Below, in pieces: positions 1 through 64,000 of a stretch of DNA of 64,000 bases. The notes under the pieces are model-generated. The model searched no databases. It was not told the origin of the DNA and worked only from the letters and a program-made list of their open reading frames with translations. Source of the DNA: Elusimicrobia bacterium HGW-Elusimicrobia-1 (GTDB lineage Bacteria > Elusimicrobiota > Endomicrobiia > PHAN01); contig PHAN01000004.1 in assembly GCA_002841695.1 (NCBI GenBank), positions 62,001 to 126,000 of the forward strand. The letters are read 5' to 3'. Made by a program: the position numbers and the translations under genes. Position 1 is the stretch's first letter; each line of letters begins with the position of its first letter.

Positions 1-247
1 CGTCAAAATTTTGGTGGAGTATCAAATCGGTTCCGTAACGGGCGGCGGAAAGCAGTTGCTGGCGTGTAAGGACATATCTTGAAGTTTCAACTATAAAACA
101 AAGAAGCGCTATTATCACGGGGAATAATATCACCGTTTCTATGAGCGCCTGACCTCTTTGTGAGCGAGTGGCAAATAGCCAATAGCGATTAAGCGGGCGA
201 CGGCAGGGGCGGCCGAATCTTTCAAAAAACATTTTAATTTTTCTCAT
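1..247 (-). CDS. TadE-like pseudopilin-type protein, 3' end missing (window edge)
   Basis: My own translation of the reverse strand from the ATG at 247 gives 82 codons and then runs off the left edge. A basic N-terminus is followed by RGQALIETVILFPVIIALL and a polar stretch, which is the layout of TadE-like proteins: a glycine or alanine before the segment, a glutamate near +5 and one membrane helix. These proteins are exported parts of Flp/Tad pilus systems. It is the last visible member of a minus-strand cluster with three similar N-terminal segments. Residues 20-29 (LNRYWLFATR) are encoded by a copy of a short repeat that is otherwise intergenic here. Family certainty is moderate because only the N-terminus is visible. 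Confidence 0.7.
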   Translation of the reverse strand, partial: MRKIKMFFERFGRPCRRPLNRYWLFATRSQRGQALIETVILFPVIIALLCFIVETSRYVLTRQQLLSAARYGTDLILHQNFD

Positions 248-276
248 AGATTCACACGCTATTTGCTATTTACTTT
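159..276. repeat. Short inverted repeat words (GCAAATAGC / GCTATTTGC)
   Basis: GGCAAATAGCCAATAGCG at about 170-187 is matched in inverted form by CGCTATTTGCTATTTAC at about 257-273. The left copy lies inside the coding region of the truncated TadE-like gene and the right copy in the gap before it. This is one of several low-complexity repeat families in the window. Confidence 0.5.
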
Positions 277-279
277 TTA

Positions 280-1506
280 TCAATGCACAAACGGCCCGTC
301 GACGGGCACCAGATGAGCTTCCCAGCCATATTCGAGCGCCGTCCCCGTCAAATTATTTTCAGGATTGGCGGACTCGTCGTACCTTTTTATCGGCGTGTCG
401 GGTGAAGTCATCGCGTATGTGACTGATACCGCCGCGATAGCGCTTACCGTCGCGGCAAGAGTCCCCGCTATACCGGCAAGCGCCCCTCCTATAATAGGTA
501 TACTGCCCACTTCCCCGGCAAGCCGCGACATCTCTTGTAAACTTTCATTCAACTGCGTTACGGCGATAGGTATCGTCCGGATTGACATACCTGTGGAATT
601 ATTTTTTTCCAAAGGGAAGGAAGGTCCGCGCGGGTTGTATGCCGCGGCGGAAGCAACCGCCATTGTGCCGAACCACGGATTGGTGAATCTTATACCGAGC
701 AATTTCCCAAAGGCGGGATAACCTTTCGGCGCCGATTTAACGACGGTAACGGTGATTTTTCTATTCGCGGCGAAGTGATTTTCATTATCTATATAATACC
801 ACGAAACATCGTCGGTGCGGTATTCTTCCGGCAAAAATACATGCGCGTGCTTCCCGGGCGGCCAGCTCACTTCGTAAACCTTTGTCTTGTAATATTTTAT
901 TTTCAAATCATTTTTTTTAAGCCCTGATATTTTAAGAGGCAATACCACCGCCAGTCGCGCGCCTGTCTTATTGCCCTCCGAGTCGTACTGCTGGCGCGCG
1001 GCGATTTCGTTTGCCAGCAATTGAGAAACCACCGGATACATATCAATAAGTTTTTTCTGCGCTTCGGAATAAGTTTTTACCAAAGAAGCAAGCGCGGCGA
1101 CATGACGGCTTTCTTCGCGGCTCTCAAACCCGATACCCAGAAATGTCGGAGGCATTTTACATATAGCGTCGGCGGGATGGCCGACATATTGTTGGTTGTA
1201 AAGCGCTATGGGAGTAAGAGCGGGGTAAGCGCCCGCGGCAAGCGCGCGTCCTATGGAGTTATTAAGATAACCGATTGTATTAAGGACCCGCGCCTGATAC
1301 TGAGCGACGGCAAGGGCGGCATTGTCGGCGGCGTTCTGCATCATCATACGTTCCTGAAGCAACTTCGCTATATTGATAATGGCGGCCCACGCCCCTACAA
1401 GGGCGAACATCATCAGGATAAAATAGGGGAGCGCCTGCGCGCTGTCCGGTCGCGCCCGGCGATGATGAGGCGGGTTTTTCCGTCGGAGAAAATGTTTCAG
1501 CAGCAT
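280..1506 (-). CDS. TadG-like Flp pilus assembly protein
   Basis: 408 residues, with a basic N-terminus (residues 1-20), then AQALPYFILMMFALVGAWAA as one membrane helix, then ERMMMQNAADNAALAVAQY. That last stretch is characteristic of TadG/putative Flp pilus-assembly proteins, where an N-D-A-A-D-A-A-A-like motif follows the helix. The rest is presumably periplasmic or extracellular. A hydrophobic, small-residue-rich stretch near residues 330-370 may be a second membrane segment. The predicted role is in assembly of a Tad-type pilus or as a minor pseudopilin. It lies between two other TadE-like genes on the same strand, which supports an operon. The family call is fairly firm; the exact role is inferred. 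Confidence 0.65.
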   Translation of the reverse strand: MLLKHFLRRKNPPHHRRARPDSAQALPYFILMMFALVGAWAAIINIAKLLQERMMMQNAADNAALAVAQYQARVLNTIGYLNNSIGRALAAGAYPALTPIALYNQQYVGHPADAICKMPPTFLGIGFESREESRHVAALASLVKTYSEAQKKLIDMYPVVSQLLANEIAARQQYDSEGNKTGARLAVVLPLKISGLKKNDLKIKYYKTKVYEVSWPPGKHAHVFLPEEYRTDDVSWYYIDNENHFAANRKITVTVVKSAPKGYPAFGKLLGIRFTNPWFGTMAVASAAAYNPRGPSFPLEKNNSTGMSIRTIPIAVTQLNESLQEMSRLAGEVGSIPIIGGALAGIAGTLAATVSAIAAVSVTYAMTSPDTPIKRYDESANPENNLTGTALEYGWEAHLVPVDGPFVH

Positions 1507-1591
1507 ATCTGATTTAGCGGCTTATAAAAATAAACCGGCGTTTTTTGAGGGGGGACAAGAATCTTTCGCCTGCGTTTTTTTCAACTTCTAT

Positions 1592-2311
1592 TTACCATTC
1601 TTTGGCGCCCGGGTATGCTTTTATGAGGAAATCTTTATCGGGTGATTTCACCATTCGCGCTCTGGCGTTGGTCGGAAGCGTAAAAGGTATAGCCAATCGC
1701 GAATAAAAACTTCCCGCGCGTCCGTCGGTTATTATGAATGGGTCAAATTCTCCCAAAAGCGGCTGTAAGACGCCCGCGAACATAAGTTTCGTGACATACT
1801 TGACATTTACATTATATGTGTAGATGTAATTGCCCCCGTGGTCTTTGTTTTTGACACCTAACGGACGCTTCCTCCAAACGTTGGCATTTATGGGGATAAA
1901 GTTATCCATGGAAAAATGCGGCGCCAGAAGAGCGAATGCCGCTAATTTCGTGATCTCGTCCACATCCCGCCGGCTGGATGCCACGACGGCGGCGCGGCAG
2001 GAGGCAAATGCCGCCTCGTTGGCGATGAGGGAGTTTATGGTAATGAGGGATATTTGTATTATCGTAAATATCACCGCCGTCAGAAACAGCATAGTCACGA
2101 TGACGTTCTCAACGAGACCCTGAGCGCTTTCGTCGGAAAGAATACCCCATTTTGGGCTTCTTTGCGCTGAACGGCAGGAAGAAGGACAATCCCCGAACAT
2201 CCGCCTTCGGCGAGGACGATACAACGACGACGACAACGACAACTCCCGCATTGCCGAAGACGAAGATAGCGCCGAGGGCGGTACAGTCCTAAAACAATTC
2301 TCTTTGCTCAT
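1592..2311 (-). CDS. TadE/TadG-like pseudopilin-type protein
   Basis: 239 residues from the first ATG. An internal ATG at 2200 would remove a serine/arginine-rich leader encoded over a low-complexity CAACGACGACGACAACGAC tract (about 2223-2241). The membrane segment begins AQGLVENVIVTMLFL, a TadE-like signature (A/G-Q-x-x-V-E before the helix). NEAAFASCRAAVVASS follows, as is usual in this family. The remaining part contains a tyrosine-rich beta-type region. It belongs to the minus-strand Tad cluster. The start is uncertain because the leader looks unlike a normal prepilin leader. Confidence 0.6.
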   Translation of the reverse strand: MSKENCFRTVPPSALSSSSAMRELSLSSSLYRPRRRRMFGDCPSSCRSAQRSPKWGILSDESAQGLVENVIVTMLFLTAVIFTIIQISLITINSLIANEAAFASCRAAVVASSRRDVDEITKLAAFALLAPHFSMDNFIPINANVWRKRPLGVKNKDHGGNYIYTYNVNVKYVTKLMFAGVLQPLLGEFDPFIITDGRAGSFYSRLAIPFTLPTNARARMVKSPDKDFLIKAYPGAKEW

Positions 2312-2378
2312 ATCACGTATCCGGTAACAACTCGACGGAGATTCAAACAGAACATGAATATTGCGCTCACTTTACAGC

Positions 2379-2651
2379 AATTCCCCCTTATATCCCGCTA
2401 CAAGGCAGCGGGATGCAAAAGACGCAAAAGGGGGACACAGGGGGTTGTGATATTCAACAATCATCAGCGACAAAATGTGCGATAAACTTGTCCTCAACTT
2501 GGTTGGGGATCGCACCGCTACAATGACATTGGGCGCGGGCTTTTAATTTTAAAAAATCCCCTTTTAATTCCCCCTTAACAAAGGGGGTACGGGGGTTGTA
2601 AAATCGCCGAGAAAAACACAACCCCCTTGCCCCCTTTTCTAAGGGGGAATT
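2379..2651. repeat. Palindromic AATTCCCCCTTA...TAAGGGGGAATT element with a diverged partner
   Basis: A 34-nt arm at 2566-2599 is repeated in inverted form at 2618-2651 with few mismatches, around an 18-nt loop. This makes a large hairpin. A second partial copy (AATTCCCCCTTA at 2379-2390 through GGGGGTTGT near 2446) encloses a perfect hairpin, ATCCCGCT / AGCGGGAT, at 2392-2414. The elements fill the 420-nt gap between two minus-strand genes. An open frame of 84 codons (2454-2708) crosses them, but it is repeat-derived and probably not a gene. Confidence 0.75.
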
Positions 2652-2733
2652 AACTATTGCCCGACGACGCGCCTTCCATCCGACGCCGTTTTTGTCTTTA
2701 TTATTCACTATTTACTGCTATACATTAAACGGG

Positions 2734-3276
2734 TTATTCGACTGTCACATCAAGTTTGCCGACTGCTGTCTGAAATCCGACAAGGTCGCTCAGGAGTACG
2801 CCTATTTCATATTCGCCCGCCGGTAAATCTTTAATCGCCTCCAATGATATCTCATTGATGAATTTGGCGGGTTTTTTGTCCAGCGGCTTTTCCACATCAA
2901 GTATGGCGGGCTTGATAAAAACAATGTTGCCCCGTCGGTCGCGCAATACAAGGTCTTGTCTTATATGTATCAGCGGGGATTTATTTTTCAGGCGCACGGC
3001 GAAAAGATTCGACGCGTCATAACTTATAATTATCTTATCGGACCGCCCGAAAGATATATTTCTTCCGCCGTCCGGCGGGGTGGCATTATCTATTTTAAGA
3101 TTTACTATTTTTAACGGCTTGGGCCGTCTTTTAAAGACAGAAAACCCGCCGCTCGAACCGCGCCGCGCCAAAGACAAAACCCTGATTAGCCCGACGACAG
3201 CCAAACAAATCACAACGACTCCCGCCATCGCCGCCGCCGTCAATACGGCTTTTCTTCTTATTGTAAGGTTATCCAT
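2734..3276 (-). CDS. Membrane-anchored protein of unknown function
   Basis: 180 residues. Residues 10-35 form one hydrophobic helix (VLTAAAMAGVVVICLAVVGL), flanked by basic residues, so the protein is probably anchored with the rest in the periplasm. The remainder is rich in alternating hydrophobic residues (for example KIIISYDASNLFAV) and ends with a segment like a beta-sandwich, LPAGEYEIGVLLSDLVG. I do not recognise a family. It lies 3 nt downstream of the coiled-coil gene, so the two are almost certainly co-transcribed and may act together near the Tad apparatus. Confidence 0.6.
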   Translation of the reverse strand: MDNLTIRRKAVLTAAAMAGVVVICLAVVGLIRVLSLARRGSSGGFSVFKRRPKPLKIVNLKIDNATPPDGGRNISFGRSDKIIISYDASNLFAVRLKNKSPLIHIRQDLVLRDRRGNIVFIKPAILDVEKPLDKKPAKFINEISLEAIKDLPAGEYEIGVLLSDLVGFQTAVGKLDVTVE

Positions 3277-3279
3277 AAA

Positions 3280-4659
3280 TTATATTCTTATTGAATCAAC
3301 TATCTTCTGGACGCTCTGCGCGTAATCGTCCACTTTTTTCTGGTAGCCGTCTATTTGGCTATTGACGGAATTTTTTATTTTGGCTATCTGTTTCCTGCCG
3401 GCGTCAACTTCTTTGTCGGCGGCCGCGCGGAGTTTTTTCACCTGCGAGTTTATGTTGTCAATGTCTTTTTGACCGGCGGCGACCAATTTGTCGGTTTCAC
3501 CTTCGTAAAACGCTATCCGAGCGTTTATCTTTTCTAAATCTTTCGCGCCGGAAGCATTATCCATTTGGGTCTTCAACTCGTCTATGCGATTGCGCAAAGA
3601 GACCGCCGCTTTATCGGCGTCCGCATACACTTCTTTTGCGCTATTTACCAGATCTCCTACTTTTCCGTCAAGCGTAGACCGCATATCCGCAATTTCACCC
3701 TGTAATGTTTCGACCATCGCGTTGGCCCGCGCGCGCTCTTCGGCCACCGCTTGTTCGACGGACAGCCATCGCGCGTCGACCTCTTCTCTTAAAACATTTA
3801 TCCGGTCGCGGATGGCGTTTACTTCCGCCTGAACGGCCGCGACTTTTTCTTGGGCTCCGGCAACCACGCCATATTCGGCGGAGAGTTCAAGAAGTTCGTC
3901 TATATTTTTTTGGCGGACGGCTATCTCATCTTCGATGCGACCTTTCGCCGCATCAAAGTCGCCGAAATAGCCGTTTATCGTATCTTGCGCGGACGCTTGA
4001 GCGCGGGATATATCGTTTTGAACTTCCGATATTTTACCGTCGGCGGCGCGGCGGGCTTCTTCTGCGCGCGCTTCTAATTTTTCGGCCTCGCCGCGGGCGG
4101 CGCCGCGGGTATCGTCAATCTGAGCCGTCAAATTATCTATCTCTTTTTGTACAGGCGCTATTGACTCTTTTCTTTTCTCTTCCGCGGCATTAGCCGTTTC
4201 TTTAAGATTTTTTATCGTCTCTCTTAATGGCGCCGCCGCCGCGTCCACGCCGGAGCGGGCGGTTTCTATCCTATTCTCCAAGGCGTCTATCCGCGAATTA
4301 AAATTATCCCGCACTTTTTCAATCTCGCTTTCAATTTTTGACGTCTCTTTGTCCGCGCGGGATTGAATGTCGTCTATATTCGCCTGCGCGCCCGCTATCT
4401 TATCCTTGAATTCCGAGAGTTTGCCGTTTATCTCTTTCTTTATCTTTTCGACGCTTTCCTGAGTCGATTTTATCGCCGCCTCAATCGCGTTGAATAACGG
4501 AATGTCCGCTACAATCTCTCCGTCGGGGGACGACCCCGATGCGCTGCCATAAACGTAAGCAGGCAGGCGCAATGCCGCCGCCAAAACTATCACACTTACC
4601 AAAAAAACCGGCACACTTACAAAAAACAACCGCTTAAAACCGGAAAATGTGTTACACAT
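3280..4659 (-). CDS. Exported long coiled-coil protein
   Basis: 459 residues. There is an N-terminal signal sequence or anchor (LFFVSVPVFLVSVIVLAAAL) up to about residue 40. After it, almost the whole protein is a heptad-rich coiled coil, dense in K, E, D, A and R with few prolines (about residues 55-455). The pattern repeats units such as KIESEIEKVRDNFNSRIDALENRI. It resembles apolipoprotein/ATPase-stalk-like rods and has no enzymatic motif. A role as a periplasmic spacer or scaffold of the adjacent Tad-like cluster is inferred from position only. It is preceded by a purine-rich AAGGAGGGAGAT ribosome-binding site in reverse orientation at about 4665-4676. Confidence 0.7.
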   Translation of the reverse strand: MCNTFSGFKRLFFVSVPVFLVSVIVLAAALRLPAYVYGSASGSSPDGEIVADIPLFNAIEAAIKSTQESVEKIKKEINGKLSEFKDKIAGAQANIDDIQSRADKETSKIESEIEKVRDNFNSRIDALENRIETARSGVDAAAAPLRETIKNLKETANAAEEKRKESIAPVQKEIDNLTAQIDDTRGAARGEAEKLEARAEEARRAADGKISEVQNDISRAQASAQDTINGYFGDFDAAKGRIEDEIAVRQKNIDELLELSAEYGVVAGAQEKVAAVQAEVNAIRDRINVLREEVDARWLSVEQAVAEERARANAMVETLQGEIADMRSTLDGKVGDLVNSAKEVYADADKAAVSLRNRIDELKTQMDNASGAKDLEKINARIAFYEGETDKLVAAGQKDIDNINSQVKKLRAAADKEVDAGRKQIAKIKNSVNSQIDGYQKKVDDYAQSVQKIVDSIRI

Positions 4660-4693
4660 ATCTCCCTCCTTTGTAATTTATTTCAATTGCCCG

Positions 4694-4867
4694 TCACGGT
4701 AACGGATTCATCCTCAAAATAGCCGTTTTAATAAATTTCGAGCCGAACGCCGAACAAAGCGCTCTTATTTGAAGCAGCGCGAAAAACGCCATCACCGCCG
4801 CCACCAATATATATTCCACCGTCGCCTGAGCGGTTTCTTCACGGGCGATATCGGCAAAATGGTTCAT
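4694..4867 (-). CDS. Small TadE/Flp-like pseudopilin
   Basis: 57 residues when started at MNHFADIAREET (4867). Longer frames run upstream through AT-rich leader sequence that does not look coding. The segment TAQATVEYILVAAVMAFFALL has the Flp/TadE prepilin arrangement: small residue, Q-A-x-V-E at the mature N-terminus, then a hydrophobic helix. The short hydrophilic tail fits a Flp-type subunit. It is the first gene of the minus-strand cluster, 34 nt upstream of the coiled-coil gene, and could be a pilin subunit or a minor pseudopilin. Confidence 0.55.
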   Translation of the reverse strand: MNHFADIAREETAQATVEYILVAAVMAFFALLQIRALCSAFGSKFIKTAILRMNPLP

Positions 4868-5244
4868 AGACCGACGACACATATAGTAGTCCGGTTTGTC
4901 GGGACCTGTCTGGATTAAGGGGGGCGTTCGCTTCTCTATTGAATAATTATCCGGCGATCCCCCCGTGTTTCTTTTAACCGACGAAATACAGGAATATTGT
5001 ACAAGTGGATTGTAACGATATTGTATCGATGAAAAAATATTTTCAGCAGTTATCCCGCGGCTCTGCCGCCCGCGAGCCGGGATTTTTGGCAACCCCCGTA
5101 ACTTTTGCCGGATATAGTCGGTAAAAACATTAAATTCAAATTTGCGTTTTATATTATTTAATGTGTATCATATAAAGGTATAGTCGGGGTATTTCAGCGA
5201 CTGATACGATAACTTTTAATATTCCCTCTTGGGAGGTAACGGCA
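4868..5244. other. Intergenic region between divergent genes
   Basis: No gene is supported in this 377-nt gap. It contains a GC-rich hairpin (GGCTC...GAGCC, about 5051-5070) that would lie in the leader of the minus-strand pilin gene. An AT-rich stretch follows, with a weak promoter-like pair TTGCGT (5142-5147) and TATCAT (5166-5171) facing the hydantoinase gene. A strong ribosome-binding site, GGGAGGT at about 5231-5237, sets the hydantoinase start. Confidence 0.4.
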
Positions 5245-6639
5245 ATGTCATTCGATTTAGTCATCAAAGGCGGGAAGATTGTGCTTCCCGAGAAAACGTT
5301 TGTCGCCGATATCGGGATTAAAGACGAAAAAATCGTTTCGATCAAAAAAGAAATCAAGTCCAACGGCGCGCCATCCCTCGACGCAAAAGGGCTTCTTGTG
5401 ATGCCCGGCGCTCTTGACGTTCACGTCCATCTTCAGTTGCCGTTCTGCGGAACCGTCTCCTGCCAGGATTTCGAGAACGGCACCAAGGCCGCGGCCTGCG
5501 GCGGCGTCACGACGATTATGGACTTCGCCATTCAGAAAAAAGGCGAATCGCTGACGAAAGCCGTGGAAGACCGCAAAAAAGAGGCCGACGGAAAAGTCGC
5601 CGTCGACTACTCTTTGCACGGCGGAATCACCGATTGGAACGAGACCACCCGCAAGGAAATGAACGACCTCGTAGCCGACGGCATAACGTCATTCAAAATG
5701 TTTATGATTTACCGCTCGCAAGGGTGGATGGCCGACGACGGCATACTGTTTCAGGGTCTCGAAGAGACGGCCAAAAACGGCGCGATGATAACGGTTCACG
5801 CCGAGAGCGCGTATGTTTTGGATTTGCTCGTCGAACGTTACCATAATCAGGAAATGATGGCCAAGCACGGCGCGTATCTTCACACTCTCACCCGCCCGTG
5901 CGTGACGGAATATGAGGCGGTTCAGCGCGCGGCAACGTGGGCAAAAATCACCGGCGGACGGCTTTACATCGTCCATATGTCGACGAGCGAGAGCGCCGAG
6001 ATAGTCAAGAAAGCCAAATCCGAAGGCGTCAAAATCTGGGCCGAGACCTGCCCGCAGTACTTGCTTCTCACCGACGACGTTTTCAAAAATAAGGAGACCG
6101 GACATCTCTACGGCACCTGCCCGCAGATAAAGAAAAAGCACGACCAGGTCGGTTTGTGGGAGGGACTCAAAAAAGGTTACGTCGACGTTGTCGCGACCGA
6201 CACTTGCACCTTTGACACCCGGCAAAAATCAATGTGGCAGGGCGACTTCACCAAGATTCCCTTCGGTATGCCCGGCGTGGAGACGCTCGTGCCGGCGTTA
6301 TATACGAGCGGTGTCGCATCGGGCAAACTCAAACCCGGACGTTTCGTCGAGATAGTTTCAACCAACCCCGCAAAACTTTTCGGATTGTATCCGCAGAAAG
6401 GCGCCATCAAAACCGGCTCCGACGCCGACATAATGTTGTTCGACCCGTCGAAGAAAGTCGCGCTCGACTACAAAAATCTGCAGACAAACTGCGACTGGTC
6501 GCCGTTCCAGGGAATGAAACTCAAGGGGTATCCCGCCGTCACGATTTCGCGCGGGAAGGTCGTCGCCAAGGACGGAAAGTTTGTCGGCTCCGTCGGCCAC
6601 GGCCGTTTCGTGAAGCGCAAGGCGTGGGGAAAAATATAA
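5245..6639 (+). CDS. hyuA: Dihydropyrimidinase/hydantoinase (HyuA-type)
   Basis: 464 residues, normal length for D-hydantoinase/dihydropyrimidinase, a zinc amidohydrolase that opens cyclic ureides. Metal-site residues are visible: H60-x-H62, the carboxylatable K151 in ITSFKMFM, H185 in TVHAE, H244 in YIVHMST, and D319. The usual TDHC sequence reads TDTC here (T320), a change next to the metal-ligand aspartate. Similarity from memory is strongest to E. coli HyuA, including the C-terminal AGRGRF-like GHGRFVKRK. It stands directly before two molybdenum hydroxylase operons, so it probably acts on a purine-derived or hydantoin-like ring. Substrate is inferred only. The ATG at 5245 is preceded by GGGAGGT. 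Confidence 0.85.
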   Translation: MSFDLVIKGGKIVLPEKTFVADIGIKDEKIVSIKKEIKSNGAPSLDAKGLLVMPGALDVHVHLQLPFCGTVSCQDFENGTKAAACGGVTTIMDFAIQKKGESLTKAVEDRKKEADGKVAVDYSLHGGITDWNETTRKEMNDLVADGITSFKMFMIYRSQGWMADDGILFQGLEETAKNGAMITVHAESAYVLDLLVERYHNQEMMAKHGAYLHTLTRPCVTEYEAVQRAATWAKITGGRLYIVHMSTSESAEIVKKAKSEGVKIWAETCPQYLLLTDDVFKNKETGHLYGTCPQIKKKHDQVGLWEGLKKGYVDVVATDTCTFDTRQKSMWQGDFTKIPFGMPGVETLVPALYTSGVASGKLKPGRFVEIVSTNPAKLFGLYPQKGAIKTGSDADIMLFDPSKKVALDYKNLQTNCDWSPFQGMKLKGYPAVTISRGKVVAKDGKFVGSVGHGRFVKRKAWGKI

Positions 6640-6674
6640 AATAAAACGTAACGCCCGCCGCGTTTTGCTCCCCG

Positions 6675-6726
6675 AAGGCATTGTTTATATGCCTTGCCGC
6701 CGGAAGCGATCTGCGGCGGGTTTTTT
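6675..6726 (+). terminator. Two hairpins ending in an intrinsic terminator
   Basis: AAGGCAT / ATGCCTT (6675-6681 and 6689-6695) forms a perfect 7-bp hairpin. It is followed directly by CCGCCG / CGGCGG (6697-6702 and 6714-6719) and then GTTTTTT. The second is a standard rho-independent terminator for the hydantoinase transcript. Confidence 0.75.
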
Positions 6727-6756
6727 ACGCCCGTCGACCGGGCGCTTCAATCTAAA

Positions 6757-7674
6757 ATGAATATACGCCCAGCGGTTTTTTGGACATTGCTTGCGATAAG
6801 CGTCACGGTTGTCTGGGGCTATTTTTCGTCGCGACTGATACTTAATATCGGTCGGATGAAAGATATCGTAACCCCCGCCAATCTCAGGGTCCCGTCGGAA
6901 AACGTGTCGTTTTACTCCGGCAAAAGAAAACTCGCCGGATGGTACGTCCCGTCGGACGACAAGAACTCCCGCTCCACGGTAATCGTGTGCCACGGCTGGG
7001 GCGCGTCCAAGGGCGACGTCCTTCCGTCGACAATTTTTCTGCGAGCGCGCCACAATCTTTTCTATTTTGATTTTACCGCGCACGGGGAGTCGTCCGGACG
7101 CAAAGTGTCGATGGGTAAATACGAGTCCGAGGACATACTCGCGGCCGTCGGATATCTTGCCGCCGAGAGGCCGGCGTCGTCGAAGAAAATCGGAGTTTGG
7201 GGGTTTTCGATGGGCGCCTCGGCCGCGATAACCGCCGCCGCCGGCGATGGCGGCAGAATCGCCGCGGTGGCCGCCGAAAGCCCGTTTTACTCCTACGACG
7301 AAATAACGTCGCACTATGCGCGGCGTTTTCTTAAAGTCCCCGATTTTCCTTTTGCCGCGCTTGCGCGGCTTGTCGTCCGCATCCGTCTGTGCCATAATCC
7401 CGAAAATTATTCACCGCGCCTGTCCGTCGGCAAAATCTCTCCCCGCCCGTTTCTCGTTATCGCCGCCGCCGGCGACGAAAACATACCCGTCTCCTCCACA
7501 AAAAAACTTTTTGACGCCGCCGGAGAACCCAAGTCGCTTAAGATTTTTGACTCGCACGGCCACGGCGCCGCCCACGTGGAACATCCCGAAGAGTATAGAA
7601 AACTGCTCGGAGATTTTTTCGGAGCGCATTTGAGGCCGTCCTTGTCCGCGCGCCCGAAAGCCGTAATCAAATGA
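6757..7674 (+). CDS. Membrane-anchored alpha/beta hydrolase
   Basis: 305 residues from the ATG at 6757; a longer frame from 6694 would start inside the terminator. An N-terminal hydrophobic segment (FWTLLAISVTVVWGYF) suggests an anchor. The alpha/beta-hydrolase core shows the oxyanion strand VIVCHGWGAS, the nucleophile elbow GFSMG (G-x-S-x-G), the acid region VIAAAGDENIP and a histidine region HGHGAAH. The substrate is unknown; it resembles the broad S9/Bem46-like group. It ends in an ATGA overlap with panC, so the two are translationally coupled. Confidence 0.75.
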   Translation: MNIRPAVFWTLLAISVTVVWGYFSSRLILNIGRMKDIVTPANLRVPSENVSFYSGKRKLAGWYVPSDDKNSRSTVIVCHGWGASKGDVLPSTIFLRARHNLFYFDFTAHGESSGRKVSMGKYESEDILAAVGYLAAERPASSKKIGVWGFSMGASAAITAAAGDGGRIAAVAAESPFYSYDEITSHYARRFLKVPDFPFAALARLVVRIRLCHNPENYSPRLSVGKISPRPFLVIAAAGDENIPVSSTKKLFDAAGEPKSLKIFDSHGHGAAHVEHPEEYRKLLGDFFGAHLRPSLSARPKAVIK

Positions 7675-8534
7675 AAATAATAACTTCGGTCGCCGCCGCT
7701 CAAAAATATGCGGCTCAATTAAAATCGCGGGGAAAAACCGTCGGACTTGTTCCGACAATGGGAGCCCTCCACGACGGCCACGCTTCCCTTATAAAAAGAG
7801 CCGCGCGCGAAAACGACGCCGCCGTTGTCTCGATATTTGTTAACCCGGCCCAATTCGGCCCGAAAGAGGATTTCAAAAACTATCCGCGGACATTCGCGCG
7901 CGACAAAGCCGTTTGCCGGAAGGCCGGCGCCGAGGCGATATTTTTTCCTTCGGCCAAAGACATGTATCCGGAAGGTTTTGCGGCGAATGTCGTCGTCGGC
8001 GGTCTTTCGGAAAAATACTGCGGCGCGAGCCGCCCGCATCACTTCGACGGCGTGGCGACTGTCATATCCAAACTCTTTAATATTACGCGCCCGACGAGGG
8101 CGTACTTCGGCCAAAAAGATTACCAGCAGCTTAAAATCATAGAGCGCCTCGCGCGCGCCCTGAACTTTCCCGTTAAAATCGTCGCGTGTCCGACGGCGCG
8201 CGAAAAAAGCGGCCTTGCGATGTCGAGCCGCAACGCGCGGCTGTCTGCGCCGGAACGAGAGCGCGCCGCGGCGATATACCGGATAATTTCGGCGGCAAAA
8301 AAAAATCCGTCGCGGTTCGCGGGCGCGGACGGTTCGCGTTTGCCGTCGCCGCGCATTCTGGAAAGAAAAATTCGCGGCGCGCTCGGCAAAATTCCTTCGG
8401 CCCGCGTTGAATACGTCGCCGCGACGGACTCCGCCACGCTGGAGACGTTAAGAAGCATCCCCCGAGGGACGTCAAAATGGCGGATTCTGATCGCAGTAAA
8501 GATGGGCGGTACGCGCCTCATAGACAATGTTTGA
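7671..8534 (+). CDS. panC: Pantothenate synthetase
   Basis: 287 residues. It catalyses ATP-dependent condensation of pantoate with beta-alanine in coenzyme A synthesis. The nucleotidyltransferase fold is clear: VPTMGALHDGHASL at the HIGH-type site, FGQKDYQQL for the KDxQQ motif, and MSSRNARLS for the KMSKS-like C-terminal motif. Length is normal. The start ATG overlaps the stop of the hydrolase gene by 4 nt. No other pan gene is in the window, so the pairing with a hydrolase is notable but unexplained. Confidence 0.95.
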   Translation: MKIITSVAAAQKYAAQLKSRGKTVGLVPTMGALHDGHASLIKRAARENDAAVVSIFVNPAQFGPKEDFKNYPRTFARDKAVCRKAGAEAIFFPSAKDMYPEGFAANVVVGGLSEKYCGASRPHHFDGVATVISKLFNITRPTRAYFGQKDYQQLKIIERLARALNFPVKIVACPTAREKSGLAMSSRNARLSAPERERAAAIYRIISAAKKNPSRFAGADGSRLPSPRILERKIRGALGKIPSARVEYVAATDSATLETLRSIPRGTSKWRILIAVKMGGTRLIDNV

Positions 8535-8600
8535 AAAAAAACGAGGTTTTTTATAAAATAGACCCGACGCTTGCGGTACCCGCCGCAAGTATTTTTAAAA
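8531..8600 (+). promoter_or_regulatory. Possible promoter plus terminator-like leader hairpin of the first molybdenum hydroxylase operon
   Basis: TTGAAA (8531-8536) and TATAAA (8552-8557) lie 15 nt apart right after the panC coding end. They are followed by a perfect stem CTTGCGG / CCGCAAG (8570-8576 and 8583-8589) and TATTTTT. The hairpin may simply terminate panC. If the promoter is real, it would sit in the operon leader as an attenuator. Confidence 0.45.
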
Positions 8601-8667
8601 GATTTCGGCTCCGCAACGACGCGGCCTAAGCCGGCCCCGACCCCGCCGCCGAAAAACGAGGTGAAAA

Positions 8668-9510
8668 ATGCTGCCCAACGTGACCGATGTCTTCCGTCCT
8701 GAATCTATTGGCGAAGCGCTCAAAATTCTCAAAAAAGGAAAGGGCAAGGCAGTTCCTTTGGCGGGAGCGACCGCGCTTGCGGCTTCCGAAAATCCGGCCA
8801 TCGAAGCCCTCGTCGATCTTTCATCTCTTAAACTCGACTACATCAAGTCGTCGCCGTCGGGACTTCTTGTCGGGGCAATGGCGACGCTTGAAGAAGTCGC
8901 GCGGAGCAAAGCCGCGCAAAAATACGCGTCGGGCGTTGTCGCCTCCGCCTGCGCTTCCGTGGGGAAAATCACCAACCGCAACATGATAACCGCCGGCGGC
9001 AACGCGGTGCAGCTTCATCCGTGGTCGGCCATACCTGTCGCGGCCCTCGCGCTCGACGCAAAAATCACTCTCGCCTCTCCGGCGAAAAAATCCGTGACCG
9101 CCGCGGAGTTCTTTGCCAAACCTCCAAGACAGATACTTTCCTTCGATAAAATCGTAACCGAGATTTCGTTTCCCAAAGATTTTGCGGCGGCCTCGGCAAA
9201 ATACGTCAAACTGGCCCTCACGGAAAACGATTATCCTCTCATAAGCGTTTGTGTCGTATCAAAGATTAAAGCCGGCAAAATCGCAACTATCAGGATAGTC
9301 GCCGGCGCCCTGACGCTGGCTCCGCAGAGGTTTACGTCCGCCGAAAAAATACTCGCGGGGCAGTCGCCCGACGGTAAACTTGTCGCCGAAGCATCGCGTC
9401 TTGCCGCCGAAGAGGCCGTTATAGGCAACGATATAAGAGTAAGCAAAGAGTACAAGAAAAAGACGCTCGTAAAAATAATTGAATCCGCCCTCGCGGACAT
9501 ACTGAGGTAA
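8668..9510 (+). CDS. Molybdenum hydroxylase FAD-binding subunit (xanthine dehydrogenase family)
   Basis: 280 residues, the usual size of the medium CoxM/XdhB-type subunit. It relays electrons from the 2Fe-2S centres to the acceptor through FAD. FAD-binding signatures are LAGATALAA near residues 30-40 (normally AGGT) and NRNMITAGGNAVQ near 105-117 (normally RN-x-A-T-x-GGN). The C-terminal CO-dehydrogenase flavoprotein domain follows. It begins the operon FAD, 2Fe-2S, Mo, with GAGGTGAAAA upstream of the ATG. Both FAD motifs deviate slightly from consensus. Substrate cannot be told from this subunit. Confidence 0.85.
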   Translation: MLPNVTDVFRPESIGEALKILKKGKGKAVPLAGATALAASENPAIEALVDLSSLKLDYIKSSPSGLLVGAMATLEEVARSKAAQKYASGVVASACASVGKITNRNMITAGGNAVQLHPWSAIPVAALALDAKITLASPAKKSVTAAEFFAKPPRQILSFDKIVTEISFPKDFAAASAKYVKLALTENDYPLISVCVVSKIKAGKIATIRIVAGALTLAPQRFTSAEKILAGQSPDGKLVAEASRLAAEEAVIGNDIRVSKEYKKKTLVKIIESALADILR

Positions 9511-9517
9511 TTTAATC

Positions 9518-10009
9518 ATGAAAATCAAATTTGAATTGAACGGCAAACCCGCCGAGTGGGAAATCAAGCCGGGCGAAATTTTGCTCGACACTTTGCGTCG
9601 TCTGGGACTCAAAGGCGCCAAAGAGGGCTGCCGCCAGGGCGAATGCGGTTGCTGCACGGTATTGCTCGACGGCAAACCCGTGAATTCCTGTATGATATTC
9701 ACCGCCCAGGCGGCGTCCAGAAAGCTTCTTACCATAGAAGGTTTGACCCCCGCCAAAAAGAAAGACCTTTCGCATAAAAAAGAGCTTCATCCCATTCAGC
9801 AGGCGTATCTTGAATCCGGAGCCGTTCAGTGCGGTTACTGCACGCCCGCCATGGTGCTTTCGACCAAGGCGTTGCTCGACGAAAAACCGGCTCCGACGGA
9901 AGAAGAGATAAAAAAAGCTCTCGAAGGAGTGCTTTGCCGCTGCACGGGTTACTCGAAAATCATAGACGCCGTCAAACTTTCGGCCAAGAAACTATCCGCC
10001 GCCAAATAA
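9518..10009 (+). CDS. Molybdenum hydroxylase 2Fe-2S subunit
   Basis: 163 residues. It carries two [2Fe-2S] clusters linking the Mo site to FAD. The plant-type ferredoxin domain shows C-R-Q-G-E-C-G-C-C followed by NSC. The C-terminal four-helix domain shows QCGYCTPAM and LCRCTGY. All eight cluster cysteines are present. It starts 7 nt after the FAD subunit and is followed 11 nt later by the Mo subunit, as expected for a tightly linked trimeric enzyme of the XDH, CODH or nicotinate dehydrogenase superfamily. Confidence 0.92.
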   Translation: MKIKFELNGKPAEWEIKPGEILLDTLRRLGLKGAKEGCRQGECGCCTVLLDGKPVNSCMIFTAQAASRKLLTIEGLTPAKKKDLSHKKELHPIQQAYLESGAVQCGYCTPAMVLSTKALLDEKPAPTEEEIKKALEGVLCRCTGYSKIIDAVKLSAKKLSAAK

Positions 10010-10020
10010 CAGAGGCAACC

Positions 10021-12348
10021 ATGGAAAACAATTTTAAGCAGGTAAATCAAAACGTAATCAAAGTCGACGGCGTGTCGCTGGTTACCGGCGGACACGTTTA
10101 TACCGACGACATAGAACTCCGCGGAATGCTTTACGCCGCGGTGCTCTGGAGCCCGCACGCCCACGCGCGGATAAAAAGAATCGACGTATCCAAAGCCAAA
10201 GCGCTTCCCGGCGTCGAGGCCGTGCTGACTCACCACGACGTTCCCCGCATACCTTTCACCACGGCGGGCCAGGGATTTCCCGAGCCGTCGCCGTATGACA
10301 CATTCATCCTCGACAATAAAGTCCGCTTCGTCGGAGACAGAGTGGCCGCCGTGGCCGCCATTACTCCGGAAATCGCCAAAAAAGCCGTTTCTCTGATAGA
10401 AGTGGAATACGAAATTCTCCCCGCTGTGCTTGACGCCCGCAAGGCGATGGACAAAGGCGCTCCGGTCATTCACGACGAGAAAGAGGCCGTGATTCCGATA
10501 CCGGTTCATTACGAACCCGAAAAAAATCTCGCCGCTCACGTCGATATGGAAGTCGGTTCGGTAAAAAAAGGCGTCGGCGAGGCGGACGTCGTGCTCGATT
10601 ACGAATACGAGACCCATTACGCCACGCACGTTCCGATGGAGCCGCATGTCGTAATCACCTGGCTCGACGAAAACGCGCGTCTCGTGATAAGAACCAGCAC
10701 TCAGGTTCCGTTCCACGTGCGCCGCATGGTCTCCCGCGCGCTCGATATCCCCGTCAAAAATATCCGCGTGATAAAGCCCCGCATAGGCGGTGGCTTCGGC
10801 GGAAAACAGGAAATCCTTATAGAAGACCTCTGCTCCGCGCTGACCTTAAAAACCGGCAAGCCCGTCAGGATATTTTACACGAGAAAAGAAGAGTTTATGA
10901 GCGCGCGCACGAGACATCCGCAGATAATCCGTCTCAAAACCGGAGTCAAAAAAGACGGGACGATAACTTCCGTGGACCTCAATATCATAATGAACACCGG
11001 CGCTTACGGCTCGCACGCCCTCACGGTGCTTTCCAACTCCGGCAGCAAACTTTTGCCGCTGTGGAAATGCGAAAACGTGAGATTCTGGGGCGACACGGTG
11101 TATACGAACCTTCCCGTCGGCGGAGCGTATCGCGGTTACGGCGCGACGCAGTCGTATTTCGCCATGGGAATCCAGATCGACGAAATGGCCGAAAAAATCA
11201 AAATGGACGTCGTCGATTTCTGTCTCAAAAACCACATCCGCACGGGCGACGGCTCGCCGGTATTTCAGGCGCTCGGCGAAGGCAAAGCCGGAGTAGAGCA
11301 GAAAATCGGCTCCTGCGGACTTAAAGAATGTATCGAACTCGGAGCCAAGGAAATCGGCTGGAAGGAAAAACGCGAAACATACGCCGCCGAGCGCAAGTCG
11401 CCCGGACGTTACAAAAAGGGCGTGGGCATGGTCGCCCTTATGCAGGGGTCGTCGATTCCCGAGATAGATATGGGCGCGGCTTCTCTTAAAATGAACGAGG
11501 ATGGCTCGTTCAATATGCTGCTCGGCGCGACGGACCTCGGCACGGGTTCCGACACGATATTCGCGCAGATGGTCGCCGAGGTTCTCGGCATAGACGCGCA
11601 CGAAGTCATCGTTTATTCGTCCGATACGGACATGACGCCGTTCGACGTGGGCGCTTACGCTTCGTCGACGACGTATCTTTCCGGATACGCCGTAATCAAG
11701 GCCGCCGAGAAGGTCAAAGAACAGATATTAAAAGTCGCTTCCGAAATGTTAGAGGAAGAATGGGAAAATCTGACCATCGGCGACGGCAAAGTCACCGGCA
11801 AAAACGGCTCTAAGACGCTTTCCGAAATAGCGATATATTCGCTCTATGAAAAAAATCAATTTCAAATAGCGTCGCACGCGTCCCACATAACGCATAAGTC
11901 GCCTCCGCCGTTTTCGGCGCATTATGCCGAGGTCGAAGTCGATACGTGGACCGGCAAAGTCAGGGTGATAAAATACGTCGCCGCCGTCGATTGCGGCACG
12001 CCTATAAATCCCCAACTGGCCGAAGGCCAGACGGAAGGCGCCGTAATGAACGGCCTCAGCTACGCGCTGACCGAGCGTTATATTTTCGACGAGAAAGGCA
12101 AAATGCTCAACCCTTCGCTGAATTACTTCAAGATATTCTCTACGGCCGATATGCCCGACCTCAAAACCATTCTGGTGCCGACTTACGAGGAGACGGGGCC
12201 CTTCGGCGCCAAGAGTGTTTCTGAAATAGGAATCAACGGCCCCATGCCTGCTATATCGAACGCCATTTATAACGCCGTCGGAGTGCGCATAAGAAAATCG
12301 CCCTTTACCCCCGAGACGGTGCTTGCGGCCATCGAGGCGAAGAAATAA
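10021..12348 (+). CDS. Molybdenum hydroxylase large (Mo-binding) subunit
   Basis: 775 residues from the ATG at 10021; a longer in-frame opening overlaps the 2Fe-2S gene and is not used. It binds the molybdopterin cofactor and hydroxylates an N-heterocycle or aldehyde. Visible signatures are RIGGGFGGKQE, GAYRGYGATQ, the glycine-rich DLGTGSDT, and TGPFGAKSVSEIG, whose glutamate is the likely catalytic base. The size fits XdhA/xanthine dehydrogenase-like large subunits without fused domains. A paralogue lies 3.6 kb away on the other strand. Substrate (purine, nicotinate or other) is not determined. Confidence 0.9.
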   Translation: MENNFKQVNQNVIKVDGVSLVTGGHVYTDDIELRGMLYAAVLWSPHAHARIKRIDVSKAKALPGVEAVLTHHDVPRIPFTTAGQGFPEPSPYDTFILDNKVRFVGDRVAAVAAITPEIAKKAVSLIEVEYEILPAVLDARKAMDKGAPVIHDEKEAVIPIPVHYEPEKNLAAHVDMEVGSVKKGVGEADVVLDYEYETHYATHVPMEPHVVITWLDENARLVIRTSTQVPFHVRRMVSRALDIPVKNIRVIKPRIGGGFGGKQEILIEDLCSALTLKTGKPVRIFYTRKEEFMSARTRHPQIIRLKTGVKKDGTITSVDLNIIMNTGAYGSHALTVLSNSGSKLLPLWKCENVRFWGDTVYTNLPVGGAYRGYGATQSYFAMGIQIDEMAEKIKMDVVDFCLKNHIRTGDGSPVFQALGEGKAGVEQKIGSCGLKECIELGAKEIGWKEKRETYAAERKSPGRYKKGVGMVALMQGSSIPEIDMGAASLKMNEDGSFNMLLGATDLGTGSDTIFAQMVAEVLGIDAHEVIVYSSDTDMTPFDVGAYASSTTYLSGYAVIKAAEKVKEQILKVASEMLEEEWENLTIGDGKVTGKNGSKTLSEIAIYSLYEKNQFQIASHASHITHKSPPPFSAHYAEVEVDTWTGKVRVIKYVAAVDCGTPINPQLAEGQTEGAVMNGLSYALTERYIFDEKGKMLNPSLNYFKIFSTADMPDLKTILVPTYEETGPFGAKSVSEIGINGPMPAISNAIYNAVGVRIRKSPFTPETVLAAIEAKK

Positions 12349-12374
12349 AACATTGTCGGGGGATTTGCCGCCTC

Positions 12375-12403
12375 TTGACAAGAGCCGGGTTTTGTGTTAT
12401 AAT
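12375..12403 (+). promoter_or_regulatory. Consensus sigma70-type promoter
   Basis: TTGACA (12375-12380) and TATAAT (12398-12403) are separated by exactly 17 nt, which is a perfect consensus. It faces the small coiled-coil gene at 12469. A terminator-like hairpin lies between the promoter and that gene. Confidence 0.8.
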
Positions 12404-12423
12404 TTCCATTCAGCGGGGGCATG

Positions 12424-12448
12424 TTCCTGTCATAAACGGGAATTTTTT
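12424..12448 (+). terminator. Leader terminator or attenuator hairpin
   Basis: TTCCTGT / ACGGGAA (12424-12430 and 12436-12442, one G-T pair) with a five-base loop is followed directly by six T. It lies about 20 nt after the promoter -10 box and 20 nt before the next start codon. It therefore would stop transcription in the leader unless relieved. Confidence 0.6.
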
Positions 12449-12468
12449 CATAGTCACGGGGGGTGACG

Positions 12469-12807
12469 ATGTTCGAGAAGGACACTACGGAACTACTGCT
12501 TAAATTCCTCGACAAGAAGTGCCGCGCCGCCGAGAGCGAGATAGCCGAAAAGGGCGTTCTCTCCGACGAGTACGCGCTGCCACTTCTTCTTAAAACCCAG
12601 TTCAACCACATAGCGCATCTGGATACGGAATTAAGCGCCTTGCGCGAGTTGATGGATCGGCGGTTCGAGAAAATTGACGAGCGGTTTGAGAAAATGGAAG
12701 GCCGGTTCGAGCGGATAGACCGGAAGTTTTCGCTCGTATTCACCGGGATGACCACAGGATTTACGATACTGGGTTTTCTTATAGTGCTGTTCGGTTTCAT
12801 TAAATAA
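12469..12807 (+). CDS. Small coiled-coil protein with C-terminal membrane helix
   Basis: 112 residues from ATG at 12469, with a GTG alternative two codons earlier. The middle part repeats a near-heptad unit of RFEKIDERFEKMEGRFERI type (about residues 64-85), as in DUF1640/tail-fibre-like coiled coils. The last 25 residues form a membrane helix (FTGMTTGFTILGFLIVLFGFI). The topology would place the coiled coil in the cytoplasm with a tail anchor. No function is known. It has its own strong promoter and leader hairpin, unlike its neighbours, and interrupts two molybdenum hydroxylase loci. Confidence 0.65.
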   Translation: MFEKDTTELLLKFLDKKCRAAESEIAEKGVLSDEYALPLLLKTQFNHIAHLDTELSALRELMDRRFEKIDERFEKMEGRFERIDRKFSLVFTGMTTGFTILGFLIVLFGFIK

Positions 12808-12900
12808 ACCCCGGCCGGAAGCCGGCTTTGTTTTGTGGCGGTTGTTCTTGCCTGTCGCAAGAGGCGGTTTCGGCGGACTTGCAATTACACAGAGCGCATC

Positions 12901-13146
12901 ATGGACATAAAAGTTCACTTTGAATTAGCCGGCAACATAAGAAAGAAAAAAATAAAATCCGGCAGGTTCACTCTGTCTCTGTCTGACGATGCCGTGCTTC
13001 AATCCGCCGTGGAAGAAAAGCTCGGCTACACACCGGTAGAATCCCGCTACTTCACATATCTCGTAAATGAAAAAGCCGCGAAACTGACTTCGCGGCTCAA
13101 AGACGGCGACAACGTAAAAATACTTCTTCCGATGGGCGGCGGATAA
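12901..13146 (+). CDS. MoaD/ThiS-family sulfur-carrier-like protein
   Basis: 81 residues from ATG at 12901. A ubiquitin-like beta-grasp pattern is visible, and the protein ends in LLPMGGG, the C-terminal di-glycine used for thiocarboxylation in MoaD and ThiS. Length fits MoaD (about 80). Its place between two molybdenum hydroxylase operons favours a role in molybdopterin synthesis or cofactor sulfuration, but ThiS or a ubiquitin-like modifier remains possible. No MoaE or adenylating partner is in the window. The terminal third glycine is a small oddity. Confidence 0.6.
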   Translation: MDIKVHFELAGNIRKKKIKSGRFTLSLSDDAVLQSAVEEKLGYTPVESRYFTYLVNEKAAKLTSRLKDGDNVKILLPMGGG

Positions 13147-13200
13147 CACCCGCGCCGCCCGCATTTCGCTTAGCAAATCCTTCCGGGTTCTATTCCGCAG

Positions 13201-13980
13201 TTAAACGGCTATACGCTTATTCGACCCGCTTCCGCCGGATTTAACCTTCAAAATTTCGGCGAGTATGCTCACCGCTATTTCCTCGGGCGAGCCGTCGCCC
13301 AAATCAAGCCCCACCGGCGCGAATACTCTCGGGTCGTTTTTGATTCCCAGGTTTTTGAAAATTTCGATGATTTTCTTTTTGCTGCCTATCATGCCGATAT
13401 AGCGCGCGGGGGTTTCAAGAGCTTTTTTAAGGCATACTTCATCGTGCAGATGCTTGTAAGTCACAATGGCCACATACGTTTCGGCGTCGATTTTTATTTT
13501 TAAGAAAGCATCCTCGAAAGGCGCCGCCACCACCGCGTTCGCCGACGGAAACAGCGCCTCGGAAGCGAATTGCGGCCTGTCGTCGACGACCACATACGAG
13601 AGCCCCGCCAGATGAGCCATCGGCCCGAGTTTTTGGGCTATATGGCCTCCGCCGCATATCACGATTCTTGCCTGAGAGTCGCTCGCGAAACTCTCCACGA
13701 ATACTTCCACCGAGCCGCCGCACTTCATCCCGAGGTCGATGCCGAGGTCATATTTTAGAAGAGCGTTTTTGTTTTCAGACAGCAATTTGACGCATTCCGC
13801 CGTTATTTTCTTCTCGACGGCTCCGCCGCCGACGGTGCCCGACGTCTCTGCCGACGGTCTGACTACCATCTTGGCGCCGACCTTGCCCGGCACCGACCCC
13901 TCGGCGCGCACCACCGTCGCAAGGGCGAAGGCCTCGCGCTGTTTTTTTAATTCCGCGATTTTCTCGAATATCTCGTTCAT
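13201..13980 (-). CDS. xdhC: XdhC-family molybdenum cofactor insertion protein
   Basis: 259 residues. XdhC-type proteins bind sulfurated molybdenum cofactor and pass it to apo-xanthine dehydrogenase. The N-terminal part shows VVRAEGSVPGKVGAKM and SGTVGGGAVEK, the XdhC/CoxI signature. A Rossmann-like second half begins IVICGGGHIAQKLGPMA, and the C-terminus includes RYIGMIGSKKK, typical of the XdhC_C domain. The start overlaps the stop of the mocA-like gene (ATGA, 13977-13980). It is the last gene of the minus-strand molybdenum hydroxylase operon. Confidence 0.9.
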   Translation of the reverse strand: MNEIFEKIAELKKQREAFALATVVRAEGSVPGKVGAKMVVRPSAETSGTVGGGAVEKKITAECVKLLSENKNALLKYDLGIDLGMKCGGSVEVFVESFASDSQARIVICGGGHIAQKLGPMAHLAGLSYVVVDDRPQFASEALFPSANAVVAAPFEDAFLKIKIDAETYVAIVTYKHLHDEVCLKKALETPARYIGMIGSKKKIIEIFKNLGIKNDPRVFAPVGLDLGDGSPEEIAVSILAEILKVKSGGSGSNKRIAV

Positions 13981-14591
13981 TTGTCGTCCTTTCGGATGCC
14001 GTTATCCGCGGCTTTTATTCCGGCATAATCTTCCGCCGTGTCTATATCGGACAAAATCCCTTCGTCGGGTGTTTCCAGCCGCACGACATCCGCGGCGTAT
14101 TTCTCAACTATGGATTTGGCCCCGCGCTTGAGGTCTTCTTCCATGAGCGCGCGATAGAATTTGCGGGGGAATACAGCCGGATGGCCTCCGCGCCCCCCGC
14201 GGGTCACGGGTATATAAATTTTATTCTTATCTTTTTTCCAGGCGTCCGCAAGCATCTTATAGGTTTCTTCCGACGCTTCCGGCGAGTCGCAGGGCGTAAG
14301 CAGAAATCCTTCGCTCTCTTCGTCAAGCGACCCAATACCCGCGCGCAGGGACGAGAGTTGTCCGTCGCGCCAATTTGCGTTGAACACGATTTTGGTTCCT
14401 GCGATGTCGGCGGATTTTTTGATATCGCCGGCGTGCGCGCCGACGACCACGACTATGTCGGTAATGCCGGCGGCTCGCGCCTTGCCGGCTATTATTTCAA
14501 CGAACTTGCGGCCGTTGAGTTCCAGCAGCGCCTTGGGAAAACCTCTCATCCGCGATGATTCTCCGGCCGCGAGTATTATGGATGATAGCAT
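13977..14591 (-). CDS. mocA: MocA-like molybdenum cofactor cytidylyltransferase
   Basis: 204 residues, NTP-transferase fold. The N-terminus shows LAAGESSRM and, after a short gap, KALLELNG, the nucleotide-binding motif shared by MobA and MocA. LLTPCDSPEAS is the metal-binding aspartate region, and GGRGGHPAVF is the substrate loop typical of MocA-like enzymes, which add CMP (less often GMP) to molybdopterin. Family: CTP:molybdopterin cytidylyltransferase, with the related E. coli MocA serving XDH-type enzymes. Its overlap with xdhC and place after the FAD subunit gene support a role in maturing the adjacent enzyme. Confidence 0.85.
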   Translation of the reverse strand: MLSSIILAAGESSRMRGFPKALLELNGRKFVEIIAGKARAAGITDIVVVVGAHAGDIKKSADIAGTKIVFNANWRDGQLSSLRAGIGSLDEESEGFLLTPCDSPEASEETYKMLADAWKKDKNKIYIPVTRGGRGGHPAVFPRKFYRALMEEDLKRGAKSIVEKYAADVVRLETPDEGILSDIDTAEDYAGIKAADNGIRKDDK

Positions 14592-14606
14592 TGTTTTATG
14601 CGAAGC

Positions 14607-15485
14607 TCAACAGAGGCGGGCTGCGTCCGCGAGAATTCTTTCAAGGAGAGCCGAGGCGGCGTCGCGGCGATATTCGGCGGTGGACCTGAAATCGTCTATC
14701 GGCAGTATTTCCGCCGCGATGGTCTTAACGGCCAAAGCGATTTTTGCCTCGTCGTCCAAACGGGCGCCGGTGAGAATTTCTTCCGTGCGGCGGCAGCGCA
14801 TCACGGTGGGGCCGACGGCTCCCGCCGCTATGCTTATCGAGGTTATCGCGCCTTTATGTCTGCGCATGGCCGCGGCCAGAGAAATTTTGGATATTGCCAG
14901 GGCTTTTCGTGAGCCGAGTTTGAGAAACCGGCAAAAATTAAAGTCGTTTTTCGGCGCCGACACAGATTCTATGAATTCTCCGGCCGTCAGGACATTTCTT
15001 TTTGGGCCGGTGAAAAATCCGGACAGGGGGAGTTTTCTTCGTTTCGCGCCCCGTCTTAAAATCAGCGAAGCGTCAAGAGCCGCAAGCGCCGGCAGCGAAT
15101 CGCCGGCGGGCGAAGAATTGGCTATGTTTCCGCCTATCGTGGCGCGGTTTCTTATGAGGGGGGAACCCACGGTTTTTGCGGCTTCCGCGAGCAGTTCGAG
15201 ATGTTTGCGGCAGACGGCGCTGTTGATTATATCGGTGAAAGTCGCGCCCGCGCCGATTATGACGGACGATTTCGTCTCCTTGATTTTTTTTAATTCGGAA
15301 ACTCCGGCGATGTCGATAAAAATATTCGGTTCGACCGTAAAACCTTCCTTCCACTGCACGTAAAGGTCGGTTGTGCCGGCCGCAAAGTATACTTTGGCGC
15401 CCGAGCGCGCGGCTTTGGTGGCGTATGCGGCTATTTGTGAAGCGGTCGCGGCGATTAAATAATTTTCCATTTTTTGTCCGGTCAT
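14607..15485 (-). CDS. Second molybdenum hydroxylase FAD-binding subunit
   Basis: 292 residues from ATG at 15485, which overlaps the stop of the 2Fe-2S gene (ATGA); an in-frame ATG at 15470 is an alternative. FAD motifs are canonical: VYFAAGTTDLYV near residue 35 and NRATIGGNIANSSPAGD near residue 112. The second matches the classic I-R-N-x-A-T-x-GGN pattern better than the paralogue at 8668. It transfers electrons from the iron-sulfur subunit. Gene order here is Mo, 2Fe-2S, FAD, mocA, xdhC, the reverse of the plus-strand operon. Confidence 0.88.
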   Translation of the reverse strand: MTGQKMENYLIAATASQIAAYATKAARSGAKVYFAAGTTDLYVQWKEGFTVEPNIFIDIAGVSELKKIKETKSSVIIGAGATFTDIINSAVCRKHLELLAEAAKTVGSPLIRNRATIGGNIANSSPAGDSLPALAALDASLILRRGAKRRKLPLSGFFTGPKRNVLTAGEFIESVSAPKNDFNFCRFLKLGSRKALAISKISLAAAMRRHKGAITSISIAAGAVGPTVMRCRRTEEILTGARLDDEAKIALAVKTIAAEILPIDDFRSTAEYRRDAASALLERILADAARLC

Positions 15486-15967
15486 TTTTTATTGCGTCGA
15501 GCAGGCAGCATTACCGCCGCGGCTTTTTTAACGGCGTCGAAAATCTTTATGTATCCGGTGCACCGGCAAAGATTTCCCGACAGCGCCTCGCGGATCGCGG
15601 CCTCGTCGGGGCGGGGGTTTTCGTCGAGGAGAGCTTTCGCCGAAAGAACCATACCGGGGATGCAGAATCCGCACTGCACCGCGCCAACTTCTACGAACGC
15701 CTGTTGAATCGGATGAAGTTTTGAGTTTTTGCCGGACAATCCCTCTATCGTGGTAATATCGTGTCCGGCCGCCTGCGCCGCGGGGATTATGCAGGCCGTA
15801 ACCGGTTTGCCGTCGAAAAGAACGGTGCACGCGCCGCATTCTCCCTTGCCGCAACCCTCTTTGGTGCCGGTATGCCGCAAATCCTCTCTTATAATTTCAA
15901 GAAGGGTATTGCGCGGATCGCAATCTGCGGATACCGCTTTTCCGTTCAACCTGAAGTTTATTTTCAT
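15482..15967 (-). CDS. Second molybdenum hydroxylase 2Fe-2S subunit
   Basis: 161 residues from the ATG at 15967, which forms an ATGA overlap with the end of the Mo subunit. A longer frame opens upstream inside that gene and is rejected. Two [2Fe-2S] sites are visible: CGKGECGACTVLFDG with TAC after it, and QCGFCIPGM with LCRCTGY. Length is normal for XdhC/CoxS-type small subunits. The product should form a heterotrimer with the proteins at 15964-18291 and 14607-15485. Confidence 0.92.
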   Translation of the reverse strand: MKINFRLNGKAVSADCDPRNTLLEIIREDLRHTGTKEGCGKGECGACTVLFDGKPVTACIIPAAQAAGHDITTIEGLSGKNSKLHPIQQAFVEVGAVQCGFCIPGMVLSAKALLDENPRPDEAAIREALSGNLCRCTGYIKIFDAVKKAAAVMLPARRNKK

Positions 15968-18291
15968 TTCTTTTTCTTCTTTTTGAGCGCGTCGAGTATT
16001 TTTTCCGGCAGCGCGGGGATACACCTGATTCTTATGCCGGCGGCGTTATAAATTGCGTTGGCCACGGCGGGAGCCACGGATATAAGAGGAGGTTCGCCCA
16101 GGCCTTTGGCGCCGTAGGGTCCGTCGTGAAATTCTTTTTCGACGATAACGGGAACTATTTCCGCCGGCGCGTCGACCGACGTGGGTATGGTGTATCCGCT
16201 GAAATTGGGATTGAGCATTACGCCGTTTTGGACGACGAGATTTTCCATCAGGGCGTAACCCGCGCCCTGCAGCGCGCCGCCCTGAATTTGTCCTTCGGCC
16301 AGCATAGGGTTTACGGCCTTGCCTATATCGTGCGCTCCGACAATCTTTAATATTTTGACTTCGCCCGTGGCTGTGTCTAACTCTATTTCGACAGCGGTCG
16401 TGGAAAATGTATAGACGATATAGGCGTCGCCCAAACCCGTCATCGGGTCGAAAGTTGTGCCTTCTTCCGTCCACCATCCGTCGTAGGTAAGGTTGACGCG
16501 TTCCGCGTGGCATTTTTTTATGGCGTCGGCGTAGGATATTTTCTTTCCGGTGGCGCCGTGGTCGCTGCCGCCGCCGACGACAAAAAATCCGTCGGCCGTA
16601 TGAACCGCCGCGTTGGCGTTCGCTCCGGCCATTTCTCTTATGAGCGGATCCATGCGCGAGCGGATGGCCTTGCAGGCGTTTAAGATGGCGTTCCCGGACA
16701 TTACCGTCGTGCGGGATGCCACCGTGGGGCCGGAATCAGGCACCCGGGAAGTGTCGGGCTCGATTACGTCGACGAGCGCGTACGGAGCGCCCAGTCCTTC
16801 GGCGGCAATTTGCGAAAGCACCGTGCGGGCGCCCTGACCCATATCGGTATTGCCCACGGCCACCGTTACGGAGCCGTCGGGCTGAATTTGCACGTGCGCG
16901 CCGGCTTTGGCCAGAAATTTTCCCGCCGCGCCCAGGCAGACGCCGTAGACCGTCGAGGCCATTCCTACGCCCCGCCGTATGTTTTTTGATGCGTATGCGT
17001 CGTTTTTTGATTCGGGCGGAGGCGTGCCGCCGGATGATATTTTCTCTTTCCACTTTATTTCGGCGGCCGCTTTTTCTATCGTTTCGACGAGGCCGCACGA
17101 CGGGCCGATTTTCTGGTTGGTTATCGTCAGAGATTCCGGCTTGAGAGCATTTTTGAGACGGAGTTCCGCGGGGTCCATGGAAAGTTTCGCGGCAAGTTCG
17201 TCGACAAGGACTTCATTGGCGAAGTTTATCTGCGGCTGCCCGAATCCGCGGTACGCTCCGCAGGGAACTTTGTTCGTGGCCACCGCAAAGGTCTCCACGC
17301 TTACGTCGGCTATGTCGTAAGGCCCTGCCGCGTGGATAGTCCCGCGCCACAACACTATGGGACTCAACGTCGAAAACGCTCCGCCGTCGAGGATATAGCG
17401 GATTTTGGCGGCAAGGATTTTGCCGTCGCGCGAAGCGCCGTATTTCACTTCGGCGTAACCCGGGTGACGCTTCGACATCGAAACAAAATCTTCTTCGCGG
17501 TCGTAAATTACTTTGACGGGCCGGCCGGTTATGTAGGCGAGCATAGCGGCGTGCCCGGCCACTATGGACGGAACGTCCTCTTTTCCTCCGAAACCTCCGC
17601 CTGTGGTTGTCTGTATTATGCGAACCTTGTTATGGGGATATCCTATAATATCCGCTACGGCGTTTAAGACGTAAAACGGACATTGCATCGTGCCGTGCAC
17701 GACCATTCCGGTATCGGTCGGCGCGGCCATCATACCTTGCGTTTCAAGATAAGTGTGTACCTGATAATTGGTGGTGTAAGTGCCTTCCACGACGACGTCG
17801 CATTCGGCGAATGCCGCGTCGGCGTCGCCTTTTTGCACCACGAATTTCCTGAAAATGTTGTCGTCGCCGAAGATTTTAGGCGCATTTTTTTCTATGGCTT
17901 TCAGGGGGTCGTAAACTGCGGCCAGGGGGCTGTATTTTACCTTAACGAGTTTCGCCGCTTTGCGCGCGGTTTCTCTTGAATCGGCCGCCACAAGCGCGAC
18001 GGCCTGTCCGCGGAATTTCACTGTGTCTTCGGCAAGAAAGGGATAATCGGGCAGAACCAGCGGAACAATATTTTTGCCGGGGATGTCTTTGTGGGTGTAA
18101 ATGCCGGCGACGCCCTTGATTTTCAGCGCTTCGCGGATGTCTATCGAGAGAACGCGGGCGTGGGTTTCCGTCGATCTTACCGTGGCGCCCCAGAGCATAT
18201 CGGCTCTGGAATAATCATCCACGTATTTTGCGCGACCGGTGACTTTGTCCGCGGCGTCCTTGCGTATAAATGATTTGCCTATGCTGTCCAC
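15964..18291 (-). CDS. Second molybdenum hydroxylase large (Mo-binding) subunit
   Basis: 775 residues, the same length as its plus-strand paralogue but clearly diverged. The start MDSIGKSFIRKDAADKVTGRA is the normal family opening. Motifs are TTGGGFGGKED, GAYRGFGQPQ, NTDMGQGART and YGAKGLGEPP, with the catalytic glutamate in the last. This set is closer to classical xanthine dehydrogenase (GxGE) than the SVSEIG of the other copy. It leads the operon whose later genes are mocA and xdhC, so it is the likelier genuine purine hydroxylase of the two. Substrate is inferred. Confidence 0.9.
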   Translation of the reverse strand: MDSIGKSFIRKDAADKVTGRAKYVDDYSRADMLWGATVRSTETHARVLSIDIREALKIKGVAGIYTHKDIPGKNIVPLVLPDYPFLAEDTVKFRGQAVALVAADSRETARKAAKLVKVKYSPLAAVYDPLKAIEKNAPKIFGDDNIFRKFVVQKGDADAAFAECDVVVEGTYTTNYQVHTYLETQGMMAAPTDTGMVVHGTMQCPFYVLNAVADIIGYPHNKVRIIQTTTGGGFGGKEDVPSIVAGHAAMLAYITGRPVKVIYDREEDFVSMSKRHPGYAEVKYGASRDGKILAAKIRYILDGGAFSTLSPIVLWRGTIHAAGPYDIADVSVETFAVATNKVPCGAYRGFGQPQINFANEVLVDELAAKLSMDPAELRLKNALKPESLTITNQKIGPSCGLVETIEKAAAEIKWKEKISSGGTPPPESKNDAYASKNIRRGVGMASTVYGVCLGAAGKFLAKAGAHVQIQPDGSVTVAVGNTDMGQGARTVLSQIAAEGLGAPYALVDVIEPDTSRVPDSGPTVASRTTVMSGNAILNACKAIRSRMDPLIREMAGANANAAVHTADGFFVVGGGSDHGATGKKISYADAIKKCHAERVNLTYDGWWTEEGTTFDPMTGLGDAYIVYTFSTTAVEIELDTATGEVKILKIVGAHDIGKAVNPMLAEGQIQGGALQGAGYALMENLVVQNGVMLNPNFSGYTIPTSVDAPAEIVPVIVEKEFHDGPYGAKGLGEPPLISVAPAVANAIYNAAGIRIRCIPALPEKILDALKKKKKK

Positions 18292-18298
18292 AAATGAA

Positions 18299-18328
18299 AT
18301 TTTACAATAATAAGGTAAAGACAGTCAA
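18299..18328 (-). promoter_or_regulatory. Candidate promoter for the minus-strand molybdenum hydroxylase operon
   Basis: On the minus strand TTGACT (18328-18323) and TAAAAT (18304-18299) are 18 nt apart. The -10 box ends only 7 nt before the start codon at 18291, so the transcript would be leaderless or nearly so. That is why confidence is low. Confidence 0.35.
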
Positions 18329-18353
18329 GGTGGGGTAGGCCGTATTCAAAAAG

Positions 18354-18381
18354 GTAGGGGCGAAAAATCTTTCGCCCCTAC
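18354..18381. repeat. Perfect 12-bp hairpin repeat (GTAGGGGCGAAA / TTTCGCCCCTAC)
   Basis: GTAGGGGCGAAA is followed by a four-base loop and its exact inverted copy. It lies between divergent operons with no T-run, so it looks like a mobile palindromic repeat rather than a terminator. Confidence 0.65.
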
Positions 18382-18403
18382 AAACTTCCGATTTTTCTCC
18401 ATG

Positions 18404-18431
18404 TTGACAAGTCGGCCAAATTTTATATAAT
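18404..18431 (+). promoter_or_regulatory. Strong sigma70-type promoter for the LysM-NlpC-dprA operon
   Basis: TTGACA (18404-18409) and TATAAT (18426-18431) with 16 nt between. The LysM gene starts at 18528 after a purine-rich CCCGGAGGAAAAAA ribosome-binding site. Confidence 0.75.
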
Positions 18432-18527
18432 AACGTCCGACATTAAAAAGTCGCGGGATGCGCGACGTAAAATAACAATACGTCCGCCGTTTCCCAATGC
18501 GCGCGTAAGTTCCCCCGGAGGAAAAAA

Positions 18528-19427
18528 ATGAAAAGGTTTCGTATGTTTTTTTTCGCGCTTGTTTTCGCGGTGTCGCCGACATTGACAAAAACAGTTTCGG
18601 CAGAAGGCGAGACCGCCGCTCCGTCGCGGCAAACAGAGGCGCGCAACGACACCCGTTCCGTCGTCAAAGGCGATACTTTGTGGCAAATAACCCAAGCGGC
18701 CTACGGCGATCCGTTTTTGTGGCCGATGCTCTGGGAGGGCAATAAAACCACAGTAGCCAACCCGCACTTGATATATCCCGGACAGATTCTGTCGCTGCCT
18801 TCCCCCGAGGATTTAAAAAAAATGAAACTCAGCGCGGCTCTTCCGTCCGCCTCCGCGCCCGCGAAGCCGGCCTCCGATGAAACATCCGTGGCGGCGGAAT
18901 CGCAGCCCGCCGCTGTCGCCGAGACCGTCTCTGAATCCGCTCCGGTTGGGGAAGCGCCCGCCGCTGCCGCCGCGCCGCCCGCTGAGTCCGTTCCGGTTGA
19001 AGAAGTGTCCTCCGCGCCCGTCGAAGAATCCGCGCCGGACGCTGTCGCTCATCCGCCCGCTGAATCTCCGCTTGATACTTCCGTCGTCAAGGGGCAGCCG
19101 CGCCGCGACGCCCGCGTGGTGGATTCGTCGTTCTCACCTGATGGCGTCGTTTCCGGTATTATGGGCGGGCGACTTCTTGTTTCGCAGGGCGATATAGTGT
19201 ACGTTCACTTCGCCTTCATAAAACCCGAAGCGGGAAAACGTCTCGGCATATACAGAAAAATGGGCAGCGTGCGCAATCCCGCCGACGGCAGAAATCTCGG
19301 CGAGGAAATAGTCAGAATAGGCACTCTACAGATAATCGAACTGTCCGCCGACGGCGCGGCTTCCGCCCGCGTTATTTCCTCGCGCGATTCCGTGCAGGTT
19401 AAGGACTGGGCGCTGGTCGAGAAATGA
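18528..19427 (+). CDS. Exported LysM-domain protein
   Basis: 299 residues. A signal peptide (residues 1-25, ending TVSAEG) is followed by one LysM domain (about 43-98: SVVKGDTLWQITQAAYG to LIYPGQILSLPS). A long alanine/proline/glutamate-rich low-complexity linker (about 105-185) comes next, then a globular C-terminus containing GGRLLVSQGDIVYVHF. LysM domains bind peptidoglycan glycans, so it should sit in the periplasm and may tether an envelope complex. The C-terminal part resembles the second half of other LysM proteins of unknown function. It ends in an ATGA overlap with the TPR gene. Confidence 0.8.
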   Translation: MKRFRMFFFALVFAVSPTLTKTVSAEGETAAPSRQTEARNDTRSVVKGDTLWQITQAAYGDPFLWPMLWEGNKTTVANPHLIYPGQILSLPSPEDLKKMKLSAALPSASAPAKPASDETSVAAESQPAAVAETVSESAPVGEAPAAAAAPPAESVPVEEVSSAPVEESAPDAVAHPPAESPLDTSVVKGQPRRDARVVDSSFSPDGVVSGIMGGRLLVSQGDIVYVHFAFIKPEAGKRLGIYRKMGSVRNPADGRNLGEEIVRIGTLQIIELSADGAASARVISSRDSVQVKDWALVEK

Positions 19428-19801
19428 AGTTTTTGCTGGTTGTGATAGCTTTGATTGCGGCATCCGCTTACGGAATAGACCGCGCTTTGAATTCCCCTTC
19501 GTTTTTTGAGTATGTTTTCTCAAAGCCCGAGCTGTCCCCCAAGTTCAGTTACTACTACGGGGTTATTCTGGAGCAATACGGCGAACCTGCCCGGGCGGAT
19601 TCGTTTTACGACATAGTTGTATCCACTTATCCGTCGCACCGGCTTGCCGCCGGAGCGCTTGTAAAGATGGCCGACATCCGCAATCGGGACCTTCGCATCG
19701 CGGAAGCTTTTGAGCTCTATAAAAAATTCGTAACCGAATATCCCGACGACCCGCGCGTGCCGAGGGTCCGCAAAAATATCGAAATCATTATGAGCAGGTA
19801 G
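19424..19801 (+). CDS. Small exported or anchored TPR-like protein
   Basis: 125 residues. An N-terminal hydrophobic segment (FLLVVIALIAASAYGI) probably acts as signal or anchor. It is followed by helical repeats of the YbgF/BamD type: YYYGVILEQYGEPARADSFYDIVVSTYP and ALVKMADIRNRDLRIAEAFELYKKFVTEYP. The conserved A..Y/F...P spacing supports about two TPR units. It probably acts in the envelope with the LysM and NlpC/P60 products, with which it is co-transcribed. No catalytic residues are present. Confidence 0.6.
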   Translation: MKFLLVVIALIAASAYGIDRALNSPSFFEYVFSKPELSPKFSYYYGVILEQYGEPARADSFYDIVVSTYPSHRLAAGALVKMADIRNRDLRIAEAFELYKKFVTEYPDDPRVPRVRKNIEIIMSR

Positions 19802-19832
19802 CCGGCTCGTTCACGTCGATAATAAATTGAGA

Positions 19833-20633
19833 ATGATACATAAGCCGACATTTTTTAAGTCCTCCGCCCGCGCGGTTGCGACCGTTCTGGCGGTGTTTTT
19901 TTTGGCATCCGGCGTTTGCCGTTCGGCGTCGCAGATATTCACTATAAAGGTCGCCGCCGGCGACGACAAAACCCGCGCGCAGGAACTTTGCGAATATATG
20001 CTGAGCCGCGGTTATCCGGCCTATATACTCTACGAGGATTCCTTCGAGGTGCGCTCAGGGCCTTACGAATCTTTTGAGTCGGCCGAAGTCCATCTCGAAC
20101 GGATGATTTATGAGGATAAACTGGCCTGCGAGATACTCGACGAAAGCGCCATGCCTCAGCAGGCGGTGGGAGATTCGGTGCCCGGCCGCGAACTGGCCCT
20201 CGACGATTCCGCCAATTACGCGGATTCCACCGCTCAAAAGATAATACAACTCAGCATAGACCTTTTCGGGCATCCTTATAAGTACGGCGGGCAGTCGGTG
20301 GGCAAGGGAATCGATTGTTCGTATTATGTGCAGAGAATATTCTCGGAGCTTTCCGTGCGGCTTCCACGGACGGCCGCCGAACAGTACAAAACCGGCAAAT
20401 GTCCGCCGAGTCCCGATTCACTGCGCGTGGGCGATCTTGTATTTTTCAAAAAGACGTATTGGCGGCGCGCCAAGGGAAAACAAATACCGTACACCCGCAT
20501 AAATCACGTGGGCATATATATAGGCAACGGAGAGTTCATACACGCGACCGTCAACGTAAAAAAAGTGACCATATCCAATCTTGCCGAGCCGTACTACGCT
20601 AAAAGATACGCTGGCGCCCGCAGAGTTTTGTAA
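19833..20633 (+). CDS. SPOR plus NlpC/P60 cell-wall hydrolase
   Basis: 266 residues from the ATG at 19833. A TTG six bases earlier is possible but adds nothing. A signal peptide ends near residue 33, and a SPOR-like domain spans about 35-102 (FTIKVAAGDD ... FEVRSGPYESFESA). The NlpC/P60 peptidase domain follows (137-266), with nucleophile C162 in GIDCSYYVQ, H225 in NHVGIYIG and a further His/Asn-type position near H237. It would cleave gamma-D-Glu-diaminopimelate-type peptidoglycan bonds and be localised by SPOR binding to denuded glycans. Operon partner of the LysM gene. Confidence 0.85.
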   Translation: MIHKPTFFKSSARAVATVLAVFFLASGVCRSASQIFTIKVAAGDDKTRAQELCEYMLSRGYPAYILYEDSFEVRSGPYESFESAEVHLERMIYEDKLACEILDESAMPQQAVGDSVPGRELALDDSANYADSTAQKIIQLSIDLFGHPYKYGGQSVGKGIDCSYYVQRIFSELSVRLPRTAAEQYKTGKCPPSPDSLRVGDLVFFKKTYWRRAKGKQIPYTRINHVGIYIGNGEFIHATVNVKKVTISNLAEPYYAKRYAGARRVL

Positions 20634-20661
20634 CGTTGATAGGCGCAACAACCGGAAATAA

Positions 20662-21075
20662 ATGACATTCGCAAAGTTTATCAAGAAAACCATTGAGGAT
20701 AAACACCTCAGCGCCCGTCGGGTTGCCCGGGCGGCGGGTATAGACCCGTCGTTTTTTTCAAAAATTCTTTCGGGCAAAAGAAGTCCGCCTTCCGACGAAA
20801 AGGTAATAAAAAAACTTGCCAAAGCGTTGGGCGCCGAGCCGGTATATATGATATTTCTGGCCGGCAGAATACCCGATGAGTACAGGGAACTTTTTCTTAA
20901 CGAGAATTTTATATCCTCATTGCGCCGCGCCGCGGGATATCCGTCGGGAGCGGTTGAAAAAATACCGGCAAAGCAGCCGGAACGTCCCGCCGCGGAGCCC
21001 GTAGTTTCCCGGCGTTATGAGCCCGCTGGGCCTTCATCCCCGCCCCATGAAGACATAAGCGAAGACCTTTTGTGA
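20662..21075 (+). CDS. XRE-family helix-turn-helix protein
   Basis: 137 residues. An N-terminal HTH (about 5-62) reads LSARRVARAAGIDPSFFSKILSGKR, a typical Cro/C1-type sequence with the recognition helix near FFSKIL. A spacer follows, then a proline/arginine-rich C-terminal tail without known domain. The stop overlaps the GTG start of dprA by 3 nt, so it may regulate this operon. Its targets are unknown. Confidence 0.8.
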   Translation: MTFAKFIKKTIEDKHLSARRVARAAGIDPSFFSKILSGKRSPPSDEKVIKKLAKALGAEPVYMIFLAGRIPDEYRELFLNENFISSLRRAAGYPSGAVEKIPAKQPERPAAEPVVSRRYEPAGPSSPPHEDISEDLL

Positions 21076-22238
21076 ATTCCATTCGGGACAATAAAGAAAG
21101 AATCGGAACTCTCGCCCTTATTATGACCGGCGGTCTCGGCCGCGCCGGTCGGACGGCGCTTATCGGGCGCTACGGTTCCGCCGGGGGCGTTCTGAGCGCG
21201 CCTAAAGGGGAATTGTCCGGAGGATTCGGTCTGTCCGCCGCTTCGCTCGAGGCGCTCGTCGGCGGGAAATCTTTTGAGTCGGCCGCAAAAGAATTTGAAG
21301 CGGCCCTGATACTGGGCGTAAAAATTTTGTTTCCGTTTGACGACGGCTGGCCGCCCGCTCTTAAGGACTCAGGCATTGCTCCCGAGGTTCTTTACGTTAA
21401 GGGCGAATTCCATCCGTCCGATTTTTTCTCGGTGGCAATTGTGGGCAGTCGAAGAGCCACGGCGTACGGCTTGGAAGCCGCCGGATTCATCGCTTCGGAG
21501 TTGGGGAAAATGGGTGTAGCCACCGTAAGCGGTCTGGCCCGAGGAATTGACGCCCGCGCTCACCGCGCGTCGCTCGATGCCGGAGCGCGGACGATAGCGG
21601 TTCTGGGCAACGGTCTGGCGACGTGCTATCCGTCCGAACACCGCCGCCTCGCCGAAGAAATCGCCGACGGACGCGGGTCCGTGGTCAGTGAATTCCCGCT
21701 CGATACGCCGCCCGACAGGTATACTTTTCCCAGAAGAAACCGCATCATCGCGGCGTTGTCTCTTGCCACGGTGGTCGCCGAGGCCGGCGATAAATCGGGA
21801 GCGCTGATAACCGCGCGTTTCGCGGCCGACGAAGGTAAGGAAGTGTTTGCCGTGCCGGGGCCCATTTTTTCAAAGACGTCGGCCGGAGTTCATTCGCTGA
21901 TAAAATCCGGCGCCAAGCTTGTGCACGGCGTTTCGGACATAGTGGATGAAATCGCATATCTGGCCGGATGGGCCGGGGCCGTTTCGCCTTCGCGGGATGC
22001 GCAGGCGGCCGGCGGGGGCGTTTCCGCGGCGGGCGCATCGGCTGTGCCGCTTGAGCCCGAAGAAAAAAGAATTTTGGACGAACTCAAAAAAGTGTCGTCC
22101 GGAGTATCCATAGATTCGCTTGAAAACGCGACCGGCATACAAGCCGGCGAACTCTCCGGTCTGCTGGTCGGACTTGAAATCAAAGGAGTCATACGCGCCC
22201 TGCCCGGCAAGCATTATGCCGCCGCCTCGGCGGTCTGA
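21072..22238 (+). CDS. dprA: DNA processing protein A
   Basis: 388 residues from a GTG start at 21072 that overlaps the previous stop (GTGA). DprA loads RecA on incoming single-stranded DNA during transformation. The extended Rossmann fold shows VAIVGSRRATAYG, SGLARGIDARAH, AVLGNGLATCYP, FPRRNRIIAALS and SGALITARFA. A C-terminal winged-helix DprA_WH domain (about 330-385) is present. Length is at the usual full size. Its presence with ComEC and a ComEC-type MBL protein in the same window supports a working competence system. Confidence 0.95.
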   Translation: MNSIRDNKERIGTLALIMTGGLGRAGRTALIGRYGSAGGVLSAPKGELSGGFGLSAASLEALVGGKSFESAAKEFEAALILGVKILFPFDDGWPPALKDSGIAPEVLYVKGEFHPSDFFSVAIVGSRRATAYGLEAAGFIASELGKMGVATVSGLARGIDARAHRASLDAGARTIAVLGNGLATCYPSEHRRLAEEIADGRGSVVSEFPLDTPPDRYTFPRRNRIIAALSLATVVAEAGDKSGALITARFAADEGKEVFAVPGPIFSKTSAGVHSLIKSGAKLVHGVSDIVDEIAYLAGWAGAVSPSRDAQAAGGGVSAAGASAVPLEPEEKRILDELKKVSSGVSIDSLENATGIQAGELSGLLVGLEIKGVIRALPGKHYAAASAV

Positions 22239-22244
22239 GACAAT

Positions 22245-24338
22245 ATGGCTAAAAACGTTCTCATAGTAGAGTCGCCCACCAAAGAAAAGACCATCAAAAA
22301 ATATCTGCCCAAGGACTTCATAGTGGCAAGTTCCTACGGGCACGTCCGCGATTTGCCCGCAAAGACGCTGGGTGTCAAAATCGACGCGGATTTCCGTCCC
22401 GAATACGTTTGGCTGCCCAAGGCCAAGAAGAATGTGGCTCATCTTAAAAAACTCGTGGCGAAGGCAGCCGCGGTTTATCTGGCAACCGACTTTGACCGCG
22501 AGGGCGAGGCCATAGCGTGGCACATAGCCGACGGTCTTAATATCCCCGAAGACAGGATAAAACGCATAACCTTTCACGAGATAACGAAAGAGGCCATTCT
22601 CGGCGCGCTGAAAAAACCCCGGGCCATCGACGCCGCGCTGGTCGACGCGCAGGCGGCCAGACGCATACTCGACCGGCTCGTGGGTTACAAACTTTCGCCG
22701 CTGCTCTGGAAGAAAATCGCCGGAGGTCTCTCGGCAGGCAGGGTGCAATCGGTTGCGCTTCGGCTTATCGTCGAGCGCGAGGCCGAAATCGCGGCGTTTA
22801 AGTCGTCGGACTACTGGACTATAAAAGCCGCGCTCAAATCGTCGGATTCGTCGGCCGCGGGCAAAACTTTCGAAGCCAATCTGACAAAAATCGACGGCGA
22901 AAAAATCGAAAAAGAGACAACCTACAAGCTTTTCGCGGGACCTTACAAAATAAAAACTACCGTCTTAAACGACGAATCGGTTCTGGACGGGCACATAGCA
23001 AAAATCGCCGCTTCGCCTTTTGTCGTTTCGGCGGTGGATAAAAAAAGGCAGGAGCGCCGTGCCGCGCCGCCTTATGCCACGAGCACGCTTCAGCAGGACG
23101 CTTCGCGGCGGCTTAGTTTTTACGCCAAAAAAACGATGTCCGTCGCGCAGTCGCTCTACGAAGGCGTGGACATCGGCGGCGAGACGGTCGGCCTTATAAC
23201 TTACATGAGAACGGACTCGCTGAACGTGGCCTCCGTCGCCCGCGCCGAAGCCCGCGAATACATAACGAAAAACTTCGGCGAGAAATACATGCCGGCTTCC
23301 CCGAATATTTATAAAACAAAATCCAAGGGCGCGCAGGAAGCGCACGAAGCCATCCGTCCCACGTCGATAAAACGCTCGCCCGAAGTCGTGGGCAAGTATC
23401 TTTCAAGAGAGCAAAATCTGCTGTATTCTTTGGTATGGAAAAGATTCGCCGCTTCGCAGATGAGTCCCGCCGCCTTCGATGTGGCGTCGGCGGATTTGCG
23501 CGCCGGCGCTTACGAGTTCAGAGCCGTTGGCCGGACCATGCTTTTCGACGGCTGGATGAAGGTTTACGATAATTCCGATGAAAATTATTCCGAGCTGCCG
23601 CCTCTCGCTCAGGGGGACAACTGCGCTCTCGTTTCTCCTCCGTCGGCCGAGAAACACTCGGCGACCCCTCCTCCCAGATATAACGAGGCCTCTCTCATAA
23701 AAACGCTGGAAGAGTACGGAATCGGACGTCCTTCCACGTACGCGTCGATTATATACACGATAATGCAGCGCAGATACGTGGAATTGCAGGACCGCCGCTT
23801 CACGCCGACGGAAACCGGCACGCTGGTGACGGAATTCCTCAAAAAACATTTTGCCGACATAGTCGACCTGGCTTTTACGGCGAGCGCCGAGGAAGGTCTC
23901 GACGAAATAGCCGAAGGCAAAAAGCCATGGAAAGATCTGATAAGAAATTTCTGGGGCAAGTTTGCCGATCAGATAAAGCAAGCCGACGTCACGGTTCTCA
24001 CCGACGAGAAATGTCCGGAATGCTCCGCCCCGCTTGCGGAGCGCGCCAGCCGTTACGGAAGATTTCTGGCCTGCTCGGCCTTTCCCAAGTGTCGTTACAT
24101 AAAAAGAGTAAAGCCCGCGCCGAAGGCCCCGCCCGTTCCCACGGGCGAAAACTGCCCCGAATGCGGCGCGCCTATGGTCGAGCGAACCGGACGTTACGGG
24201 AAGTTCGCGGCTTGCTCCGCTTTTCCGAAATGCCGCCATATAAAGAAAGAAAATAAACCCTTCGGCAAATTCCGGCGCTTCAAGCGCAAGGGCTCTTCCG
24301 ACAAGAATTCCGCTTCCGAACCCGCCGCTTCCGAGTAA
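22245..24338 (+). CDS. topA: DNA topoisomerase I
   Basis: 697 residues. It relaxes negative supercoils through a type IA mechanism. The Toprim domain shows VESPTKEKTIKKY and ATDFDREGEA. The active-site tyrosine is Y320 in ITYMRTDS. Two C-terminal zinc-finger-like cysteine clusters (about residues 590-670, CPECSAPLAER and CPECGAPMVER) are followed by a basic tail. Length is shorter than E. coli TopA but normal for many bacteria. Start ATG at 22245 is six bases after dprA; these genes are commonly neighbours. Confidence 0.97.
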   Translation: MAKNVLIVESPTKEKTIKKYLPKDFIVASSYGHVRDLPAKTLGVKIDADFRPEYVWLPKAKKNVAHLKKLVAKAAAVYLATDFDREGEAIAWHIADGLNIPEDRIKRITFHEITKEAILGALKKPRAIDAALVDAQAARRILDRLVGYKLSPLLWKKIAGGLSAGRVQSVALRLIVEREAEIAAFKSSDYWTIKAALKSSDSSAAGKTFEANLTKIDGEKIEKETTYKLFAGPYKIKTTVLNDESVLDGHIAKIAASPFVVSAVDKKRQERRAAPPYATSTLQQDASRRLSFYAKKTMSVAQSLYEGVDIGGETVGLITYMRTDSLNVASVARAEAREYITKNFGEKYMPASPNIYKTKSKGAQEAHEAIRPTSIKRSPEVVGKYLSREQNLLYSLVWKRFAASQMSPAAFDVASADLRAGAYEFRAVGRTMLFDGWMKVYDNSDENYSELPPLAQGDNCALVSPPSAEKHSATPPPRYNEASLIKTLEEYGIGRPSTYASIIYTIMQRRYVELQDRRFTPTETGTLVTEFLKKHFADIVDLAFTASAEEGLDEIAEGKKPWKDLIRNFWGKFADQIKQADVTVLTDEKCPECSAPLAERASRYGRFLACSAFPKCRYIKRVKPAPKAPPVPTGENCPECGAPMVERTGRYGKFAACSAFPKCRHIKKENKPFGKFRRFKRKGSSDKNSASEPAASE

Positions 24339-24343
24339 TCGAC

Positions 24344-25231
24344 ATGCTCGACGTCCAGCTTGAAAGATTTCTGTTGTATCTGAAGGGCGGGCGGGCATAC
24401 TCCGGCAATACCGTCGACGCTTATCGGCGGGACTTGGGCGATTTTGTGAAGTTTGCCGCCGGCGCGGGCGCCTCTTCGCCGTCGGATCTGGATAAATACC
24501 GTCTCAGAAAATATCTTCTGGCCCTCGGCACTCGCGGCTATGAGCGCGCCAGCGTGGTAAGAAAGGTCGCGTCGCTCAGATCGTTCCTCAAATATCTGTC
24601 CGTTCAAAAATTTATTCCGGCCAAGTTGCTTCTGCACGTTGTCTCTCCCAAAAAACAGACCAAAATACCGCCCGTGCTTTCGGAGGCCGAAGTCGCCTCG
24701 GCAATCGACGTCCCGTGCGCGGAAACCTTAGCCGATTTAAGGATGAAGGCAATTTTGGAATCGCTTTATTCCGGAGGGCTGAGAATAAGCGAACTTACGG
24801 AACTCAATGTTCCCGACGCGGATATGTTGGGCGGTATGATCAAAGTTCTGGGCAAGGGCTCCAAGGAAAGGTATGTTCCTTTGGGCGATGCCGCCGCGAC
24901 CGCGCTGAAAAAATATCTGGATGCCAGAAGTCGTGTCCCCGGCCTGCCGGAAAATCCGGCTTTGTTCGTGAATCTCAGAGGGGGGAGAATAACTCCCAGA
25001 GGTATCCGCAAACTTTTGGTTTTGTGGCTCGCGCGCGCGGGCGTCAAAGGCAAGGCCACTCCGCACACTTTCAGACATTCTTTCGCCACACATATGCTCG
25101 ACAGGGGCTGCGATTTAAGAAGCATTCAGGAAATGCTCGGCCACGCCAATCTTGCCACGACGCAGCATTACACGCATATGAGCGTGGCGCGTCTTAAAAA
25201 AGTTTACGAAAAAGCGCATCCCCGCCGGTAA
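24344..25231 (+). CDS. xerC: XerC/XerD-type tyrosine recombinase
   Basis: 295 residues, standard Xer length. It resolves chromosome dimers or, in some phyla, acts on other sites. The N-terminal SAM-like domain spans about 3-95. The catalytic residues are all visible: R147 (GGLRISELT), K171, H241-x-x-R244 (HTFRHSFATH), H267 (MLGHANL) and nucleophile Y276 (QHYTH). The start ATG is 6 nt after topA, a common gene order. XerC versus XerD cannot be decided from sequence alone. Confidence 0.9.
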   Translation: MLDVQLERFLLYLKGGRAYSGNTVDAYRRDLGDFVKFAAGAGASSPSDLDKYRLRKYLLALGTRGYERASVVRKVASLRSFLKYLSVQKFIPAKLLLHVVSPKKQTKIPPVLSEAEVASAIDVPCAETLADLRMKAILESLYSGGLRISELTELNVPDADMLGGMIKVLGKGSKERYVPLGDAAATALKKYLDARSRVPGLPENPALFVNLRGGRITPRGIRKLLVLWLARAGVKGKATPHTFRHSFATHMLDRGCDLRSIQEMLGHANLATTQHYTHMSVARLKKVYEKAHPRR

Positions 25232-25237
25232 GGAAAT

Positions 25238-26143
25238 ATGGAAGAAAAAATAAAATTATTGATGGAAACGGCCGGGTGCAACCGCTACGAAGCCGAGCTG
25301 GCGTACAAGTCCGCGGGCGGCGATTTCGTCGAAGCGCTTGATTTTTTAAACAGGGTGTCCGCCCGGCTGGCCATAACCAGGGGAAAGTTTATGGCCCCCG
25401 GTAAATTTATCTACGGAGTTTTTTTGATCATTGCCGACGTCAGAAAGAAAAGCATTCTTACGGCTTCGGCCGTCGCCACGAAAAATCCGTCGGTGTATGA
25501 GACCGACGTGCTCAGGCCGTGGGAAGATATAGAGAAGACCATATACGCGGCGCGCCTCGGCGCGGGAGCGCTGCCGGAACTTTCCGGCATATTGCAGGAA
25601 AAAATTCTGACCTCGGCGCTTGAATCCGCCGATTTGTCGCCGACGGCGGAGTCCGTGGAAGCGATGCTTTCCGCGGCTCTTGAAACCGAGAACGTGTCCG
25701 TAACTCTTGATACCACCGAAGAGCCCTATAAAACTCCGGTGGTTCCGGGCGCCGACGAGTTCGGCTCGTCTTCGGCGCCCCGTCCGCGCTCGGGCGGCGT
25801 GACTTTGTGCGTGGAGCCCTTGTCCGACGAAAAGGACGGCGTCCGCGCGTCGACTCTTTCGCCGGGAGATGTCGTGTGGATAAGGGTCAGCGACGAGCGG
25901 GAAATTGCCCAGTATCTTGCCGAACGCCTGGGCGCGGCCAAGGACGGAAGGGTCTTTCCGCTGGCCAGTGAAATAGTTTCCGCGGATAAAGATAAAGACA
26001 ACGGCGATGTCACGCTTGGTTTCCGTTTCGCGGAAAACGTGGCCGGACTCGGCCGCGTCGATGGAGCCACAAGAGTTAAAAAGGCCGAACGCTCTGATTC
26101 CGCGGGACGCCTGGCTGAATGGTGGAGAAAACTTTTCGGATGA
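25238..26143 (+). CDS. Unknown protein with N-terminal UBA-like domain
   Basis: 301 residues. Residues about 3-42 (LMETAGCNRYEAELAYKSAGGDFVEALDFLNR) follow the UBA-like helical pattern of EF-Ts and similar proteins. Hydrophobic and acidic segments follow, but no membrane helix or catalytic motif is evident. The C-terminus ends with AEWWRKLFG. It is tightly placed after the Xer gene and overlaps the next gene by 4 nt. I cannot name a family beyond the first domain. It may be a partner of the cofactor or hydrogenase maturation genes that follow. Confidence 0.6.
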   Translation: MEEKIKLLMETAGCNRYEAELAYKSAGGDFVEALDFLNRVSARLAITRGKFMAPGKFIYGVFLIIADVRKKSILTASAVATKNPSVYETDVLRPWEDIEKTIYAARLGAGALPELSGILQEKILTSALESADLSPTAESVEAMLSAALETENVSVTLDTTEEPYKTPVVPGADEFGSSSAPRPRSGGVTLCVEPLSDEKDGVRASTLSPGDVVWIRVSDEREIAQYLAERLGAAKDGRVFPLASEIVSADKDKDNGDVTLGFRFAENVAGLGRVDGATRVKKAERSDSAGRLAEWWRKLFG

Positions 26144-27069
26144 CGCCAATGGCCGACTTGCGCCCCGTGGTAATATCTTTCGTCGGAGAAAGCGGCAGCG
26201 GCAAGACATCGCTCGTTACGGCCGTCGCCGGGCTTCTGGGCCGCGCAGGGCTTTCGGTCGGCGCCCTTAAACACACTTCGTCGGACTTTCGCGCCGCTTC
26301 CGCCGGCAAGGATACGTCCAGATACGAGGACGCGGGCATAGAGTTTTCCGGAATAGTTTCCGATAAGAAATTTTCTTTTACGAGAAATTATTCAGTCCGC
26401 GCCGCAAGCGCCCGTGACATCGCGGCGCGATATTTTTCCGAAGCGGACATAGTTCTGGCCGAAGGTTTCAAAAAAGAGCCCCTGGCAAAGATTCTTGTGG
26501 GCGCTCCGCCCGAAGGTTTCTCCGCATCCTCGGCGGTTTGCGCTGTCCCGTCGTTAAAATCATCCGGCGGCTCTTTTTCGCCCGCAACAGTCCGCCTGGC
26601 CGCCGCCTCGGCGTTTATTTATTACGCGGCATGTGTCAGGCATATTTTCGCGGGCGTCGGCAACCGGATCAAGGGCGACGACGCTTTCGGTCCGTCGGCG
26701 GCCGATGTTTTCGCCGCCGCGGGCTTTTCCGCGGCCGATTGCGGGGACGTTCCGGAAAATTCGGCCAACAAAATAATATCCTCCGCACCCGAAGCGGTCG
26801 TAATTTTCGACGCCGTCAGCGCGCCCGCTGCTTCGACGGGATTCGGAATCTACGCCGCGGACGAACTTTCCGGCATCCAGTTGGGCACTCACGGCGGCGG
26901 AATAAAAATGTTCATAGATTACCTGAAAATGAGTTCTTCGGCGAAAATTGCCGTCATAGGAGCGCACGGCGCGTCTTTCGCCCTGGGCGACGGTCTGTCG
27001 CCCGGGCCGCGCGAGGCCGTCGCCGGACTCGACGTTCTGGCGCGAAGGATAAAGCTATGCATGAGCTGA
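26140..27069 (+). CDS. MobB fused to hydrogenase maturation endopeptidase
   Basis: 309 residues from ATG at 26140, which gives an ATGA overlap with the previous gene; a start at 26119 is less likely. Residues about 8-165 are MobB, which helps attach nucleotides to molybdopterin: the P-loop GESGSGKT (16-23), LKHTSSDF, the GKDTSRYEDAG loop and ADIVLAEGFKKEP are visible. Residues about 168-309 are a HycI/HybD-type protease, which trims [NiFe]-hydrogenase large subunits: GVGNRIKGDDAFGP (172-185), IFDAVS with D224, GTHGG with H251 and LSPGP. In this family the nickel-probing acidic residue, aspartate and histidine are the key sites. The fusion joins two unrelated metal-cofactor pathways. Confidence 0.85.
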   Translation: MTPMADLRPVVISFVGESGSGKTSLVTAVAGLLGRAGLSVGALKHTSSDFRAASAGKDTSRYEDAGIEFSGIVSDKKFSFTRNYSVRAASARDIAARYFSEADIVLAEGFKKEPLAKILVGAPPEGFSASSAVCAVPSLKSSGGSFSPATVRLAAASAFIYYAACVRHIFAGVGNRIKGDDAFGPSAADVFAAAGFSAADCGDVPENSANKIISSAPEAVVIFDAVSAPAASTGFGIYAADELSGIQLGTHGGGIKMFIDYLKMSSSAKIAVIGAHGASFALGDGLSPGPREAVAGLDVLARRIKLCMS

Positions 27070-27410
27070 CAATCGCCCGCCCTCTGTTAGCCGATATTAA
27101 AGCCGAGGCGTCCCGTAAAGGCCTCAAAATTGTTTCGCGGATAATTATTTCCGTCGGTGCGGCATCCGGCGTCGATCCTGATTTTTTAAGACATTCATTC
27201 GCGGATCATCTGTTTGCGGGGACTTCTTTTGCCTCCGCAGAGCTTATAATAGAGACGGCTCAGCCGCTTATAAAATGCCGCGCCTGCCGAAAAGAAATTT
27301 CCAGGGAGGATTTTATCCCGGAAAAACCGCTGCAAAATTGTCCATCCTGCGGTTCGTTCGTGCTCGATGTCGTCTCCGGCGACGCCGTGCGCGTCCTCGA
27401 AGTGGTATAA
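27057..27410 (+). CDS. hypA: Hydrogenase nickel incorporation protein HypA
   Basis: 117 residues from ATG at 27057, overlapping the end of the fusion gene by 13 nt. The N-terminus is MHEL, with the nickel-binding His2 and Glu3. A zinc site is formed by CRAC (residues 74-77) and CPSC (95-98). HypA delivers nickel to the [NiFe]-hydrogenase large subunit with HypB. Length is normal. The overlap with a hydrogenase protease domain supports a [NiFe]-type role. HypB, C, D, E and F are not in the window as separate genes. Confidence 0.93.
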   Translation: MHELTIARPLLADIKAEASRKGLKIVSRIIISVGAASGVDPDFLRHSFADHLFAGTSFASAELIIETAQPLIKCRACRKEISREDFIPEKPLQNCPSCGSFVLDVVSGDAVRVLEVV

Positions 27411-27416
27411 TAAGAC

Positions 27417-27600
27417 CTTTGAAAAAGTCCAACATTGTCCCCTGAACCCTTCGCTTTTGTCACCCTGAGTGAAACGAAGGGTCTCGTTTTGGCTCAGGGC
27501 ATGCTTCGTGAAGGGTCTCGTTGTCCGTCGAAGGACGAGATTCTTCCCCCCGACAGGTCGGGGGTCAGAATGACAAAGCGAGGTTTTTTCAACAATCTCA
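27417..27600. repeat. Element bounded by TTGAAAAAG / CTTTTTCAAC inverted ends
   Basis: The gap between hypA and hydG is filled by an element that starts TATAATAAGACCTTTGAAAAAG and ends TTTTTTCAACAATCTCATAATAA. It contains several direct and inverted words (CGAAGGGTCTCGTT, TCAGAATGAC). A 40-nt block at 27536-27575 is an exact inverted copy of 41911-41950. It looks like a small non-autonomous repeat family. Confidence 0.7.
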
Positions 27601-27625
27601 TAATAACCCTTGCGTAATGCGTAAT

Positions 27626-29032
27626 ATGAAAGAATCAATCGTGGATACGCCGCGCGTATCCGAAATTCTATCGGCCTGTATATCTTCGGGCGATCCGTCG
27701 GCGGCTTCCGCCGTTGTCGAGCGCGCCCGGGATAAAAAAGGTTTCGGCGTCGAAGACGCGGCCAAAATAATCGGCGCCCTCGGCGACCCTGATTTCGACC
27801 GGCGGCTTTTCGAGGCCGCGGCTTCCGTCAAGAAGGACATTTACGGGGAGCGTCTCGTTTTCTTCGCGCCGCTTTATCTTTCAAACCGCTGCGCGAACGA
27901 CTGCGCCTACTGCAATTTTAAGTCGGCGCACTCCGCGCTCAAACGGGCGGATTTAAGTGTCGAAGAAATTACGCGCGAAACCGCGTCGCTCTTGTCAATG
28001 GGACATAAAAGATTGCTTCTGGAATCGGGCGAGTCGCCCGAATTTGGCGTCGAGAGAGTTACGGAGGCCATCCGCGCGATATACTCCGTAAAAACGCGCT
28101 TTGGCTCCATACGCAGGGTTAATGTCAACATCGCCGCAACCTCGACGGAAAATTACCGCAAGTTGAAATCGGCGGGCATCGGCACTTACCAGCTTTTTCA
28201 GGAGACCTATCATCCCGCCGCGTACGCCGACGTCCATCCGCGCGGGCCCAAGTCGGACTATATCCGTCAGATAACCGCCCACGACAGGGCGTTTGAAGCG
28301 GGCATCGACGACGTTGGACTGGGCGTTCTGTTCGGGCTCTACGACTGGCGCTTTGAAGCGCTGTGTTTGATAGAACACGCGACCCGCCTTGAAAAAAAAC
28401 ACGGCGTGGGCCCTCACACGATTTCCGTTCCGCGATTCCGCCCCGCCGACGGCGTGGAATATGCGCCGCGGTACGCGGTTTCCGACGAGGATTTCCTGCG
28501 AATCATCGCCATACTCCGTCTGGCCGTGCCGTACACGGGGCTTATAATCAGCACCCGTGAGCGCCCTGACATCCGCGCGAAGGCCTTCGGCATAGGTATA
28601 TCGCAGGCCTCGGCGGCTTCGGCCACGGGCGTGGGCGGTTATGGCGTCCGCGCGTCGGGGACTGCGAAGTCCGTCGGCGCGAAGGCGGGACAATTCGCGG
28701 TTTCCGACGAGCGGCCGCTGGCCGACGTCGTGGCTTCCGCGCTTAAAGACGGTCTTCTGCCGAGTTTTTGCACGGCCTGTTATCGTCGCGGCCGCACCGG
28801 CGAAAAATTCATGGAACTGGCCAAGCCGGCCGAAATACACAACTTCTGCCGGCCGAACGCCATACTGACATTCGCCGAATATCTGGAAGATTTTGCCGCT
28901 CCGGCGGTTTACCGCAAGGGCATGGCCGTCATAGAGAAAACCCTCGCGGCCGTCGAGGACGCCGCAATGAGACAAAATACGCGCTCTGCGCTCGACCGCA
29001 TAAAAAATGGCGAGCGTGACGTTTACTTTTAA
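27626..29032 (+). CDS. hydG: [FeFe]-hydrogenase maturase HydG
   Basis: 468 residues from ATG at 27626; the ATG at 27617 is an alternative, while longer frames cross the repeat. HydG is a radical-SAM tyrosine lyase that makes the CO and cyanide ligands on an iron synthon. The SAM cluster motif is C89-x3-C93-x2-C96 (CANDCAYC). The auxiliary cluster signature C382-x2-C385-x22-C408 (CTACYRRGRTG ... NFC) is complete. This C-terminal signature separates HydG from ThiH. Length is that of HydG. A HydE gene follows after 5 nt. HydF and a structural hydrogenase are not seen. Confidence 0.95.
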   Translation: MKESIVDTPRVSEILSACISSGDPSAASAVVERARDKKGFGVEDAAKIIGALGDPDFDRRLFEAAASVKKDIYGERLVFFAPLYLSNRCANDCAYCNFKSAHSALKRADLSVEEITRETASLLSMGHKRLLLESGESPEFGVERVTEAIRAIYSVKTRFGSIRRVNVNIAATSTENYRKLKSAGIGTYQLFQETYHPAAYADVHPRGPKSDYIRQITAHDRAFEAGIDDVGLGVLFGLYDWRFEALCLIEHATRLEKKHGVGPHTISVPRFRPADGVEYAPRYAVSDEDFLRIIAILRLAVPYTGLIISTRERPDIRAKAFGIGISQASAASATGVGGYGVRASGTAKSVGAKAGQFAVSDERPLADVVASALKDGLLPSFCTACYRRGRTGEKFMELAKPAEIHNFCRPNAILTFAEYLEDFAAPAVYRKGMAVIEKTLAAVEDAAMRQNTRSALDRIKNGERDVYF

Positions 29033-29037
29033 AAATT

Positions 29038-30222
29038 ATGTGCTATGCGATGCCGGGCAGAGTGACGGAAATTTCCGACGGAAAGGTCGTCGTCGATTAC
29101 TTCGGCGAGCGCCGCCGCGTCCGCAATGATTTTTTCAAACTTGCCGTCGGCGATTACGTTTACGCGCAGGGCGGCTTCATAGTCCAGAGAATATCCGCGG
29201 CTGAGGCCGAGCCGGTTTTGACGACGTGGAAAGAATATTTCGCCCAGCTCAATAAGACGGATTTGCGGCTGGCGTCCACGGGCGAAGATTTGCGCGCCCG
29301 CGCCAATCGCGTGAGGCGCGAGCATACCGGCAATTCTTCGTGCGTGCACGGAATAATAGAATTCTCCAACCATTGCCGCGCCGACTGTCTGTATTGCGGA
29401 CTTCGCTCCTCGAATAAATCCCTTAAACGGTATCGTATGACACCCGGCGAAATCGTGGCCGCCGCCGACTACGCCATCGAGAAGTTGGGTTTTAAGGCGA
29501 TTGTCCTGCAATCGGGCGAGGATGCGTTTTTCGACGGGAAAACTCTGTCCGGAATAATCGCGCGGATAATGGGCAAACATCCCGTTTTGATAGTTATGAG
29601 CGTAGGCGAGCGCGATTATTCCGACTACGAGGCAATGTACTCCGCCGGCGCGCGCGGCGCGCTGATAAGATTTGAAACTTCAAACCCCGTCATATACGAA
29701 AAACTCCGCCCGGGCCGACGGCAGGCGGAAAGATTGTCGCTGATAAAACGCCTCAAATCCGACGGATGGATAATTATGAGCGGTTTCATCCAGGGTCTGC
29801 CGGGCCAGACGGAAAAAGACATCGCCGCCGATATCAAACTTTCCGAGTCGCTGGGCGTGGAGATGATGAGCTTCGGCCCGCTTATACCTCACCCCGATAC
29901 GCCGCTGGCCGCCGCGCCGCCGGCCGATTTTGAAAAGATACTCGACACCATCGCCCGCGCCAGGATAATGTTTCCCGAACTCAGGATACTTGTGACCACC
30001 GCGGCCGAAACGCTCGGCGGAAAAGAGGCCGCCCGCAGGGCGCTTATGGCGGGGGCCAACTCCGTTATGGTCAATCTTACCCCGCCCGAATATTCAGGGC
30101 TTTATTCGCTTTATCCCGGTCGCGTCCCCGTCGCGGGCTCCCGAGGCGAAGCCGTGGCCGAAACGGTGAAAATGCTCAGAGAAATGGGACGCGCTCCGTC
30201 GGATATAGGTTCCACGGAATAA
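29038..30222 (+). CDS. hydE: HypC domain fused to [FeFe]-hydrogenase maturase HydE
   Basis: 394 residues. Residues 1 to about 68 match HypC/HupF, the chaperone that carries the Fe(CO)(CN)2 unit for [NiFe] hydrogenases: MCYAMPG with the essential Cys2, then VGDYVYAQGGFIVQ and an acidic EAEPVL helix. Residues about 95-394 are the HydE radical-SAM barrel: C113-x3-C117-x2-C120 (CRADCLYC), LKRYRMTPGEI, IVLQSGED, RFETSNP, SGFIQGLPGQT and PLIPHPDTPL. HydE is usually about 350 residues without HypC. It makes part of the dithiolate bridge precursor. The stop codon shares one base with the next start (TAATG). Confidence 0.9.
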   Translation: MCYAMPGRVTEISDGKVVVDYFGERRRVRNDFFKLAVGDYVYAQGGFIVQRISAAEAEPVLTTWKEYFAQLNKTDLRLASTGEDLRARANRVRREHTGNSSCVHGIIEFSNHCRADCLYCGLRSSNKSLKRYRMTPGEIVAAADYAIEKLGFKAIVLQSGEDAFFDGKTLSGIIARIMGKHPVLIVMSVGERDYSDYEAMYSAGARGALIRFETSNPVIYEKLRPGRRQAERLSLIKRLKSDGWIIMSGFIQGLPGQTEKDIAADIKLSESLGVEMMSFGPLIPHPDTPLAAAPPADFEKILDTIARARIMFPELRILVTTAAETLGGKEAARRALMAGANSVMVNLTPPEYSGLYSLYPGRVPVAGSRGEAVAETVKMLREMGRAPSDIGSTE

Positions 30223-33212
30223 TGAATAAAAAACGCGCCGCAATAACGGTTACCGAGGCGTCCGCGGGCAGCGGCAAAACGCGGATGCTTACCCTGCATT
30301 TTCTTTCTCTCCTGCTGTCGTCGGCAAAACCCGAACCGCAAAAAATTCTGGCCATAACTTTCACCAACGACGCCGCCGCCGAAATGAAGGGGCGCATTCT
30401 GGAATGGCTCAAAAAAGCGGCGCTCGGCGACGCGGACACGATAAAAGAAATCAAAGCCCGCGCGTCGATAATATCTTCCGGTCTTACCGATAAAAAGATA
30501 TCGTCCGCGGCGGCCGCCGGTCTGGCGGGGATACTGGAAAACTATCTCGACCTTAACGTTCATACGATAGACAGTTTCGTTAATTCCGTGGCCGTGTCGT
30601 CGTGCGTGGAGATAGGTCTGCCGCCCCGCTACGAGATAGTGACGGACGTCTCCGGACACATCACATTCGTGGCCGAAGAATTAATGGAATCCGCCGGCTC
30701 CCCGTCGGCGGTCTCGGGCGCTTCCTCGGAAGTTTTCGACAGGTTTCTGGACGCTTTTATTAATGTGGAAACTTCAAAGGCATGGAATCCCAAGAAATCT
30801 TTTCTGGAAACCGCAGAACTGCTCTACGGCGAAGAGAATAACAGGGGCAAGCTTTTTGCCGTCTCTCCGTCGACCAAGGAAATCCGCGCCCGCAGAAAAG
30901 AACTTATCAAAGAATGTCTTGCCGAAGCCGAAAGCGTCGCGTCCGCCCGCAGCAGGGTTCCCATGCTCGACAAACTCTCCGGCGGGCTGCTTGAAGAATT
31001 AAGCGAGCCGCAGATAAAACTCTTTTCGCCGCCGCTGCGGGAGCGTCTGGGGGTTTATTTCACGGATTTGTCGGCCGCCCGTTTCGACGCATACGTCGAT
31101 ATCCATTCGCTTTTCCGCGATGCCGTCGAGAGTTATAAAAGCCGCAAGCGCGTGGTGTTTATATCGGATCTGAATTCAAAAATAGCGTCTTACGTTTCCG
31201 CCGGCGAAGTGCCGTCGATTTATTTTATGCTCGGCGACAGAATCGATCATTTCCTGATAGACGAATTCCAGGACACCAGCGAGATACAGTGGCGGAACCT
31301 CGCGCCTCTGGTTGAAAACAGCGTATCGTCGGGAGGAAGTTTTTTTTACGTGGGGGATAAAAAGCAGGCGCTTTACCGCTGGCGCGGAGGAAGGGCGAAG
31401 CTTTTCGACGAGGCCGCCGCCTCGGCCGGTCCCGCCGAAGTCGAAATATTGCGGCTTCGCCAGAACTTTCGCAGCAAAAAAAATATCGTCGATTTCGTCA
31501 ATTCCGCGTTTTCCGCGCAAAACCTCTCCCGTCTTGGACTTGAAGCGACCGATACGACCGCTTACGAAAACTCGGCTCAGACGGTGGGCTTCGCCAAAAA
31601 CGCTTCGGGCGGACGTGTTACCGTGGAAAAAATATCCGCGGTCAATACGGACGAACTCGACGAACAATTAAGAGAACGTCTTCTTGCGATAATATCCGCG
31701 ATGGCCTCGGCAGCCGGACGTTTTTCCCGCGGGGAAGTCGCCGTGCTTGTGAGAAAAAATGAGGATGTCAAAAAAGTTACGTCATGGCTTCTGGCCGGCG
31801 GCTGGCCGGTCGTTTCCGAGATAACCATGAGCATCCGTGAGAACAGCCATGTGGCGCAGATTATCAATCTGCTCGCGTTTATCGACCTCCCGTCCGACGA
31901 TCTCGCTTTCGCGTCCTTCATATCGGGAGATATTTTTCCGTCGGCAACCGGCATGCGCCGCGAAGATATACTCGCTTTTCTTGAAGATAACCGGCGCGCG
32001 GCCGGCAGTCCGCCGCTGGGCGAGTCCTTCGCGCGGCAGCGTCCGGATATTTGGGAAAAATTTATAAGACCATTGGTCGATGCCTCGGCATATATGCCTC
32101 CGTACGACCTTGCCGCGCAATTTATCGACGATTACCGCGTAATGGAGCGTTTCGGTTCGCAGGAAATATTTTTTATGAGATTTCTTGAGATACTCAAGGA
32201 CAGAGAATCGCCCGAAGGTAGTTCTCTTAAGGATTTCCTGGATTACTGGAAGGACGGCCGTCCGCAGGATTTCGAGGTCATTCTGCCCGGCGATGTCGAC
32301 GCGGTCAAGGTTTCCACCATACACAGAGCCAAGGGATTGAGTTTTCCGGCGGTAATAATGCCTTTCGCCACGGCGGGGCGCAACATCGACAAGTACGTCG
32401 AAGAAAACGGTTCGCTGTCGCTGCGCTGCGTATCGGCGAAATACGCCAAGTTTTCGCCCGAGGTGGCCAAACTCAGAGTGATGGCGTCAAAAGAGGAGCT
32501 CCTCGACGAAGTCAACGTCGCCTACGTCGGCGCGACCCGCGCCGCTTCCGAACTGAGGATTATCCTGCACGAAACGCGCAACAGAAAAAATCCGTTTATG
32601 CAAATGTTCGACGAAGTCGAAATCGGAGAACCGGCGGAAGGTCTTGCGCGCCGCGCCGACCGGAAGCCGTCGTCGAGTCCCGACATCATTGCGCCTAAGC
32701 GCGGCAAAAGATGGTGGGAGAATCTCAGCCGCGAAAGAGCCGATGTCGACGCGATTTTCGATCCGTCCCGCCGCGAAGCCGTGAGACGCGGCGCGGTCAT
32801 TCACCTGGCGCTGTCTAAAATCGACGGTCCCGTTTCCGACGCGCCGCGCGCGGTGGACGTCGCCCTTGAAGCCGCCGCGCGGGAATCGGGCTACACTGGT
32901 CCCCTCGACGGGGAGCGCAGGAAACTGCTGGAACTTTTCGCCAACGGGGAATTTTTGTCGTGGTTCGCGGTTCCGGGCGCAAACGAAAAAGAGTTTGTGG
33001 ACGCCTCCGGCAGAATCATTCGACCGGACCGGCTTGCCGATATCGGGACCGGAAAAAAAATGATTATTGAATACAAGACGGGCGAAGAGTACGACGAGAA
33101 ACATGCCGCCCAGATTCTAAAATACAAAAAGACGGTCTCGGCCGTATATCCTTCGGTCGAATTCGGCTGCCGCCTCGTTTACGTCGACGAAGGCAGGATA
33201 GCCGCGCCGTAA
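30222..33212 (+). CDS. UvrD/RecB-type helicase-nuclease (AddA-like)
   Basis: 996 residues. It probably unwinds and degrades DNA ends in recombinational repair. The N-terminal superfamily 1A helicase shows ASAGSGKTRM (Walker A, residues 13-22), ITFTNDAAAEMKGR, FLIDEFQDTS (Walker B, near 343-352), YRWRGG and VSTIHRAKGLSFPAV. The C-terminus has a PD-(D/E)XK nuclease: HLAL near 862, then RPDRLADIGTGKKMIIEYKTG and QILKYKK. This is the AddA/RecB layout, but about 200 residues shorter than AddA. No AddB is adjacent. It starts within the stop of hydE, so is co-transcribed with the hydrogenase genes. Confidence 0.85.
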   Translation: MNKKRAAITVTEASAGSGKTRMLTLHFLSLLLSSAKPEPQKILAITFTNDAAAEMKGRILEWLKKAALGDADTIKEIKARASIISSGLTDKKISSAAAAGLAGILENYLDLNVHTIDSFVNSVAVSSCVEIGLPPRYEIVTDVSGHITFVAEELMESAGSPSAVSGASSEVFDRFLDAFINVETSKAWNPKKSFLETAELLYGEENNRGKLFAVSPSTKEIRARRKELIKECLAEAESVASARSRVPMLDKLSGGLLEELSEPQIKLFSPPLRERLGVYFTDLSAARFDAYVDIHSLFRDAVESYKSRKRVVFISDLNSKIASYVSAGEVPSIYFMLGDRIDHFLIDEFQDTSEIQWRNLAPLVENSVSSGGSFFYVGDKKQALYRWRGGRAKLFDEAAASAGPAEVEILRLRQNFRSKKNIVDFVNSAFSAQNLSRLGLEATDTTAYENSAQTVGFAKNASGGRVTVEKISAVNTDELDEQLRERLLAIISAMASAAGRFSRGEVAVLVRKNEDVKKVTSWLLAGGWPVVSEITMSIRENSHVAQIINLLAFIDLPSDDLAFASFISGDIFPSATGMRREDILAFLEDNRRAAGSPPLGESFARQRPDIWEKFIRPLVDASAYMPPYDLAAQFIDDYRVMERFGSQEIFFMRFLEILKDRESPEGSSLKDFLDYWKDGRPQDFEVILPGDVDAVKVSTIHRAKGLSFPAVIMPFATAGRNIDKYVEENGSLSLRCVSAKYAKFSPEVAKLRVMASKEELLDEVNVAYVGATRAASELRIILHETRNRKNPFMQMFDEVEIGEPAEGLARRADRKPSSSPDIIAPKRGKRWWENLSRERADVDAIFDPSRREAVRRGAVIHLALSKIDGPVSDAPRAVDVALEAAARESGYTGPLDGERRKLLELFANGEFLSWFAVPGANEKEFVDASGRIIRPDRLADIGTGKKMIIEYKTGEEYDEKHAAQILKYKKTVSAVYPSVEFGCRLVYVDEGRIAAP

Positions 33213-33243
33213 ATCCGTTGCCTGGCGGTGATATTCGCAAGTT

Positions 33244-35361
33244 ATGCTTATATTCGTTTCGCTTCTGGCACTATACGTTTTTACACTGTATCCGTCGGTG
33301 GCGCCCTACCGCGATTCCGGCGATATGATTGCTTCGGCTTTCACGCTGGGCGTGGCGCATCCGTCGGGCTATCCGCTTTACTCCCTCGCCGGTAAAATAT
33401 TCGCCGTCGCCATACCTTTCGCGTCGGTCGCTTACAGAATAAACCTTATGTCCGCCGTCTTCGGCGCGGCCGCCGTTGCGATTCTGGCGTTGCGTTTTCG
33501 CGGGCCAGGGCGGTGGGCGTTTCTGGCTCTCGGTTTCTCGGCGCCGTTCTGGAGATTGTCGCTCGTTTCGGAGATGTATTCTCTGAATGTTTTTTTCGCG
33601 GCTGTCGCCGCAGTTATTCTTGCCGGCGAAATCGACGCCAAAAAAATAGCCGCCTCGGCGTTTGTGACGGGCCTTGCCTGCGGCAATCACCTTACGGCGG
33701 TTTTTCTTGCGCCCGCCGTCGCCCTTGCGGCGATATCCGCCGCCGGACCCGCCCGCCGCGATATATTTTCCGCTTCAAAGATAGCGCTCTATGCCGCGCT
33801 TTTTCTTTTGGGCTGCTCGGTTTATGTATATCTGCCGCTGCGCGCATTGTCGGGCGCCGACATAAACTGGGGCGACCCCTCCACGCCGGAGCGTCTCTGG
33901 CGCGTTCTTACGCGCGCCGATTACGGCGGACTTAAACTTCATCCCGAGGAAAGCGAGTTGTCGTGGACGCTGTCCTCGGTCGCGGGTCAGGTCGTCTATT
34001 ATTTTCGCCTTGCCGCCGAAAGATTCGGCGCGATATTTTTACTATTCGCCGCCGCGGGTATCGTCTCGGCGGCGGTTCGTCCGTCGCCCATAGGAATTTT
34101 GGCCGTTGCGGGATTCGTAATTTCGGGGCCGCTTTTTTCGCTTTTGGCAAATCTTCCGACGGACAAGGCATCCACGCCGGGCATTCTGGAACCGCACTTC
34201 GTGATGCCCGATATGTTTCTGGCCGTTTGCGCGTGGATGGGCGCGCAGTTTGCTTTGAGGCCGCGCGGGAGCGGAACGTTTAAAAATATGCCGGCTCTCA
34301 AGATAAGTGTTTTTGCCGCGCTTATGCTGGCTTCCGCCGGTATACTGGCACGGACGCTTCCTGACTGTTTTTACCGCGACGACTTCCACGCCCACGATTA
34401 CGCCCGCAACGTTCTTGCCACCGCCGCGCCCGAATCTATAATATACGATCCCGACGACACCACGGCTTTCGCGACCGATTACCGTCAATATGTCATGGGT
34501 CTTCGGCCCGACGTAAAAAAGGCGGTATATTTCAGGACGCGGTGGGGTTATGAGAGATTGAAACGCCGCCACCCTGATATTCTGCCTCCGCGCGAAATAG
34601 TATCGGGAAGGGAACTGTCCGCCGAAATCATAAATTACAATAAGGCATCAAGGATGATCCTCGCCGACCTGCCGTCGAAATTCCCGTCGGGGCACGCTGT
34701 CAGGCCGAGGGGAATAATGCACGAAATCGTGCCTGCCTTCGCGGCTGCGACGAAGATCCCGCCGGAAAAATATTTCAATTTTTATTTTATGAGGGGCGTT
34801 CCGCGTCGGGACGGCTCGCGCGATTTTTTCAGCAGTCACGTCGTATCTTATTATTCTTCGGCCTTGGCTAATATCGGGTTGTATTACGCCCCCCCGGATA
34901 AAAATCCGGCTCGCGCCCGACGGCTCTATCTGGATGCGCTGGCCATCACCGGCGATCTTTCGGCGGCATGGAACAATCTGGGCACGCTTTATTTTGCCTC
35001 CGGCGATTACGCCCTCGCCGCCGCGATGTTTGAAACCGCCTCGCGCGCGGATCCGGCCAATCTGTCGTCGTCGATAAACGCCGGGATGTCGTACGCCCGC
35101 GCGGGCGACGTCGACAGAGCCGTCGACGTATTCGGCGCGATTTTGCGCAAGAGATTCAATCCCTCCGCCGCCAACGAACTCGGGCTTATCTATTACGGTC
35201 GGGGAAATTACGCCGAAGCCGAAAGAATTTTTTCCGGCGTCATACGCGTTTCGCCGTCTTTTTCCGCCGCGTATTACAATATGGGTCTTACGCTTTCTAA
35301 AACTCGTCCGTCGGAATCCAAAAAATATTTTGACGAGTACGAAAGAATGACACGGAATTGA
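33244..35361 (+). CDS. DUF2723-family multipass membrane protein with C-terminal TPRs
   Basis: 705 residues. The N-terminal two thirds hold many membrane helices. The opening YPSVAPYRDSGDMIASAFTLG, then AHPSGYPLYSLAGKIF and YRINLMSAVFGAAA, matches the DUF2723 family, a GT-C-like glycosyltransferase group from Gram-negatives linked to protein O-glycosylation in Bacteroidetes. The conserved D of the DSG motif is the likely catalytic residue. Residues about 555-700 contain four TPR units (for example SAAWNNLGTLYFASGDYALAAAMFE). It might glycosylate the large surface proteins encoded later, but this is only inferred. Confidence 0.7.
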   Translation: MLIFVSLLALYVFTLYPSVAPYRDSGDMIASAFTLGVAHPSGYPLYSLAGKIFAVAIPFASVAYRINLMSAVFGAAAVAILALRFRGPGRWAFLALGFSAPFWRLSLVSEMYSLNVFFAAVAAVILAGEIDAKKIAASAFVTGLACGNHLTAVFLAPAVALAAISAAGPARRDIFSASKIALYAALFLLGCSVYVYLPLRALSGADINWGDPSTPERLWRVLTRADYGGLKLHPEESELSWTLSSVAGQVVYYFRLAAERFGAIFLLFAAAGIVSAAVRPSPIGILAVAGFVISGPLFSLLANLPTDKASTPGILEPHFVMPDMFLAVCAWMGAQFALRPRGSGTFKNMPALKISVFAALMLASAGILARTLPDCFYRDDFHAHDYARNVLATAAPESIIYDPDDTTAFATDYRQYVMGLRPDVKKAVYFRTRWGYERLKRRHPDILPPREIVSGRELSAEIINYNKASRMILADLPSKFPSGHAVRPRGIMHEIVPAFAAATKIPPEKYFNFYFMRGVPRRDGSRDFFSSHVVSYYSSALANIGLYYAPPDKNPARARRLYLDALAITGDLSAAWNNLGTLYFASGDYALAAAMFETASRADPANLSSSINAGMSYARAGDVDRAVDVFGAILRKRFNPSAANELGLIYYGRGNYAEAERIFSGVIRVSPSFSAAYYNMGLTLSKTRPSESKKYFDEYERMTRN

Positions 35362-35414
35362 TTTTTCGCGCCCGGCACCTCTTTTTAAAAGATGGGGTGA
35401 ACATGGTTATAACA

Positions 35415-35448
35415 CTAATCACCAACCACTAACCACTAGTCACTATAC
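35415..35448. repeat. Short CACTAACCACTA-type repeat
   Basis: Tandem-like words AATCACCAACCACTAACCACTAGTCACTA lie in the gap before the small membrane protein. The same word family recurs at 38581-38665 and in modified form near 2699-2720. Confidence 0.5.
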
Positions 35449-35479
35449 TTTAATCTTTGCATTGACTTTGACTAATTTG

Positions 35480-35485
35480 TATAAT
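35480..35485 (+). promoter_or_regulatory. Candidate -10 box (TATAAT)
   Basis: A perfect TATAAT lies 11 nt before the ATG at 35497. TTGCAT (35457-35462) at 17 nt spacing is only a weak -35 box. A transcript from here would have a leader of only a few bases. Confidence 0.4.
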
Positions 35486-35496
35486 CTGCGCTGATT

Positions 35497-35664
35497 ATGG
35501 ACGCGGCAACCAGAGTATTCCTGCTTATGATAGTAGTGGCTGTTCTCGGCGGCCTTGCCGTGGTCACGATAAAGTCCGATTTCAGGGTGGAGCAGATTTA
35601 CCGCTCCAACTCGAATTATTACCCGGCCGTCAACGATAAGAGTTTAAGAAAGTCCGGCAAATAG
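35497..35664 (+). CDS. Small single-pass membrane protein
   Basis: My translation from ATG at 35497 gives 55 residues. An N-terminal helix (VFLLMIVVAVLGGLAVV) is followed by a 30-residue polar tail rich in S, N, Y and K. It has its own TATAAT box and a strong terminator immediately after the stop, which together argue that it is a real transcribed unit. No family is recognised. The region has no longer open frame on the same strand. Confidence 0.5.
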   Translation: MDAATRVFLLMIVVAVLGGLAVVTIKSDFRVEQIYRSNSNYYPAVNDKSLRKSGK

Positions 35665-35665
35665 A

Positions 35666-35705
35666 TCCCGAATAGGCGCAAATGCCGCGCCTCGGGAGTT
35701 TTTTT
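35666..35705 (+). terminator. Strong intrinsic terminator
   Basis: TCCCG and AGGCGC (with an AAT bulge between them) pair with GCGCCT and CGGGA, loop AAATGCC, followed by G and seven T. It ends only a few bases before the comEC start at 35710, so it both ends the small-gene transcript and limits entry into comEC. Confidence 0.85.
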
Positions 35706-35709
35706 GTTT

Positions 35710-38571
35710 ATGGAACTTTTCGTAATTTGGGTATCGTATTCTTTCGTGGCGGGGACGGCCCTTCCTTTTATATTCTTTCCCGGCGTTCCCGCGTGGGAAC
35801 CCGCAAAAAAAATAATACCCTTTCTTCACTTCGGCAATATTTCTCTGGTCGCCCTGATTTGGTATACCGCCGCCGGATTGGTTGGCGCGGCCTTAATCAA
35901 CCTGCTTGCCCGCCGGAAAAAAACCGCGGCGCTTCTGGCCTGTTGCGCGGCTTTTGTGGCCGCCTCGGCCAATTATTACCGCGTAGTCGACATAACATCC
36001 CCGTCGCATATCACCAATTTTTACGACGCGGCATTCTTTGATAAAACCGTGGTGCGCGGAACCATAATAGCCGACCCCGATACCAGAGACGGTTTTACCA
36101 ACATCGACATAAAACCCAATTCCATCATCCCCGACCCCGTATCCAGGCCCGACGAGGTAATAAAACTCGACGGAAAAACCGGACTCCTGCGCGCCAAACT
36201 TTATCCCACGATAGGCGATTATTACTACTCTCTTTCCTACGGCGATTTCGTTGAAATCACAACTTCGATAAACGAGCCGATGCGTCTTAAAAATCCCGCC
36301 GGCTTCGACTACGCGGCTTACCTCAGGGCAAGAAACGTTTATGCCACCGCCCGCCCGATTAGAAATCCCGAGGACGTAAAATATCTCGGCACCGGAAATA
36401 TACCGTGGCTCTGGAGGATCGCCCTCGGCCTTAAAAAAGAAATTCTTTTGACGATAAGAAAAACGATGCCCTATCCCGAATCCGCTTTTCTGGGCGGCGT
36501 GACACTGGGGCTCAGAGGCGGCGTACCCGGTAAAATGAAGTCCGATTTTCAGGCCACCGGCGTAGCGCACGTTCTGGCGGTCAGCGGTTTGCACGTGGGA
36601 TTCGTGGCGGTAATGCTCATAATGATGGGCAGAGTGCTTAAATTGCCGTCGAAGTTTTCGTTTATTTTCGTCGTATTCGGACTGATAATATTCACTCTTA
36701 TAACCGGCGCGTCTCCGGCCACGCGCAGAGCGGCCATAATGTTTTCAATGATGGAGTTTTTCCGTTCGGTGGCAAAAATGTCACTGGGGCATTCCACCGC
36801 CCTTACCATTCCGCTGACGGCTCTTATAATTCTGGCTTTCGATCCGCTTAAACTTCCCGACGGCAGTTTCGTTCTTTCGTTTATGGCCGTTTGGTCTCTG
36901 GCTATGATATCCGGCCCGGTGGAGAGCGTTTTTAAGTTCATAGGCCGCGGATGGATTTTCGCCGTAAGCATCGCGCTCACCCTCTCGTCGACGGTGCTTG
37001 TCGTGGTTTCGCCGCAGTTTTTCTCGGACACGCGCACGGTTTTCGCGTATCTGGCGGTTTTTGCGGCGCTATTTGTTTTGGCCTATTTCAGGGAAAGAAC
37101 AAGTCCGTTGACTTCTCTTAATATAGAATATCTTCCCAAATGGTTTACCGGTTTTCTCTACGCGCAATTCGCCATTCAGATAGGAATGATGTATCCCCTG
37201 AGCGCCGTTTACTTCCAGCGTTTTCCGATAGCGGGAATGTACGCCAACTTTATAGCGATTCCGCTTATCGCTTTCATCGTTCAATACGGCCTCCTTGCGG
37301 GTCTTGCCAATCTGTTTTTCTCGTCGATAGGGCTACCGGGCGCGGGCCTTTCGCTGGCTCTGTGGATAAACGCGTTTAACTGGCTTTGCTGCAGATTGTT
37401 TTTAGGCATGGCCAACTTTTTCGCCGGATTGTTTCCCTATCCTTATATATCGATGCCAACCAGCACGCAGCTTATAATCTATTATTCCGCCGTTATTTTT
37501 TTTGTATTTCTTAAGCCGCTCACCTTTCAGGCACAGATGCTCATTATGCGTCTGCGCGATGTTTTCGACGAGCGGGAATTGAAGCGCCGCGTTATTCCGG
37601 CGGTCGTTGCCGTCGCGGTGATTCTGACGGCGGGCATTGTGGCGCTCAACGCGTCCAAAAAAGATTATCTCAGGGTAACTTTCTTCGACGTGTCTTTCGG
37701 TAATTCCGTGCTGGTGGAAACTCCCGACGGTAAAATCCTGATTTTCGACACGGGACAGGGCGGCGGGCAGTGGAACTCTGGCTCAAGCGTCATAGCGCCG
37801 ACGTTTGCCAAGTATAAAATCGGAAGGGTAAACTGGATGGTTTTTTCGTCGCTCAAATCCAATAATATCGGCGGCACGCCGCATCTTTTGAATTATTGGC
37901 CCGTCGATAAAATCATACTGCCTTACGACCCAGCCAGGATTCCCTACGGCGCCAGTTACCACGAGTTTATAGCGTCGCTGGGCGACTGGAAACTTATGGG
38001 CGACCCCAGAGGTTCCGAGTCGACGTCGCTTTATCTGTCGTGGTATGAACTCATAAAGAGCGTAAACGCAAAAAAAATACCTCACGTCGAGGCCAAAGCC
38101 GGCGACATAATTTACGAAAAGAAAATCGGCGGCAAAAACTTCCGCGCCGAAGTCGTGGCCGCTCCGGCGTCGTCGAGCGTGGCCGGCGCCGCGACGGTGC
38201 TTAAAATCACCTACGGGAAAAATTCAGTCCTTCTTGCTCCGCAGTCCGACAGATTCGCGCAATGGGAACTTACCGATTTGGGCAGGGAGAAGCTCGCCAG
38301 CGATGTCGTGCTCCTGCCCCGTAACGGCAATCCTTCCACGCTTACCGACGAGTTTCTGGAGATGACATCGCCCAAATACGCCGTTGTCCAGTACGGTTAC
38401 GCGCCTCGCGCCGTGCGCACGCAGGATTATTTTTACGATTCCGACCTTGTCCGCACGGAAGAAAAAATCTCTTCCCTCGGCGCCGAACTTTTCAGGACGG
38501 ATCGACACGGCGCGGTCACTGTAACTTCGGACGGAGAAACTATTTCCGTCGACCACGTGCTGAAGCGTTAA
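35710..38571 (+). CDS. comEC: ComEC/Rec2 DNA-uptake channel with degenerate metallo-beta-lactamase domain
   Basis: 953 residues from ATG at 35710 (a TTG lies 6 nt earlier, inside the terminator). ComEC carries single-stranded DNA across the inner membrane. The N-terminal OB-like domain (about 90-230), the competence domain with AVSGLHVGFV near residue 295, and about ten membrane helices are present. The C-terminal MBL-like domain (about 655-953) has lost its metal site: SSLKSNNIGG (713-722) stands where SHxDxDHxGG is expected, LAPQSD replaces the FTGD region, and PRNGN replaces PHHGS. It is therefore probably a pore without nuclease activity. A separate intact MBL protein is encoded at 42117. 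Confidence 0.88.
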   Translation: MELFVIWVSYSFVAGTALPFIFFPGVPAWEPAKKIIPFLHFGNISLVALIWYTAAGLVGAALINLLARRKKTAALLACCAAFVAASANYYRVVDITSPSHITNFYDAAFFDKTVVRGTIIADPDTRDGFTNIDIKPNSIIPDPVSRPDEVIKLDGKTGLLRAKLYPTIGDYYYSLSYGDFVEITTSINEPMRLKNPAGFDYAAYLRARNVYATARPIRNPEDVKYLGTGNIPWLWRIALGLKKEILLTIRKTMPYPESAFLGGVTLGLRGGVPGKMKSDFQATGVAHVLAVSGLHVGFVAVMLIMMGRVLKLPSKFSFIFVVFGLIIFTLITGASPATRRAAIMFSMMEFFRSVAKMSLGHSTALTIPLTALIILAFDPLKLPDGSFVLSFMAVWSLAMISGPVESVFKFIGRGWIFAVSIALTLSSTVLVVVSPQFFSDTRTVFAYLAVFAALFVLAYFRERTSPLTSLNIEYLPKWFTGFLYAQFAIQIGMMYPLSAVYFQRFPIAGMYANFIAIPLIAFIVQYGLLAGLANLFFSSIGLPGAGLSLALWINAFNWLCCRLFLGMANFFAGLFPYPYISMPTSTQLIIYYSAVIFFVFLKPLTFQAQMLIMRLRDVFDERELKRRVIPAVVAVAVILTAGIVALNASKKDYLRVTFFDVSFGNSVLVETPDGKILIFDTGQGGGQWNSGSSVIAPTFAKYKIGRVNWMVFSSLKSNNIGGTPHLLNYWPVDKIILPYDPARIPYGASYHEFIASLGDWKLMGDPRGSESTSLYLSWYELIKSVNAKKIPHVEAKAGDIIYEKKIGGKNFRAEVVAAPASSSVAGAATVLKITYGKNSVLLAPQSDRFAQWELTDLGREKLASDVVLLPRNGNPSTLTDEFLEMTSPKYAVVQYGYAPRAVRTQDYFYDSDLVRTEEKISSLGAELFRTDRHGAVTVTSDGETISVDHVLKR

Positions 38572-38580
38572 TTGAATTCA

Positions 38581-38646
38581 GTGGATAGTGGCTAGTAGAT
38601 AGTTTTTGTTTTTTTATCTTTTCACTAACCACTATTCACTATCCAC
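38581..38646. repeat. Inverted repeat GTGGATAGTG / CACTATCCAC
   Basis: GTGGATAGTG at 38581-38590 has its exact inverted copy at 38637-38646, with further CACTAACCACTATTCACTA words between. It lies after comEC and is followed by a start codon at 38678. Repeat family shared with 35415-35448. Confidence 0.6.
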
Positions 38647-38677
38647 TAATCACTTATTTACCATTCACCGCCCCTTT

Positions 38678-38851
38678 ATGGACGAACAAAAGAAAATAGA
38701 AAAAATCATTCCCACTGAACTCGGCGTCTGGATGGTCTGCCGCAAGAAGTGGCTCTACGATTTCAAGCGCAGACAGGCGCGCCGCCTGGCGGAAAAAGAC
38801 GCCGGTTCGCCGCCCGCCGGCGGCAAACCCGCTCCGGAAACACAAAAATGA
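38678..38851 (+). CDS. N-terminal piece of a split Cas4-like nuclease
   Basis: 57 residues from ATG at 38678. The core, IIPTELGVWMVCRKKWLYDFKRR, matches the opening of Cas4/PD-(D/E)XK exonucleases, where a cysteine in this position (here C21) is the first ligand of an iron-sulfur cluster. A short basic, then proline-rich tail follows. The stop overlaps the start of the next gene (ATGA), which encodes the remaining nuclease motifs and the other three cysteines. It may act only as a complex with that product. Confidence 0.6.
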   Translation: MDEQKKIEKIIPTELGVWMVCRKKWLYDFKRRQARRLAEKDAGSPPAGGKPAPETQK

Positions 38852-39438
38852 CAAGATACATAATTTACGCTTCCGCGGCGGCCGTCGCCGTCGTGATTTT
38901 CATAATTCTCGATATATTTCTCTCCTATCGCAAGCGAAGGATAAAAAGCGCGGAAGTCCAGAACGATAAATTTTTCTCCGACAAGGATTACGAGGTTCTT
39001 TACGAGGATTCTTCCGACGGCGGCGGCGCTCTGAGTATGTGGCTGACCAAAGATACAATGCTTTACGGCCGCCCCGACCTGGTGATAAAAGACAGAGCCA
39101 CCGGCGATGTGCGCGTGGTGGATTTTAAATCAGGCAACAAGAAACGTTCCATACTGTTTAACTATCAGGTTCAGCTCGCGTCGTACTTTATGCTGGTGGA
39201 ACACGAATTCGGCGTAAAGCCCTCCGCCGGAGTCATAAAATATCTTGAAGACGAGTCCGAGGATTCCATAGCCAACGACCCCGAATTTAAAGATCGTGTC
39301 GTCAGGGAGGCCGTGGCGCTGGCCGAGATGAAAAGAGCGCTTGAAGCCGACGGCACACTTGAAATAAAAAGGAATCATAACGATGCCGTAAAATGCGGCA
39401 TCTGCGAGTTTAAAAAAATCTGTCCCGATAAAATATAA
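38848..39438 (+). CDS. Membrane-anchored Cas4-like PD-(D/E)XK nuclease
   Basis: 196 residues from ATG at 38848 in an ATGA overlap. Residues 4-26 form a membrane helix, an unusual start for this family. The nuclease core shows GRPDLVI (G74 to D77), VVDFKSG (D92 and K94, the D/E-x-K pair) and YQVQLASY with Q and Y of the QxxxY motif. The C-terminus has C183-x2-C186-x5-C192, three cysteines of a Cas4-type 4Fe-4S cluster; the fourth may come from the preceding 57-residue protein. No cas genes or repeats are nearby. A 5'-3' exonuclease role in uptake or repair is inferred from its UvrD neighbour. Confidence 0.75.
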   Translation: MTRYIIYASAAAVAVVIFIILDIFLSYRKRRIKSAEVQNDKFFSDKDYEVLYEDSSDGGGALSMWLTKDTMLYGRPDLVIKDRATGDVRVVDFKSGNKKRSILFNYQVQLASYFMLVEHEFGVKPSAGVIKYLEDESEDSIANDPEFKDRVVREAVALAEMKRALEADGTLEIKRNHNDAVKCGICEFKKICPDKI

Positions 39439-39443
39439 AACCG

Positions 39444-41870
39444 ATGGTTGTCGACAAAAAGACCCCGCCGCCCCCTCCTCCGCCTCCTTCTGCGCCACCG
39501 CGTCTGAGCGATCCGGAACACGCAAAAATCGTAGCTCAAATCGCCTCCGCTCTCAAGCCGCATCAGATCCAAATATTTTACCGCGAAGTCGAGGCGTTCA
39601 AAGATTCAGGCCTGCTTCCCGGCATACTCAGAATCGCTTCGCGTCTGAATCCCGAACAACTCGAAACAGTTTTTCACGACCACAAAATCGGCGGACCGCT
39701 GTTGATTCTGGCCTGCGCCGGTTCCGGAAAAACCACTTCGCTTGTTTTCAGAATTATCTTTCTTATACTCAAAGGCGTTCCGCCCACAAGCATCATCGCG
39801 CTCACATTTACCGTCAAGGCCGCCGAAGAAATGCGCTCGCGCGTGCGGCGCTTTATGGACGAACTTTACAAGGACGTCCTGCCCGGCGCCGACAAGGGAA
39901 TCATGCTGGCCGAAATAGCGCGGATGTGGATGGGCACGTTTCACTCGGTCGCGCTTAAAATACTCAAGGAAAATATTACGGGTCAGATGAATTGTGAACT
40001 CGTGGGTCTGCGCCCCGCCTTCGACGTTACGGCCGACAATTATAAAATCATCAAGGCGGCTTTCGACTCTATGATGACCGGTAAAAAAGGTCTCGGATTC
40101 GACGAAGTCGTCTCAAAAATCGAACACGTAAAAAACGAGCTTTTGACCGTCGAGGCATTCAAAAAGAAAGCTACCCGCAAAGAAAAAAAATTCGCGGATA
40201 TTTACGAGTGTTATCAGCAAATGCTCGAACAGCGTCGTTCCATAGATTTTAACGATATGCTCATATATGTGGTGCGGCTGTTCAAGGAACATCCGGAAGT
40301 GCTGAAACACTATCAGGACCGCTTCGGCTACGTTATGGTCGACGAGTATCAGGATACGAATTACGCGCAGTACACGCTCTGCAAGCTTCTTATCGGCGAG
40401 CGTCCCGAATTTTTCTGCGTGGGCGACGACGACCAGTCCATTTACGGATGGCGCGGCGCCGACGTAAGAAATATTTTGTTTTTTGAGAAGGACTATCCCA
40501 GCGCCACCCGCGTTAAACTCGTGCGGAATTACCGCTCAACCGCCACAATTATCGCCGCGGCCAACGAAGTTTTCAAAAAAGTAAAACCGAAGCAGCTTCT
40601 CAAAGTAATCGAACCGCCCAAGGACGGCGCCACCGGCGAGCCGCAGTGGGGGGAGAAGATAGCCGTTTATCACGCGCGCGACGAGCGCGACGAGATAAAA
40701 TTCGTGGCCTTTGAAATAAATCGCCTTCGCCGTCTGGAGCCGGAGCTCAAATACGGCGACTTCGCGGTGCTCTACCGAACCAATTCGCAGAACAAGATGG
40801 TAAAGCGGTTTCTGGACGAAGAAAAGATTCCGTGCTCGGTTTACGACCCGCGTTTCTGGTCGCGCCCCGAAGTCAAAAACATTAAAGAATATCTCAGGGT
40901 AGTCAATTATTACGCCAGATTTTACGCGGCCAGAAAGTCGCCCGTCGCAGGCGATGATGATTATGATGACGACCGTCCGCAGACGGCCTCCCGCGCCGTC
41001 ACTCCGGAAATCCTGGCGCAGGTCAATAAATCGATGAAAGTCGTGCTCACGCTGCCGCCGTCGTCGCTGCACAGGGAATCCTACGCGCGCGTGACACATC
41101 TTATGTCGCCGGCAAATATTCTGACGGACACGGAAACTTTCGAGAATATGAAGATGCGCCTCGGCAGCGAAACCGTCGACGCCAAGAATCTCGCGCGTTT
41201 CCGCGCCCTCGTCGACGAACTTTCGCGCGAGCAGTTGTTCGGCGAAGTTATGCGCGGAATCGTGGAACGCAGCGGCCTGATGTTTCAGCTCTCGCAGCAA
41301 TCCGACCTCACCCGCGACGAGGCGGCCGCGCTCAAAGTTTACAAAGACCTCGTCACCGAGGCCGAGGAATTCGAGAAAAATACTTTTGCCGGCTCGACGA
41401 GCGTGCCCATATACGAAAAGATATCGCTGTTTCTGGAAAATATAGAAACCAAATCCCGCGATTCCGAGCAGTCCGCCGTGAAATCCAGGGAAGACGCCAT
41501 CAACATAATGACTCTACACTCCGCCAAGGGACTTGAGTTCGACACGGTATTTTTTATCGGGCTTGAAGACAATATAATGCCTCTGAGGCATATCGAAGAC
41601 AAGGAACTCGACAAGAAATCGCTCAGGAAGCGCCGCGACGAGGAACGCCGTCTTTTTTACGTCGGCATAACGCGCGCGAAGAAACGGCTCTACCTTACTT
41701 TCGCCGACGAGCGCGTGTGGTGGGGAAACAAAAATGTGCATTACGGGATATCGCCTTTCATAAAAAGCATACCGAAAAAATTCCATGTGAAAGGTTCGTA
41801 CGCGTCGGGAATATTTTCCGCGCTCGTCAGGGCGATTAAGAGCGTCCTGTGGTGGTTCAGCCCCAGTTGA
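39444..41870 (+). CDS. UvrD/PcrA-type DNA helicase
   Basis: 808 residues, 5 nt after the nuclease gene. A proline tract (residues 8-19) starts the protein, followed by an unfamiliar domain to about residue 80. The SF1 helicase then shows LACAGSGKTTS (Walker A), ALTFTVKAAEEMRSR, MVDEYQDTN (Walker B), GDDDQSIYGWRGAD, VRNYRS, TLHSAKGLEFDTVF and VGITRAKKRL. It translocates 3' to 5' in repair or recombination. Gene pairing with a Cas4-like nuclease resembles AddAB/Cas4-helicase combinations in other phyla. UvrD, PcrA and Rep are not separable here. Confidence 0.93.
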   Translation: MVVDKKTPPPPPPPPSAPPRLSDPEHAKIVAQIASALKPHQIQIFYREVEAFKDSGLLPGILRIASRLNPEQLETVFHDHKIGGPLLILACAGSGKTTSLVFRIIFLILKGVPPTSIIALTFTVKAAEEMRSRVRRFMDELYKDVLPGADKGIMLAEIARMWMGTFHSVALKILKENITGQMNCELVGLRPAFDVTADNYKIIKAAFDSMMTGKKGLGFDEVVSKIEHVKNELLTVEAFKKKATRKEKKFADIYECYQQMLEQRRSIDFNDMLIYVVRLFKEHPEVLKHYQDRFGYVMVDEYQDTNYAQYTLCKLLIGERPEFFCVGDDDQSIYGWRGADVRNILFFEKDYPSATRVKLVRNYRSTATIIAAANEVFKKVKPKQLLKVIEPPKDGATGEPQWGEKIAVYHARDERDEIKFVAFEINRLRRLEPELKYGDFAVLYRTNSQNKMVKRFLDEEKIPCSVYDPRFWSRPEVKNIKEYLRVVNYYARFYAARKSPVAGDDDYDDDRPQTASRAVTPEILAQVNKSMKVVLTLPPSSLHRESYARVTHLMSPANILTDTETFENMKMRLGSETVDAKNLARFRALVDELSREQLFGEVMRGIVERSGLMFQLSQQSDLTRDEAAALKVYKDLVTEAEEFEKNTFAGSTSVPIYEKISLFLENIETKSRDSEQSAVKSREDAINIMTLHSAKGLEFDTVFFIGLEDNIMPLRHIEDKELDKKSLRKRRDEERRLFYVGITRAKKRLYLTFADERVWWGNKNVHYGISPFIKSIPKKFHVKGSYASGIFSALVRAIKSVLWWFSPS

Positions 41871-41879
41871 TTTTTTTTG

Positions 41880-42105
41880 TATAATAGAGCTGTTGAAAAG
41901 CCCTACAAAATGTCATTCTGACCCCCGACCTGTCGGGGGGAAGAATCTCGCCTTTATAATACGGACGGAGAATAAGATTCTTCGCGGAGTTTATCCTGAG
42001 GCAACAGAGATTCTTCGCTACGCTCAGAATGACGCTTGCCGAAGGACTCAGAATGACAGGCGAAGGGTTCAGAATGACAACTAAAATACTTTTTCAACGG
42101 GCGCA
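41880..42105. repeat. Second copy of the TTGAAAA-bounded element
   Basis: The gap between the helicase and the MBL gene starts TATAATAGAGCTGTTGAAAAG and ends CTTTTTCAACGGGCGCATAATAA. It contains TCATTCTGACCCCCGACC..., several AGAATGAC words, and the 40-nt block at 41911-41950 that is the exact inverted copy of 27536-27575. Its TATAAT could serve as a -10 box for the downstream gene, though no good -35 is seen. Confidence 0.7.
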
Positions 42106-42116
42106 TAATAAAAGCC

Positions 42117-43127
42117 ATGAGCGAACAAAGGTTTAAGGAATACCGGCAGACACAAAAGAAAAAACTCGAGATATTCACCCGCGCCAACGCGCTTGTTTTT
42201 GTTATGGCGCTGGCTGCGGCTTTTGTCTGGAGATACTTCTTTCAAAACTATATTTCCGTGGCCCCCGACGCAAAAGTGTTCGGCGGGTCCAAAGTGTTAA
42301 AGGTGGTTTTTTTCGACGTCGGCCAGGGCGATTCCGCCCTCATATCCACGCCGGCCGGCAGACACATTCTCATCGACGCAGGCCCCATAAAAGGCGTTAC
42401 CGTCGAAGAATCCGAAGAGGGCGCCTACATATCCGAAGTCGACGCTGCCGAAACCGTGATACTTCCGTACCTCAAACGGAACAATATCAAACGGCTCGAC
42501 GCTGTTGTAATAACGCATCCGCACACCGACCATTTCGGCGGCGCGCTTAAAATCCTCGACGATAAATCCATTTCGATAGGTCTTTTTGTTGACAACGGCG
42601 TGGCCGTGCCGAATCCGCTGTATCTGGATTTGCTCGACAAAGTCCGCCGCCGCGAAATTAAATACTGGTCGCCGTCGGCCGGAGACGTCCTGCCCGTCGA
42701 AGAGGAAGACCTGCGAATCAAGTTTTTGCTTTCAGAGATGCCTTTCGGCAACAAGGATCATTCCGCCATCAACAATTCTTCGCTTGTCGCCCGCCTCAAG
42801 TATAAAAACTTCACAGTTCTTTTTACCGGCGACATCGAAACGGCCGCCGAACTCGAATTGCTCGGATGGAAGACCGACCTTCGCGCCGTCGTCATTAAAA
42901 TTCCTCATCACGGTTCGCAGACGTCTTCGACTCTTCCGTTCCTTGAAGTCGTGGCGCCGTCGGCGGCGGTGATAACCTGCGGCAAGGCCAATCCCTACGG
43001 GCATCCTCACGAGGCGGTGTTGGAGCGGCTTGCCCGGCAGAAAATAAAAACGTTTCGCACCGACGAATCCGGCGCCATCGTGTTTCAGTCCGACGGCAAA
43101 AAATACGTAAATGACACCATAAGATAA
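42117..43127 (+). CDS. Membrane-anchored ComEC-type metallo-beta-lactamase
   Basis: 336 residues. An N-terminal helix (about 25-45, ANALVFVMALAAAFVW) is followed by a complete ComEC/Rec2-like MBL domain. The sequence runs VVFFDVGQGDSALIS, THPHTDHFGG (H134, H136, D138, H139), LFTGDIE, and the PHHGSQTSS motif. The DVGQGD opening is typical of the competence subgroup. The missing metal ligands of the ComEC at 35710 are all present here. It may supply the nuclease that degrades one strand of incoming DNA, acting next to the pore. Confidence 0.85.
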   Translation: MSEQRFKEYRQTQKKKLEIFTRANALVFVMALAAAFVWRYFFQNYISVAPDAKVFGGSKVLKVVFFDVGQGDSALISTPAGRHILIDAGPIKGVTVEESEEGAYISEVDAAETVILPYLKRNNIKRLDAVVITHPHTDHFGGALKILDDKSISIGLFVDNGVAVPNPLYLDLLDKVRRREIKYWSPSAGDVLPVEEEDLRIKFLLSEMPFGNKDHSAINNSSLVARLKYKNFTVLFTGDIETAAELELLGWKTDLRAVVIKIPHHGSQTSSTLPFLEVVAPSAAVITCGKANPYGHPHEAVLERLARQKIKTFRTDESGAIVFQSDGKKYVNDTIR

Positions 43128-43207
43128 TATGGCTCTTTCGCGCAAATTTTACCACGGCAAAGATAAAACATTCGTAACGGCGGTACTTTTCTTCTGGCGC
43201 CTGCACT

Positions 43208-43720
43208 ATGGGAAATTCCGTTATGCGAGACCCCTATCTAAAATTAATAAACGGGTTCAATAAGGCCGGCATACGTTATGTCGTCGTGGGTGTTTCGGGC
43301 ATAAATTACTATGTTCGCGATGCATCCCGACTGATTATAACCGGCGATTACGATATGTTCATTTACCCCGAAGTTAAAAATGTCCTATCAGCCGTTCGAG
43401 AGCTTAAAAAACAGGGTTTTATATTGTCAATGTCGGGTCGCGCTATGCCGCTGCGTGCCGTTAAAAAAGTCGTAAGTTTGCGGAAAACTATACACGCCGC
43501 GAATCATTATGGCTGCGTGGTTGAGTTGTTGCTTGATATTTCGGGATACACATTCGAGGATATTGAAAGCGATGCCCGGTTCTTTCGGGCTTCCGGTGTG
43601 CGCGTGAAAGTAGGTAATCTTGATAAATTGTTGAATTCCAAGAGAATCGCCGACCGTCCAAAAGATAGATTATTTTTGAAACGCCGTCTTTTGGACGACG
43701 TTTTTCCCGAGGGCACTTAA
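43208..43720 (+). CDS. Putative nucleotidyltransferase-fold protein
   Basis: 170 residues from ATG at 43208, with a second ATG five codons later. The segment VVVGVSGINYYVRDASRLI, followed by TGDYDMFI, follows the fold of minimal nucleotidyltransferases, in which G-x-S/G and D-x-D-like residues bind metal and nucleotide. The expected second aspartate seems shifted (D-Y-D-M). Such proteins can be toxin-antitoxin parts, antibiotic-modifying enzymes or inactive members. No partner toxin is evident. It ends with a basic C-terminus. Confidence 0.45.
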   Translation: MGNSVMRDPYLKLINGFNKAGIRYVVVGVSGINYYVRDASRLIITGDYDMFIYPEVKNVLSAVRELKKQGFILSMSGRAMPLRAVKKVVSLRKTIHAANHYGCVVELLLDISGYTFEDIESDARFFRASGVRVKVGNLDKLLNSKRIADRPKDRLFLKRRLLDDVFPEGT

Positions 43721-43782
43721 AATTTCGCGCGAAAAATTTTCCGTCGATAAAAATAGTTAAAAATGCTTTTTTTGTCGAATCA

Positions 43783-43953
43783 TTGACAGGGCGTTTTGAA
43801 TTTTGGTATAAGTTTACAAGAGAATAACCGGAGACCGCCCGCGTATGCGCCTTCCATACTGCGCGCGAAGCGGTCTGTGATAAAAGTCACAAAGCCCGCG
43901 CGCCCCATATCCGCGCAAAAGTACTTGAAAAAGGTCCGGTTTTCTGCTATACT
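43783..43953 (+). promoter_or_regulatory. Two candidate promoters upstream of the giant gene
   Basis: P1: TTGACA (43783-43788) and TATAAG (43807-43812), 18 nt apart. P2: TTGAAA (43925-43930) and TATACT (43948-43953), 17 nt apart. P2 lies 51 nt before the start at 44005. The leader of P1 can fold with GACCGC / GCGGTC and GTATG / CATAC pairs (about 43832-43875). Confidence 0.6.
43876..43891 (+). promoter_or_regulatory. Perfect CRP-type palindrome TGTGA-N6-TCACA
   Basis: TGTGATAAAAGTCACA matches the consensus core of a CRP/FNR-family site exactly, with six bases between half sites. Its centre lies about 75 nt before the likely start of P2 transcription, a spacing compatible with class I activation. 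It could also be a chance RNA hairpin. No CRP gene is in the window. Confidence 0.5.
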
Positions 43954-44004
43954 TAAAGTAAGAAGCATACTTCACGTTTTAACGTTCGCGCGCAACAAGC
44001 CGAA

Positions 44005-47000
44005 ATGAAAAACAGAGGCGCAATTTCCGCCATCTTTTCAAACGTTAAATCTGCCCGCCGGAACGCGGTATCGGGTGGGCTTTTTGACTTTGTCCGCAAA
44101 ACTTCCCTTGCAGCCGTTCGCTCTTTCTTCGTTGTCTCTCTCCTTATAATATCTTCCAAACTAAACGTTTTCGCCACCGGCCAGTCGTTGGATAGTTGGG
44201 TCTGGGTCGCTTCGGCTCCCGTGGCCGCGGCATCGGGCGTATCTGTGGCTGATACAAACACCGACGTATATATTTTTCGGGGCGGCGCAATTTCTTTCTT
44301 GAAATATTCTCCTACGACGAATAATTGGGTCTGGTTATCATCAGCTCCCGTGGCGACCGGAACCGGGTCGGATTTAGCGTGGGCAGGCGGTGATTTTATT
44401 TATGCGCTGCGCGGCGGTTTCACAAATGAATTTTGGGAGTATCATATTTCCGGCGATTCATGGACGGTAAAAACTGCCCTTACGGTGAATGTAAGTTCGG
44501 GAGCTTCGCTGGCATGGGCAGGCGGAAACTTTGTATACGCAACCCAAGGCGAAACAGCAGAGTTTTATATGTATGATATAGCAGCAAATGTATGGGTTTC
44601 AACGACATCGCTGCCATTGACAATAGGTGGGGAATGTGAAATTGTCTGGGACGGCGGAAATTATTTATATGTTTATCGTGATAAAGCAAGCACCACTTTT
44701 TATAGATACAACTTAACTACTTACTCCTGGGCGACAGTGACGGGATGGCCGTGGGGAACTTCAACTCCGGGCACTGGTGCATCGTTAGTGTGGAATAAAG
44801 TAACTGACACAAACAATAATTTGTTCGGTCACAGAGGCGCGGGTTCTTCACAGTTTGCAAGGTACTGTATCACCCACAGTTCATGGAACTGTACTCAAGA
44901 TGGATTTCCCTATAGCGATCCGGTAGATACTCCATCTGCGATTGACACGTATAGAGGACAAAGGTTGGCAGTTGTTGGTGATTACATATACTGTTACGGA
45001 GGGAGTGCGGCTGCAAGCGGAAAATATTTTTTACGCTATCGTTGGCGGGACGTTGCCGCTCCCGGCGCAATAACGGGTTTTGCGGCGGCGACAGGCGCAA
45101 CCGGCGGCGAAATAAATCTTTCGTGGACTTCGCCCGGCAACGATAGTTACACGGGAGCCCTCCCCGTCGGGAGCACATTTTACATCCAATACGCCACTTG
45201 GACGGGAGTTAATTTTTCCACGGACACGCGCCCTCCGACGGGCGGATATGACCTCTCGATACCCACCGGCCCCGTAACTCCGGGCACAAGTGTTTATTAT
45301 ACGCTGGGTTCGCTTACCGGCGGCGTGACATATTATTTCAGGATATGGTCGCGCGACAATGCCGGCAACTGGTCGGACATTTCAGTCGGGGCGACTTCCT
45401 GGGCGCAGGTGTTTCCTGTAATACCCGCCAAGCCATCGTGGGTTACGGGGGAAATTGAGGTAACGACCGGCTCCATAAAATGGGTTCTTAAAAACGAACA
45501 TACCGACACCGCCGAATTGTTTCTGGCAACCGGTCAGAGCGTGCCACAGCGCATAGTCGGCGCCGAACTCGGTCAGATACTCACGACCGAGACGACCTCA
45601 TGGACCGAGTACGACCTCGACCCAAACACCGCCTACACCCGCTACGGCGAGGCGTATCTTGCCACCGGCTCATCGTGGTCGAGCGGACTTACGAAATACA
45701 CGCTGGCCATTCCGCCCGCCGCTCCGACAGCCGTCGCTCTTTCTTATAACACCATAGACGTCTCGTGGGCCGGTTCTCCGACACCCCCGTCCAAATACAT
45801 AATCGCCCGTTCCGTCGACAACTTTGCCACTCCATGGTCTACCGCCGCCGTGGTTCTTGCGCCCGGCACCACGCATCAGGATACCGGCCTTGCGGCCAAT
45901 ACCGGGTACAAATATAGAATCTATGTCATCAACGGCGACGACGTTATGAGTCCCGCTCCCAGCCCCGATTCCGCCGCAACGCTTACTTATCCCGCCGCGC
46001 CGACGGCCTTCGCCGCCTCGAACGTCTACATCACGTCTATAACCTGGCAGTGGACGGCCTCAGCCGGCGGCGCCGATGGCTATCGCGTATATATGGCATC
46101 GTCGCCCTCCACGATGGCCGCCGACGTCGCGGCGGCTACGACTTACGACGAAGACGCCCTGGGAGCCAACGCTCAGTACGGCCGTTTTGCCGTGGCTTAC
46201 AACGCCACCGGCGAATCGCTCGCCTCAAATCAGACCACCGTCTACACGATGGCCTTCGCCCCCACGGCCCTTGAAATCACCAATGTTTTTTCCTCGTCGG
46301 TCACGCTTTCCTGGACCGACGGCGTCAATCCCGCCGGCACCATATACGGCGTAGCCCGCGCCGACAGCTCCGGCTTCGCCGGTTCCACCACTTTTTATAA
46401 TTTCTCCGACGGCCTCACCGCCGCCACCGCCTCCGCCGATGGCTTGGGCGGCGGAGCGACTTACTACTTCCGCGTGTGGGCTTTTAACAACGGGCAGGTT
46501 GCGTCCGCCTACAGTAACGAAGTCAGCACCGTTATGCCCCCGGGCGTTCCGGGCGCTCCCGACGGACTTTACGGCCTCGCGGTATCGACCACGGTAATCA
46601 AATGGGAATGGAACATAACGCTCAACGCCACTTTCTATCAGATTTGCGGCCCCGACCCCGACACGCTTATTGCCAATATCGAGGACGATGTTCTGGCGGG
46701 CGGCGCCACCACGTGGCTTGAGCACGGGCTGAACCTCAACGCCAATTACACCCGCTACGTGAAAGCCGGCAACGCTTCCGGTCTTTCCGCCGCTTCGGTC
46801 GCGGCGGCCCGTTACACTTACGCTCATCCGCCTGCCGCCCTTGTGGCGGCCGCCGTGTCGTCATCGACGATAAATCTTTCTTGGGATGATTCGGGAGCCG
46901 CGCAATATCAGGTTTGGGTTTCTACCACAGGCCCCGGAACGGAGCCGCTGACAAACCCCACTACGACCGTCGCGCTGACGTATTCGCACGAAAACCTTAA

Positions 47001-50000
47001 CGCCGGAGTTACTCATTATTACCGCATCATACCGGTGAACGGCAACGACCTGGCCTATGCCGCGTTCAACTTCCCCACCGCTTCGACGAGAACTCTGCCT
47101 TCTCCGGTTGCGACGTTTACCGCTACGGCATTTACGAATGATTCCATAACGTGGCAGTGGTCGGTCGCCGCGGGCGCGGATTTTTACAACCTTTATAACG
47201 CCGCCACTGACGCGCTTGTTCAGACGCTCGGCGACGTTGTTTCTTATCAGGAAACAGGACTCGGCGTAAACGCTCAGGCGGGACGTTACGTCCGCGCGCA
47301 CAATACGTCCGGTTCCGGAGTTCTTTCGCCCCGCAACACTTTCTACACGCTTGCCAACGCCCCGACGGCTTTAGCGGTAACCGGAGTCACCACCGAAAGC
47401 GTTTCGCTTTCGTGGAGCAACAACTCCAATCCCGGCACCGTCAGATACGAAGTGTCGCAATCTACGGATAACTTTTCTACGAGTTTCTCCACGCCCGTAA
47501 CCCTCGGCGCCAATCATTTAACCACCACCGCCGATATCGGCTCGCTGACCCAAAACACCACTTACCAATTCCGCGTCCGCGCTTTCAACGGCGACGCCGC
47601 GGCTACCGGATTTGTCACGGCGGTCAGCACTAAGACCGCCGCTATCGCGGTTGTTACGCTGATAAATGAAAACTTCGATGGCGGCACTTATGCTCCGGCC
47701 GGCTGGTTATCTATAAACGTTACATCCTCAACCACGCGCTCGGTCAGTTCTCCCGCCAGTGTGACTAACTTTACGGCGGCAAACTACTTGTTTACTCCGT
47801 TGCTTGAGTCGCCGGTCACTTTGACTTTCCAATTATACGTTACCGGTGTGCCATCCACATTTACCGTGCAGGTCGGAACATCTCAAGTTACCACCGGCAC
47901 GTGGACGACCGTCCACAGCACCGGAGGTATAGCAACCACATGGCAAGAACAGACGGTGGATTTGTCGTCGTATCAAAATGTTTACGTGAGGATGAACAGA
48001 ACCGCAGGGTCCAACACGTTTAACGTAGACGACGTACTTGTAACCGGGTTTCCAAACTTAATACCGCCCGCGCCCATATCCAACCTAACCGCTCTTGCCG
48101 GCGCCTCGGAAGGTCAGTTAAATCTCCGCTGGACGTCTCCCACGGCCGACGACGGCGCGTCCGTCGCGTTGAACGGCGGATACGTCATAAAATACTCGTC
48201 GGTCCAAATCATCAATTCGTCGAACTTTGACGCGCCCGCCTTCGCCCACGGCTCCGTGACCATATCCACGAACGTCGCCGCCGGCACGGCTGTGGGATAT
48301 CCGCTTTCTCTTACGCCCGGAACATCATACTGGTTCGCCATAAAATCCACCGACACAGCGGGCAATCTTTCCGTGTGGAATTCATCCGCGAATGTCTCGA
48401 CGATAAACACCGCCGCCTATGGCTGGGCTTATGACGCCGCGCCTCCTGCGCCGGCCAACCTCGCCGCGACCGTGTCGGACAACTCCATAAAGCTCACGTG
48501 GGACGCCGTCGCCGCCGACGACCTCTCGCACTATGAACTTTTCTATTCGTCCACCGACCCCTACGATTTCTCGGACAACCTCGTGGCGACCGTAACCGTC
48601 AATACCTCGTTTACCCACACGGGTCTTGAAGATCACGTCACCCATTATTATAAGGTGAGGGCGGCCGACCTGCCCCCGACGGTTCTTTACAGCGATTTTT
48701 CAAATATCGTTTCCACATTCCCGCGCCCGTCGGCGCCGTTCGCTCCGTCGCTGGCCTATGATTTGTCGGCCACGACTACGGACTCAATCAAATGGGTCGT
48801 AACCGATACCGCCGCCAACGAGACGGGACTTCATATTTCATCCGCCGCGAACGACGGAGCGCGTCTTTGGTCGAGCAATTCTCTGGCCGGTTCGGGCGGC
48901 ACGACTTCATGGATAGAAACCGGGTTCAACGCCAACGAAGCCATAACCCGCTATGCCGAGGCGTCGAACGCCGTCGGAAGCGCGTGGTCGGGTTCGCTGA
49001 CCCGATACACTCGCGCCCGCGCTCCTTCGACGCTTGTCGCAGACGCGGTTTATTTCTCGTCAATGACACTCTCCTGGGACGCCAACGGCAACCTCGGCTT
49101 GCCCAAATACGAAATCTCGATATCGTCCGATAAATTCTCGGTATTTTTCGCCACGCCGATTGCTCTTGCGGCCAGTCACACCGCCGTCACCGCCGACATA
49201 ACCGGACTCGTTCAGGGAACCACATACTGGCTCCGCGCCCGCGCCTATAACGGCGACAATGTCGCCTCGGTATTCTCGTCCACGATTAACTTTATCACCG
49301 CGCGCGTTCCGACGCAATATCTTAAAATCGCCAATCCGGGGTTTGAGATGTCTCCGGATTTAACCGGCTGGACGAACGCCGGCTCTTCCGCCTCCGACCC
49401 GACGAGGTCAACCACTTATAAACGAAGCGGCTTGTATGCGGCCAAATTCCTGGATCCTCTCGGCACTTTCTTCCCCAGCGCGTCGCGCCGCAGAATTATG
49501 TCGTCAACATCCACCGTTACGGCGGGGAATAATTACTCCGTCGGGATGTGGGCTTATGTGAGAAATGAAGCGGGCTCCGTCGGCGATTCACAGTTACGGA
49601 TTGGTATTCACTGGCTTGATGTCAATAGCGTAGGTATATCTACCAGTATTTCGTCGGCCCTGTCTCTTTCCGCATTCAGCACGTGGGAAAAACTCTCATA
49701 TTCCGACGTTGCTCCCGCCGGAGCCGTGGCTGCGGTTATGATTATAGATGTATGGGAAAACGTCAACAACAATAATGACATATACATAGACGATGTGGAC
49801 AACCTTTCCGATATCACGCCCCCCGGCGCGATAACCGACCTTGCCGCCGTCAAAGGAACCAACGCCGGAGAAATAAATATCTCATGGACGGCCCCCGGCG
49901 ACGACGGCTACGCCGAGAACAACGGCGCGTCCGCAGTTTATACTTTGAGATACGCGACTTATCCGATGGTTGCCGCTTCTTCCTGGACGTGGCGCAACAA

Positions 50001-53000
50001 CGCGATTGTTTATTATCAGCAGTGGCCCGTCTCCGCCGTCGGGACGACCGAGAGCCGCACTCTTTCGCTTGTGCCGGGCGTTACATATTATTTCCTGATG
50101 AGGACTTACGACGCGGCCGGCAATGTCTCGGAGTTCGACACTAATTCTCTGGTCGCGCAATCCTCCGCCTGCGCGAAAGAAGGCCGCACCGGCGGGCAAA
50201 TTGTAATCAATGAAATCAATTGCAGTAAGACCCCGAACTGGATTGAATTTTATAACGCCTCGACGTCTACGGTGGATATGTCGAGCTGGAAAGTGTTTGA
50301 GGTCGCCGAAAGCACTTTCGCCGCCGTCAAAACATACAGCAGTTTCTCGCTGCCCGCCGGGCATTATCTGGTGCTTTATTTCGGATCGAGCGCTTCCGAC
50401 AGCGCCACTCCGTACACGGCATCCGGCGACACATATTATAAAACATACACAAATAACACCGGCTTGACGGAGACGGATAACGCAATCGTCGTTAAAAATT
50501 CGGCCGGCGCATGTGTAGACGCGATGTTTTACGCCGATGGCAGCGGCTCTCTGACCAATTCAACAAGGTACAAAGTGGCTCTCAACGAGGCGATAACCAA
50601 CAATCAGTGGACGGCGCCTATCAGCCCCGGCGATGAAGATGTCGAAAAATATTACACCGCTTCGTCGAAATTTTTGAAATCGGGACTTACCCTCGCGCGC
50701 GACGATAAATCCACCGACGGCACCAACCCCTCTAAAGCGGAGTGGCACGTTCACGCCTCGCCCACCCCCGGCGGCCCGACGGAAGGATACAAAAACCGCG
50801 TCCCCGACACAACGCCGCCCGCGCAGATAAATAATCTGGCGGCGGTTACAGGAGACAATCGCGGAACCATAAATCTGACTTGGAATGCCCCCGGCGAAGA
50901 CGGCGCGACAAATACCGCTCAACTCTACATAGTAAGATACTCGCCCAATATTATTGCCGACGACGCCGGATTTGACGCGGCCGAGGTCAAGTATAACGAC
51001 AAATCGTTCACGTACGCGCTCGATTCCAATGTTTACGAGACCATAACATGGAACCCGTCCGCCCCCGGCGCGGCTCAAAGTTATGCCCTCGGGTCGCTTG
51101 CGCCGGGCGTGACCTATTACATAGCCGTCAAGACGGAAGACGAGCAGCCGAACAGGTCGCTGTTGTCCAACGTTGTGACGTTATATGCGTCAAACAGCGT
51201 GGGCTCGAACGTCAGAATAAATGAAGTTGCGCCGATGGAGACCAACGACTGGATAGAACTTTACAACGCGACGACGAATCAGATAGATTTGAGTGGTTGG
51301 GAGATATGCACTAACATTCAAGGCACCGATATCTCCGGTGTAATCGAAGCAGGGAGTGACTACAGTATACTCAAGACTATCCCATCAGGGTTCGTTCTGC
51401 CGGCGACAAGTTATGCCATTTTGAATATGGGCTATGTTACCCCGCCGGCCGACGAGACGAGCGCGGATACCAACGGAAACGGCTGGCGCGATCTTTATAG
51501 CGCAAACTCTCTGATGGATATCGCCGGGGTTGTTTTCATAAGAAATAAAAACAAGACATTTGTTGACACTGTCGCTTATTCTGACGGCATAGATAATCCC
51601 AACTGGTCCAATTTGTGGAAATGGTTCAACGGCCACCGTCAATGGTCGCCGGCTACGGCCTCTATGACCGACGCCGCCGACTGGTCGGCCGCTTCGGGCG
51701 GAAGGGTTCAGGGCAGAACATTCGGCCGCGACTCTTTCTCCACCGATACCGACGATACCGCCGCCGCCAAAGACGACTGGAAGATTTTTGTCGTTCCGAC
51801 CAAAGGCGCCCAGAACGACGACGTTCCGCCCGCCGCGATAACCAATCTCTCCGCTTTGGCTGACCCTGACGTCGAGGGGAAAATAACTCTCACGTGGACA
51901 GCCCCCGGCGACGACGGCATCATCGGCAACAATTCCGGCGGATATTATATCGTCAAATACGCGACATTTTCCGTCGTTGACATAAGTTCATGGACTTGGT
52001 GGAACTCAATATCCACGACAACCGCCCCGAACGTCGACAAGGGCTGGAAAATAAAATCTCCGCCGTCCGCGGTGGGTTTAACCGAAACGCAGATACTCAC
52101 CGGCCTTTATCCCGCCTCGACATACTATTTCGCCGTCCGCACGGTTGACGATGTGGCCAACTGGTCGGCGCTTGATTTGCAGATAGGCGACGCCGACCCC
52201 GCCGTGCAGGCGCAGGCCATAGCCACCAACCTTCCGCCCGCCGCTCCGACGGGAGTGGCGGCAGCCGCGGGCAACAGGACGGCCGCGCTGTCGTGGCTTG
52301 CGAGTCCGGCCCTCGACTTAAAAGAATACAGGATTTCCAGTAACACCGTCAATGATTTCTCCGACGGCGGCACCACGCTTGCGGCTGTGGTATCGTCCGC
52401 AACGCTCACGTACGACGCCGCGGGACTTTCAAACGGCGTCACATATTACTTCTGGATACAGGCGATGGATGTCTCCAACCTGACCGGTTCTACGTCGACG
52501 GTGGTTTCGGCCCTGCCCGTAATTTCTCCGCCGTCGGGACTTGTCGCCGCCCACAAAGGCACGTGGGTAGAACTTTCTTGGACCGCCTCTCCCGATTCCG
52601 CTTCGACGAACTTCGCCGGTTACGCGATATACCGCTCGTCGGTGTCGTCTTCGTCGGACTTCAATCTGCTGGCAGTCCTGAGCGGCGGCGGGTCAACCAC
52701 TCACTACGACACGTCCTCGGTCTCGGCCACTCAGACCTATTACTACTTCCTGCGTTCGTCGGATACTGCCGGGCCCGAAAGCGCCGCGACATCGGTCGTT
52801 ACCGCCGTCCCCGACGACAAAGGTCCTGTTATAACGGTGATAAGCCCCGCGGCAAGCACGGTAAACGTGGCCGTCAAAGGCTCCAAAATAGTTCTTGAGA
52901 TTTCCGTTCGCGAGGACGAGACCACTCCGTATATTTCCGGTATAGATGCGTCTTGGACGCTTGTCGCCTATTCCACGGCCTCCGGCGGCGCGGCTGTGCA

Positions 53001-53970
53001 CGTGTCGACGCTTGAAATGGTGGCGAACAGTAATTCTTACGGGCAGGGGGGGCTGCTCGCCGCGAAATTCAGATTATCCCTCGATGCGGCAACACCCGGC
53101 ATTATCCCCGAACTTAAAGACATACTCGCCAACGGAGGCACTTTCTTTTTCTACTTTGTGTCGGTGGATAACGCTTTGAATATATCGTATGTGGGGCCTT
53201 ACGTAGCGTTTATTCAGTCCGAGGCGCGCGTTGTTTCCGTCGTGGCCGCGTCGGCCGGCGGCACGGTAGCCCTCGCCGACGGCAACCCCGAAGACGGAGA
53301 AACTTCCGTAACGATACCCGCCGGAGCGTTGTCGCGGGACATTACCATAACGATTGAGCAGGCCAACCCCGCCTCGTCGGCTATAACCCCCGCGGCGAAG
53401 GAATCCACGATAAATACATCCGTAAACTCCGGCCGTCCCATAGCGGTTTACATCTTCGGCCCCGAAGGGACGATTTTTGCCAAACCCGTTACAATTACGC
53501 TGCTTTACTTCGAGGATGGCGGCGTGATAAAAGATATCAACGGCGATACGATAGCCGGCGCCACCGAGGACGATTTAAGGATTTACCGCTGGGACGGCGT
53601 CGAGTGGAGATTTATCGGCGGTACCGTCGATAAGATAAAGAATACGGTGTCGACGAAAGTGTCCCACTTCTCGGTTTACGCCCTATTCAATTCAAAAGGC
53701 GCTCCGCCCAAACCCGTGGCGATGGAGAAATTTATAACGCCCAACTCCGACGGCATCAACGACCGTTTGGAGTTCGACGGCTCGCCCGCCGACTTCAAAG
53801 AAATAATTATCTACGACATAAACGGACGTCTCATAAGGAAACTCGAAGGCGAAAGTTTCTGGGACGCCAAAGACGACTCAGGCAAGGTCGTCGAGATAGG
53901 CGCCTACATCTGGCGCGCGGTCTACACGAACGGCACGGCAAACTACGGCACCGTTGTGGTGGCCAAATAA
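44005..53970 (+). CDS. Giant Kelch/FN3/lamin-tail surface protein (3321 residues)
   Basis: A signal or anchor segment (about 35-53) is followed by Kelch-like repeats (about 67-350, each with a GG and W motif). Many fibronectin type III-like units come next, several opening with GEINLSWT and PGDDG (for example near nucleotides 45100, 49870, 50870, 51890). A cleaved-adhesin/CBM-like segment (about 1210-1350) and another near 1770-1925 are seen. Two lamin-tail domains start at about residues 2064 (IVINEINCSKTPNWIEFYN) and 2400 (RINEVAPMETNDWIELYN). A ZU5-like region (about 3075-3230) and a FlgD/CHU_C-type end (FITPNSDGINDRLEF ... GAYIWRAVY) finish it. It should be exported and displayed on the surface as an adhesin or large structural protein. 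Function is inferred. Confidence 0.85.
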   Translation: MKNRGAISAIFSNVKSARRNAVSGGLFDFVRKTSLAAVRSFFVVSLLIISSKLNVFATGQSLDSWVWVASAPVAAASGVSVADTNTDVYIFRGGAISFLKYSPTTNNWVWLSSAPVATGTGSDLAWAGGDFIYALRGGFTNEFWEYHISGDSWTVKTALTVNVSSGASLAWAGGNFVYATQGETAEFYMYDIAANVWVSTTSLPLTIGGECEIVWDGGNYLYVYRDKASTTFYRYNLTTYSWATVTGWPWGTSTPGTGASLVWNKVTDTNNNLFGHRGAGSSQFARYCITHSSWNCTQDGFPYSDPVDTPSAIDTYRGQRLAVVGDYIYCYGGSAAASGKYFLRYRWRDVAAPGAITGFAAATGATGGEINLSWTSPGNDSYTGALPVGSTFYIQYATWTGVNFSTDTRPPTGGYDLSIPTGPVTPGTSVYYTLGSLTGGVTYYFRIWSRDNAGNWSDISVGATSWAQVFPVIPAKPSWVTGEIEVTTGSIKWVLKNEHTDTAELFLATGQSVPQRIVGAELGQILTTETTSWTEYDLDPNTAYTRYGEAYLATGSSWSSGLTKYTLAIPPAAPTAVALSYNTIDVSWAGSPTPPSKYIIARSVDNFATPWSTAAVVLAPGTTHQDTGLAANTGYKYRIYVINGDDVMSPAPSPDSAATLTYPAAPTAFAASNVYITSITWQWTASAGGADGYRVYMASSPSTMAADVAAATTYDEDALGANAQYGRFAVAYNATGESLASNQTTVYTMAFAPTALEITNVFSSSVTLSWTDGVNPAGTIYGVARADSSGFAGSTTFYNFSDGLTAATASADGLGGGATYYFRVWAFNNGQVASAYSNEVSTVMPPGVPGAPDGLYGLAVSTTVIKWEWNITLNATFYQICGPDPDTLIANIEDDVLAGGATTWLEHGLNLNANYTRYVKAGNASGLSAASVAAARYTYAHPPAALVAAAVSSSTINLSWDDSGAAQYQVWVSTTGPGTEPLTNPTTTVALTYSHENLNAGVTHYYRIIPVNGNDLAYAAFNFPTASTRTLPSPVATFTATAFTNDSITWQWSVAAGADFYNLYNAATDALVQTLGDVVSYQETGLGVNAQAGRYVRAHNTSGSGVLSPRNTFYTLANAPTALAVTGVTTESVSLSWSNNSNPGTVRYEVSQSTDNFSTSFSTPVTLGANHLTTTADIGSLTQNTTYQFRVRAFNGDAAATGFVTAVSTKTAAIAVVTLINENFDGGTYAPAGWLSINVTSSTTRSVSSPASVTNFTAANYLFTPLLESPVTLTFQLYVTGVPSTFTVQVGTSQVTTGTWTTVHSTGGIATTWQEQTVDLSSYQNVYVRMNRTAGSNTFNVDDVLVTGFPNLIPPAPISNLTALAGASEGQLNLRWTSPTADDGASVALNGGYVIKYSSVQIINSSNFDAPAFAHGSVTISTNVAAGTAVGYPLSLTPGTSYWFAIKSTDTAGNLSVWNSSANVSTINTAAYGWAYDAAPPAPANLAATVSDNSIKLTWDAVAADDLSHYELFYSSTDPYDFSDNLVATVTVNTSFTHTGLEDHVTHYYKVRAADLPPTVLYSDFSNIVSTFPRPSAPFAPSLAYDLSATTTDSIKWVVTDTAANETGLHISSAANDGARLWSSNSLAGSGGTTSWIETGFNANEAITRYAEASNAVGSAWSGSLTRYTRARAPSTLVADAVYFSSMTLSWDANGNLGLPKYEISISSDKFSVFFATPIALAASHTAVTADITGLVQGTTYWLRARAYNGDNVASVFSSTINFITARVPTQYLKIANPGFEMSPDLTGWTNAGSSASDPTRSTTYKRSGLYAAKFLDPLGTFFPSASRRRIMSSTSTVTAGNNYSVGMWAYVRNEAGSVGDSQLRIGIHWLDVNSVGISTSISSALSLSAFSTWEKLSYSDVAPAGAVAAVMIIDVWENVNNNNDIYIDDVDNLSDITPPGAITDLAAVKGTNAGEINISWTAPGDDGYAENNGASAVYTLRYATYPMVAASSWTWRNNAIVYYQQWPVSAVGTTESRTLSLVPGVTYYFLMRTYDAAGNVSEFDTNSLVAQSSACAKEGRTGGQIVINEINCSKTPNWIEFYNASTSTVDMSSWKVFEVAESTFAAVKTYSSFSLPAGHYLVLYFGSSASDSATPYTASGDTYYKTYTNNTGLTETDNAIVVKNSAGACVDAMFYADGSGSLTNSTRYKVALNEAITNNQWTAPISPGDEDVEKYYTASSKFLKSGLTLARDDKSTDGTNPSKAEWHVHASPTPGGPTEGYKNRVPDTTPPAQINNLAAVTGDNRGTINLTWNAPGEDGATNTAQLYIVRYSPNIIADDAGFDAAEVKYNDKSFTYALDSNVYETITWNPSAPGAAQSYALGSLAPGVTYYIAVKTEDEQPNRSLLSNVVTLYASNSVGSNVRINEVAPMETNDWIELYNATTNQIDLSGWEICTNIQGTDISGVIEAGSDYSILKTIPSGFVLPATSYAILNMGYVTPPADETSADTNGNGWRDLYSANSLMDIAGVVFIRNKNKTFVDTVAYSDGIDNPNWSNLWKWFNGHRQWSPATASMTDAADWSAASGGRVQGRTFGRDSFSTDTDDTAAAKDDWKIFVVPTKGAQNDDVPPAAITNLSALADPDVEGKITLTWTAPGDDGIIGNNSGGYYIVKYATFSVVDISSWTWWNSISTTTAPNVDKGWKIKSPPSAVGLTETQILTGLYPASTYYFAVRTVDDVANWSALDLQIGDADPAVQAQAIATNLPPAAPTGVAAAAGNRTAALSWLASPALDLKEYRISSNTVNDFSDGGTTLAAVVSSATLTYDAAGLSNGVTYYFWIQAMDVSNLTGSTSTVVSALPVISPPSGLVAAHKGTWVELSWTASPDSASTNFAGYAIYRSSVSSSSDFNLLAVLSGGGSTTHYDTSSVSATQTYYYFLRSSDTAGPESAATSVVTAVPDDKGPVITVISPAASTVNVAVKGSKIVLEISVREDETTPYISGIDASWTLVAYSTASGGAAVHVSTLEMVANSNSYGQGGLLAAKFRLSLDAATPGIIPELKDILANGGTFFFYFVSVDNALNISYVGPYVAFIQSEARVVSVVAASAGGTVALADGNPEDGETSVTIPAGALSRDITITIEQANPASSAITPAAKESTINTSVNSGRPIAVYIFGPEGTIFAKPVTITLLYFEDGGVIKDINGDTIAGATEDDLRIYRWDGVEWRFIGGTVDKIKNTVSTKVSHFSVYALFNSKGAPPKPVAMEKFITPNSDGINDRLEFDGSPADFKEIIIYDINGRLIRKLEGESFWDAKDDSGKVVEIGAYIWRAVYTNGTANYGTVVVAK

Positions 53971-53974
53971 AGTA

Positions 53975-54997
53975 ATGAAAAGAATGTTCTCTGCGACTAT
54001 CGCGGTAACGGCGGCGCTCGGGATAATTTTCTCGGCGGCCGCTCCGTCGCGCGCCGCGTTCAAAGAAAATATATGGGCGGCCAGGCCGTCGGCAATGGGC
54101 GGAGCTTTCTCGGCCGTCTCAAACGACGTTTCGGCGATATTTTTCAACCCTGCGGGACTCTCCCAGATAGAGCGCCCCGAGGGGAACTTCGGCTACACGC
54201 AGAAGTTTATGGGACTTCCCAATGTCACGGTCGGCAATATGTCGGCGATGTTCGGCTATCCCGCAGAAAAGATAGGCGCTTTCGGACTGGGATATTTCTC
54301 GTCGGACGTCTCGTCGCTCTATTCCGAACGGACGATTGCGCTGACATACTCGGCGCCCATACACAAAATGCTCGGCACAAAAACTCTGAAGGTGGGAAAA
54401 CGCTCTATGGAGTTTCCTAAACTCTCCGTGCCGGTTTACGCCGGTTTGAATCTTAAAATGCTCTCGATAAATTACAATATAGGCGACGACCCCCGCGCCG
54501 CCCGCGATCCGGTTTTTGACGGCGGTCAATCGGCCGGAGGCCTTGCGGCCGACATCGGATTTTTGGTGAAACCTGCCGATAAACTCTCGACCGCCCTGGT
54601 AATTAAAAATCTTATCTCTCCGAATCTGGCCATAGGTAAAGATTCCGACGACAAAAAAGCTTCCGAAGCCGCCCCTATGGAAATTGGTCTGGGTGTGGCG
54701 TGGCGTTTCGGCGATTTCGGAACGTTTGAGGACTTCGTCGCCGCTCTCGACATCGCAAACCGCGCGCCCAAGGACGGCGCCGCCGAAACGAACTGGCGAC
54801 TTGGCGCTGAATCGTGGTTCGGCTATCACAGATACGCGGCCCGTCTGGGAATCAACAATACGGAAATTGCTTTGGGCGGCGGTCTTGTCAGGACGTTCGG
54901 TAATCTTGAACTTCAGGTGGATTATTCGTTCGCGCTTCCTCTGGCCGTGTCCGACAATTCGGGACATCACCGGCTTTCAGTAACGACAAGGTTTTAA
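53975..54997 (+). CDS. PorV/UPF0164-like outer-membrane beta-barrel
   Basis: 340 residues from ATG at 53975, four bases after the giant gene stop. A signal peptide ends near SRAAF. The opening AARPSAMGGAFSAVSNDVSAIFFNPAGLSQIE is diagnostic of the PorV/UPF0164/OMPP1-like barrel family. Alternating hydrophobic residues run to the C-terminal RLSVTTRF, which ends in phenylalanine as OM barrels do. In Bacteroidetes PorV is a shuttle of the type IX system. Here it is co-transcribed with a protein ending in a FlgD/CHU_C-like domain, so a secretion or surface-attachment partnership is possible. Confidence 0.8.
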   Translation: MKRMFSATIAVTAALGIIFSAAAPSRAAFKENIWAARPSAMGGAFSAVSNDVSAIFFNPAGLSQIERPEGNFGYTQKFMGLPNVTVGNMSAMFGYPAEKIGAFGLGYFSSDVSSLYSERTIALTYSAPIHKMLGTKTLKVGKRSMEFPKLSVPVYAGLNLKMLSINYNIGDDPRAARDPVFDGGQSAGGLAADIGFLVKPADKLSTALVIKNLISPNLAIGKDSDDKKASEAAPMEIGLGVAWRFGDFGTFEDFVAALDIANRAPKDGAAETNWRLGAESWFGYHRYAARLGINNTEIALGGGLVRTFGNLELQVDYSFALPLAVSDNSGHHRLSVTTRF

Positions 54998-55086
54998 GTC
55001 GTAGAAGAAACAAACGCTCCGCTTACAACAACATAACTCCCGCGGCGGAAAAAATAAAAAGCGGGCAGAAGTCATCGGGAGGATAT

Positions 55087-55725
55087 GTGTTCAAGAAACT
55101 TTTTGTGGCATTGGCGGCCGCCGCGGTAATGTCCGGCGCCGTGTATGCGGAGACGACACCGGCCAGAGAAATAGTAGTAACGGCCGTCGAAGTCGCGCCT
55201 ATGGACGAGGGTCCCGTAAAGGGCCTTGCCAAAGTCGTGATAAACGACGTGCTTGAAATTTCCGAAATTCAAGTGCTTAAAGTCGGCGGCAGGACGTCTC
55301 TTAAATTCCCGGAGTACGTCTCAAAGGCCGGCAAAGTGTATCCGCAGATTTCCGTGCAGACCAAGCAGGCCAACGACGCTATACTTCAGGCGGTGGAGAC
55401 CGGCAAGCCGTCGGCATCGAAAGCCAAAGCGATATCGTTTAAAGTAACTAAGTTCTCAAAGTACACCGCGCGCGGCGGAAAACAGTCATCTTTAAGAGTT
55501 TTCGCGGCGGTAATGTTTAATGACGCCATCGAGGTGGAGTGTAAGCTTATGGAGGGGAAAAAAGGCCCGTGGATATCGTGGCCCGCCCGCGCTCCCGAGG
55601 ACGGCGGCAGGAAGTGGATTAATCAGGTCATCATCAAAAATAAAAACGTGAAAGACGCCATAGAAAAAACCCTCACGGACAGATACACCAAAATGGGTTC
55701 CGGTGGCGGGGACGAGTACGAATAA
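55087..55725 (+). CDS. Exported protein with two SpoVG-like domains
   Basis: 212 residues from a GTG start at 55087, preceded by CGGGAGGA. A clear signal peptide (KKLFVALAAAAVMSGAVYA) precedes two related domains. The first (about 27-100: GLAKVVINDVLEISEIQVLK, LKFPEYVSKAG) and the second (about 118-205: VFAAVMFNDAIEVECKLMEG, PWISWPAR, then DAIEKTLTDRY) both match the SpoVG pattern. SpoVG is normally a short cytoplasmic RNA/DNA-binding regulator without a signal. An exported double copy is unusual, and nucleic-acid binding outside the cytoplasm is only an inference. A terminator follows. Confidence 0.7.
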   Translation: MFKKLFVALAAAAVMSGAVYAETTPAREIVVTAVEVAPMDEGPVKGLAKVVINDVLEISEIQVLKVGGRTSLKFPEYVSKAGKVYPQISVQTKQANDAILQAVETGKPSASKAKAISFKVTKFSKYTARGGKQSSLRVFAAVMFNDAIEVECKLMEGKKGPWISWPARAPEDGGRKWINQVIIKNKNVKDAIEKTLTDRYTKMGSGGGDEYE

Positions 55726-55758
55726 ACTTTGCATATAGTTTACTTCAACCGTCTCGAT

Positions 55759-55791
55759 GAACGGGGTGTATTCCGCCCCGTTCGTTGTTTT
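55759..55791 (+). terminator. Intrinsic terminator after the SpoVG-like gene
   Basis: GAACGGGG / CCCCGTTC (55759-55766 and 55776-55783), a perfect 8-bp stem with a nine-base loop, followed by GTTGTTTT. Confidence 0.8.
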
Positions 55792-55876
55792 ATGCGGCGG
55801 CGTTTTTACGCCCGCTCTGCCGAGGCCTCGGTAAATATGAAGTCGCGTCGATAGCGCCCGCGCAATCAGAGGTTCT

Positions 55877-57523
55877 ATGAAATTCTTACGTCCCGTCGCC
55901 GAAAAAAAACTTTGCTCTGTCGCCGCGCTTGCGTTATTTTTTGCGATGCTGCCCGCGAAAGCGTGCGCCCAGGAAAAATACCTTCTTATCAATGAAGTCG
56001 CCCCTTACGGCACCTCCGATCAGGGCGGAAATGATTGGGTTGAAATATACGTAAGCACCGGCGGAAACTACGGCAGTTACCGCCTTTACGAGGCCGGAGC
56101 GAATGTAAAGACTTTCCCGGCGGCTTTTAATCCGGCTCCCGGCGATTACATATTGATACATGAAGAGGCCGGAACCGACGAGGACAACACTACGGGCAAG
56201 GGCGACAACGGTTTCTGGGATTTTTACGGCGCCGGCGATTTTACCGGAACCGACCAGATAATATCAGTCAGGAATTCCGCCGGAACCGTATGGCTTGATG
56301 CTATGGGGTGGTCGAACAAGGACGGTTCATTCTCTTCCACCGCCGAAAGCGCATATAATGCCATGAAAACGGCCGCCATGTGGACCGATGGCCCCGCCGC
56401 CGCCGACACCACGAACGATGCGGACTGCGAAAACGCATTGGTGACGTCCGTGGCGGCAGGTTCTTCCATAGGGCGCGGCGCCACCTCGACCGACACGAAT
56501 GCCAAAGCCGACTGGACAAAGCAGACGACGCCCACTCCCGGCGCGATCAACACGGCGCCCGTAGCGGGCGGGGCGGGCGATATTGCCGGATTGATAACCG
56601 AAGTGGCGCCCTCGGACAGCGCCGACTGGATAGAAATATATATAACCGCCGACTGCGATGTCGCGGGCGCTCAGGTTTACGAAAAAAGCGCGCTTGTGGC
56701 CACATTGCCGTCGATTACGGCAAAAAAAGGCGAGTTTATCGTTATACGATGCAAAAGTACGGCTATCAGTGAAAGCGGCACTTCGCTTTCCGTCGGAGAT
56801 ACCAATCGCAACGGATATTGGGATGTGTATACGACATACGCCGGACTTACGGGCACCGACAGTGTTCTTTCTCTTCGCAGAGGCAACGGTTCTTACGTAG
56901 ATGCCGTGCCATATTCCAACCGCGACGGCACAACTTTTTCGCCCAAGGCCGATTACGACGCTCTTGTGGAAAATGATCAGTGGACGCCCGCTTCAACCGC
57001 CGACTGGGGCTCGTCCGATTACGAAAACAACTCTGCAAACTGGAAGGGTGGCGGCAGCGGAAAATCCGTGGCCAGAAAAAAAACCATAGCCAACGAGCCG
57101 CAGGACACCAATGTCGAATCCGACTGGGAATTAAAAACCCGCCAGACGCCCGGCTACGGTTACGGCGGAGAAACTCTCGCCACTGAAAAAATACTTGAAG
57201 TCAAAGCACCCAATCCCTTTTCGCCGCACGCCGGGCAGGAAGCCAACCTGAGCTACTCCGTGCCGCGCGAGACGATCAAGACCCTTAAATTATACGACAT
57301 CCGCGGACGCGAGGTAAGGCGTCTTATCGACCAGGACAGAGATCTTGTCGACGGCGGAATGCTTACGGCGATAGGCGCCGGATTCGCGACGTGGAACGGA
57401 AAAAATGAGGCCGGCGCTATATTGCCGGTCGGAATGTATATAGTGGTTATGGAAGCGTACGATTCGACTACAAAAACCACTTTGAAAAACGCCGCGACCG
57501 TCGTAATCGGCCGACAATTCTAA
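55877..57523 (+). CDS. Lamin-tail-domain exported protein with FlgD-like C-terminus
   Basis: 548 residues with signal peptide (to AKACAQ). The N-terminal part carries two lamin-tail domains: YLLINEVAPYGTSDQGGNDWVEIYV near residue 35 and GLITEVAPSDSADWIEIYI near residue 240. The C-terminus (about 440-548) begins ILEVKAPNPFSPHAGQE and ends with LPVGMYIVVMEAYD, a FlgD-Ig/type-IX-like sorting domain. It resembles a small paralogue of the giant protein, sharing its LTD and C-terminal modules. Function: secreted or cell-surface protein, binding partner unknown. Starts after a terminator, so it heads a new unit. Confidence 0.8.
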   Translation: MKFLRPVAEKKLCSVAALALFFAMLPAKACAQEKYLLINEVAPYGTSDQGGNDWVEIYVSTGGNYGSYRLYEAGANVKTFPAAFNPAPGDYILIHEEAGTDEDNTTGKGDNGFWDFYGAGDFTGTDQIISVRNSAGTVWLDAMGWSNKDGSFSSTAESAYNAMKTAAMWTDGPAAADTTNDADCENALVTSVAAGSSIGRGATSTDTNAKADWTKQTTPTPGAINTAPVAGGAGDIAGLITEVAPSDSADWIEIYITADCDVAGAQVYEKSALVATLPSITAKKGEFIVIRCKSTAISESGTSLSVGDTNRNGYWDVYTTYAGLTGTDSVLSLRRGNGSYVDAVPYSNRDGTTFSPKADYDALVENDQWTPASTADWGSSDYENNSANWKGGGSGKSVARKKTIANEPQDTNVESDWELKTRQTPGYGYGGETLATEKILEVKAPNPFSPHAGQEANLSYSVPRETIKTLKLYDIRGREVRRLIDQDRDLVDGGMLTAIGAGFATWNGKNEAGAILPVGMYIVVMEAYDSTTKTTLKNAATVVIGRQF

Positions 57524-57589
57524 AAACCAAGCGAACCGTAAGGGCGGGACATTCATCCGTCCGACCTGTGTATGCCCGAGAGGTTTTTT

Positions 57590-59248
57590 ATGAAGAAAAC
57601 ACAACTAATACTGTTTGCGACATTGCTGGCGATTCTTGTGGCCGGTCCGCCCTGCGGGACGTTGCGCGCCGCCTTCGAGGAAAAAATTCCCGCTGCTCGT
57701 CCGGCGGCTATGGGCGGAGGGTTCGTGTCGGTGGCTAACGACGCAAACGGCGTGTTCTACAATCCGGCTTCTCTGGGCGGTCTCGGCGCCGCCAATATTT
57801 CATTTTCTCAGACGTCGCTGTTTAATCTGCCCGACGCGCCGTATATGACTTTGGCGGCGGCGTTTCCGACGAGGAATATGGGCACTCTGGCGTTGGGATA
57901 CACACAGTTCGGCGGCTCTCTCTATAAGGAAACGGAGTTGACACTTTCACAATCCTTCATACTGGCGCGCAAAGTATATTTCGGTTACAACCTCAGAAAC
58001 CAATCTGTCGCCGTGACAAATTTCGGAAGCGCGGCCGGAATGGGCGTCGACGTGGGTTTTCACGCCGCGCTGTCGAACGATTTCGCGGCGGGTTTTTCCG
58101 CCGGCAACATAACCGCCCCTATGCTCGGCGCCACGGACGAGGCGCTCCCGCAACTTTACAGAATGGGCATCTCGTATTATCCGGACGCGGGACTCATTTT
58201 CCTTCTTGAAACCAGCAAGGATCTTCTCGGCGACGAACTTGCCTATCACGGCGGCGCCGAAATAAATATCTCCAAACATTTCACTTTCCGCGCCGGAACG
58301 CGGTCCAATCCGTCGGGAATTTCTATGGGCTTCGGCGTTAATACGGGCATTTTCAGAATCAATTACGCCATGGTCACGCATCCCGTGCTGGACACGCAAA
58401 ACTTTTTCACGCTGGGTCTTAAATTCGGACCCGACGACGACGTGGCTCCCGCCGCGGCTACCGGAAGCCGCAGGACGTCGGCGCGCCGCGCGCCTTCTAA
58501 GAGAGTAACGAACCGCGTGGAACAGTACGAACAGGTCAAGGACTTCAAGATTGATCCCAATAAAGCCACTGCCGACGAGTTGAAAGAAATACCCGGCGTA
58601 GGCGCTCTGACGGCGCAGCGAATAATCGACCACAGGAATCAGGGCGCAGTGTTTACGTCGGCGGACGACCTTCTGGGCGTGCCGCGAATGACCAAACGCA
58701 TAATGGAAAGAATGCGGCCGTATCTTATATTCGACGGCTCCGCCGCTCCTGCCCGCTCAACGCCCGCGCCGTCGACTCCGTCGCGCACGCGGACGGCTCC
58801 CGCCGTAGTTTCCGACGAGCAGCCCGAACCCGACGAGGAAGACGCGCCTCCGCCTCCGGTCAAGGCGCCGCCCGCCAAAACACGGACATCGCCGCCCCCG
58901 CCGCCTCCTCCTCCGCCGCCCGTTGAGGCGCCTAAAATAAGCGTTCCGACTATTGCTCCGGTCGCGCCGGTAAAACCCGTGGTCGAACCCGCAAAACCTG
59001 CGGTTACGGCGCCTCCGAGCGCTCCGAAACTGCCGGCGCCTTCCGCCGCCGACGACGATATGTTAAATGTGAACACTGCTTCGGCGCAGGAACTGCAGGT
59101 GATAGGTTTTACGTCGACGCAGGCCAAAAATATAATCAGATATCGCTCCAAAGAGGGCAATTTCTCGTCGGTAGACGACATTCTTAAAGTGCCGGGCGTC
59201 GACGCGAAAACCGTCAATAACGTCAAGGAATCGATAACGGTAAAATAA
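57590..59248 (+). CDS. Outer-membrane barrel fused to two ComEA-like HhH domains
   Basis: 552 residues from ATG at 57590 (preceded by GAGAGG). After a signal peptide, residues about 30-290 are a PorV/UPF0164-like barrel (AARPAAMGGGFVSVANDANGVFYNPASLGG). A helix-hairpin-helix unit follows at about 318-382 (IDPNKATADELKEIPGVGALTAQRIIDHR), then a long proline/alanine linker (about 385-485). A second HhH unit lies at about 491-552 (LNVNTASAQELQVIGFTSTQAKNIIRYR). These HhH units are of the ComEA type that binds incoming DNA. The barrel with DNA-binding tails on the periplasmic side would suit DNA uptake, but this is inference. Confidence 0.85.
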   Translation: MKKTQLILFATLLAILVAGPPCGTLRAAFEEKIPAARPAAMGGGFVSVANDANGVFYNPASLGGLGAANISFSQTSLFNLPDAPYMTLAAAFPTRNMGTLALGYTQFGGSLYKETELTLSQSFILARKVYFGYNLRNQSVAVTNFGSAAGMGVDVGFHAALSNDFAAGFSAGNITAPMLGATDEALPQLYRMGISYYPDAGLIFLLETSKDLLGDELAYHGGAEINISKHFTFRAGTRSNPSGISMGFGVNTGIFRINYAMVTHPVLDTQNFFTLGLKFGPDDDVAPAAATGSRRTSARRAPSKRVTNRVEQYEQVKDFKIDPNKATADELKEIPGVGALTAQRIIDHRNQGAVFTSADDLLGVPRMTKRIMERMRPYLIFDGSAAPARSTPAPSTPSRTRTAPAVVSDEQPEPDEEDAPPPPVKAPPAKTRTSPPPPPPPPPPVEAPKISVPTIAPVAPVKPVVEPAKPAVTAPPSAPKLPAPSAADDDMLNVNTASAQELQVIGFTSTQAKNIIRYRSKEGNFSSVDDILKVPGVDAKTVNNVKESITVK

Positions 59249-59270
59249 CACGGAACAATATTGGCTCTAC

Positions 59271-59336
59271 TGTCATTCCGTGCTTGACACAGAATCCAGT
59301 TTTTCTCTCTGGATTCCCGCTTTCGCGGGAATGACA
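59271..59336. repeat. Palindromic TGTCATTCC...GGAATGACA element
   Basis: Outer inverted ends TGTCATTCC (59271-59279) and GGAATGACA (59328-59336) enclose AATCCAG / CTGGATT and CCCGC / GCGGG hairpins. It lies between the two HhH-barrel genes and resembles a widespread type of short intergenic palindrome. Confidence 0.7.
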
Positions 59337-59368
59337 TACTTTACTGAATCGGGCAGTATGATATTTCA

Positions 59369-61744
59369 ATGAAAAAGGCAATAGGCATAGCCGCCATACT
59401 GGCGCTTACGGCGCTGGGGCCGTCGGCGGGAATTCTCGCGGCGCAGGAAGACGTCGACCTTAACGCGGCGTCGGTCGCCGAGCTTTCCGCCGTCGACGGT
59501 ATTACGGAAGCCGTCGCCAAAGCCATCGTGGCGCACCGCGCGCGCTCGCCTTTCAGGATAACCGAGGATTTGCGCTCCGTTGCCGGAGTGACCGAAGAAA
59601 TATATCTTAAGGCAAGGGGCCGCTTTTTCGTGTCGGCCGTCTACGACGATACTTTCGAGGATATCGTACCCGAAGCCGACGACGAGGGCGCGACGGGACT
59701 TGTCGACGCCGTCGGCGGTCAGGATTCGGTGCTGGATGATTTGCGCGGGAGGCCTCTTGATCTTAACATCGCCCAGAAGACGGACCTGCTGGATTTGCCT
59801 CTGGTGACGTCGCAACTCGCCGACGCCATACTTCTCCGCCGCAGGCAGGAGCCGTTCAAAAACATCGAAGAACTCAGAAGTGTCAAGGGTATGACCGACG
59901 AGATTTATCGCGGTATGGCTCCTTATATCAGGGTTCTGCGTCCGGAAGAGCGCGAAATTTTCGCCGGTGACATAAGATTCCGCATAGGTCCGTCGATATC
60001 GGTTTCAAAACCCGATAAAAATCCATCCGTAGAATATCCTTACGACAATCCTCTTCAGATATACAATCGCACGCGCTTTCGCTTCGGCTCCAAATACGAG
60101 GCGGGTTTCATCATAGACGCCGCGCGCTGGGAGCCGGCGCTCGACTATCAGACGATAAGAGAATTACATCTCAAAAAGTTTTACTTCCGCGCGAACGACG
60201 CTTTCGGATTCGACAGAATAATAGCCGGAAATTATCAACTCCAATACGCGCAGGGGCTCGTTTTTTATTACCCGTTCGGAGAGCTGGTGCGCCCCATCAA
60301 AGTAAAAGCCCGAGGCCCCAAGGTCGATACGGGCACAAACCCGAACGCGTATTTCCGCGGCGTTGCCGTGGAGAAAAAATGGCAGGCGTTCGACCTCTCG
60401 GGTTTTTATTCATATAAAGGGATTTATGCCGACCTGAATGCCGACGGCACCGCGAAGTTCGATCTTGAATCCGACGCCAAGATGGATCTGGGATCGAACA
60501 CCTCCGACCGCGAGATTGCCAGGCAGAACAATCTCTACGAAGAATTGCTCGGCGGGCGCGTGCAGTGGAATTTCGCTCAGGGCACGCACATCTCCCTGAT
60601 AGGTTACGACGCGGTTTATTCTCCGACGATAAATCCGCAGGATTCGGCCGGAAATCCGTCGGGACTTTTCAAATTCCGCGGCGACGGCAACACCGTGCTC
60701 GGCGGCGATTTTGACACGTGGGTCAACGGCGTAAACTTTTTCGGCGAATACGCCAAATCCTACGAGCGCGGACGCGACAAGCTGGGACTTGCCGCTCCGT
60801 ACGACGTTTCAAGAAGCGGCGACGCGTGGCTTATGCAGATGATGTACGCCGTCAATAAATTCACTTTCTATATGATTGCCTGGGACTACGATCCCGATTA
60901 CATAAATCCGCACGGTTCCGCCGTCGGCGGACGCTCCATGCGGGACAGTGACTTTAACCAGATCGGCAATTACATAGGGACTTTTTATAAGACGGGCAAA
61001 CTTGAGACGAACATCTCTTTTAAGCCCGTAAAATATAAAGTGCCGGAAAAGACCGTCAACTATCCCGGTGTTTCGAACGATTTCTGGTACGACATAAAAT
61101 ACAAACCATCCAAGGAATACGAATTTTATTATCGCGCGTGGAACCATTATTACGACGATAACATAAAGGTTTCTTATACCGACCCCGATACAGGCGTCAC
61201 TACATCCGAAACGACGGACGCTTACGTGGCATACCTGAGAAACCGTTACCAGATAACTTATAAGCCCAACAAAAATTTGCAATTAAAAGCGCGCTTCGAC
61301 GATTCGCGTAAAATATCGCCGGATTACTATTACGAACAATCGGGCTGGCTGAGCTATTTCGACATAGGATACAAGATGACCTCGGATATGAAACTTTCCT
61401 GGCGCTATATGTTCTACGATTCGCCGTATTTCGCGATGTCGTCGATAGACGATATGTGGCCGAGGGTGCTGGTGCCTATGTTCTGGACGCAGGGGCGAGG
61501 CAAGGGGCGCAGATGGTATCTGGCCGTCTCCCAAAAACTTGACCGCAATACCGAAATATGGATGAGATACGAAAATCTTTATTCCATAAGCAGTAACTAC
61601 GACAGTCATACGTTCAAACTTCAGTTCGACTATAAATGGGGCGCCGTTTCCCGTCGCACGACCCGTCAGCGGGCCGTGCCGGCCGCGTCCGAATCGCCGT
61701 CGGAATCTCAGCAGTTCTATGACTTCGGACAGGAAAAAATATAA
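59369..61744 (+). CDS. ComEA-like HhH domains fused to a large beta-barrel
   Basis: 791 residues. A signal peptide ends near LAAQED. Two HhH units follow: about 28-90 (VDLNAASVAELSAVDGITEAVAKAIVAHR) and about 128-190 (LDLNIAQKTDLLDLPLVTSQLADAILLRR). Residues from about 200 to the end are a tyrosine- and aromatic-rich beta-barrel of unknown family, with RIGPSISVSKPDK at the start and a serine-rich tail after SHTFKLQFDYKWG. Compared with the previous gene, the order is reversed (HhH first, barrel last). The pair suggests a DNA-binding outer-membrane assembly. Confidence 0.82.
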   Translation: MKKAIGIAAILALTALGPSAGILAAQEDVDLNAASVAELSAVDGITEAVAKAIVAHRARSPFRITEDLRSVAGVTEEIYLKARGRFFVSAVYDDTFEDIVPEADDEGATGLVDAVGGQDSVLDDLRGRPLDLNIAQKTDLLDLPLVTSQLADAILLRRRQEPFKNIEELRSVKGMTDEIYRGMAPYIRVLRPEEREIFAGDIRFRIGPSISVSKPDKNPSVEYPYDNPLQIYNRTRFRFGSKYEAGFIIDAARWEPALDYQTIRELHLKKFYFRANDAFGFDRIIAGNYQLQYAQGLVFYYPFGELVRPIKVKARGPKVDTGTNPNAYFRGVAVEKKWQAFDLSGFYSYKGIYADLNADGTAKFDLESDAKMDLGSNTSDREIARQNNLYEELLGGRVQWNFAQGTHISLIGYDAVYSPTINPQDSAGNPSGLFKFRGDGNTVLGGDFDTWVNGVNFFGEYAKSYERGRDKLGLAAPYDVSRSGDAWLMQMMYAVNKFTFYMIAWDYDPDYINPHGSAVGGRSMRDSDFNQIGNYIGTFYKTGKLETNISFKPVKYKVPEKTVNYPGVSNDFWYDIKYKPSKEYEFYYRAWNHYYDDNIKVSYTDPDTGVTTSETTDAYVAYLRNRYQITYKPNKNLQLKARFDDSRKISPDYYYEQSGWLSYFDIGYKMTSDMKLSWRYMFYDSPYFAMSSIDDMWPRVLVPMFWTQGRGKGRRWYLAVSQKLDRNTEIWMRYENLYSISSNYDSHTFKLQFDYKWGAVSRRTTRQRAVPAASESPSESQQFYDFGQEKI

Positions 61745-61776
61745 ATACGATGATTTTATTTAGAGGTAATGCCGAT

Positions 61777-62955
61777 ATGAGAAAAATAATCGCGAAGTCG
61801 ACATTAATTACGGCCGCCCTGCTTTTTGCCGCGTCAGGCGGCGCGTGGTCGCAGAGCTATCTCGGCGCGCTCAATGCGGGAGATATGGTCGTAGGAACCG
61901 GACTGCGCTCTTACGCAATGGGCGGCGCGGGAATCGGCGGTTCCGACGAGCCGGCCACACTTCTGTACAATCCTGCCACGATGAACTATCCGGGGCAAAG
62001 GCAGCTCGCGCTGGGATTCGCTTACAACCCTATTACGGAACGAGTGGTGACCAGCGACAAAAGAGTTTACTATAACGAGCCCGCTTCTTTCGGCATAAAT
62101 AATTTCGCCGTTGTCGTTCCGGCCCAGAATAATCGTTTCGCTTTCGGCTTTGCCTACGCGCCGGCGTACGACTCAAATTACAGCCATAAGCAGATACTCT
62201 ATTCGCCGTCGGCGCCCGCGACAAGAATCGGCTATTGGGAGTTTGTTTCGGCCGGCACGATCAATCGAATGACGCCCGCCGTATCAATGAAACTCTCAGA
62301 AAAATTCGCGGTGGGCTTGTCTTACAACATGATTTCAGGAGCCCAAAGTTACAGCGCTAAACTGATAGATACGTCCGGTGTCGCCGACATCATAGTTCTG
62401 TCCAGCGAGGCCGCGGTAACTACCACGGGCTCGCGCCTCGACTTTGGCGTGATCTTTACCGGTCTCAATCCTTTGAGAATCGGTTTGACGTATTTCGGCG
62501 CCGCCTCGCTTACGCAAAAAACGGCTTCCGCCGAAAGACAGGTGGAAATGCCATCGTACGTCGGGCTCGGCGTTGCGTGGGACTTCGGCGGAAGATATAA
62601 CACAAAACTGGCTTTCGATTTGCTGCCGATGCCGCTGACGGCGGTTAAATTTAACAAAGCGCTCGCCGGATGGGACGACATAACGGTTCTTAAAATCGGT
62701 TTCGAGCATTGGGTTCGAGAAGACGTCCCGTTCCGTCTGGGATTTTACTCTCTGCCTTTCTACGCCGAAAAAAAGATAGAACTCGCGGCTTTCACGTTCG
62801 GTTCCGGCTACAAACTCTCGGACAGCGTTTTTCTGGACTTTACCGGCGAGTACGGGAAGAGAAACTTTGTAAGCGACGGCACTTTCTTCGCCGCCAAGAC
62901 CACTATCGACGAGACATTCAAAAAACTGGCTTTCGGAGCCAATTACAGATGGTAA
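61777..62955 (+). CDS. OMPP1/UPF0164-like outer-membrane protein
   Basis: 392 residues from ATG at 61777, with AGAGG at about 61762-61766 as the ribosome-binding site; the longer frame from 61750 is rejected. A signal peptide ends near AWSQ. The family opening GLRSYAMGGAGIGGSDEPATLLYNPATMNYPG follows. The remaining strands alternate and the protein ends GANYRW, an aromatic C-terminus typical of OM barrels. It is the third such barrel in the region and 33 nt after the HhH-barrel gene, so co-transcribed. Ligand or transport role is unknown. Confidence 0.75.
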   Translation: MRKIIAKSTLITAALLFAASGGAWSQSYLGALNAGDMVVGTGLRSYAMGGAGIGGSDEPATLLYNPATMNYPGQRQLALGFAYNPITERVVTSDKRVYYNEPASFGINNFAVVVPAQNNRFAFGFAYAPAYDSNYSHKQILYSPSAPATRIGYWEFVSAGTINRMTPAVSMKLSEKFAVGLSYNMISGAQSYSAKLIDTSGVADIIVLSSEAAVTTTGSRLDFGVIFTGLNPLRIGLTYFGAASLTQKTASAERQVEMPSYVGLGVAWDFGGRYNTKLAFDLLPMPLTAVKFNKALAGWDDITVLKIGFEHWVREDVPFRLGFYSLPFYAEKKIELAAFTFGSGYKLSDSVFLDFTGEYGKRNFVSDGTFFAAKTTIDETFKKLAFGANYRW

Positions 62956-62984
62956 CACGCTGACGTTCCGTCGGCGTCGCATAT

Positions 62985-64000
62985 ATGAGACGCAATATTC
63001 TTCAAATAATTCTCGATAAAAAACTTCGCTGCGCGCCCGGCGCGGTCATTCGCGCCTTGAGCATAATGGCGTTGGCGGCCTCGACGGCCTTCGCCGATCC
63101 CGCGGACCCGACTCCCGCCGTATTCCACCAGCCCGACGGAACCGCGATTACCGCCCGCAAGGTCGGAGACGAGTATTACAGCCGCACGGTTACCGACGAC
63201 GGTTACACGATAATACAAGGCGACGGCGGATGGTGGTACTACGCCGCTCCCGGCGCCGACGGCTGGCCTTACGCGACCGACAGGCGTGCGGGCGTCGACG
63301 CTCCTGCGTCCGACGTTAAGCCGGGCGTTGCGCCGTCGCCGGCCTCAAGAAGGGCGCTGAGTATTCGCCGCGACGCAAGAAGACGCGCGCCGTCGCGGCG
63401 GGCGGCGGCGGTTTCTCCCAAAGGGACAAAAGAGATTCTCGTCCTGAGGGTTGATTTTTCCGATCGGGCGGGAACCAAAACCAGGGCATACTATGAGAAC
63501 TATCTGTTCGCGCAGGGAACTTACACTCTGAGAGGATATTACGACGAGGTTTCTTACAATCAACTTGTCGTTACGGGCACAGTCGCGGGCGACGACTGGA
63601 TGCGCTCGGCGAAAACTTCGGTTTATTACGGCGCGGACTCGACTACGGGCACCGACGACCTCAACGGGCCGATTTACGAACTTGCCCGCGAGGCGGTGCA
63701 ACTTGCCGACCCTTCCGTCAATTTTGCCGACTATGATAAAGACGGCGATCTCATCGTCGACCACGTTATAATTATCTATGCCGGAAACTCTCAGTCCTCA
63801 TCAGCGGGCGTTGCCAATAATATCTGGCCGCATCAATGGCAGATAGGCGAAGCCGGCGAAATCGTCGACGGCGTTACGGTGCTTAATTATACGATGGTCG
63901 CCGAAAATAGTTCTATGGGAACTTACGCCCACGAGTTTTTTCACGACCTCGGCGCGCCGGATCTTTACGACTACGATTACGACGGCACGCCCGTGGGAAG
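62985..64000 (+). CDS. M6-family metalloprotease, 3' end missing (window edge)
   Basis: My translation from ATG at 62985 gives 338 codons before the right edge. A signal peptide (to about residue 38) is followed by a pro-region that includes GYTIIQGDGGWWYYA, common in M6 (immune inhibitor A-like) peptidases. The domain opening TKEILVLRVDFSD comes next, then the zinc site H316-E317-x-x-H320 in AHEFFHDLGAPD. Such enzymes are secreted proteases. It follows the barrel genes by 30 nt. A C-terminal sorting domain like those of its neighbours would be expected beyond the edge but cannot be seen. Confidence 0.8.
   Translation, partial: MRRNILQIILDKKLRCAPGAVIRALSIMALAASTAFADPADPTPAVFHQPDGTAITARKVGDEYYSRTVTDDGYTIIQGDGGWWYYAAPGADGWPYATDRRAGVDAPASDVKPGVAPSPASRRALSIRRDARRRAPSRRAAAVSPKGTKEILVLRVDFSDRAGTKTRAYYENYLFAQGTYTLRGYYDEVSYNQLVVTGTVAGDDWMRSAKTSVYYGADSTTGTDDLNGPIYELAREAVQLADPSVNFADYDKDGDLIVDHVIIIYAGNSQSSSAGVANNIWPHQWQIGEAGEIVDGVTVLNYTMVAENSSMGTYAHEFFHDLGAPDLYDYDYDGTPVG

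Follow-up and report, generated by a model that had tools for sequence, protein, structure and literature searches.

A HypC–HydE fusion protein as a candidate replacement for the HypCDEF machinery of [NiFe] hydrogenase maturation

The genome of Elusimicrobia bacterium HGW-Elusimicrobia-1 encodes a single protein in which a HypC domain is joined to HydE, and its gene lies directly downstream of hydG. We consider it likely that HydG and this HypC–HydE fusion replace HypCDEF in making the Fe-CO-CN unit of [NiFe] hydrogenases, with both CO and cyanide drawn from tyrosine. The proposal is built from the fusion itself, gene content, co-occurrence, gene order, a separate clade and an active-site signature; it is directed to the [NiFe] enzymes because the fusion travels with [NiFe] operons and with the absence of HypD.

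The maturation routes of the two large hydrogenase classes are taught as unrelated, with cyanide from carbamoyl phosphate assembled on HypCD for [NiFe] enzymes and tyrosine-derived ligands passing through HydG, HydE and HydF for [FeFe] enzymes. In the [FeFe] pathway, HydG splits tyrosine into CO and CN⁻. Its product, Fe(Cys)(CO)2(CN), is handed directly to HydE, which adenosylates and reduces it and presumably joins two such units for HydF (PMC11736057). In [NiFe] maturation, cyanide is supplied by HypE/HypF, and Fe(CO)(CN)2 is assembled on HypC/HypD (PMC6802093). All parts of the system described here belong to known families; put together, they would make the [NiFe] site by a route not yet reported. 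The open-access full text of PubMed Central, a corpus that leaves preprints and most subscription papers outside, yielded no paper describing the fusion or HydG/HydE acting in [NiFe] maturation.

The features of the fusion and its neighbours in the window, i.e., the whole 64,000-nucleotide stretch of DNA analysed, are collected in Table 1. The initial annotation had proposed a HypC domain joined to HydE, and this is confirmed: one intact ORF matches both families. HupF_HypC (PF01455) covers residues 1–64 at 53.9 bits (2e-14; cutoff 28.5), spanning profile positions 1–65 of 65, while Radical_SAM covers residues 107–267 (3e-18) and BATS residues 282–384. The best NCBIfam family is HydE, TIGR03956, with an E-value of 4.5e-67 and a score of 226.7 bits that falls under the equivalog cutoff of 254.6 bits. 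Residues 1–67 align with the solved HypC structures 2z1c, 3vyr and 3d3r, and residues 82–388 with Thermotoga maritima HydE. Third-position GC runs across the domain junction without a break.

Table 1. Coordinates of the HypC–HydE fusion, its functional residues and its upstream neighbours in the window
Feature	Position	Strand	Basis or remark
HypC–HydE fusion protein, 394 aa	29038..30222	+	ATG start, no internal stop, Pfam/NCBIfam matches
HypC domain, residues 1–64	29038..29229	+	PF01455; alignment to 2z1c/3d3r
Cys2 codon	29041–29043	+	HypC domain
Gln44 codon	29167–29169	+	occupies the place of the canonical HypC His
Linker region	29230..29280	+	AlphaFold2 model
HydE-type radical SAM domain	29281..30219	+	TIGR03956; conservation versus plain HydE; fold match to T. 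maritima HydE 3iiz/7o1o
CX3CX2C, C113/C117/C120	codons 29374–29397	+	HydE-type domain
Signature residue C102	29341–29343	+	HydE-type domain
Signature residue H104	29347–29349	+	HydE-type domain
HydG, tyrosine-lyase radical SAM enzyme	27617..29032, start codon approximate	+	TIGR03955
HypA, nickel metallochaperone	27066..27410	+	PF01155, 65.9 bits
MobB-like P-loop GTPase fused to HycI-type hydrogenase maturation protease	26119..27069	+	PF03205, 90.8 bits; TIGR00072, 53.8 bits, residues 178–302

An AlphaFold2 model of the whole fusion, computed from an alignment of 81 fusions, reached a mean pLDDT of 91.9 and a pTM of 0.91, and predicts residues 54–79 as one long helix that contains the linker and runs into the HydE domain. 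The closest solved fold found by Foldseek is T. maritima HydE. This enzyme (3ciw, 7o1o, 8qmk) has the same fold and is about 39% identical in the radical SAM domain, but it has no HypC domain, carries another active-site signature and works with HydF/HydA. HypC 2z1c is likewise the same domain as fusion residues 1–67, including Cys2, but it is free-standing, has HypD as its partner and has a His where the fusion has Gln44.

A frameshift in the assembly or a chance join is ruled out by recurrence of the architecture in about 80 independent assemblies. A GTDB-wide scan returned 190 relatives, and each of the best 80 covers both HypC and HydE; all 81 members of the alignment (A2) match both PF01455 and the radical SAM family PF04055. 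The fusion is therefore real and no assembly artefact. Cys2, Gln44 and the radical SAM cysteines C113, C117 and C120 are invariant in the 81 aligned fusions. Cys2, whose conservation the initial annotation had singled out, is present in 86/86 fusions, an invariance that is partly by construction, one of the two scan patterns containing MCYA; rows retrieved with the other pattern also keep it.

The genes for HydG, HypA and the GTPase–protease lie directly upstream of the fusion in the same direction. HypA and the protease are [NiFe] maturation proteins; HydG is one of the [FeFe] maturases. The window HydG scores 519 bits against TIGR03955 (cutoff 312) and 483 bits against structure 4wcx, and a motif check found that it retains the cysteines of both the radical SAM and the auxiliary cluster, along with the conserved GPHTIS His. 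Downstream of the fusion lies a UvrD-like helicase gene; farther upstream, inspection of the translations indicated topoisomerase I-like and XerD-like genes. Elsewhere in the window, positions 44005–53970 form a single ORF of 3321 residues.

The gene content of the host genome (2.06 Mb in 25 contigs, 96.9% complete, 0.06% contaminated) points to a [NiFe] role. The fusion is its only copy of HypC. Neither HypD nor an [FeFe] hydrogenase H-domain was found in the genome, and HypF and HydF gave only weak, sub-cutoff matches to general domains; control genomes hold genuine copies, with HypF at 700 bits (G125) and HydF at 467–500 bits (G016, G125). One [NiFe] large subunit is present, on contig C14 among Mrp/Mbh-type membrane subunits. 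It carries CGIC and DPCYCC, hence all four metal-binding cysteines, and a C-terminal extension that would need a protease. Among NCBIfam families it matches NuoD best, which would be expected of a group 4 enzyme; NuoD itself lacks the metal-binding CGIC/DPCYCC motifs that this subunit keeps. These findings bear on the initial suggestion that the fusion links [NiFe] and [FeFe] maturation: the identities of the two domains stand, but the bridging does not, as the host has neither [FeFe] hydrogenase nor HydF above cutoff and the neighbours are HypA and a [NiFe]-type protease. The fusion appears to replace HypD/E/F for [NiFe] enzymes rather than to bridge two active pathways. The accompanying idea of a HypC-like scaffold that handles an iron intermediate near HydE fits the evidence.

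To place this in a wider context, 341 genomes of the phylum were surveyed. HypD occurs in 118 of these, and in over 100 genomes its score exceeds 400 bits; [FeFe] hydrogenase occurs in 188. Full-length fusions were found in at least seven (G000, G330, G237, G239, G240, G144 and G241; in the last, the match began at residue 86, yet the ORF starts with HypC). None of these seven has HypD or [FeFe] hydrogenase, and all seven have a [NiFe] large subunit. With n = 7, the exclusion within the phylum is significant for [FeFe] hydrogenase (Fisher p = 0.003) but not for HypD (p = 0.10), and the weight of the HypD exclusion thus rests on the wider genome set.

That wider set spans many phyla. Fusion-bearing bacteria include Omnitrophota, Elusimicrobia, Planctomycetota (among them Candidatus Scalindua), Lentisphaerae, Margulisbacteria/Saganbacteria, Brevinematales, Auribacterota, Nitrospirae, Bdellovibrio and Patescibacteria, and fusion-bearing DPANN archaea include Micrarchaeota, Nanoarchaeota, Woesearchaeota and Aenigmatarchaeota. 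Among the 50 fusion genomes searched from the GTDB-wide set, HypD was found in none, and 48 have a [NiFe] large subunit. Three share their contigs with phylum genomes (L065 = G330, L084 = G240, L091 = G144), giving non-redundant totals of 0/54 for HypD and 52/54 for the [NiFe] large subunit, the two genomes without a detected large subunit being G342 and G366. Matches to HydF and HypF in the fusion genomes stayed below cutoff and covered only the GTPase domain, an acylphosphatase-like domain or another single domain. The genome-wide searches covered HypD, HypF, HydF, [FeFe] hydrogenase and the [NiFe] large subunit. Nearly all fusion genomes are metagenome-assembled, so that absences rest on incomplete bins; nevertheless, a HypD count of 0/54 is hard to explain by bin incompleteness.

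Gene order at the fusion loci is consistent with this distribution. In 45/81 loci, the fusion has a [NiFe] subunit gene no more than 9 kb away on the same contig, many of the contigs being short, and the flanks contain a maturation protease in 36, HypA in 22 and HydG in 61 of the 81; HypD and HypF were never found there. Typical arrangements are those of L137, HyhB–HyhG–small subunit–large subunit–protease–HypA–fusion–HydG, and of L087, group-4/Mrp operon–protease–HydG–fusion. The clearest operon, L039 in G144, runs through a group-3-type large subunit, a HycI-type protease, HydG, the fusion and HypA, yet it comes from a bin with 7% estimated contamination. Both CxxC motifs are kept in 68 of 74 large-subunit ORFs, the others being truncated or having a variant N-terminal motif. 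The segment E-A/V-P-R-G, which we take to help line the cyanide pocket in ordinary [NiFe] enzymes, is kept in 70 of the 74.

An [FeFe] HydA gene was found near the fusion (within about 10 kb) at three loci, L110, L124 and L143; a further match at L098 covers only the N-terminal part of the query. L124 is the single most telling locus, with two HydE types, each beside its own kind of hydrogenase. Here the fusion follows a [NiFe] large subunit and protease, and a few kb farther on (L124:16146–21289) lie an [FeFe] HydA operon, HydG and a second, plain HydE. The fused copy has C102 and H104, the plain copy the ordinary Ile and Arg. Only one HydG is present in this stretch. The locus offers a natural system for comparing both HydE types.

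The difference between the two types extends across the family. In a tree of 82 rows built with a quick method, the fused HydE domains form one clade against the plain HydEs and T. maritima HydE (SH-aLRT 100), the plain sample being limited to T. maritima and members of one phylum. At position 102, 86/86 fusions have Cys and 23/23 plain HydEs have Tyr or His; the plain L124 copy has Ile. Position 104, which aligns with T. maritima R54, is His in 86/86 fusions versus Arg in 23/23 plain HydEs, and position 207, which aligns with R155, is Gly, Ala or Ser in 86/86 versus Arg in 23/23. Positions 102 and 104 sit on the strand before the radical SAM motif, and we infer that the arginines equivalent to R54 and R155 are functionally important. 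In the HypC domain, the His of the VHxGF motif, present in 2z1c, 3vyr and 3d3r, is replaced by Gln44 in all fusions. Such changes would be expected if the fused HydE handled a related but different intermediate and its HypC no longer paired with HypD.

The HydG proteins compared keep C420 and C446 in 66/66 and H302 in 67/67, while C423 is present in 57/66, with Gly in the other nine. At nine loci the auxiliary-cluster motif of HydG reads CTAGYRC where CTACYR is usual, namely L104, L106, L109, L117, L121, L130, L138 and L141, and also the plain-HydE locus L032.

Taken together, these observations suggest the following mechanism. HydG would convert tyrosine to CO and CN⁻ and, as its conserved motifs indicate, build an Fe(CO)x(CN)y–cysteine synthon on its auxiliary cluster. 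The fused HydE domain would take the synthon from HydG and process it by radical SAM chemistry. With HydF missing, a single Fe unit may then pass to Cys2 of the protein's own HypC, with no diiron pairing; the domain order would keep this cysteine at the free N-terminus. HypC would bring the Fe unit into the apo large subunit, HypA would provide nickel, and the HycI-type protease would trim the large-subunit C-terminus. A second tyrosine turnover could give the second cyanide, converting Fe(CO)2(CN) to the Fe(CO)(CN)2 that a [NiFe] site is presumed to require. This exchange of CO for CN is the weakest step of the proposal, and we know of no precedent for it.

The proposed system shares with the E. 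coli HypCDEF system a HypC with Cys2, HypA, a HycI-type C-terminal protease and a [NiFe] large subunit whose C-terminus extends beyond DPCxxC. It differs in having no HypD or HypF, in the fusion of HypC to HydE, in the replacement of the VHxGF His by Gln, and in a probable origin of CO and cyanide from tyrosine, where E. coli uses carbamoyl phosphate. With the HydEFG system it shares a HydG with radical SAM and auxiliary-cluster residues, the HydE fold with CX3CX2C and, putatively, the Fe-CO-CN synthon chemistry; in contrast, HydF and HydA are missing, an N-terminal HypC is added, and the fused HydE, a clade of its own, has C102/H104 and lacks Arg at the equivalents of T. maritima R54 and R155. 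HypX is comparable as an alternative source of diatomic ligands for [NiFe] sites, but it works with HypC/HypD (PMC6802093), whereas the fusion system has no HypD and its HydG would give both CO and CN.

If the proposal is true, many uncultured bacteria and archaea make the [NiFe] site by [FeFe]-type radical chemistry, which would explain genomes that have [NiFe] hydrogenases but no HypD or HypF. The Fe-CO-CN product of HydG would then be a building block common to both cofactors, and HydG, HypC–HydE, HypA and a protease would constitute a compact [NiFe] maturation set for making such enzymes.

Other explanations were weighed against the same data. That the fusion serves [FeFe] maturation, its HypC assisting HydE as a carrier or taking the place of HydF, would agree with the classical role of HydE and HydG as [FeFe] maturases, with the window HydG scoring over its equivalog cutoff, and with HydA lying near the fusion at three loci. 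We nevertheless reject this role as improbable on gene content and on L124: there is no [FeFe] hydrogenase in the host or in any of the seven phylum fusion genomes, nor a HydF over cutoff in the host, the neighbours of the fusion are [NiFe] subunits, protease and HypA, and the HydA of L124 is accompanied by its own plain HydE. A variant of the replacement of HypCDEF by HydG and HypC–HydE deserves more weight, though we regard it as unlikely. Here the CO and CN would again come from tyrosine, through two radical SAM enzymes and a built-in HypC, but the finished [NiFe] site of these bacteria and DPANN archaea would be a non-standard Fe(CO)2(CN). HydG does make Fe(CO)2(CN)(Cys) (PMC11736057), and no HypF route to an extra cyanide was found in the host genome. 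Against this, HydG releases CN and CO in equal amounts and should thus have a second CN to offer. The retention of E-A/V-P-R-G, presumably a cyanide-pocket segment, in most large-subunit ORFs also speaks for the standard site.

HydE and HydG might instead supply CO only, in the manner of HypX, with cyanide and assembly left to divergent or undetected HypDEF proteins. A separate CO source of this kind is known in some [NiFe] systems (PMC6802093), and of these three proteins the genome-wide searches addressed HypD and HypF; we find this very improbable, as a HypD conserved enough to exceed 400 bits in more than 100 phylum genomes is found in none of the 54 fusion genomes, HypF is missing too, and HydG inherently yields CN alongside CO. 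Least probable of all, and hardly credible to us, is an artefact of draft bins in which the fusion and [NiFe] contigs were mis-binned into HypD-less genomes. Two observations would agree with this: the HydE domains of L136 and L139 are identical although their bins carry the labels Falkowbacteria and WOR-1, one bin probably being contaminated, and the contamination of G144 was mentioned above. However, the fusion and a [NiFe] subunit share a contig in more than half of the loci, HypD and HypF are never beside them, and the host genome is nearly complete with minimal contamination. Replacement of HypCDEF by HydG and the fusion thus remains our preferred reading.

Some partner genes at these loci have features of their own. 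In the window, the GTPase half of the ORF at 26119–27069 might be a genuine MobB or do the work of HypB; its conservation as a system component is not supported, since other loci match the protease half only. In the G144 operon, a MinD/Mrp-type ATPase (L039:17925–18638) directly follows HypA, and a MinD-type HypB is reportedly known in Thermococcus. At L100 and L154, a 622-residue frame continues from the [NiFe] large subunit into the maturation protease after DPCISCATH, an arrangement that needs explaining if the C-terminus is normally cleaved.
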